Of a DNA stretch of 24,459 bases, positions 1 through 24,459 are shown one piece after another. The DNA is taken from the IMG/VR virus record IMGVR_UViG_3300043431_000067, positions 1 through 24,459 of that record. One strand, given 5' to 3'. Source of the DNA: a virus. The notes under the pieces are model-generated. The model did no database searches. It had not been told where the DNA came from and saw nothing but the letters and a program-made list of their open reading frames with translations. Position 1 is the stretch's first letter. Every line of letters starts with the position of its first letter. The position numbers were made by a program, and so were the translations under genes.

Positions 1-54
1 ATTGACATTATAGGAGCCAATGGGAATACGGGGGATCATTATGGAAAAGTATGA
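1..54 (+). CDS. 3' end of an upstream gene (partial, tentative)
   Basis: The first frame is open from the window edge to a TGA at 52-54 and reads IDIIGANGNTGDHYGKV. It would overlap the start of the next gene (ATG at 41) by 14 nt, which matches the overlapping style of the other genes in this block. The piece is too short to assign a product. The other two forward frames close within the first few codons, so this is the likelier frame for a gene running in from the left. Confidence 0.3.
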   Translation: MDIIGANGNTGDHYGKV

Positions 55-205
55 ACAACCTGGAGAACGTCTTCATAGTAAAGTACCTACAGACAAGTAT
101 AAAGAAGCATATGATCGTATCTTTGGCAAGAAGCAATATTGGTATGAGAAGGTTCTAGAGAGAGAAAAAGATGAACATCATACGGAAACTCAAGAAGACA
201 AATGA
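41..205 (+). CDS. Small charged hypothetical protein (54 aa)
   Basis: I do not recognise this family. The product is a short hydrophilic protein rich in Lys, Glu and Tyr, with no membrane segment or cysteine motif. An in-frame ATG exists at 20, but its AGGAG is only about 3 nt away. The ATG at 41 follows GGGGGA by 5 nt and is the better start. The 3' end overlaps the following 50-residue gene by 35 nt. Its position at the head of a nucleic-acid-metabolism operon suggests an early phage accessory protein, but no function can be given. Confidence 0.6.
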   Translation: MEKYEQPGERLHSKVPTDKYKEAYDRIFGKKQYWYEKVLEREKDEHHTETQEDK

Positions 206-323
206 AGAAATCTATGAAGGAAACATTCGATCTGACTTCTCTACAACTCGAACAGTAGTTGTAGCTACTATCATTGAAGGTTGCTTTTGTATCCTTTGGT
301 CTTCCTTTTGGAATAAGAGATGA
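171..323 (+). CDS. Small putative membrane protein (50 aa), overlapping genes on both sides
   Basis: An ATG at 171 opens a 50-codon frame ending at TGA 321-323. It fills what would otherwise be a 114-bp hole between the preceding gene and the exonuclease. The N-terminus is basic (MNIIRKLKK). Residues about 28-46 form one hydrophobic stretch (TVVVATIIEGCFCILWSSF) that could cross the membrane, and the tail is NKR. A purine-rich GAGAGAGAAAAAG precedes the ATG. The stop overlaps the exonuclease ATG (ATGA at 320-323), the coupling seen throughout this operon. Function is unknown; a small inner-membrane protein is the natural reading. Support comes from frame, spacing and coupling only. Confidence 0.5.
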   Translation: MNIIRKLKKTNEEIYEGNIRSDFSTTRTVVVATIIEGCFCILWSSFWNKR

Positions 324-1033
324 AACGTCAGAGACTCCAGTACAAACCGATTGATGGCACTCTTGCCCTCTTGGATGGGGACATAATCTGCTACCGCATA
401 GGATTCACTACACAAGATGTTAATGAGAAAATTACTCTCTCTCGTATTAATTCCTATCTGGATAATATTCTATTTGATAGTGGTGCTAGTGATTATGTTA
501 TCTATCTTACTGGAAACAATAATTACAGAAAAGTAATTTATCCTGAATACAAAGCCAATCGTACTCAAGAGAAACCTAAACATTATGAACTGATTCGTGA
601 ATACCTCATGAATCATGAAGCTGCTGTAATGTGTGAGGAGGAAGAGGCTGATGATGTTATTGGGTATTCCCAAACAGAGAGTACTATCATCTGCACGATA
701 GATAAGGACCTCGACCAGATTCCTGGAAGACACTTTAACTTCGTAAAGAATAAGCATTATGAAGTGACAGAAGATGAAGGTCTTGCTTTCTTCTATTCTC
801 AATTGTTGACAGGGGATAGGGTCGATAATATCCCTGGTCTTCCTAAAGTTGGCCCTGTCAAGGCTAAGAAAATCCTAGGAGAGTGGACTGATGAACAAGA
901 TGCTAAAACAAAAACTCTTGAAGCCTACAAAGAACTCCTGGGAATGGATGAAGAAAAAGCAAGAGAAAGAATTAACCTTATTGGGAAACTCCTGTGGATT
1001 AGGAAAAAAGAAAATGAGCTTTGGGAATTTTAA
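320..1033 (+). CDS. 5'-3' exonuclease (T7 gp6-like, FEN/Pol I 5'-nuclease fold)
   Basis: Likely a metal-dependent 5'-3' exonuclease that removes primers and degrades host DNA, like T7 gp6. Visible motifs in order: LLDGD (Asp19/Asp21), the substrate-contact segment YRKVIYPEYKANR around residues 68-81, the acidic metal cluster EEEEADDVIG near 105-115, TIDKDLDQIPG near 125-136, and GDRVDNIPGLPKVGPVKAKKIL as a helix-hairpin-helix-like DNA-binding stretch. The product is 237 residues, somewhat shorter than T7 gp6. It ends just before an HNH gene, stop and start being directly adjacent (1033/1034). The start ATG overlaps the stop of the small membrane protein. The family call is strong; the exact substrate is inferred. 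Confidence 0.88.
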   Translation: MKRQRLQYKPIDGTLALLDGDIICYRIGFTTQDVNEKITLSRINSYLDNILFDSGASDYVIYLTGNNNYRKVIYPEYKANRTQEKPKHYELIREYLMNHEAAVMCEEEEADDVIGYSQTESTIICTIDKDLDQIPGRHFNFVKNKHYEVTEDEGLAFFYSQLLTGDRVDNIPGLPKVGPVKAKKILGEWTDEQDAKTKTLEAYKELLGMDEEKARERINLIGKLLWIRKKENELWEF

Positions 1034-1390
1034 ATGATCTGGACCGACGCAAGGAAACGAGGCTTTATCATCTCTCTTCTCCGTAAGGGTTTCTCTCGTT
1101 TCCCTGCTAAATATGAAGCACTGAAGAAAGCTTTTGTAGGGAGGAAACCTAATAAAGCTACAGGCAGATTAGCTGCTCATTACAAATGTGCTAAATGTAA
1201 AAAGGAGTTTGTCAAGGTAGATGTTGAAGTAGATCATATAATTACAGTCGTAGATGTTGAGAAAGGGTTTACAAGTTTTGAAGAGTATGTTGACAGACTC
1301 TTCTGTTCTCCTGACAATCTCCAAATTTTATGTAAGCCCTGCCATCGAAAGAAAACTCTTGCTGAAATGAAGAAAAGGAAGAAGAAATGA
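1034..1390 (+). CDS. HNH endonuclease, podovirus type (118 aa)
   Basis: This is a zinc-stabilised HNH nuclease. CAKC (Cys52/Cys55) pairs with CKPCH (Cys100/Cys103/His104). The catalytic core is VDHI (Asp67-His68), with Asn95 in SPDNLQ. The N-terminal stretch, with its basic GRKPNKATGR, resembles the compact HNH proteins common beside replication genes in T7-like phages. The start directly abuts the exonuclease stop, and the 3' end overlaps the next gene by ATGA. It may be a homing-type nuclease or a nuclease domesticated for replication or packaging; the sequence does not decide. Confidence 0.85.
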   Translation: MIWTDARKRGFIISLLRKGFSRFPAKYEALKKAFVGRKPNKATGRLAAHYKCAKCKKEFVKVDVEVDHIITVVDVEKGFTSFEEYVDRLFCSPDNLQILCKPCHRKKTLAEMKKRKKK

Positions 1391-1641
1391 AATTTAAGAA
1401 AGAAGACCTTCTTAATGATGTTTTTGAAGAAGTCTATGAGAAAGTTACAGATACTTCTCGTTGGTCCACGAATTATGAAAAAGTTTTTAAGTACGAGGAT
1501 AAATTCTATATTACTTGGTTTAGTAGGGGGGCTACTGAGTATCAAGATGAATCTCCCTATGAGGATGAAGGAGATGAAATTGAATGTCCTGAAGTAATCC
1601 CCACTGAAGAAACTATCATTGTGTATAAGGTGAAAAAATGA
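1387..1641 (+). CDS. Acidic hypothetical protein (84 aa)
   Basis: Unrecognised. The N-terminal half is mixed in charge and aromatic. The C-terminal half is strongly acidic (about residues 52-72, e.g. YQDESPYEDEGDEIE), which could suit binding to a basic protein or mimicking DNA, but no motif shows this. It is coupled by ATGA overlaps to the HNH gene upstream and the membrane protein downstream, so it belongs to the same transcript. Confidence 0.65.
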   Translation: MKFKKEDLLNDVFEEVYEKVTDTSRWSTNYEKVFKYEDKFYITWFSRGATEYQDESPYEDEGDEIECPEVIPTEETIIVYKVKK

Positions 1642-1886
1642 AATGGTATGAAGACCTTTTTGCTTGGGCTTCTATATTTCTAGTAGGTGCAGCCGCTTCT
1701 CTTGGTATGTATTTTGTAGGGAAGTATGAGGTAGTTGAGAGTTGTAAACATTATGGAGCCTATGTTATCTCTGACAAGGAGAGTATTCTTTGTGTAGTTA
1801 AACCTATGATTAAAGAGAATCAGGGAGAGCTACAATATCTCCGTCCTAATGGAAAGAAAGTAATTCAAGTGAAAGGTATCGAATGA
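1638..1886 (+). CDS. Single-pass membrane protein of unknown function (82 aa)
   Basis: Residues about 8-27 (FAWASIFLVGAAASLGMYFV) form one clear transmembrane helix near the N-terminus. About 50 hydrophilic residues with two cysteines follow. The helix lacks a convincing signal-peptidase site, so an N-terminal anchor with the C-terminal domain on one face of the inner membrane is likely. Both ends overlap neighbours by ATGA. It is not recognisable as a holin or spanin, and the lysis genes lie on the other strand. Function unknown. Confidence 0.65.
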   Translation: MKWYEDLFAWASIFLVGAAASLGMYFVGKYEVVESCKHYGAYVISDKESILCVVKPMIKENQGELQYLRPNGKKVIQVKGIE

Positions 1887-2641
1887 AGGTTCATGCTGTT
1901 ATTCCTGACGTTCAAGCCAAACCTGGGAACAACTTTAAGTTCCTAGAGCGGGTCGGTCATTATCTAGCTGACAAGAAGCCTGATGTTATTGTCCAGATTG
2001 GTGACTTTGCTGATATGGAGTCTCTAAGCTCTTATGACAAAGGTAAGAAGAGCTTTGAGGGTAGGAGCTACACTCGGGATATTGAAGCTGCTAACGAGGC
2101 TATGGATGCCCTTGTAGGGCCTATGCTAGATGAGATGCTTCGTCTTAAGAAGAATAAAGAGAAGCAATGGAGACCTCGCTTCATCCTTACCCTTGGTAAC
2201 CATGAGGAGCGTATTAATCGAGCCATTGAAGAAGATAGGAAACTAGATGGCCTTATTTCTGTTTCTGATCTGCCTTATGCTGGTTGGGAAGTTCATCCGT
2301 TTCTTGAGCCAGTAGAAATTGATGGTGTTTTCTATTGCCACTATTTCCCAACGGGTGTTCTGGGTAGGCCTGCTGTTACTGCTAGTGCTATGGTTAGTAA
2401 GCTGCATGCAAGCTGTGTTGCAGGACACCAACAAGGTAAACAAGTAGCTTATGGAAAACGCCCAGATGGTTCTATGATAACCTGCATTATGGCAGGCTCT
2501 TGCTACGAGCACACCGAATCTTATTTAGACTACCAAAGTAATAAACATTGGAGAGGTATTATTATGCTACATGAAGTTAACAAGGGGACTTTTGATGAGA
2601 TGTTTGTATCTCTGGGTTATTTAGAGAAAAAGTATGAATAA
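1883..2641 (+). CDS. Phage calcineurin-like metallophosphoesterase (252 aa)
   Basis: Binuclear-metal phosphoesterase. The motifs run in the usual order: IPDVQ (Asp9, Gln11 in place of the common His), IGDFAD (Asp41), LGNHEER (Asn106/His107), CHYF (His153) and GHQQG (His182). Gln in motif one and GHQQ rather than GHxH are, from what I know, typical of the T7-like phage branch, so the enzyme is probably active. The substrate could be nucleic acid ends, cyclic nucleotides or a phosphoprotein; the sequence does not tell. The start overlaps the preceding stop by ATGA and the end overlaps the resolvase gene by 8 nt. Confidence 0.88.
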   Translation: MKVHAVIPDVQAKPGNNFKFLERVGHYLADKKPDVIVQIGDFADMESLSSYDKGKKSFEGRSYTRDIEAANEAMDALVGPMLDEMLRLKKNKEKQWRPRFILTLGNHEERINRAIEEDRKLDGLISVSDLPYAGWEVHPFLEPVEIDGVFYCHYFPTGVLGRPAVTASAMVSKLHASCVAGHQQGKQVAYGKRPDGSMITCIMAGSCYEHTESYLDYQSNKHWRGIIMLHEVNKGTFDEMFVSLGYLEKKYE

Positions 2642-2951
2642 ATATAAAGGCAGAGAGGATTGGTATGCTGCATATTATAAGAGAAATAAAGAAAAATACC
2701 AACACAATCAGAGAAAGAGACTCTACGGGTTACAACCAGAGCAATTAGAATTTCTCCTTATTTCGCAAAATAACTCTTGTGCAATTTGCAAAGCACCTTT
2801 TTCTGAAACACCCCATGTAGATCATTGTCATATAACTAAGGGAGTTAGGGGTTTGCTCTGTCGCAGATGTAACACTGGTTTGGGTTATTATGAGAAGTAT
2901 GCAGAACAATTTAAAGAATATCTAGAGGGCTCCACAAATGAATTTTTGTAA
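2634..2951 (+). CDS. Endonuclease VII-like recombination nuclease / resolvase (105 aa)
   Basis: Resembles the Phage_endo_7 (T4 endonuclease VII) family, which cleaves branched DNA. CAIC (Cys49/Cys52) and CRRC (Cys76/Cys79) form the zinc site. VDHCH (Asp63, His64, His66) with VRGLLC and CNTGLG is the characteristic beta-beta-alpha-metal core. A basic 40-residue N-terminus precedes it. At 105 residues it keeps only the catalytic half of T4 gp49 (157 residues). In a T7-like context it is a natural Holliday-junction resolvase in place of T7 gp3, resolving junctions before packaging, although a small homing nuclease of the same fold is possible. It overlaps the phosphoesterase by 8 nt. Confidence 0.85.
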   Translation: MNKYKGREDWYAAYYKRNKEKYQHNQRKRLYGLQPEQLEFLLISQNNSCAICKAPFSETPHVDHCHITKGVRGLLCRRCNTGLGYYEKYAEQFKEYLEGSTNEFL

Positions 2952-3312
2952 TAGACTTGCTAATGTTTCTAACAGGTTTCAAGGAGATACTAAGAAAGTA
3001 CTCTGTGTCTGTAGTGCTGGACTTCTCCGTAGCCCTACAATGGCTGTAGTACTCTCTCAAGAACCTTACAACTATAATACTCGGGCAGCAGGCTTGAGTA
3101 AAGAATATGCTCTTATTCTTGTAGATGACGTGCTTTTACATTGGGCAGATGAATTTGTCTGTGCTGAGTCTTGGATGTCTCAGGAGATTGAAGAGATGCT
3201 AAAGGCTTTAGGTATGGAACATAAAGATATTATTGCTTTGGATATTCCTGATAAATATGAATATAGGAACCCAGAACTCATGCAGCTAATTAGGGAGAAG
3301 TATGATGGGTGA
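2938..3312 (+). CDS. Tyrosine-phosphatase-like protein with CX5R loop (124 aa)
   Basis: VLCVCSAGLLRSPT carries the P-loop signature Cys25-X5-Arg31-Ser32 at the end of a hydrophobic beta strand, as in low-molecular-weight protein tyrosine phosphatases. Asp102 and Asp105 in LDIPDKYEY lie where the family places its general-acid Asp. The protein is short (124 versus about 150 residues), and residues 1-19 are an extension before the first strand. The start ATG lies inside the end of the preceding gene, with GAGGG upstream. Phosphatase activity is inferred; the target might be host phosphotyrosine proteins or a small molecule. The 3' end overlaps the next gene by 11 nt. Confidence 0.75.
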   Translation: MNFCNRLANVSNRFQGDTKKVLCVCSAGLLRSPTMAVVLSQEPYNYNTRAAGLSKEYALILVDDVLLHWADEFVCAESWMSQEIEEMLKALGMEHKDIIALDIPDKYEYRNPELMQLIREKYDG

Positions 3313-3595
3313 TTGTTCAGACATTTTGTATGAAGACCTGTTCTCTGAGAAGATTGGAGGTACATCAGACCAACCAATCTATCGTGTATCTTTTAAAGAT
3401 AAAACTTCTTGGGATTATGTTCTAGAAGATATTGCTAAAAGGGAGAGAATGGGATATAATAAGTATGGTAAGTACCTCACAGAGGATACTGATGAGGATA
3501 TGCTAAACCATGCTTATAATGAAGCTCTAGACCTTGTAGTTTATCTTCGTACCCTCATCCTTCAAAGAGGAGGGAGGTATGATCCAAGTTTATGA
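3302..3595 (+). CDS. MazG-like all-alpha NTP pyrophosphohydrolase-like protein (97 aa)
   Basis: The C-terminal half is helical and reads RERMGYNKYGKYL then DTDEDMLNHAYNEALDLVVYLR (about 48-83). This resembles short phage proteins related to MazG/dUTPase-type all-alpha pyrophosphohydrolases, in which acidic residues on paired helices hold Mg2+. If so, it would hydrolyse a (d)NTP to (d)NMP and PPi and act alongside the ribonucleotide reductase downstream. The full EExxE-plus-ExxD set is not clear, so catalysis is uncertain. Two ATGs stand in tandem (3302 and 3305); GGGAGAAG precedes both. Confidence 0.6.
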   Translation: MMGDCSDILYEDLFSEKIGGTSDQPIYRVSFKDKTSWDYVLEDIAKRERMGYNKYGKYLTEDTDEDMLNHAYNEALDLVVYLRTLILQRGGRYDPSL

Positions 3596-3669
3596 GAAAT
3601 CCCTCTAATTGTAAATGGTCTTCCCGAAAAGAACAAGCAAATAATAGAAGGAAATTTAATGAAATTTGA
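3592..3669 (+). CDS. Possible 25-residue basic micro-protein
   Basis: An ATG at 3592 overlaps the preceding stop (ATGA) and opens 25 codons, with 7 Arg/Lys and a TGA at 3667-3669. It occupies the 63-bp gap before the next gene and overlaps that gene by 11 nt. A GGGAGG lies about 14 nt upstream, too far for strong direct initiation, so translation would rely on coupling. No family resemblance. It could equally be untranslated spacer. Confidence 0.28.
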   Translation: MRNPSNCKWSSRKEQANNRRKFNEI

Positions 3670-3856
3670 ACGAGTATCTATCCATATTACCAATCATGAT
3701 GAGGATAACGCAACTGTTAAACTAGAGTTCTTTCCTCCCCTTCCTGAAGATGAAAATGATATTGAAGAGCAACCTTGCTTGAATGTCCTTGACATGCTTC
3801 TGGATACGCTCACTGAGCTGGGGGAGGCTGATCCACAGGTGGAATACTTGCAATGA
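3659..3856 (+). CDS. Small acidic hypothetical protein (65 aa)
   Basis: Unrecognised. An N-terminal beta-like segment (FERVSIHITNHD, then ATVKLEFFPPLP) is followed by an acidic linker and a C-terminal helix. AGAAGGAAA about 8 nt upstream of the ATG is a reasonable ribosome-binding site. The 3' end overlaps the next gene by ATGA. The strong net negative charge is compatible with a small inhibitor or adaptor protein, but nothing shows a function. Confidence 0.6.
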   Translation: MKFERVSIHITNHDEDNATVKLEFFPPLPEDENDIEEQPCLNVLDMLLDTLTELGEADPQVEYLQ

Positions 3857-4044
3857 CTTTTCTAGAGTTGTGTGAGAAGCTTTCTATGGAGGAGGAGACT
3901 ATTCTCCTTGAGTTGTTGGAGATTACCAGTGAAGAGATTGTCGAAAGATTCCTCGACCGGATCGAAGAAAAACAAGAGACCCTCCGATGGAAAGAAGGAT
4001 TTGAAGACGCCACCTCCGAGGAAGATGAGAGAACTTCTGAATAA
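3853..4044 (+). CDS. Small glutamate-rich helical protein (63 aa)
   Basis: Unrecognised. Almost entirely helix-forming with heptad-like leucines (FLELCEKLSMEEETILLELL), so a short coiled coil is plausible. Very acidic, with about 20 Glu. It is coupled to the preceding gene by ATGA and sits just upstream of the ribonucleotide reductase. A separate 25-codon frame begins inside its 3' end. Confidence 0.55.
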   Translation: MTFLELCEKLSMEEETILLELLEITSEEIVERFLDRIEEKQETLRWKEGFEDATSEEDERTSE

Positions 4045-4102
4045 TCGGGAATGGGATTGTGAATTGAAAGAAATGTATAAAGGGATTAATAGTGCTACCT
4101 AG
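4025..4102 (+). CDS. Possible 25-residue micro-protein leading into the reductase
   Basis: An ATG at 4025 just after CGAGGAAG opens 25 codons ending at TAG 4100-4102. It bridges the 47-nt gap between the preceding gene and the GTG start of the ribonucleotide reductase at 4092, overlapping both. A leader that carries ribosomes to the weak GTG start by coupling is one reading. No homology is recognisable, and the SD-to-ATG spacing is very short, so this remains tentative. Confidence 0.28.
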   Translation: MRELLNNREWDCELKEMYKGINSAT

Positions 4103-5990
4103 TCTTTATCAAGAAATTATCCATCAAAGTCGTTATGCTCGTTTTCTTCCTGACCAACATCGAAGGGAGACTTGGGAAGAAACTGTTCAGAGGCTTATGG
4201 ACTATCTCTGGAGTAAGGTAAGTGACGGGCTTATCCAGGATAAGGTGAATGAAGTTAAACAAGCTGTCCTCAATCTAGAAATCATGCCCTCCATGAGACT
4301 TATGATGACGGCCGGAGAGGCTTGTGAGAGAGATAATATCTCTGCTTACAATTGCTCTTATCTTGCTGTAAACAATAAGAGGGCCTTCTCTGAGGCTCTT
4401 TACATTCTTATGAATGGTACGGGTGTTGGGTTTAGTTGTGAAAGGCAAGAGGTTGCAAAGCTTCCTCCTATTCCTTTTGAACTCAAGCATGTTGATGATG
4501 TTATTGTTGTAGGAGATAGCAAACTTGGATGGGCTAAGTCCTTTAAAAAGCTCTTGTCCTCATTGTGGGAAGGAGACATTCCATCTGTTGACTATACGAA
4601 GGTACGTCCAGCAGGGGCACGACTTGTTACCTTCGGGGGACGGGCTTCTGGACCTGAACCTTTGCGGCGATTGTTCGAATTTACTATGGAAACTTTTAAG
4701 CGAGCAAAGGGTAGAAAACTTAATAGCCTTGAAGTACACGACATGATGTGTATGATTGGGGAGATTGTTGTGGTGGGTGGGGTGAGGCGATCTGCTCTTA
4801 TTTCTCTCTCCAATCTCTCTGATAGGCGTATGGCTGAGGCTAAGAGTGGTGCATGGTGGGAAGCTAACTCTCAACGATCTTTGGCTAATAATTCTGTAGC
4901 TTATACGGAGAAACCTGATGCTACGACTTTCCTGGAAGAATGGACTACTCTTGTTAAATCCAAGTCAGGAGAACGTGGAATCTTTAACCGAGAAGCTTCT
5001 CAACGTCAAGCAGCTAAGTGGGGACGGAGAGATAAAGATCGAGAGTACGGAACTAACCCATGCAGTGAAATTATTCTTCGTGATAAACAGTTCTGCAATC
5101 TTACGGAAGTGGTTGTTAGAGCGGATGACACATTTGACGATCTTAAACGAAAAGTTGAACTTGCCACAATTCTGGGAACTATTCAGTCTACCCTCACAAG
5201 TTTCCAATTCCTAAGTGAGGAGTGGAAGAAGAATACTGAGGAAGAGAGACTTCTTGGCGTTTCTTTGACAGGTATTATGGATCATCCAGTAATGAATGGG
5301 ACCTATAACTTTGAATTTGAAGCAGACTCATTAGAAGAATGGTTAGAGAAATTACGAGACCATGCAAGGAATGTAAATGAAGAGTGGGCTAGTAAATTAG
5401 GAATCCCCGCAAGTGCTTCAATTACTTGCGTTAAACCTTCTGGTACTGTTAGCCAGCTTGTTGACTCTGCCAGCGGCATTCATGCTCGTCATAACCCATA
5501 TTATATTAGACGTATCCGTATGGATAAAAAGGACAGTATCTACAAATTCTTAAAAGACAAAGGTGTCCCTGTAGAAGATGAAGCTTTTCGTCCTGAGTCT
5601 ACAGCAGTATTCTCTTTTCCTATGAAAGCTCCTGAAGGTGCTGTATGTCGTATGGATAAGACAGCTATTGAGCAACTTGAACTATGGCTTACCTATCAAC
5701 GACATTGGTGTGAGCATAAGCCATCTGTAACCATCTCTGTTAAGGATAATGAATGGATGGAGGTAGGAGCTTGGGTATGGAAGCACTTTGATGAAATGTC
5801 TGGTGTATCCTTCCTTCCCTTCTCAGATCACACTTACCAACAAGCTCCTTACACCGATTGTACTAAAGAAGAGTATGAAGAGCTTCTGGCTAAGATGCCT
5901 ACAGTTGATTGGTCTGAATTTGTGGAGAAGGAAGACAATACGGAGGGGATGCAACAGCTTGCTTGTGTTGCGGGGGTGTGTGAGATATGA
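4092..5990 (+). CDS. nrdJ: Adenosylcobalamin-dependent (class II) ribonucleotide reductase (632 aa)
   Basis: Reduces ribonucleotides to deoxyribonucleotides in the host cytoplasm using a cobalamin-derived thiyl radical, supplying dNTPs for phage replication. NPCSE (Asn322, Cys324, Glu326) followed by Cys335 in FCNL reproduces the catalytic Asn-Cys-Glu and the reducing Cys of Lactobacillus RTPR; the 11-residue Cys-Cys spacing equals Cys408-Cys419 there. Cys88 (NCSY) is the disulfide partner. The C-terminal CVAGVC (Cys625/Cys630) is the CX4C thiol-relay tail. The N-terminus has no ATP-cone, and at 632 residues it is about 100 shorter than RTPR. No intein is seen. The start is GTG 4092 after AAAGGGA; no upstream in-frame ATG exists. 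It requires host cobalamin. Confidence 0.93.
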   Translation: MLPSLYQEIIHQSRYARFLPDQHRRETWEETVQRLMDYLWSKVSDGLIQDKVNEVKQAVLNLEIMPSMRLMMTAGEACERDNISAYNCSYLAVNNKRAFSEALYILMNGTGVGFSCERQEVAKLPPIPFELKHVDDVIVVGDSKLGWAKSFKKLLSSLWEGDIPSVDYTKVRPAGARLVTFGGRASGPEPLRRLFEFTMETFKRAKGRKLNSLEVHDMMCMIGEIVVVGGVRRSALISLSNLSDRRMAEAKSGAWWEANSQRSLANNSVAYTEKPDATTFLEEWTTLVKSKSGERGIFNREASQRQAAKWGRRDKDREYGTNPCSEIILRDKQFCNLTEVVVRADDTFDDLKRKVELATILGTIQSTLTSFQFLSEEWKKNTEEERLLGVSLTGIMDHPVMNGTYNFEFEADSLEEWLEKLRDHARNVNEEWASKLGIPASASITCVKPSGTVSQLVDSASGIHARHNPYYIRRIRMDKKDSIYKFLKDKGVPVEDEAFRPESTAVFSFPMKAPEGAVCRMDKTAIEQLELWLTYQRHWCEHKPSVTISVKDNEWMEVGAWVWKHFDEMSGVSFLPFSDHTYQQAPYTDCTKEEYEELLAKMPTVDWSEFVEKEDNTEGMQQLACVAGVCEI

Positions 5991-6094
5991 GATGTATCAA
6001 GCAATGTAAGCTCTCTCCCTGTAAAACATATTGCCTTGGTTGTAAACGAACTATGGAAGAGATTAGAGATGCGGGTAGCAATCGTAGGAAGTAG
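5987..6094 (+). CDS. DUF1289-like Cys-rich mini-protein (35 aa)
   Basis: A 35-codon gene whose ATG overlaps the reductase stop (ATGA at 5987-5990). The peptide carries Cys3, Cys7, Cys12, Cys16 and Cys19 followed by KRTMEEI. This reproduces the C-x3-C ... C-x2-C-x-RT-x-x-EI layout of DUF1289, a short family thought to bind metal or Fe-S. It ends about where that domain ends, so it looks complete. Its stop lies 26 nt inside the following SLOG gene. Function is unknown; direct coupling to the reductase might mean a metal or redox accessory, but that is a guess. Confidence 0.7.
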   Translation: MRCIKQCKLSPCKTYCLGCKRTMEEIRDAGSNRRK

Positions 6095-6437
6095 ACACAT
6101 AGATGATAGTCATTATGTTTTTCCTCATATTGCTCGGTTTATTAAGGAGCATACTTTTGGAAATGTTACAATTGTTTCAGGTGGTGCGAAGGGAGTAGAT
6201 AGTTTAGCTAAGGAATATGCTAAACAAAATGGGCTAGACTTTATTGAGTTTCAACCCTATCATGTACTAGATAAGCTTACACCTTTTGAGAAGAAATACT
6301 TCTTCATTAGGAATAGGCAAATCATTGACAACTGTGATAAGGTCTTAGCTTTTTGGGATGGGGTAAGTAGTGGAACTGAGCACGCTATTAAGTATGCTCA
6401 GAAACACAATAAACCAGTGATGATTATTAAATCTTAA
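6069..6437 (+). CDS. SLOG-fold (DUF2493 / YspA-type) nucleotide-binding protein (122 aa)
   Basis: Rossmann-like SLOG protein. It begins with the strand VAIVGSR (Gly7-Ser8-Arg9). VSGGAKGVDSLA (about 36-47) is the GGAxGxD nucleotide-phosphate loop. FFIRNRQIIDNCDKVLAFWDG (about 78-98) and SSGTEHAI complete the fold. SLOG proteins of this branch bind nucleotide-derived ligands such as ADP-ribose; I see no hydrolase motif. A TTG at 6036 would add 11 unrelated residues, whereas ATG 6069 directly precedes the conserved first strand and follows GAAGAGATTAGAG. It lies between a DUF1289-like gene and tad2, so a role in counter-defence or NAD-derived signalling is a reasonable hypothesis. Confidence 0.85.
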   Translation: MRVAIVGSRHIDDSHYVFPHIARFIKEHTFGNVTIVSGGAKGVDSLAKEYAKQNGLDFIEFQPYHVLDKLTPFEKKYFFIRNRQIIDNCDKVLAFWDGVSSGTEHAIKYAQKHNKPVMIIKS

Positions 6438-6447
6438 GGAGTTTTAT

Positions 6448-6720
6448 ATGAATTTTGGACAAGCATTAGAAGCAATGAAATCTGGTAAGAAAGTTTGTAG
6501 AGGGGGTTGGAATGGGAAGAGTAGGAAGCGTATGTTTCTTTTTCTAGTTCCTGGTAGTCACTTTGTTGTAAATCGTCCTCCTCTTTTAGGTATCTATCCT
6601 CCTGGTACAGAAGTGCCCTATCACGCGCATATAGATATGAGGACCGCTCAAGGGGATATAGTTCCTTGGCTTTGCTCTCAAACAGATATGTTAGCTGAGG
6701 ATTGGATGATTATTAAGTAA
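6448..6720 (+). CDS. tad2: Tad2-like anti-Thoeris protein (DUF2829, 90 aa)
   Basis: Matches the DUF2829 family: MNFGQALEAMKSGKKVCRGGWNG at the N-terminus, FLFLVPG in the middle, and HIDMRTAQGDIVPWLCSQTDMLAEDW (61-86) at the C-terminus. Known members (Tad2) tetramerise and sequester gcADPR signals made by Thoeris ThsB TIR proteins, so the ThsA effector is not switched on. The length is close to characterised homologues, and the conserved Trp21-Asn22-Gly23 and C-terminal block are intact. AAGGAG lies 7 nt before the ATG, one of the strongest ribosome-binding sites in the block. It is the last gene before the operon terminator. The family call is strong; ligand specificity is not visible. Confidence 0.9.
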   Translation: MNFGQALEAMKSGKKVCRGGWNGKSRKRMFLFLVPGSHFVVNRPPLLGIYPPGTEVPYHAHIDMRTAQGDIVPWLCSQTDMLAEDWMIIK

Positions 6721-6727
6721 GCTTCTT

Positions 6728-6763
6728 GGGGGAGGGCATCTTGCCTTTCCCCTTTTTCTTTTT
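6728..6763 (+). terminator. Rho-independent terminator of the early operon
   Basis: GGGGGAGGGCA (6728-6738) pairs with TGCCTTTCCCC (6742-6752) around a 3-nt TCT loop: 11 pairs with two G-U wobbles. TTTTTCTTTTT follows. It sits 8 nt after the tad2 stop. Read on the minus strand the stem has no U-tract after it, so it should stop only rightward transcripts, protecting the convergent late genes from antisense read-through. Confidence 0.88.
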
Positions 6764-6771
6764 ACAGGCCA

Positions 6772-6999
6772 TTATTCTTCCTTACTGTGTAAAAGATATG
6801 CTTCAATACGATCAAGTTTAGCTAGTACAGCTTGATACATATCCCTAAAATCACCTTTACTTACATACTCTTTAGGTAGATTAATTTCTAATTGTTTCAT
6901 ATCTTCTCTTAGATCAGCTTGAGCATCCCAAAGGGTTTTAACAAACCAACCGATAATAGCTGTGATGGCATAAGCACCCCATTTGAGAATCTCTTCCAT
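6772..6999 (-). CDS. Putative holin / small membrane protein (75 aa)
   Basis: Residues about 6-24 (KWGAYAITAIIGWFVKTLW) form one transmembrane helix near the N-terminus. A charged coiled-coil-like C-terminus follows, ending in LDRIEAYLLHSKEE. Small phage proteins of this plan next to an endolysin often act as holins or holin-like regulators in the inner membrane. A TTG at 7017 could extend it by 6 residues, but ATG 6999 has GGAAGGA 8-9 nt upstream and overlaps the stop of a 15-codon mini-frame (TGATG). It is the last clear gene of the late block. The holin call rests on topology and position only. Confidence 0.65.
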   Translation of the reverse strand: MEEILKWGAYAITAIIGWFVKTLWDAQADLREDMKQLEINLPKEYVSKGDFRDMYQAVLAKLDRIEAYLLHSKEE

Positions 7000-7046
7000 C
7001 AACGCATTCCTTCCCAAGACAAAGAATAATGATTATTGTCGTCCAT
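6999..7046 (-). pseudogene. Remnant of a second endolysin C-terminus (15 codons)
   Basis: Reading minus from ATG 7046, 15 codons give MDDNNHYSLSWEGMR and a stop. The endolysin upstream ends KDFNHFSLSHEGMK: from the Asp onward 9 of 13 residues match, including the metal-binding His and the C-terminal EGM. The fragment starts in a TAATG overlap with the DUF1353 stop and ends in a TGATG overlap with the holin. It looks like the tail of a former M15-type endolysin gene that once directly preceded the holin, kept as a short coupled frame. It may still be translated. Confidence 0.6.
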
Positions 7047-7420
7047 TATTCTTCTTTTCTAAGCAGTCGTCGATAAAATGCAACAGCACGGTGCATCATT
7101 CTTACTCTTAATGTAGGCATCCCTATGCTCTCCATTGCCTCCCTAAAGAGATTGTCTGCATCTTCTCTTGGGATGGATTGGGTGTCACAATAATAGTCAT
7201 GTAGTACGGCTGGACGATGGGCGGTATTACCTGTAAACCAATAGGCAAAGGGTAGGCGAGGTACAGAGGCAAAGTCACAAGAATAACCGGTAGGTACAAC
7301 ATGCATATTTCCCTTCTTATCTTCGTAAACAAGCTTATCCCAAAGTCGCCATTCTCCCTGACCATTATTAGCTAGGTCATCTACCAACTCTACTCTTAGA
7401 GGTGTTAAAAATCCGTTCAT
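7046..7420 (-). CDS. DUF1353 family phage protein (124 aa)
   Basis: Recognised by CDFASVPR (48-55), HRPAVLHDYYC (68-78) and REDADNLFREAM (85-96), the three conserved blocks of DUF1353, a family common next to phage lysis genes. Conserved Asp, His, His-Asp and Asp suggest a metal site, but no activity is established that I know of. The start overlaps the endolysin stop (ATGA), with GAGGGA 6 nt upstream. It is the full length of the family. Its place between endolysin and holin suggests a lysis-associated or late structural role; that is inference. Confidence 0.85.
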   Translation of the reverse strand: MNGFLTPLRVELVDDLANNGQGEWRLWDKLVYEDKKGNMHVVPTGYSCDFASVPRLPFAYWFTGNTAHRPAVLHDYYCDTQSIPREDADNLFREAMESIGMPTLRVRMMHRAVAFYRRLLRKEE

Positions 7421-7755
7421 TTCATTCCCTCGTGACTCAAACTAAAATGGTTAAAGTCTTTGAACCTTCCACCCCAAGTACCTCCTTGAAGCTCCCACCA
7501 TTCTCCTAACTCTTTATAACCCTTCTCTCCTTGAAGGTACACACCCTCTCTAAAGAGATTAAGGTCAATAGCTAGCCTAATCTTATGGCAGGATTTAGGA
7601 TGTCCATAACGTACTTTGGATTCCCCTATCTCTCCATGTACTCTGGGGTCTCTATAGGCATCCCCTAGTGTCACTTCATATCCAAGCTCAAAAGCCCTTG
7701 CAATGAGGGTGGCAACCATCTGAGCAAACTTCACTTGTTTCTGTCTAAGCGTCAT
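7417..7755 (-). CDS. Endolysin, M15-type (VanY/L-Ala-D-Glu) peptidase (112 aa)
   Basis: Zinc peptidase that cuts peptidoglycan peptides for lysis. Visible ligands are His57 and Asp64 in SCHKIRLAIDLNLF and His103 in DFNHFSL, with the conserved GDAYRDPRV (31-39) carrying the Arg of the family. GGTWGGRFKDFNHF is the usual end of the single-domain phage form; no separate wall-binding domain or signal peptide exists, so export depends on a holin. A TTG at 7776 would add 7 residues, but ATG 7755 precedes the family-like start and has AGG 9 nt upstream. It overlaps the preceding gene by 11 nt and DUF1353 by 4 nt. Confidence 0.9.
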   Translation of the reverse strand: MTLRQKQVKFAQMVATLIARAFELGYEVTLGDAYRDPRVHGEIGESKVRYGHPKSCHKIRLAIDLNLFREGVYLQGEKGYKELGEWWELQGGTWGGRFKDFNHFSLSHEGMK

Positions 7756-8014
7756 CCCCAATGACCTTTCCCTCAAATTTCCAAATATTCAACCAAGATA
7801 GCCAAGGGCCTCTCTTCTGATTTATAATTTTCTGTTCTTCTGTAGGTATATACTGTGTTACATTCTTATCTAAATCTCTATGTAGGAAGTGTGGAATATA
7901 GTAAAGGGGGTGTTTTTTAGTTAAGCCAAAATCCTCTCCAAACCTACTTCTACGAATAAGAAGATAACCTCCCTCTTTCCATAGTTTCCTAACTGCATAG
8001 AGGAGACAATTCAC
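7745..8014 (-). CDS. Conserved hypothetical late protein (89 aa)
   Basis: The family is not named. A short amphipathic N-terminus (LLYAVRKLWKEGGYLLIRRSRF) is followed by HPLYYIPHFLHRD and a Trp-rich tail. It is basic and aromatic, with no membrane helix. The start is uncertain. GTG 8014 overlaps the preceding TAG (TAGTG) and has GAGG 8 nt upstream; GTG 8023 would add three residues but has its SD directly abutting. It lies between ejection-protein genes and the endolysin, so it could be a minor virion or lysis-timing protein. Confidence 0.65.
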   Translation of the reverse strand: MNCLLYAVRKLWKEGGYLLIRRSRFGEDFGLTKKHPLYYIPHFLHRDLDKNVTQYIPTEEQKIINQKRGPWLSWLNIWKFEGKVIGDDA

Positions 8015-8478
8015 TACGTCCACCTCTTCATTTTAGTTTTCTGAGTGTGTTCTTCCGCTGGATCATCTGGTTTTTGATTACGAAGATAGGTAGACCAGAG
8101 AGGTAGCATAATATCTTCAATCTCTTCTTCTGGTAGTTTATAAATCCTCCGTAGTTTAATCTCCAATTTCTCCAATTCAGAAGGTTTACTCTTAACAAGA
8201 TCAGGATGTTCTTTGTACATCTTCTGGAGAAAAGTGGGTTGCACATCACTATCTCTTTTACCTGCTGCCCCAGGAAGTCTATCCCAACCCTGTTTTAATT
8301 CCTCAAGTTGTTGGTTAACTTTTTCTTCTAAGCTTCTGATTTGGCTATCTACTACTTGAAGTTTATCCTCTGTTGGGAGAGATTCTTCCGTAACAGGTTT
8401 TACCGGCTCCTGAGCAATACCAAGCTTCTCAGCAAATCTACTGCTAATGGGAATACCAGCGAGAAGAGGGCTTGCCAT
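8014..8478 (-). CDS. Hypothetical late protein (154 aa)
   Basis: Unrecognised. The first 30 residues are low in charge and probably flexible. Residues about 38-66 (DKLQVVDSQIRSLEEKVNQQLEELKQGWD) form a coiled coil, and the C-terminal half is charged and helical. It starts in a TAATG overlap with the 851-residue gene, with GGAG 8 nt upstream, and ends in a TAG overlap with the next gene. The context suggests a minor virion component or ejection-protein partner; no motif proves it. Confidence 0.65.
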   Translation of the reverse strand: MASPLLAGIPISSRFAEKLGIAQEPVKPVTEESLPTEDKLQVVDSQIRSLEEKVNQQLEELKQGWDRLPGAAGKRDSDVQPTFLQKMYKEHPDLVKSKPSELEKLEIKLRRIYKLPEEEIEDIMLPLWSTYLRNQKPDDPAEEHTQKTKMKRWT

Positions 8479-11033
8479 TATTTCTTCTCCATACTCTTAA
8501 GAGGAGGGTTCTTAATACGAGTCTCTACCCATTTGTTAGCTTGAGCAATTGCATTAGACCACTCTAGGTCAGACTTAGGTAGGTTGATATGCTGCTTAAT
8601 CCACTCTTTCTTCCAATACTGTTGGTAGAGGTCCTTAATTTGCTCCTGCTTCATCTGTTTAGCTTCATTCAAAGCACCCTGAGCAATAGCCTTAGAAGCT
8701 CCAGAGGAGCCTCCAGCTATGCTAATATTACTAGTGGGTGCCACTACCTTCCCTCCAGCGAACATTCTAGGAAGTTTCTTAGCAAGAGTAGGGATTGCAT
8801 TAGTTAGGCCAAAGGCAATAAGGGCAGCTTCAATAGCTGGGCCAGCTCCGGGAATATCATGGAGAGCCTCGATATAGCTAATACTTTCAATAGCATCTTC
8901 CTTACTACTCTTCTTCAAAAGAGGAGAGGATTTAAAACCAGTGGAATCAAGAGCAACTCTTACACTATCCATTAGAATCTTTCTACTTTGCTCTCTAACG
9001 TCCACTTGTTGTTTAGGCTGAGGGTTACGAAGTTCTCTAGCAAATTCCGGAGAAATTCCAGATTGTTGTGGAGCAGGTTGAGGTATAGAAAGACGCTCTT
9101 TAGCCTCCGGAGAAAGAGTGGGAATGGTATTATCCGTAGGTTGAATGTTCAGGTTACTTCCTTGTTCCTGTTTACCCAGCATATCCCTAACAATAGTACG
9201 ATAAGTTGGCTCATCAATAGTACCAGCGTCATACAGTTTAAAAGCTTCCTCGGGGGTACGAGCTTCCCATCTGGCACCACCAGCTTCTTCTACTAGAGGT
9301 TGAGCCTCTTTGTATTTTCCAAAATAGGTTTCATAGAAGCCAGCAGAAGCAGCTTTGATGGTCAAACCATTAGCTTTAGCATAGGCTTCAAGGGCAGTAT
9401 TAATGTTCTTCCCATAAGCCCCATTAAAAGCTTCTGCATCCTTACCAGTAAAGACCAATCTACCATCTTCCAAGATATCCATCTGAACATCATATTGACT
9501 CTTTGCTACATTCTGGAACATACTCTTCAAGCCAAAGGCTTTATCGTCCATGTAGTCACTAATCATCTTCTGGACACCAAGGATACCTTCGGAATCCAAA
9601 CCAGTGAGGTCGGACTTGGCAATCTCTCTGAGGTTCTGAGTAATAAAGAGATTCTTGGATTTGCTCTCTGTAATCTCAGGAAAAGCTTTGTTGTATCCAG
9701 CAATAATTTCCTTGAAAGGTTTCCAATCTTGATCCTTCTTAGCGGAAGCTACTCCAGCAGCAATAGCTTTACTGGACAGGTCATTAGGTTGTTGTACAGT
9801 GGGAATATTTCTTTGGAATGCCGGGGTCTTGAACATCGCATTGAAGGTATTAGAGAGGAAATCATCAATAGCTTTTAGATTACCTTCTCCCAATATAACC
9901 CCACTAGGGTCAGCCATCTTGAGTTTAGCAAGCATATCAAATTGTTCAGGGTTAACCCTACTACGAAGGTCTTTCTCTTGCATACCCTTCATGATGGCAA
10001 CTTGGTTTCCTACAGCTTTTGCCATATCTTCTCCACTACCCAACTTAGAGAGATTGGCTTCCATTTGGTCAGCAAACTTCCTGAAATCTTCAATCTGTTG
10101 CTTAACCTCTGGTTCATTCCTAATGTTTAGAGGAATACTATTAGGATAAGCCATTTTGGCTTCTTCTAGGATTTGCCTAATAGAATATTGAGTGGCAGAA
10201 TATCCAGCCGTAGGATTATTTTTAAACAATTCTTGCATCTTGACATTAAGTTGCCCCAACATACCATTATGATAGTCAGAAAGCTTCCCACCATCTCGCC
10301 ATTGAAGATAGGTATTTCTATCTATGAATTGTCCAGTTTTAGTAATAGCTTCAGCTTCCTTTACAGTACGTTCTTGCCTACGCACTGCATCAATAGACTG
10401 CATCTTCTGCTCAACACTCATACTAAACCAACCAGGGATATCTTTCTCCCTACCCTCTGCATCAAGATCGCTAATCATCTTTTGATAAGCTTCTCCTTGA
10501 TCTTTCTCCAATTTAGCTTGTTGCTTCATAAAGCTACCGAGGCCAGAAAGCTCCATGTATTTATCAGCAGTTTGAAGCAACTCTTTTTGAAGGAAGGGGT
10601 TACGATTGACAGCTTCTCTAGTGGCGGAGAGGATACGAGTTTGCAGTTGATCCAGACTCATTCTTCCTTGAGCTACTGCATTCTGATAGGTAGAGAGTTT
10701 CTCACTCAAACCTCTGGTATACTGTTCCTGTTCATCAGGAGAGGGGATACCAGAAAGAAGAAACTCTTGCTCACCCTTAACTAACCCCCCTACTTCGACT
10801 CCAAGAGCTTTAGCTTCGTTAGATAGATATCCAGGAGCATTAGTGTTAAAGTAGCTATCTGCTCCCTTGGTCATTTCCTTTTCCAAGTCAGCCATTTGAT
10901 AGCCAGTGTATGCTTCTATTCCCATCTTAGCAGCATCACCTAAGAGACCTACCATAGAATTGTCTTGTACACCCTTACTGACATGAGGCTCTGCCTTAAC
11001 TCCACTAAGGATGGGTTGAAAGATATCAGCCAT
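8478..11033 (-). CDS. Putative internal virion / ejection protein (851 aa, gp15-like by position)
   Basis: A large, mostly helical, Gln/Lys-rich soluble protein. After a short N-terminal segment (MADIFQPILSGV) come long amphipathic helices, then a Pro/Gln-rich linker about residues 640-690, and a C-terminal region with a Gly/Ala-rich hydrophobic patch (about 735-755). Size, late position and pairing with the 1469-residue gene fit the T7 gp15-type internal core protein that forms part of the DNA-ejection tube through the periplasm. I cannot confirm homology by motif. It starts in a TAATG overlap with GAGGTGA upstream, so its synthesis is tied to its neighbour. Confidence 0.7.
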   Translation of the reverse strand: MADIFQPILSGVKAEPHVSKGVQDNSMVGLLGDAAKMGIEAYTGYQMADLEKEMTKGADSYFNTNAPGYLSNEAKALGVEVGGLVKGEQEFLLSGIPSPDEQEQYTRGLSEKLSTYQNAVAQGRMSLDQLQTRILSATREAVNRNPFLQKELLQTADKYMELSGLGSFMKQQAKLEKDQGEAYQKMISDLDAEGREKDIPGWFSMSVEQKMQSIDAVRRQERTVKEAEAITKTGQFIDRNTYLQWRDGGKLSDYHNGMLGQLNVKMQELFKNNPTAGYSATQYSIRQILEEAKMAYPNSIPLNIRNEPEVKQQIEDFRKFADQMEANLSKLGSGEDMAKAVGNQVAIMKGMQEKDLRSRVNPEQFDMLAKLKMADPSGVILGEGNLKAIDDFLSNTFNAMFKTPAFQRNIPTVQQPNDLSSKAIAAGVASAKKDQDWKPFKEIIAGYNKAFPEITESKSKNLFITQNLREIAKSDLTGLDSEGILGVQKMISDYMDDKAFGLKSMFQNVAKSQYDVQMDILEDGRLVFTGKDAEAFNGAYGKNINTALEAYAKANGLTIKAASAGFYETYFGKYKEAQPLVEEAGGARWEARTPEEAFKLYDAGTIDEPTYRTIVRDMLGKQEQGSNLNIQPTDNTIPTLSPEAKERLSIPQPAPQQSGISPEFARELRNPQPKQQVDVREQSRKILMDSVRVALDSTGFKSSPLLKKSSKEDAIESISYIEALHDIPGAGPAIEAALIAFGLTNAIPTLAKKLPRMFAGGKVVAPTSNISIAGGSSGASKAIAQGALNEAKQMKQEQIKDLYQQYWKKEWIKQHINLPKSDLEWSNAIAQANKWVETRIKNPPLKSMEKK

Positions 11034-14000
11034 TATTTCATCACCTCATTAACTTGTTTCAATCTGGGGTCATCGGTATTGTTAAGCATATTTCTCAACT
11101 GCTGCATATACCCGTCATTCTCTGTACGATAGTTATTCAACACATAGAGGGCCAAACTATCCCCAAGGGTCTCTTGAGAACGCTTATCCCACTTTCTAAT
11201 TTCTATGATCATATCATCCTTATACTCTTCAGGAATATTCTGGAGGAATCCTCTTACCCCTTCCCAATATTTTTCAAATTCTTTAGGATCACGAGTGATA
11301 GTAGTCATCAATCTATCATGGATTTCCTTAGACTTCTCTTTGATATACTTCTCTCGTTTACCCTTAACCTTCATCATATCCCAAACAGTACTTTCATAAT
11401 TGGTAGGTATACCAAAGAGCCTACCAATAATCTCACCAGTGGTTTGTACATGACCAAGTTTCTGTCCAGTTTTTGTTAACTGATCTGCAACAAGCGCCTT
11501 ATCAATGTCATTCATTGTACCGGCAAAGGTGAGAACTTTCCAAGCCATAGCTTGATAGTTGGGATCATCTCCTCGAATAGTTGGGATATTGTACATATCA
11601 TACAACGTATTGGCAGTTTGAAAAATACTAGCAGTGGCATTCATAAATGGGAACTTAGGAGCTTTCTCCATATCACCCATAACCATGTCTACCAAACCAT
11701 CTGCAATATCCCACAAGTATACACTCTCTGGCACGGTAGAGGTAAACTTGCCCCAGAAACTATCTGTCTTAGTTCCAGTGAGGAAAGAAAGAGCTTCATT
11801 CATAACATAGTCAGATGCACCTCTTGCATACTTATTCAAGTTCTCATCAGTTTCCTCTGGCATATACTCTTGCATGATCTTATACATTGCAGCACCACCA
11901 GGGACTCCCCACTTGCCATACCAGAAGAGTCTAGCAGCCAAAAGCTTACCTCTCATAGCAGGAGTAAGATCGGGACTACTGAGCATTTGCATGAAACTCT
12001 TATGAGGGATGGCAATAAACTGTGCCATCATAGAGAGCATACCCTCCTGCATAGGCATCATACCTGCTCTGGTAGATGCACCATGTCCCATTCTCCAAGT
12101 AAGTTGTCCAATTTCTGCAACGTGCTCTGGGATATTCCAGTTCTTACCAGGATTCTCTGCCATCCATTTATGACGAGAGAAAAGCCAGAGAATCACTTGG
12201 TTCATCAGTTCAGAAGCATCATAACCTATACTTCTTTGTACCCGAGAGGGGAACATTACAGTCTTTTTAGCTGTCTGAGCAACCTTGGTTGGCATACTCT
12301 GCACCAACTCTTCTGTAGCATCCTTCCACCAACCATGCACCATCTGGTTAGTATCTACAGCTTGCATAATACCAGTTTTCTCTAAAGCAGAAACAATCTC
12401 ATCATACTCTTTTACACCTCTTCTACCTAGAGCATCTACACCACCCTTTATAGGCTTAAGTGTACGCCCCTTTGAAACCATACCTGCCCAAATAGGGCCT
12501 ATTTCATTCAAAGCAGATTTAAGGAAAGTAGGACTAATGCTAGAAAGCTCTAGCAACTGTTGAGGTTGTACCACCCACATTCTCATAGGTCTCATAAAGA
12601 GCCAAAGGTGACTACCAAGAGACTTAACCCACTTAACCGGGAGCATTCCCTTTTCACCAACTTCTCGCATACTGGGAGCAAGTTTAGTAAGGAAACTATT
12701 TTCCAGAGCATCGGCAATAGCACCTAAAGCACCCTTCCAAACCACGTCAGATCGCAGGCTACTAAACTGTTGCATCTCAAGTTGTTTATACACTTGCTGG
12801 GCAGAACGGAACCTAGCTTCCTCTTCTTTTGTCATTCTTCCTTTAAGTCTACCAGGAGAGATGTCAGTAATTTGGTCAGGAAACTTCCCACCAGTGAACT
12901 CTCCATAATCCTTTACAAACTGCTTCCTAGCATGCTCCATGTAGCTACCAAAAGCCTCTAAGCGAGAAAGAGACATAATAGCTTTAGTTTGGGAAACAAG
13001 AACATCCTCTACTTCAGTCTCTCTATTTAGACCAGGAAGCTTCCCACCCCTCTTCTGATGTTCAGCAAAATACTGTTCATACACTTTACTATCGAAAATA
13101 ATCTTATCCTCGATATCTTTTCTCTCATCACGGTATTCGTAGCTGTGTTGCGGATTGTCTTGTCTCTCCCTATCTCTAAGAATTTCAGCTTCCTTCCTAG
13201 TCTTTGCCATAGCAACAGCTTGACGATAATTCGGAAGCTCTGCTTCTGTAATTTTGTTTCCATCTACTCTCAGATTCCTAGGTTGTTTCTCAACAACAAA
13301 CCACTCTTTGTATTTTCTAGTGATGTATCCAGGAATTTTATTCAAACTACCAGGATGTACAGGGCCAAGCTGATTACTACCTATTCTAGCATAATTGTAA
13401 AGATCATCCCCAATCTTCACTGCATCGTGTAGTTTAACAACAGGAATAGTAGGATCGTGATCTACTACACTTCTAGTTGAAAAATCCCAGACCTTCTTAA
13501 TAGGGGTGTCTGTAGGAATAGTTCTTGTAGCAAAACCAAGTCTCTCTCCGGTAGGAGAATAGAGAGTTTCATATCCATCTTTTTCTAGGGTATATCTGAA
13601 CTTTCTATCAGACATATTGTAAAGATAATCTTCAATACGTCTATAGCCGAGATATGAAGCATACAGGTTTTGAGAATCTTTAGTAGAAAGCTCAGGATGT
13701 TTGGCTCTTACGTCAGAAAGCCTCCAAACACTACCAGTAGATTCTCCCTCACGAAGAAGAGAGTTCAGTTGTACTTTATGATGAGTCTTTAATACCAAAT
13801 CTCTCTGAGCCTCTAGAAATACCTGTTCCACTCTAGCTTGCTTCCAAGCAGATTGTGCTCCGATAGAAGGAACCCAAGTCTTCATTCTCATAAAAGAAGG
13901 CCAAATCCAACTACCTACATCAGAGCCAGCTAAACGAGAAACATCCACCCCCCAAATATCTGTCTTAAGTGCATTTTCCCCAAAGACAAGATGTTCCAAA

Positions 14001-15442
14001 GGTTCATAAGGACGCTTGAATTCCCATTGAACGAAATACTGTCCATTCCTCTCAACGATATTAAAAGTGCCTTGTTCTGGCAACTTAGATGTATTAACCT
14101 TGAGTTGTTCCAAAGCATATTCAGCAGCCATTTGCGTATCATAGCCATATTGACTATTTCTACCAAAGAGAGCTTTGCCTTTGAGATAACTAGAAGACTC
14201 TGTCCATTCAAAATCCAAAATAGACTGAGAAGTAAGGAGTTTAGGGCCGGTAGTTTCTGTCATCACTGCAATGTAAGCAGCTTTATCTTCAGCAATCTTA
14301 CTTACAGGATAGATGTTAGGATCAATTCTAGTTTCTTCATACAGACCAGATAGTCTTCTATCTGTTGCTACAATAGCATCTACCAAATCCGGTCTATCTG
14401 CCAAATCATCTGCAAGCTTAGTGAGCGTCCAATCTGCTACTAAGTTTTCCCTCGTAGTACCTAGTGCTCTAGCAAGTTCTCCTGTAGTATCTACAATTGC
14501 AGCTGTTCCTAAACTCTCAGCATTTGCTTTATTAGCTTGAGCAGTAGTTGCAGCAGGGCTATCCGGAGGAATGTTTTTCTTTTTCAAAAGAGCCTTGCCA
14601 CCCTTGTAGGCACCATAGTAACCTACCATACTAGATGCCGTATAGGCAGCCGTAGCGGCTCCAGGAGAGCCTGTAAAGTCCAAGACCTTATCTCCTAGCC
14701 ACTTAAAAGGAATATCAATAAATTCCATAACTTCTTGGAACTTCTGCATCACTTTCTGACTACCAGCATTATCGGGCATATAGCCCCATTCCTGTACAGC
14801 TTTCAATATTTCAGCAGCTTTAGCTGGGTCTTTTTCCTTCGCCAAGCCATAAATAGCTGCCCAACCAGCAGGAATAGATAGGGCAATTTGACTAGCAATA
14901 GCACCAGTACCTTTCAGTACAGAAGAGAAATCTACATCGGCCTCTTTAATAAGTCTCGCTGCTTCGGCTTCTTGTTTAATTCTATCTTCCAACAAGATAT
15001 TATCAGCAACTTTATCCTGCATACTCCTATCTAGCGAAGTCTTAGCAGTATCCATAGAAGCTTGTTGAATAAGGTACTTCTTTCTCAGACTATCTGAAAT
15101 GAAGTCTCCAGCCAAGTAGCTATTAATCGTAGCTCTTTTCTCATAATCCGGTACAGTTGGGTCAATCATCATACCAGTGATGACAGCTTTTGCTGTATTA
15201 TTCTGATCTTCCTGCCACTTCTGTTTAGCCAGAGTTAGGAGAGACGATTCTCCAGTACGAGCTATTTCCTCTTGAGCATTCTTCCAATCCTTAACGGGAT
15301 CATACCCTTCTGTTGCTACTGCATAAAATACATCATTAGAAGAAACTTTAGGTTTCTCCTGAGTAATAGGAATCTCATGGACATCCATCCCAACTTCATC
15401 TTCTACCGGAATAGGTGGCAGTTGAGGAACTACTTGTTCCAT
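11033..15442 (-). CDS. Large internal virion / ejection protein (1469 aa, gp16-like)
   Basis: The largest protein of the window, in the place of the T7 gp16 ejection protein. The N-terminal about 150 residues are helical and charged. A hydrophobic stretch follows at about 185-200 (TGAIASQIALSIPAGWAAIYGLA) and a Gly/Ala-rich patch near 260-285. The long middle is mixed. The C-terminal third carries hydrophobic/aromatic helices (LWLFMRPMRMWVVQPQQLLEL; RLFWYGKWGVPGGAAMYKIM). No lytic-transglycosylase motif is evident, unlike the T7 gp16 N-terminus. Such proteins leave the virion and build the trans-envelope DNA channel. ATG 15442 overlaps the gp14-like gene by 13 nt, with GAGGA 6 nt upstream. 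Confidence 0.8.
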   Translation of the reverse strand: MEQVVPQLPPIPVEDEVGMDVHEIPITQEKPKVSSNDVFYAVATEGYDPVKDWKNAQEEIARTGESSLLTLAKQKWQEDQNNTAKAVITGMMIDPTVPDYEKRATINSYLAGDFISDSLRKKYLIQQASMDTAKTSLDRSMQDKVADNILLEDRIKQEAEAARLIKEADVDFSSVLKGTGAIASQIALSIPAGWAAIYGLAKEKDPAKAAEILKAVQEWGYMPDNAGSQKVMQKFQEVMEFIDIPFKWLGDKVLDFTGSPGAATAAYTASSMVGYYGAYKGGKALLKKKNIPPDSPAATTAQANKANAESLGTAAIVDTTGELARALGTTRENLVADWTLTKLADDLADRPDLVDAIVATDRRLSGLYEETRIDPNIYPVSKIAEDKAAYIAVMTETTGPKLLTSQSILDFEWTESSSYLKGKALFGRNSQYGYDTQMAAEYALEQLKVNTSKLPEQGTFNIVERNGQYFVQWEFKRPYEPLEHLVFGENALKTDIWGVDVSRLAGSDVGSWIWPSFMRMKTWVPSIGAQSAWKQARVEQVFLEAQRDLVLKTHHKVQLNSLLREGESTGSVWRLSDVRAKHPELSTKDSQNLYASYLGYRRIEDYLYNMSDRKFRYTLEKDGYETLYSPTGERLGFATRTIPTDTPIKKVWDFSTRSVVDHDPTIPVVKLHDAVKIGDDLYNYARIGSNQLGPVHPGSLNKIPGYITRKYKEWFVVEKQPRNLRVDGNKITEAELPNYRQAVAMAKTRKEAEILRDRERQDNPQHSYEYRDERKDIEDKIIFDSKVYEQYFAEHQKRGGKLPGLNRETEVEDVLVSQTKAIMSLSRLEAFGSYMEHARKQFVKDYGEFTGGKFPDQITDISPGRLKGRMTKEEEARFRSAQQVYKQLEMQQFSSLRSDVVWKGALGAIADALENSFLTKLAPSMREVGEKGMLPVKWVKSLGSHLWLFMRPMRMWVVQPQQLLELSSISPTFLKSALNEIGPIWAGMVSKGRTLKPIKGGVDALGRRGVKEYDEIVSALEKTGIMQAVDTNQMVHGWWKDATEELVQSMPTKVAQTAKKTVMFPSRVQRSIGYDASELMNQVILWLFSRHKWMAENPGKNWNIPEHVAEIGQLTWRMGHGASTRAGMMPMQEGMLSMMAQFIAIPHKSFMQMLSSPDLTPAMRGKLLAARLFWYGKWGVPGGAAMYKIMQEYMPEETDENLNKYARGASDYVMNEALSFLTGTKTDSFWGKFTSTVPESVYLWDIADGLVDMVMGDMEKAPKFPFMNATASIFQTANTLYDMYNIPTIRGDDPNYQAMAWKVLTFAGTMNDIDKALVADQLTKTGQKLGHVQTTGEIIGRLFGIPTNYESTVWDMMKVKGKREKYIKEKSKEIHDRLMTTITRDPKEFEKYWEGVRGFLQNIPEEYKDDMIIEIRKWDKRSQETLGDSLALYVLNNYRTENDGYMQQLRNMLNNTDDPRLKQVNEVMK

Positions 15443-15921
15443 GATTTGTCCTCAATAGGGGCACCAGGGTATTGTGGGATACCTCCTGAGTTAAATACTT
15501 TCTTCCAAGCATCCTCTCCACCCATCATGCCACCAACCTTTCCTAGTATTTGGAAACCAGCTCCCATAGTACCAGCATCAAGAGCAGCTTGATTGGCATC
15601 ACTAGCTTTCTTCCCGAGGTGTTGCATTGTATTCATATAAGAAAGATTACTACCTAGTTGACTAGAGGTAGAAGAAGTTGCTCCAGCAACACTAGCTCCA
15701 GCAGAACCCATTCCGCTATTACCAGCAGTTGCTAGAATCTCAGAACGTCTGATACGAGCTTCCCTGGCAGCTTGGATACGTTGTTTAGCATCGGCAGCAG
15801 CAGCAGCTCGTTCCTGGGCTTCTTGAGACTTCTTCTGTTGTTTGGCAGCTTCTCTTTGAGAGACATAACTCCCAACCATTCCAACTCCAGAAAGGATCAA
15901 TCCTACTGTTTCAAGTCCCAT
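15430..15921 (-). CDS. Internal virion protein, gp14-like (163 aa)
   Basis: The N-terminal helix (GLETVGLILSGVGMVGSYV) is membrane-like. An Ala/Gln/Lys-rich coiled coil follows (about 22-62, QREAAKQQKKSQEAQERAA), then RIRRSEILATAGNSGMGSAGASVAGATSS, a pattern shared by podovirus gp14-type core proteins that form the outer-membrane part of the ejection channel. TTG 15927 would add two residues; ATG 15921 has GGAG 7 nt upstream and is preferred. It overlaps the gp13-like gene by 11 nt and the large ejection gene by 13 nt. Confidence 0.82.
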   Translation of the reverse strand: MGLETVGLILSGVGMVGSYVSQREAAKQQKKSQEAQERAAAAADAKQRIQAAREARIRRSEILATAGNSGMGSAGASVAGATSSTSSQLGSNLSYMNTMQHLGKKASDANQAALDAGTMGAGFQILGKVGGMMGGEDAWKKVFNSGGIPQYPGAPIEDKSWNK

Positions 15922-16201
15922 AATCAAGCTCCATTACTTTATACTGTTCGAGTCTAATACCACTATCTACAAATCCAAAAAGTTTTTCCCACTTCTCATC
16001 TTGTTCTGTAGAAGGAATAGCCTTTACATTTGTGATGTTTTCTTTCTTCAACTCCACTAGGATGCTTCCCAATACTTTCAAATACTTCTTATATTTAGAT
16101 AAAGACCAAGAATACACATGCGTATGCATGAAGTAGTCATTTACTTCTTCCACATATTGAAGTAGTATCGTGATATCTTCATCTTGGTAGAGAATTCTCA
16201 T
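15911..16201 (-). CDS. GNAT-like small protein, probable gp13 counterpart (96 aa)
   Basis: The C-terminal half (ITNVKAIPSTEQDEKWEKLFGFVDSG ... YKVMELDYG) has the strand-helix-strand pattern of the end of an acetyltransferase fold: a 'kLGF'-like turn followed by a strand of 'mEl.Y' type. T7 gp13, which lies in the same place just before gp14, has a similar GNAT-like ending. The acetyl-CoA loop is not clearly present in this short protein, so it is probably a structural or assembly relative. The start is ATG 16201, overlapping the preceding stop (ATGA); the reading frame continues upstream but without need. Confidence 0.65.
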   Translation of the reverse strand: MRILYQDEDITILLQYVEEVNDYFMHTHVYSWSLSKYKKYLKVLGSILVELKKENITNVKAIPSTEQDEKWEKLFGFVDSGIRLEQYKVMELDYGT

Positions 16202-16926
16202 ACAATTACAGTAGAGGTCATAGGAACAGTCCAACCATAAATCTTCATATCTTTTCCAGCTTCGCTTTGGAAGTAAAGACTAAGTGCTCTTCCACTACCC
16301 CTAAGTTTGTTCTTCGTTACAACTACTTTATCACCAGTATCATAGTCATCTGCTACACTAGAAGGAATATAGTTCCTATTGTAGCGATAGGCTTGGAATT
16401 GGGTACCCCACTTATTACTAGCAGAAGTGTTAGTCCAGTTCCATTGAGACTGAATAAGACAAGAAGAAGGATGGGTAGCTACAATACTATTCCCATCGTT
16501 AATGAAACCATCCTCTGTTCTTTCAAAAAAGCAGATAAGATAAGTAGCTTGTTTCTTCCGAACACTGTCTCCAAACAACTCATAACCTGTTACAAAATAA
16601 CTAGAGAAATCAATACCATTGATAGTAGATGTTTTCCAATCATAGAAGGTATCATCTGTGTATCTCGCTACAGTAAATTGTCCAGGAGCAAGATATACTA
16701 AGAAAGAAAACTCACTATCTCTAGTAGACATAACGACTGCATTAATCTGTACAATATCCGTACCAACTTTAACTACATCCCCACCAACATAAACATCCTC
16801 TACTTCTGTTGCAGTGGTATAGTTGGGAAGTACAACATAATCCTTCACACCAATACTAATATCCTCTACACTAGATGTATAGAAAGCTTGGAGAGGGAGG
16901 TCGAGGATTAGTTCTTTGAAAGCCAT
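16198..16926 (-). CDS. Tail-associated virion structural protein (242 aa)
   Basis: A beta-rich protein with few long helices. The pattern NWTNTSASNKWGTQFQAYRYNR ... VVVTKNKLRGSGRALSLYFQSEAGKDM ... GW is one I associate with a family of podovirus virion proteins encoded after the tail nozzle gene. Its exact role (tail fibre base, collar or receptor-binding part) is unknown. It starts in a TAATG overlap with the lectin-like gene, so the two are made together, which suggests a shared assembly. Confidence 0.72.
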   Translation of the reverse strand: MAFKELILDLPLQAFYTSSVEDISIGVKDYVVLPNYTTATEVEDVYVGGDVVKVGTDIVQINAVVMSTRDSEFSFLVYLAPGQFTVARYTDDTFYDWKTSTINGIDFSSYFVTGYELFGDSVRKKQATYLICFFERTEDGFINDGNSIVATHPSSCLIQSQWNWTNTSASNKWGTQFQAYRYNRNYIPSSVADDYDTGDKVVVTKNKLRGSGRALSLYFQSEAGKDMKIYGWTVPMTSTVIV

Positions 16927-17600
16927 TAGCCTACCTTAAAAGGTTCTGTTGGAACATCTATATCCCCAGAAGTATCATATCTAGCAGCCCTAGTGCCACG
17001 ATGTTCTGCTACTCTCATGTAATAGGCAGGATCACTACCACCCATTCTCCCAGTAGAAAATCCATCAAGATCAGTACTATCTGCAATAGTTGTTGCATGT
17101 TTTACGCCGTCTATCCAAGTGTGGATAGTTCCAGATTCTCGTTGAAATACCAGCCAGTGCCAAGTCTCAGCAGAAATATCTCCTGCAAGGTTTACCCGTC
17201 CGGAGACTACATAGAAACCGAAGGTCGCCCCATCTTTCACATAAGAAATATATTGCCCACCACCACCGGTTACTTCTTCATAAACGTAATGATGGACAGG
17301 ATGGAAAGGCTTGAACTTGCACCATGCTTCAATAGTAAAATCACCAGTTCCTATAGCAGTATCTCCTGCCGTTTCATAAGCATAGGAAGGAGTTGAATAG
17401 GAATAATTAGTTTCTAAACAATAGTTACCTAACGTATAAGGATCATCTACCGTAAACCTAGTGTTGATTTGTGCCCCAGTAAGATTACCTTTTTGATCCA
17501 CTAGATCATTATCATACCGGAAGTACCAAAGTACGTCATCCCAAAATGGATCACCATTTCCACCATTAAAAAGAAACGCACTACCCGGCACTATAATCAT
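16926..17600 (-). CDS. LamG/concanavalin-like lectin tail protein (224 aa)
   Basis: After a short N-terminal segment (IVPGSAFLFNGGNGDP) the protein reads as a laminin-G/concanavalin A-like jelly roll. Signature strands are GTGDFTIEAWCKF (about 83-95), YISYVKDGATFGFYV, WHWLVFQRESGTIHTWIDG (about 146-164) and ADSTDLDGFSTGRMGG. Such domains bind carbohydrate, so this is a candidate host-receptor (lipopolysaccharide or capsule) binding part of the tail. No hydrolase residues stand out. It overlaps neighbours at both ends (ATGA, TAATG). The domain call is good; adsorption function is inferred from context. Confidence 0.78.
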   Translation of the reverse strand: MIIVPGSAFLFNGGNGDPFWDDVLWYFRYDNDLVDQKGNLTGAQINTRFTVDDPYTLGNYCLETNYSYSTPSYAYETAGDTAIGTGDFTIEAWCKFKPFHPVHHYVYEEVTGGGGQYISYVKDGATFGFYVVSGRVNLAGDISAETWHWLVFQRESGTIHTWIDGVKHATTIADSTDLDGFSTGRMGGSDPAYYMRVAEHRGTRAARYDTSGDIDVPTEPFKVG

Positions 17601-18043
17601 TTGATATCATTCAACATAGAACAAGTAGCAAAAGTACCAGTGCTATCTACCACATAGCTCATAACATCTACTGCACTATTGGCAGCAGTTAGTACACCAT
17701 CTGTACCACCGGGCCACTTCCAGAAGGCATTAAACGCCATAGTTTTAGGAGAGGCAGCATGCTGGTTAAACTGAATAATACCAGCTTGTCCTGCGGTAGC
17801 ATTAGTAGGAGCAGCTAGGGTTGTATCCTCAGTTAGCGTATGATTAAAGTTGTTACTCAAATCCAAGTCAATAGCCACAGAACCACTAGAGCTAACAAGG
17901 GCTACATAAGCTCCTCTCTGTCCCGCTGTAAAGGTTTGAGCAACATCCTTACGAGCACCATAATCGTACACATGGTCATTGACATCCTGTGCCCAAGTGG
18001 AAGTAATTCTTGTTACATAGGGGGTAAAGGTTGTATCAGCCAT
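17597..18043 (-). CDS. Short tail-fibre / adaptor-like protein (148 aa)
   Basis: The N-terminus (FTPYVTRITSTWAQDVNDHVYDYG) resembles the virion-attachment beginning of podovirus tail fibres. The remainder (TAGQRGAYVALVSS, then LDLSNNFNHTLTEDTTL, TAGQAGIIQFNQH) is a beta-sandwich-like module frequently seen after it. There is no long fibre shaft or spike. The start is ATG 18043, one nt after the nozzle stop (TAATATG); an upstream in-frame start would only read through the nozzle gene out of frame. Probably an adaptor on which the lectin-like protein or a separately encoded fibre assembles. Confidence 0.72.
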   Translation of the reverse strand: MADTTFTPYVTRITSTWAQDVNDHVYDYGARKDVAQTFTAGQRGAYVALVSSSGSVAIDLDLSNNFNHTLTEDTTLAAPTNATAGQAGIIQFNQHAASPKTMAFNAFWKWPGGTDGVLTAANSAVDVMSYVVDSTGTFATCSMLNDIK

Positions 18044-18044
18044 A

Positions 18045-19541
18045 TTAGTTATCCACAATAGCACAGTCAATAATTGCAATCTCTACAACAGAAGTAGTAT
18101 TGCACTCGGTAGAATCTTCATTCTCAGTATCATACAACCACCTTACTTTATTCTCTTTCTGGTCGTAGAAACCTTTAGCATTCTCTCTAGATACAGCAGG
18201 AAGAGTATCATAGAAAGTTTGAATAGTGGCAAGAGAAATATTCTGAGCTTGTAGTCTTCCACTCACTTGTTCCGTGGAGAGCATAAAAATTCCACTCTTA
18301 GCCCAATAGAAGATGGAATCTCCAGCAACTACTACAGAGTCAGGATTTCTTACACCGATATTAGTAATTTTTCTCAGAGAGTACTCTGTAGCTTTAAAAC
18401 CACTATCAGAAGTACCATATACCTCCCATACACCATTCTCAGAGAAGATGATGAGCGAGTTGCCTACAGCAGCTAGTCTTACAATTCTATTAGCTTCTGG
18501 AATAGCTAGAGTACCACCATCGGTAGCAATGATATCACTAATGTCAGCAGAAGTAGGATCAGCTTCTTGATAGCAAATAGAGAGGTCTTCCTTAGTTCCT
18601 ACTGTCTTGGTGAAGAATACATAACCAGAATAGTTGGGGCTATATTTGTCTCCACCAACTACTTCTGAAGCAACCCCAGCGTAAAACACCCTACCACTAT
18701 AAGTAGTGGCAGTGGAGATTCTTCCGAGTTCCCCATCATTATCTAGGGTTAGGCTAGTCTCAGTAGTGCGACTAGTACCTCTGTTGTAAACGTCAAGAAT
18801 GAAATGACCCTTGGGGGCTTGGGCTAGGGCTTCTCTATTATTAGAAAAGTAAGGATAGCTCCAGCTATCTTCAAACTTCCCATAGTGGTACATATCGCTA
18901 TTACTTGGATACTTCCCTGACCGCAACTTTACAAAAGCTATTTGAGCAATCCACCCTTGATTCTGCAAGTTGTAGTTATGCTCATCAGAAAGGGTAGAAG
19001 GAGTTTCTTTGAGGGTCAAACCATCATCTACGCCCCAAAAGTCTCTAACTTTAATACTAATGTCAGATTGACTTACAACATCTGTAGTGGGGTTATACTC
19101 TAGGTAAATGGGGTAATTCAACTCACTACCAACAACAACAAGGTTGTTATTGATAACGGTGGTCTCAATGCGAGCATTACTCAGACCAGCAAGGGTAATG
19201 TAGTTACCACCATTCTTGAGATTACTAGAGGGAGCAGCAGAGGTCATATCCATAAAATACAACCTATCCCTCACTCTTACAACTCCAAGGGATACCTCAC
19301 TACTACCGCCAGCAAACTCCCAAGAATGGAAGCTTACAGTAGCTCCGGTAAGGGTAGTAGCTACAAGGGAATAGCCATCTTCATAGTCAATACCAAGCCT
19401 GCGAACAATACCACCATCCCTATTGAGAACAATATTATCTCCATCCAGAAAACTATTCTCTGGATAGGTTAGGGGGTTGGCTTCAGTAATAAGACCTTTT
19501 GTAAAGGTATTATACTGCTTTTCTCCACTAGCTCGTGGCAT
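18045..19541 (-). CDS. Tail tubular protein B / nozzle (gp12-like, 498 aa)
   Basis: The N-terminus GEKQYNTFTKGLITEANPLTYPENSFLDGDNIVLNRDGGIVRRLG is the typical opening of the podovirus tail nozzle. Propeller-like repeats follow (ETTVINNNLVVVG; AAVGNSLIIFSENGVWEVYG; VVAGDSIFYWAKSGIFMLS; NKVRWLYD). The nozzle forms the distal tail tube and contacts the fibres. T7 gp12 has 794 residues; this one stops soon after NKVRWLYDTENEDST, where I would expect further domains, with the odd ending CNTTSVVEIAIIDCAIVDN. Other frames past the stop do not resume the protein. It overlaps the 66-residue gene by 14 nt. Confidence 0.85.
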   Translation of the reverse strand: MPRASGEKQYNTFTKGLITEANPLTYPENSFLDGDNIVLNRDGGIVRRLGIDYEDGYSLVATTLTGATVSFHSWEFAGGSSEVSLGVVRVRDRLYFMDMTSAAPSSNLKNGGNYITLAGLSNARIETTVINNNLVVVGSELNYPIYLEYNPTTDVVSQSDISIKVRDFWGVDDGLTLKETPSTLSDEHNYNLQNQGWIAQIAFVKLRSGKYPSNSDMYHYGKFEDSWSYPYFSNNREALAQAPKGHFILDVYNRGTSRTTETSLTLDNDGELGRISTATTYSGRVFYAGVASEVVGGDKYSPNYSGYVFFTKTVGTKEDLSICYQEADPTSADISDIIATDGGTLAIPEANRIVRLAAVGNSLIIFSENGVWEVYGTSDSGFKATEYSLRKITNIGVRNPDSVVVAGDSIFYWAKSGIFMLSTEQVSGRLQAQNISLATIQTFYDTLPAVSRENAKGFYDQKENKVRWLYDTENEDSTECNTTSVVEIAIIDCAIVDN

Positions 19542-19728
19542 ACTCTCTAGGCTTCTTAGTAATACGTTCCAAGTACATTTCTACAGCTTGTGCAGCAATA
19601 CCTTCAGAAGTAAAGAGTCCAGAGAGGTCATTAGGAAGTTCACCACCTTGGTCAAACTGTACTTTCCAAGCATTGCCAATAGGAAATACAGTGATGTCTT
19701 TACCTCGGGGAGTTTCATAGTGTTTCAT
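19528..19728 (-). CDS. Small hypothetical protein between tail genes (66 aa)
   Basis: A short mixed alpha/beta protein (ITVFPIGNAWKVQFDQGGE, then a helix EGIAAQAVEMYLERITK). I have seen comparable small frames between gp11-like and gp12-like tail genes but know of no function. It is coupled at both ends: ATGA with the gp11-like gene and a 14-nt overlap with the nozzle. Tail assembly factor or minor tail component are possibilities. Confidence 0.65.
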   Translation of the reverse strand: MKHYETPRGKDITVFPIGNAWKVQFDQGGELPNDLSGLFTSEGIAAQAVEMYLERITKKPREYATS

Positions 19729-20483
19729 TTTTTAGTAGCTCTTCCATAGTTGGGGTAGGTAATACCATTAGATACTTTCCAAGCTTCCTGAGACATTCTC
19801 CGCCTACCAGTGATGGAGTGTTGTTCAGCTTTCTGGTCAGGCATTTGTCTCAGCTTGTTACTAGCAACACTTTTTACTTCATTAAGATAATACGCAAAAG
19901 CTTGCGTAGGTAGATCAGGAATGAAGCTGTCTTCCAGAGTGAACGAAGGGAGTCTTTTACCATAACATTGTACCTTACTACTTTGAAGAGTATTCTCTAA
20001 CGCACTATCATAGGCATCCATAATGATTGTGTCGTTATCAAAAGATGTGTAGTACATAGGAGCATTGTCATTAAGCACATAGATAGTCACTCCAGAAGGA
20101 TCAGCAATAGCCTGCACATTACTGTTAGTGCTTACACGAGTATTACAATGCTCAATAAAATCTTTAGGAGCCTTATACTTCACTTCTTGATACTTACTAC
20201 TATCAGTAATGAGCTTCTTCTTATCATACTTAATCCACTCTACCTCATTAATATCAGTAGGAATGGTAAAGTAGGTAGGAAAATCAATATCTGTAGAAGC
20301 ATCTAGTTGGAAGAGTTGATAAAGGTGAGGCCAGTCTCTCCCACTAATGATACTCTCGTAAATGCTTCTTGCAATGTATGCAACTTGCATAGATTCAATA
20401 GTATCATCAATGGAGTTTACTTCATCTCCATCCATATCATTCAACACTTCCTGAACTACTTCAAGGAGAGTTAGGCGTCTCAT
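19725..20483 (-). CDS. Tail tubular protein A / adaptor (gp11-like, 252 aa)
   Basis: LTLLEVVQEVLNDMDGDEVNSIDDTIESMQVAYIARSIYESIISGRDWPHL is the characteristic helical start of the gp11-type adaptor, which forms the dodecameric ring between portal and nozzle. A beta domain follows (TDIDFPTYFTIPTDINEVEWIKYD) with a C-terminal helix about 205-230. At 252 residues it is longer than T7 gp11 (196), in keeping with related phages. Start and stop overlap neighbouring genes by 4 nt each. Confidence 0.9.
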   Translation of the reverse strand: MRRLTLLEVVQEVLNDMDGDEVNSIDDTIESMQVAYIARSIYESIISGRDWPHLYQLFQLDASTDIDFPTYFTIPTDINEVEWIKYDKKKLITDSSKYQEVKYKAPKDFIEHCNTRVSTNSNVQAIADPSGVTIYVLNDNAPMYYTSFDNDTIIMDAYDSALENTLQSSKVQCYGKRLPSFTLEDSFIPDLPTQAFAYYLNEVKSVASNKLRQMPDQKAEQHSITGRRRMSQEAWKVSNGITYPNYGRATKK

Positions 20484-20941
20484 TGTTGTCTGATAACCAG
20501 GGTAAGTCTGGCACTCACTGTACCAGTAGATGCTCCAGCAGCAGCGATCTTAATCGCTTCTCCAGCGGAGGCCGTATTATTCGCAGAAGGTGTACAACTA
20601 TCTACATCTCCAGCAGCACTTCCACTATAAGCTACAGTGATTGCTCCAGAGGTTACAGGGGTTCCATCGATAGATAGGGTAAATGTCTTATCTGCACCAC
20701 CAATAGCGCCACTAATGACACTGTACATTTTTTCAATTGCACAGGCAAATGGGGCAACTACATAAAAATCCGCTACATCTGTAATATCCATTTCGACTAC
20801 TAGGGCAGTGAGGGGATAATTCATATCCCAAGTACCACTACCAGCACCATCAGATACATATACCTGTCCTACAGATGCAGTGGAAGCACCCTTTGGTTCA
20901 TGTACATCAGGATCGGTGATTACACTATGTTGTACCGTCAT
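20480..20941 (-). CDS. Head-fibre / decoration-like protein (153 aa)
   Basis: The N-terminus SVITDPDVHEPKGASTASVGQVYVSDGAGSGTW resembles capsid-attached fibre or decoration proteins of tailed phages. The rest is an Ala/Gly/Thr-rich beta-sandwich (DVADFYVVAPFACAIEKMYSVISGA ... KTFTLSIDG). It follows the capsid genes but lies beyond a terminator at 20954-20989, so its transcript level may differ from theirs. AGGA stands 7 nt before the ATG. Overlaps the gp11-like gene by 4 nt. Confidence 0.7.
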   Translation of the reverse strand: MTVQHSVITDPDVHEPKGASTASVGQVYVSDGAGSGTWDMNYPLTALVVEMDITDVADFYVVAPFACAIEKMYSVISGAIGGADKTFTLSIDGTPVTSGAITVAYSGSAAGDVDSCTPSANNTASAGEAIKIAAAGASTGTVSARLTLVIRQQ

Positions 20942-20953
20942 CGTCTATCCTAG

Positions 20954-20989
20954 AAAAAAAAGGGGAGAAGGATTACTCCAACTCCCCTT
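20954..20989 (-). terminator. Rho-independent terminator after the capsid genes
   Basis: Read on the minus strand: AAGGGGAG (20989-20982), an inner GGA/TCC stem with a 4-nt loop and TT/TT mismatch, then CTCCCCTT and a run of eight T in total (20961-20954). It lies 16 nt after the stop of the 176-residue gene and before the head-fibre-like gene. Downstream late genes must be reached by partial read-through or another promoter, which would give capsid proteins in excess over tail and ejection proteins. Confidence 0.85.
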
Positions 20990-21005
20990 ACAAAGCAACT
21001 ACTGT

Positions 21006-21536
21006 TTAGGGAGTGGGGCTAATATAGTCCACAACCAAACGAGCCTTACCAACGGTAGGAGCACTACCGGTATAAAGGACACGAATCACAGAGTCAAACA
21101 GCGTGGCACCGAGACCAGCAGTACCAGTAGCCAATTGAGCACCAGCACCCACCAAACGATCACCAACAGCATCAATCGTGGTAAGGGCAGAGCCAGCAGC
21201 AGCTACCAGACCATCAGCATCAATTTCAGTCGTACCATCAGAGGCTTTATAAGTACCGATGGTAAGAGCCGTCAGAGCATCGAAGGCAGTTTCAACAACA
21301 ACATCAGCTTTGATGAAGACAGAGCCAGCCGGGATAACCACATCCAGGCCATTCTTCGCCCAAGCAGCGGCAGCCATACCGGTAGAAGGAGCAGTAAACT
21401 CAAGAGTCAGAGTCTTCTTCACACCATCCTGGAGCACACCGCCGTACTGACTAGAAGTAGAACGGGGGCCGTAAGAAGTAACGACGGAACCAGCAGTTCC
21501 ACCGTTAGCAGGCCAAGTACGAGTAGAGAAAGTCAT
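21006..21536 (-). CDS. Capsid-associated decoration-like protein (176 aa)
   Basis: An Ala/Gly/Thr-rich beta protein encoded 13 nt after the major capsid gene, with AGGAG about 6 nt before the ATG. Segments such as KKTLTLEFTAPSTG, VVIPAGSVFIKADVVVETAF and GKARLVVDYIS suggest a beta-sandwich. Base composition is visibly more G+C-rich than in neighbouring tail genes, as for the capsid gene, hinting at strong expression. Position and composition favour an abundant capsid decoration or minor head protein; the family is not certain. Confidence 0.68.
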   Translation of the reverse strand: MTFSTRTWPANGGTAGSVVTSYGPRSTSSQYGGVLQDGVKKTLTLEFTAPSTGMAAAAWAKNGLDVVIPAGSVFIKADVVVETAFDALTALTIGTYKASDGTTEIDADGLVAAAGSALTTIDAVGDRLVGAGAQLATGTAGLGATLFDSVIRVLYTGSAPTVGKARLVVDYISPTP

Positions 21537-21549
21537 ATAAATCTCCTAA

Positions 21550-22533
21550 TTAGTAAGCGGTAGAGGTGGTGATGATAGCGCCAAGGGTATCAACACGTTG
21601 GGCACCGAAGCCAAAGCGAGAGGTCACTTGGAACTTATTCGCTCTTACTTCGCTATCACGCCAACCCTCAGTCTTCGGCTGTCTCCGCCAAGCATGCATC
21701 ACAGGCTTAGACTGGTCATCTGCCACCGACATGAACAGGTTCACAACGTCACCGATTTGAGCAGTTTCAGAAGTCAGACCATAGCTGGAGGCATTCAGAG
21801 CTTCCGTTGCAGTCTTCAGCGGCAGGAAGTTACTGGTATAGACATCGAAGCCCATGATGTTACGAACGAAACGGTGACTAGAAGCAAAACCAGAGGTCAT
21901 CAGACCCTCAAACTGAGGATTGTAAGACACAGAGGTAGTGTTCAAAATCAGACCATTAATCGTAGCTTCCACGATGGGGTCAACAATGGCGATACGGCCA
22001 GCTTGGGGCACGTTAGCTTTATCGAAAGATAGTTTCATGGCAATGAAGTCAGCCAGAGTAATCTTCCGGACGTTACCAGCGGTAGAGCCAACCCAACGGT
22101 GAGGCCGACCATTAACGAGGTTAATGTTGGCATTCGTTTGAGCAGCATTACCAGCAGAGAGGAACTTGGTTTCAAAATACTCACCAAGCGCACGGGTAGA
22201 TTCCTGAGCCCGCATAGCCATCAGCGTATCAACTTGATCGCCATCCTCATACAGATCGTCAGAGACTTTCCAAGCATCACCAACATAATCAGTAATGGTG
22301 AGGTTGACAACGCCAGTGTCAATCGGATTGTAAATCAGAGGCACATCTTCATCTGCATCTTGCAGGGTGACAGTACCCACGGTCTTGATGTTCAGGGTGG
22401 TGCCAGAACCGAAGTCGCTTACGTCCCGATAAAAACTCTCAGGCAGAAGGACATCGTCCATATTCTCCAAGATAAACTTGGAGTACTTTTGCGCCTCAAT
22501 AAAGGCACCAGTGTTAGTAGTCAGTTGAGACAT
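21550..22533 (-). CDS. Major capsid protein (T7 gp10-like, HK97 fold, 327 aa)
   Basis: Forms the icosahedral shell. The N-terminal helix FIEAQKYSKFILENMDDVLLPESFYRDV, then a TVTLQDADEDVPLIY segment, the spine-like helix QVDTLMAMRAQESTRALGEYFETKFL (about 103-126), and the C-terminal AWRRQPKTEGWRDSEVRANKFQVTSRFGFGAQR are typical of podovirus HK97-fold capsid proteins. The gene sits right after the scaffold gene, with TAAGGAGTAATAA before the ATG, one of the best ribosome sites in the late block. Length is close to T7 gp10A (345). Confidence 0.93.
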   Translation of the reverse strand: MSQLTTNTGAFIEAQKYSKFILENMDDVLLPESFYRDVSDFGSGTTLNIKTVGTVTLQDADEDVPLIYNPIDTGVVNLTITDYVGDAWKVSDDLYEDGDQVDTLMAMRAQESTRALGEYFETKFLSAGNAAQTNANINLVNGRPHRWVGSTAGNVRKITLADFIAMKLSFDKANVPQAGRIAIVDPIVEATINGLILNTTSVSYNPQFEGLMTSGFASSHRFVRNIMGFDVYTSNFLPLKTATEALNASSYGLTSETAQIGDVVNLFMSVADDQSKPVMHAWRRQPKTEGWRDSEVRANKFQVTSRFGFGAQRVDTLGAIITTSTAY

Positions 22534-22536
22534 TTA

Positions 22537-23220
22537 TTACTCCTTAATTCCCAAGTCTTGTTTAACCAATTCGCCAGCATTTCTCCAAGCACTTACAAGT
22601 TCCTTGGTAGAAGCACCAACGGGCTTTACTTTTACACTGAGAGCTTGTCCCTGGTTCTGCATGGTCGTAGTGTTAACGCTACTGGAAGTCTTGCCAGGAG
22701 TGAAGCTTTTAGCTTCCAGTCCTGCCAACCTGAATACAGCTTGGGGGCTTGTCGCAGCCAGCTTATTCAAAGCTTCCAGAGGAACACCCGTCTCTTGTGC
22801 AAGCAGTTTATACTGCTCCGGGCCTTTCTCTCCAAACTTACTATTGAAAGCATTCACTACAGTGTTGATGTTGTTCTGAGCTGCTTTCTGGGCTTCCTTG
22901 GCCGACAGGGCATTCTCGACAACTTTAGTGAGGGCTTCCATATCCAGGGGAGCAGCTTTATTCTCTGGCATCCCTTGGGTCTTAAATTCTTCCAGAAGTT
23001 CTTCGGCAGCTTTACGCTTTGCCAGCTCTTCCCTTGCTTGCTTCATCTCTTCCTCAAGTTTCTGAATGTGAGATTGAGCATGGGGGATACTCTTCAATGC
23101 ATCCTCTACCGTTTGATACTTCTTTCCTTCTCCCACAAATTCTGCAAGTTCGGTCGGAATTGCATTTTGCTGGGTTTCTACTACATCAGGGGTCGCCTGA
23201 TCAAAAATCGTTTCACTCAA
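22537..23220 (-). CDS. Capsid scaffolding protein (gp9-like, 227 aa)
   Basis: Acidic N-terminus, FVGEGKKYQTVEDALKSIPHAQSHIQKLEEEMKQAREELAKRKAAEELL (about 28-77) as a long coiled coil, and a basic C-terminal helix (STKELVSAWRNAGELVKQDLG) that would contact the capsid protein. This is the standard scaffold design, and the gene precedes the major capsid gene by 3 nt. The start is TTG 23220: AAGGAG lies 6 nt upstream and the first internal Met is only at about residue 59, after the conserved region begins, so no ATG start is possible. Confidence 0.9.
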   Translation of the reverse strand: MSETIFDQATPDVVETQQNAIPTELAEFVGEGKKYQTVEDALKSIPHAQSHIQKLEEEMKQAREELAKRKAAEELLEEFKTQGMPENKAAPLDMEALTKVVENALSAKEAQKAAQNNINTVVNAFNSKFGEKGPEQYKLLAQETGVPLEALNKLAATSPQAVFRLAGLEAKSFTPGKTSSSVNTTTMQNQGQALSVKVKPVGASTKELVSAWRNAGELVKQDLGIKE

Positions 23221-23443
23221 TTACTTCTCCTTGGTCAGGAAGAAAATCAACTACTTTAGAAAAAGCTTTCAACATACCTAGCTTGAAAGCCAGAAACTCT
23301 GCCCAGGATTTTGTAAAATTCTCCTGGTTGTACATTTCTCTAATTATTAGATTCTCTTGCTCTTTCAAATATTCTACAAGGATAAGAATAACTTCTTCTT
23401 TTTTCAATTCCTTGTAGATGTTACTCTTTAATGTTTTAATCAT
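23213..23443 (-). CDS. Small helical protein upstream of scaffold (76 aa)
   Basis: Unrecognised function. Wholly helical and charged, with a hydrophobic C-terminal helix (WAEFLAFKLGMLKAFSKVVDFL). It lies where many T7-like phages keep a small gene between portal and scaffold. The ribosome site is weak (AGAAG before the ATG). Its stop overlaps the scaffold's TTG start by 8 nt, so it may control scaffold synthesis by coupling. It is the first late gene after the interrupting antisense endonuclease gene. Confidence 0.65.
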   Translation of the reverse strand: MIKTLKSNIYKELKKEEVILILVEYLKEQENLIIREMYNQENFTKSWAEFLAFKLGMLKAFSKVVDFLPDQGEVIE

Positions 23444-23469
23444 AACTTCTATATTACACTATATGAGGC

Positions 23470-23498
23470 TTGACTTGCAAGTTTCGATAGGTTATAAT
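23470..23498 (+). promoter_or_regulatory. Sigma-70 promoter for the antisense HNH gene
   Basis: TTGACT (23470-23475) and TATAAT (23493-23498) are separated by exactly 17 nt; five of six and six of six positions match the sigma-70 consensus. Transcription would start near 23505 and reach the endonuclease ATG at 23530. A perfect 10-bp palindrome ACTTGCAAGT (23473-23482) overlaps the -35 and could be an operator. The gene can therefore be read by host RNA polymerase independently of the late operon. Confidence 0.8.
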
Positions 23499-23529
23499 AT
23501 CTGTATTATGTCTAGTGAGGAGTTTTTCC

Positions 23530-24063
23530 ATGTTTGTTCCCAGTATTGATTGGAAAGAAGAAATCTCTAATATTCTTTCTCTTGGTTCACAAGATAAGAC
23601 ACTAAGAGAAATTGGTGAATACTATGGCGTATCAAGACAAAGGATTAAACAGGTTTGTCAGAGGTATGGTATTCTTCCTACGGCTATCGGTAAAGGTGCA
23701 AAAAGGGCAAAAAGAGAAGCAGCTTTTAAGCAGAAGTGGGGAGATAAGAATGATTCTTCTCTTTACGGTATTCAAAGGTCAAAATATAGAACAAAGAAAG
23801 CTAATGCCAAACGTCTTGGTATTCCCTTTACAGTTGCTTTTGGTGACCTTTCCTGGCCGGTCTATTGCCCTATTCTAGGACTAGAGATAGACTACTTTGC
23901 AGAGAATAGGTTAGAAAATAGTTGTACCTTCGATAGAAAAAATCCAAAAGAAGGTTACACGCCAGAAAATACTTTTATTATCTCCTGGCGGGCCAACCGT
24001 ATTAAAAATGATGGAACTGCTAGAGAGCATCAACTCATTATGGAGTGGATGTCAACCCCCTAG
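23530..24063 (+). CDS. Free-standing HTH-HNH homing-type endonuclease (177 aa)
   Basis: The N-terminal helix-turn-helix KTLREIGEYYGVSRQRIKQVCQRYGI (about 23-48) resembles sigma-factor region 4-type DNA binding. A basic linker follows. The C-terminal nuclease part reads YCPILGLEIDYF, SCTFDRKNPKEGYTPENTFIISWRANRIKNDGT (about 111-163), an HNH-like module with Asp-Arg after a strand and Asn residues in the ViSwrAN turn, common in phage mobile endonucleases. GTG 23515 is in frame but ATG 23530 has AGGAG 7 nt upstream. It runs against the surrounding late operon and its stop overlaps the portal stop by 12 nt, the mark of an inserted selfish gene. Confidence 0.8.
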   Translation: MFVPSIDWKEEISNILSLGSQDKTLREIGEYYGVSRQRIKQVCQRYGILPTAIGKGAKRAKREAAFKQKWGDKNDSSLYGIQRSKYRTKKANAKRLGIPFTVAFGDLSWPVYCPILGLEIDYFAENRLENSCTFDRKNPKEGYTPENTFIISWRANRIKNDGTAREHQLIMEWMSTP

Positions 24064-24459
24064 CATAGTTTCCTCAACAGGGGTAGCTGCTTCCACATCC
24101 AAGTTCTGTTGACTTTGCTGTGCAAGTCGTTGAGTCTCAGCTTGTTCAAACACTGCAATGTTGTCAGCAATGAAGTCAAACTGTTCAAAGCCCATAACAT
24201 CCTCGACCATTTGAGCTAGTTTCTTACTACTAATGTGAGGAGCAATAAGCTGCCCAACAGGGCTATTAAAGATGCCAGTGAGGTTCTGTACCAATTGGGC
24301 TCTCGTTGCATAGTGTCTAGCCCCAACAGGACGAAGCTTACCAGTAGCCGTAATATCTTCTTTCGTAATAGTAAGGAAATCTGCTACACCCAAGTCATCA
24401 TCCATAACTCGAATGACATCATTCCCATCCATATTACGCCTAGCCAGTTCTAGCATATT
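24052..24459 (-). CDS. Portal (head-to-tail connector, gp8-like), C-terminal part
   Basis: The frame is open to the right window edge, so the N-terminal part is missing. The visible 136 residues include VIRVMDDDLGVADFLTITKEDITATGKLRPVGARHYATRAQLVQNLTGIF and a Gln/Ala-rich tail, as in the C-terminal wing and crown of T7-like portal proteins. The 'GARHYATRAQLVQNL' block is typical. It lies at the head of portal-scaffold-capsid order as in T7. A Met at the very edge is internal, not the start. The stop overlaps the convergent endonuclease stop. Confidence 0.88.
   Translation of the reverse strand, partial: NMLELARRNMDGNDVIRVMDDDLGVADFLTITKEDITATGKLRPVGARHYATRAQLVQNLTGIFNSPVGQLIAPHISSKKLAQMVEDVMGFEQFDFIADNIAVFEQAETQRLAQQSQQNLDVEAATPVEETMLGG

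Follow-up and report, generated by a model that had tools for sequence, protein, structure and literature searches.

A probable endolysin gene remnant ahead of a membrane-protein gene in the lysis region of an uncultivated phage

Gene fragments occur at the novel joints of mosaic tailed-phage genomes. Like them, the remnant described here is, as far as can be judged, a small piece that a replaced gene left at a recombination joint. It differs from the general case in that it consists of merely 13 codons, is in frame and carries the ribosome-binding site of the next gene. As a scar of phage mosaicism it is unusually clean but ordinary. Escherichia phage Bas80 (L050) resembles the present locus since a DUF1353 gene is found beside annotated endolysin-holin-spanin genes. 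However, the DUF1353 gene of Bas80 follows the spanin, its product shows about 40% identity to the protein described here and no endolysin remnant is annotated. Among the titles and abstracts retrieved on endolysin remnants, leftover gene fragments and mosaic lysis cassettes, none reported such a case. For TtaP, another DUF1353 protein, phospholipase A2 activity has been demonstrated, and the authors of that study considered this activity likely to be common to other members of the family (PMC11525133). The present locus ties a protein of this family to a lysis cassette where, by analogy with TtaP, it is plausible that it acts in membrane breakdown at lysis. Within such a cassette, the locus also offers what would be a joint of module exchange that can still be read, with the order before the exchange preserved in a relative.

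Organization of the lysis region

The DNA analysed is a fragment of 24,459 bases from an uncultivated phage, and this whole stretch is referred to as the window. It was compared with a related uncultivated phage contig, IMGVR_UViG_3300042914_001560 (L014, also numbered L045). The features of the window are listed in their minus-strand order.

7755-7417, minus strand: intact M15 endolysin gene (Peptidase_M15_4), 112 aa, product ending in DFNHFSLSHEGMK (PF13539, E 2.8e-7; PHROG 1768, endolysin)
7420-7046, minus strand: DUF1353 gene, 124 aa, putative phospholipase A2 (PF07087, E 1.3e-23)
7046-6999, minus strand: mini-frame of 15 codons between the DUF1353 gene and the 75-aa gene, MDDNNHYSLSWEGMR followed by a stop
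7040-6999, minus strand: codons 3-15 and the stop of the mini-frame, almost certainly the fossil 3' end of an M15 endolysin gene
7017-7005, minus strand: Shine-Dalgarno stretch of the 75-aa gene, GGGAAGGA, inside the remnant (anti-Shine-Dalgarno duplex of -6.4 kcal/mol)
6999-6772, minus strand: gene of a 75-aa lysis-cassette protein with one transmembrane helix, 98.7% identical in amino acids to its L014 homologue

The intact endolysin starts with an ATG at position 7755 and its frame is open up to a TTG at 7776. The DUF1353 protein scored 82.8 bits against PF07087, for which the curated Pfam cut-off is 22.5. The stop of the DUF1353 gene is joined to the start of the mini-frame by TAATG, while TGATG joins the stop of the mini-frame to the start of the 75-aa gene, and the first two codons of the mini-frame derive from the DUF1353 junction. 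The mini-frame was observed to match the end of the intact endolysin at 9 of 13 residues and 27 of 42 nucleotides. These counts, as well as the frame, its coordinates and both stop-start overlaps, reproduce exactly those of a preliminary description of this DNA.

The 75-aa protein has one apparent transmembrane helix and is approximately 55-61% identical in amino acids to homologues in two other records (L058 and L060). Several of its homologues adjoin lysozyme, M15-peptidase-like or spanin-like genes and therefore the protein is considered to belong to the lysis region. It had been labelled a holin in the preliminary description, a label that was not borne out as no holin match was found in Pfam or NCBIfam, and its match in PHROG (462) is named 'lipoprotein'. 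A role as holin is thus a guess. In L045, a three-transmembrane holin of the GTA_holin_3TM family (PF11351, E 2.9e-30) is encoded at 1367-1798, far from the endolysin and on the other strand. The window has no counterpart of this gene at the corresponding position, and the 75-aa protein may therefore be one holin among others or not the true one.

Resemblance of the mini-frame to endolysin C-termini

The remnant, DNNHYSLSWEGMR, contains the C-terminal motif D-x-N-H-[YF]-S with the last histidine, after which the protein ends. The D, N and H residues of this motif were invariant across 14 aligned M15 endolysins and the terminal histidine is presumably the last zinc ligand of M15 peptidases. Only the region of this histidine is present in the remnant, which lacks the catalytic core (the SxHxxxxAxD region) of a functional M15 endolysin. 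Judging from its sequence, the predicted product of the mini-frame cannot be an enzyme.

A profile was made of the C-termini of other M15 endolysins, with those of the window and L014 left out, and the mini-frame scored 26.5 bits against it. Among the window's 951 other 13-mers that end at a stop (intact endolysin end left out), the highest score was -14.4, and the best score across 100 shuffled windows was 11.1. In addition, only two places in the window were found to match the last 42 nucleotides of the L014 endolysin at 25 or more positions. These are minus-strand 7458, which is the end of the intact endolysin, and 7040, which is the mini-frame; both match at 31 of 42 positions (binomial P of about 1e-9 per place). 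The score far above the controls and the restriction of matches to these two places argue that the mini-frame is not a product of chance. It might be supposed that EGM is present in the mini-frame and in both endolysin ends owing to a second role of GAGGGAATG as a Shine-Dalgarno site, and GGAAGGAATG is indeed under this constraint in both places. However, the endolysin-like match reaches well upstream of the Shine-Dalgarno site (DxNHYSLSW), every control lies far below the mini-frame in profile score and L014 has an orthologous endolysin end at the same place. Convergence or chance was therefore rejected as extremely improbable, and we regard the mini-frame, almost certainly, as a fossil endolysin tail.

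Gene order in relatives and origin of the remnant

In L014, an intact M15 endolysin ending in DFNHYSLSWEGMK directly precedes the homologue of the 75-aa gene with a 1-nt overlap, TAATG (TAATGG), and DUF1353 is absent. This is the kind of relative that the preliminary description had called for: its endolysin ends in NHYSLSWEGMK and shares a stop-start overlap with the next gene. This arrangement supports the core of that description, in which DUF1353 and the next gene enclose the tail of an older endolysin. L014 shares with the window the 75-aa gene, the Tad2-like, SLOG and ribonucleotide reductase genes, an M15 endolysin of the same clade and the SLSWEGM end, which in L014 belongs to the endolysin. 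Apart from the position of its endolysin and the lack of DUF1353, it differs in the genes found upstream of the endolysin and in its ribonucleotide reductase gene, which is split by an endonuclease insert. The mini-frame and the end of the L014 endolysin are identical at 31 of 42 nucleotides and 11 of 13 residues, in register with the downstream gene. Upstream of 7040 the similarity drops to the chance level (14/48), which marks the joint. Consistent with this, blastn aligned the window from 7035 through the mini-frame and into the 75-aa gene with the L014 endolysin end and onward, and aligned the intact window endolysin separately to the same L014 gene.

Further relatives were found by scanning with the ribonucleotide reductase protein as the query. 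In L060, an endolysin lies 9 nt before the homologue of the 75-aa gene; in L058, a different M15 peptidase overlaps that homologue by TAATG; and in L065, an endolysin overlaps another small gene, also by TAATG. DUF1353 matched nothing in the 12 related records tested, all of which are fragments or of unknown completeness. Most simply, given the gene order in these relatives and the lack of DUF1353 there, the endolysin followed by the membrane-protein gene is the older order and the DUF1353 gene is a newcomer gained between the two. No match to the whole cassette was found at the DNA level among 50,697 phage genomes, and the 851-aa upstream protein, used as a query, retrieved a near-identical contig alone. 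This contig (L046, IMGVR_UViG_3300044806_000184) differs by one base in the 14.5 kb that surround the mini-frame and adds no independence, so the number of independent cases is one.

The explanation that we find very likely overall is that the tail of an old endolysin was left by an exchange and kept before the 75-aa gene. An older M15 endolysin would once have been located directly before the membrane-protein gene, as it still is in L014. A recombination joint may then have formed inside its tail, and the exchange would have brought in a sister endolysin together with DUF1353 and left the old tail behind. The synonymous divergence between the window and L014 bears on the incoming block. The pS of the endolysin was 0.70 (95% 0.54-0.86), about twice that of the 75-aa gene (0.35, 0.21-0.52) and the SLOG gene (0.30, 0.20-0.43), with a Fisher P of 7e-7; the Tad2-like gene lay in between (0.53). 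This excess indicates that the two endolysins diverged earlier than most of the DNA to the right of the gene, which fits entry of the window endolysin with DUF1353. The endolysins of the window and L014 are also sisters (tree support 100/98), so that the donor would be a related phage unless both derive from an ancient tandem pair. In the latter case, the window would have kept the first endolysin and DUF1353 replaced most of the second, while L014 kept the second only. Sister endolysins suit paralogues and hidden paralogy would also account for the high synonymous divergence. However, no contig with two tandem endolysins was found among the loci fetched and the duplication route takes more steps than one exchange, and we therefore consider it unlikely. 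The preliminary description had proposed that a new endolysin-DUF1353 pair replaced the old endolysin. Replacement by such a block is reasonably probable, with the excess synonymous divergence in its favour and the sister relationship fitting a lost tandem duplicate as well.

The tails themselves are short. As the mini-frame is no closer to the L014 end than the intact endolysin end is (31/42 in both pairs), 42 nucleotides cannot settle from which endolysin lineage it came. Two derived residues point in different directions: the tryptophan of SLSWEGM is common to the mini-frame and L014, the phenylalanine of DFN is common to the window endolysin and L014, and neither was observed at its site among the other 37 distinct tails. 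Furthermore, the tail is more diverged from L014 (74% identity) than the 75-aa gene is (93%; P 7e-4), and either relaxed constraint or a donor that differed slightly can account for this.

Retention of the tail and neighbouring genes

The remnant contains GGAAGGA about 8 bases before the start of the 75-aa gene. The equivalent GGGAGGG in L014 is located in the last codons of the endolysin itself and its anti-Shine-Dalgarno duplex is -10.7 kcal/mol. By comparison, the duplex upstream of the mini-frame's own start is merely -1.8 kcal/mol. A stop-start overlap with the next gene was observed in 37 of 59 distinct endolysin cases, as ATGA in 22 and as TAATG or TGATG in 15. Loss of the tail would remove the ribosome-binding site of the 75-aa gene, which is a sufficient and ordinary reason for its retention. 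It is likely that the remnant was retained as this site, and the tail may have been kept for the stop-start overlap as well. This suggests that where the ribosome-binding site of the next gene lies inside the preceding gene, an exchange can leave the tail of the preceding gene. The preliminary description had read the remnant as preserving both couplings; of these, the one with the 75-aa gene is inherited, but the TAATG shared with DUF1353 is a new junction.

Ribosomes ending DUF1353 may reinitiate at this TAATG and pass through the mini-frame. The mini-frame could thus be a functional leader peptide or coupling cistron under selection, a proposal compatible with a fossil origin and in keeping with its start in one stop-start overlap, its end in another and the Shine-Dalgarno site that it contains. 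However, the Shine-Dalgarno site alone would serve the 75-aa gene and is a simpler reason for the survival of the tail than translated coupling. A frame of 15 codons also easily stays open by chance, and selection on it is not measurable with one independent sequence. We consider such a function doubtful. That the trapped tail is a working translational relay from DUF1353 to the membrane-protein gene appears similarly improbable, and if it were true, a dead gene fragment would help to set lysis timing. No RNA family of Rfam was found in the window or in L045.

In L045, the ribonucleotide reductase gene (2034-4528) is split by an insert of approximately 530 nt with an endonuclease VII-type reading frame (PF02945, E 3.7e-24), and the flanking ends of this insert look intein-like. 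The gene is uninterrupted in the window (4092-5990). On the plus strand of the window, a protein with a Tad2-like anti-Thoeris domain (6448-6720; PF11195, E 4e-24) adjoins a SLOG/DprA-like protein (6036-6437; YAcAr, PF10686). This pair is convergent with the lysis cassette and is kept in L014. We also noticed that 14 sites which differ between the window and L046 are packed into positions 127-180, with almost none elsewhere, and this suggests local recombination or an assembly patch near the fragment end.

Follow-up and report, generated by a model that had tools for sequence, protein, structure and literature searches.

An antisense HTH-HNH endonuclease gene apparently inserted within the capsid-operon promoter of a Zobellviridae-like phage

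The HTH-HNH gene and its surroundings

The window, that is the whole 24,459-nucleotide stretch of viral DNA analyzed here (IMG/VR record IMGVR_UViG_3300043431_000067), belongs to a Zobellviridae-like phage. Its capsid protein is 72% identical to that of MW202697 and 67% to those of the Methylophilales phages MEP401 and MEP402. As the first-pass annotation had noted, one + strand gene runs opposite to all surrounding late genes, the portal, small ORF, scaffold-like, and capsid genes being on the − strand. The features of this region are the following:

21550-22533, − strand: major capsid protein (Phage_capsid_4, 1.3e-11; phrog_267)
22537-23220, − strand: scaffold-like protein (phrog_7931; synteny with the MEP401/402 scaffold)
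23213-23443, − strand: conserved 76-aa small ORF, first of the capsid operon and right flank (71% identical to L002; present in the assessable relatives)
23451-23456, − strand: presumed native −10 TAATAT, 7 nt ahead of the small-ORF start codon (identical hexamer at the L005 empty site)
23469-24049, + strand: putative insert of roughly 580 bp, its ends placed to within ± 5 nt by gap comparison with L002-L005
23470-23475 and 23493-23498, + strand: TTGACT and TATAAT of the HTH-HNH gene's sigma70 promoter, TTGACT-17-TATAAT (11/12)
23475-23480, − strand: candidate outward −35 TTGCAA from the insert, 18 nt from TAATAT and back to back with the HTH-HNH gene's own −35
23514-23521, + strand: Shine-Dalgarno region GTGAGGAG, read from the sequence, ending about 8 nt upstream of the ATG at 23530
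23530-24063, + strand: HTH-HNH endonuclease gene, 177 aa (ORF call, profile matches, family alignment, AF2), with the HTH at about residues 21-46 and the nuclease at about 80-174
24050-24055, − strand: native capsid-operon −35 TTGACA, overlapping the portal stop TGA (24052-24054), at the same position relative to the stop in L002-L005
24052-24459, − strand: portal protein C-terminus (phrog_332; 86% identical to L002), left flank

The ORF at 23530-24063 is a real gene encoding an HTH and a His-Me/HNH-type nuclease of the PHROG 3322 kind. Its frame extends from 23515 to 24063 (+), the ATG linked to the Shine-Dalgarno region is at 23530, and the stop codon TAG ends at 24063. In a profile search, residues 59-175 match the PHROG 3322 endonuclease (E = 1.2e-22), and the nuclease-domain columns C, P, D, GY, N, S, AN, and K are invariant between the window protein and PHROG 3322 endonucleases. 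Full-length relatives are 33-49% identical to it, with invariant HTH and nuclease residues (family alignment A2). The AF2 model (pLDDT 94.5) comprises HTH helices and a strand-strand-helix core, and its best Foldseek match is the HNH enzyme PacI (probability 1.00 but E 0.033). The canonical HNH family PF01844 was not matched by the window protein in Pfam at E 0.1 and is absent among the families listed for 39 family members at E 0.01. The DHHRN pattern (CX2-4C, DHDH, CX2C) is likewise absent on inspection of alignment A2.

The nearest Pfam family of the HTH is Sigma70_r4 (3.8e-5; 23.5 bits vs a curated cut-off of 24.1), which 14 of 39 family members match at E ≤ 0.01. The family profile scores higher against a designed CAP-repeat protein and KorA than against RpoD. 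Among Foldseek matches, sigma region 4 is one of many HTH folds, and PDB 1ku7, SigA region 4 on −35 DNA, is among the weak ones. The sigma-like helix mostly reads S[RK]QR[IV]xQ, R38 and Q41 being invariant in alignment A2; in sigma70, the −35 is contacted by the corresponding helix.

The promoter and good Shine-Dalgarno sequence ascribed to this gene from the sequence are both present. TTGACT-17-TATAAT ranks top among 13 promoter-like sites in 20000-24459 (7.0 expected from shuffles). With a matrix built from 33 native capsid promoters of the window's relatives, it is the best site of the entire window on both strands (20.4 vs 9.8 for the next). An own promoter scoring at least 10/12 precedes 38 of 47 assessable family members, 30 of 77 loci being skipped where the start was not covered or too little upstream sequence was available. 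The last four codons and the stop of the HTH-HNH gene lie within host portal/−35 sequence, the stop codon falling inside portal codons.

An intron or RNA element was rejected: no Rfam match reached the gathering score in the window, and near the gene there are only weak, chance-level ones (E up to 5). The absence of such a match, and a position between two genes rather than inside one, also speak against a group I intron-encoded endonuclease. The early region of the window carries two further nuclease genes, an HNH gene at 1034-1390 (+; phrog_1985, 8.9e-19) and an endonuclease VII-like gene at 2634-2951 (+; Pfam, 5.5e-16).

Empty junctions and the capsid-operon promoter

The HTH-HNH gene is encoded in none of 84 related loci. 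Seventy-two of these have both a portal and a scaffold match and yielded 70 clean portal/small-ORF junctions (39 distinct sequences), all empty. Two were dropped: L048, whose portal frame continues into the small-ORF region, and L072, which has a visible promoter but no intact start called for the small ORF. The portal stop and the small-ORF start are 608 nt apart in the window, as against 31-50 nt in the 70 junctions (34 nt in L002-L005). Comparison with gene-less relatives, as proposed in the first-pass annotation, placed the putative borders of the insert at 23469 and 24049 (± 5 nt), and the empty junctions identify the gene as an insertion. The contrary possibility raised there, a gene occupying this site in all relatives, fails because all 70 assessable junctions are empty and near-isogenic pairs with and without the gene exist in a second phage lineage.

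All 70 empty junctions carry a sigma70 promoter, TTGAC[A/T]-17-TA..AT, on the capsid strand. It scores 12/12 in 22, 11/12 in 40, and 10/12 in eight, invariably with a 17-nt spacer. In 60 of the 70, the −10 ends 6 nt ahead of the small-ORF ATG, so that in these empty-site relatives the first capsid-operon gene would be on a leaderless or nearly leaderless mRNA (the window's ATG is at 23443, −). In the window, about 590 bp lie between the native −35 and what is presumed to be the native −10. As a −10, TAATAT is weak (4/6, no TGn), and another scan favored TATAGT at 23458-23463 (−). The 33-promoter matrix found no capsid-strand (−) promoter at the window junction, the best site scoring 1.9 vs a native minimum of 15.6. 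By this comparison, the insert sits between two elements of the capsid-operon promoter: the −35, which survives in the portal stop codon, and the presumed −10. The conserved promoter at the junction, and its apparent splitting by the insert, had been missed earlier. A candidate capsid promoter embedded in the endonuclease gene (TTGGCA-16-TATATT, 23783-23810, −; 10/12) was rejected as indistinguishable from chance: a score of at least 10 with spacer penalty arises in 11% of region shuffles and was seen in four of 56 junctions.

In another Zobellviridae relative, L191 (capsid 70%), the portal/small-ORF junction likewise holds a gene (4487-4990, −) for a related 167-aa nuclease with a different HTH, but here the gene is in sense and the promoter upstream of it is intact. 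This marks the junction as a hot spot for such genes.

Relatives in other phages

A single-protein search of viral contigs with the HTH-HNH protein returned no match. Two degenerate DNA patterns recovered 121 loci, all encoding relatives of the protein and most with the HTH-HNH layout; 77 remained after removal of duplicates. Loci L101-L219 were selected for encoding WRANRIKNDG, which is therefore invariant by construction, and prevalence was drawn only from loci selected by their major capsid protein (MCP). Among the 59 loci with both neighbors called, the endonuclease gene is antisense to both in 40 and sense to both in ten. Most antisense genes lie between a 650-aa portal gene and an 80-aa small ORF of a second, freshwater podophage lineage. 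Its portal is 20-26% identical to the MEP402 portal over matched parts, and its capsid protein is at most 34% identical to those of named phages, which are podophages of filamentous cyanobacteria. The second lineage is unrelated to the window phage.

Forty-five MCP-selected loci of the second lineage comprise six with the gene, 34 empty, and five not assessable. Occupied alleles have empty-site sisters that are 93-99% identical. In pairs such as L110/L252, L203/L253, L217/L267, and L114/L227, both flanks are 94-99% identical, and such near-isogenic pairs differ chiefly by the endonuclease gene and about 50 nt at each border; MAFFT bins for L180/L283 display one additional dip on the right side, at 100-150 nt. 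A capsid-strand promoter of at least 10/12 is present in 24 of 29 empty junctions, identical junctions and those with long gaps (L201, L229, L248, and L290) having been dropped. Within 120 nt of the small ORF, a canonical capsid-strand promoter occurs in none of 56 occupied junctions (shuffles 1.6%), and 39 of the 56 have a promoter of at least 10 on the endonuclease strand (shuffles 3.5%). An extended-type −10 is still present in 49 of 55 occupied junctions, the window falling outside these 49. The statement that occupied alleles simply lose the capsid promoter was accordingly softened, since an extended −10 survives in most of them and an outward −35 of the TTG type in some. In four empty junctions (L239, L240, L255, and L259), the promoter is immediately preceded by a second TTGACA, which resembles a duplication of the −35 region.

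The spacing of boxes was measured in one representative per DNA group of endonuclease genes (21 groups, 19 measurable; L148 and L175, without a box, were excluded). Reading towards the capsid genes, the endonuclease gene's own −35 appears inverted (GTCAAG) and is followed by a −10. In 16 of the 19, an extended −10 scoring at least 6 was found, at 10-13 nt from the inverted box in nine and at 27-29 nt in seven; shuffles reach this in 1.3% for the 10-13 class and 2.1% for either class. L107, L117, L136, L142, and L143 fit these classes poorly. The window, with TGCAAGTCAAG, 12 nt, and TAATAT, fits the 10-13 class if TAATAT is the −10, and it has this 11-mer in common with L203. In L220, a third phage with the window's promoter layout, TTGCATGTCAAG-11-TATCAT lies upstream of terminase genes; in L103, whose endonuclease gene is in sense, TTGCATGTCAAG-11-TATAAT follows the gene. 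Six of the nine representatives of the 10-13 class, as well as the window, L220, and L103, have a hexamer of the TTG type just before GTCAAG, separated from the −10 by 17-18 nt. The layouts are TTGCAT-17 in L220 and L103, TTGCGT-18 in L122/L163, and TTGCTT-17 in L282; in L110, L112, and L254 the outward −35 lacks a TTG start. From this spacing, a weak −35 facing outward may come from the end of the insert.

In a tree of 39 proteins, the window protein belongs to a group of 12 (92/91, not starred) that is apart from nearly all second-lineage members and includes L201, a sense member of that lineage. Its nearest row is L167, with weak support (82/34). The geometry label requires five changes on the tree, two of them forced by well-supported branches, and the geometry classes partly reflect shared descent. 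These data fit a shared target preference with repeated insertion; because the phages on either side are unrelated, one ancient insertion that has since travelled together with its flanks is less likely.

Several members have other neighbors. Some lie in sense beside DNA polymerase, DnaB, or thymidylate synthase genes, and we dropped the idea that all members target promoters. In several family members, among them L220:7533-8084 (−) and L116:10913-11485 (−), the nuclease part also matches PHROG 1400, annotated as Srd anti-sigma factor (2.6e-9 for L220). A relative in Synechococcus phage S-CBS4 is annotated "Srd putative anti-sigma factor", a label that may be based on a nuclease relative.

Proposed mechanism and comparison with known systems

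The reading that we consider probable is that the cassette encodes a free-standing homing endonuclease, brings its own promoter, and was inserted antisense into the spacer of the capsid-operon promoter, presumably by cutting and homing, leaving a weaker outward promoter. By analogy with known homing endonucleases, expression of the nuclease would depend on the cassette's promoter and not on the late operon, and the enzyme would cut the promoters of co-infecting relatives lacking the gene just beyond the −35. Repair of the cut promoter would copy the cassette in. The 5' end of the cassette would then present back-to-back −35 boxes. The inward box would serve the nuclease; the outward box, which is weak and stands about 17-18 nt from the orphan −10, would, we propose, leave the capsid genes with a promoter of reduced strength. 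Once split, the site would no longer be cut. Relatives standing antisense at the same kind of promoter in unrelated phages suggest that these genes home to promoters; promoters are not the family's only home, given the sense members beside replication genes and the L191 gene downstream of an intact promoter.

An ordinary free-standing endonuclease with its recognition site in the portal gene or small ORF, the promoter being the sole tolerated intergenic spot, is a serious alternative to which we give somewhat less than an even chance; it overlaps the probable reading in all but the place of cleavage. In T4, according to the portions consulted of PMC2988022, free-standing endonucleases are intergenic and several target a neighboring gene, and family members here adjoin DNA polymerase and helicase genes. 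Since the 31- to 50-nt gaps of the window's lineage are little more than promoter, any tolerated insertion would hit it, and the portal/small-ORF junction may simply be a tolerated place. Against this, the endonuclease gene sits by the small-ORF promoter even with the portal kilobases away (L107, L118, and L130), the distances to the −10 are constant, the same layout recurs in unrelated operons, and the third site, L220, precedes terminase genes. A more specific version of promoter targeting, which we regard as rather doubtful, is a clade that would target sigma70 −35 boxes through a helix like that of sigma region 4.2, cut a few nt downstream, and insert antisense into head or packaging promoters, the outward −35 patching the promoter. 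The sigma-like helix, with a TTGAC box in both the target and the gene's own promoter, suggests the −35 as the thing read; the same box in its own promoter would also make self-repression possible.

The resemblance of the HTH to sigma region 4 and the divergent overlapping promoters would also suit a domesticated regulator that binds −35 boxes and times capsid expression, its cleavage secondary or lost; I-TevI is a known endonuclease-autorepressor in the text available of PMC2988022. Such a role is improbable given the patchy presence of the gene (six of 40 assessable second-lineage loci, none of 84 in the window's lineage) and its conserved nuclease residues. Least credible of all is regulation of portal expression by an antisense transcript. 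The transcript seemed from the sequence to have no terminator; indeed, past 24063 the + strand of the window contains no terminator-like site, and the HTH-HNH and portal genes overlap tail-to-tail. However, no Rfam RNA element was found, and related genes also stand in sense at the same junction (L191 and L201), so the orientation is not maintained for antisense. The suggestion that antisense RNA might affect portal expression is thus unsupported, whereas the picture of a homing-type endonuclease cassette, antisense to the late genes and with its own promoter, is supported by the ORF, the PHROG 3322 match, the promoter scan, and the empty sites.

Elements of this arrangement are known from T4, where, in the sections seen of PMC2988022, free-standing endonucleases are described as inserting into intergenic positions, with a capacity to displace promoters and perhaps to give rise to antisense transcripts. 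segD is, like the window's gene, a free-standing endonuclease gene antisense among capsid genes (23/24); it differs in being of the GIY-YIG type, and those sections report no segD-specific promoter and describe no split promoter. At segG and others, host promoters are likewise displaced, the downstream promoters now lying inside the endonuclease region (PMC2988022). Those genes are in sense, whereas in the window the insert parts the −35 of a single promoter from its −10, and the outward −35 apparently comes from the insert end. I-TevI binds its own promoter as well as its homing site, and the two are alike at 15 of 20 nt in T4 (PMC2988022, as far as consulted); here the CTTGAC[A/T] box of the endonuclease gene resembles the target −35 region. 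I-TevI is an intron-encoded GIY-YIG enzyme, unlike the product of the window's free-standing gene. The F-CphI/Endo VII-like (DHHRN) enzymes are, like it, free-standing phage homing endonucleases of the beta-beta-alpha metal type, but their CX2-4C ... DHDH ... CX2C pattern, as given in the portions consulted of PMC6083498, is absent in the window protein. PHROG 3322 endonucleases of Salmonella phage Vi06, Aeromonas phage PT2, and others share the nuclease domain (28-37% identity over the domain) and lie in or beside DNA polymerase genes. In the phages collection, no record covers at least 80% of the window's protein; at this coverage there is one record for the L116 protein (31.9% identity) and one for that of L170 (33.3%). 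The titles and opening abstracts returned by an open-access literature search describe no promoter-splitting homing endonuclease.

Compared with the T4 cases, a single endonuclease family here recurs within the promoter itself, across phages that are unrelated and with near-isogenic empty alleles. This makes testable whether selfish nucleases target promoters, what a broken capsid promoter costs the phage, and whether inserts reset late-gene timing. A −35-reading clade, if real, would be a selfish element specific for promoters and, at the same time, a switch that splits promoters in nature.
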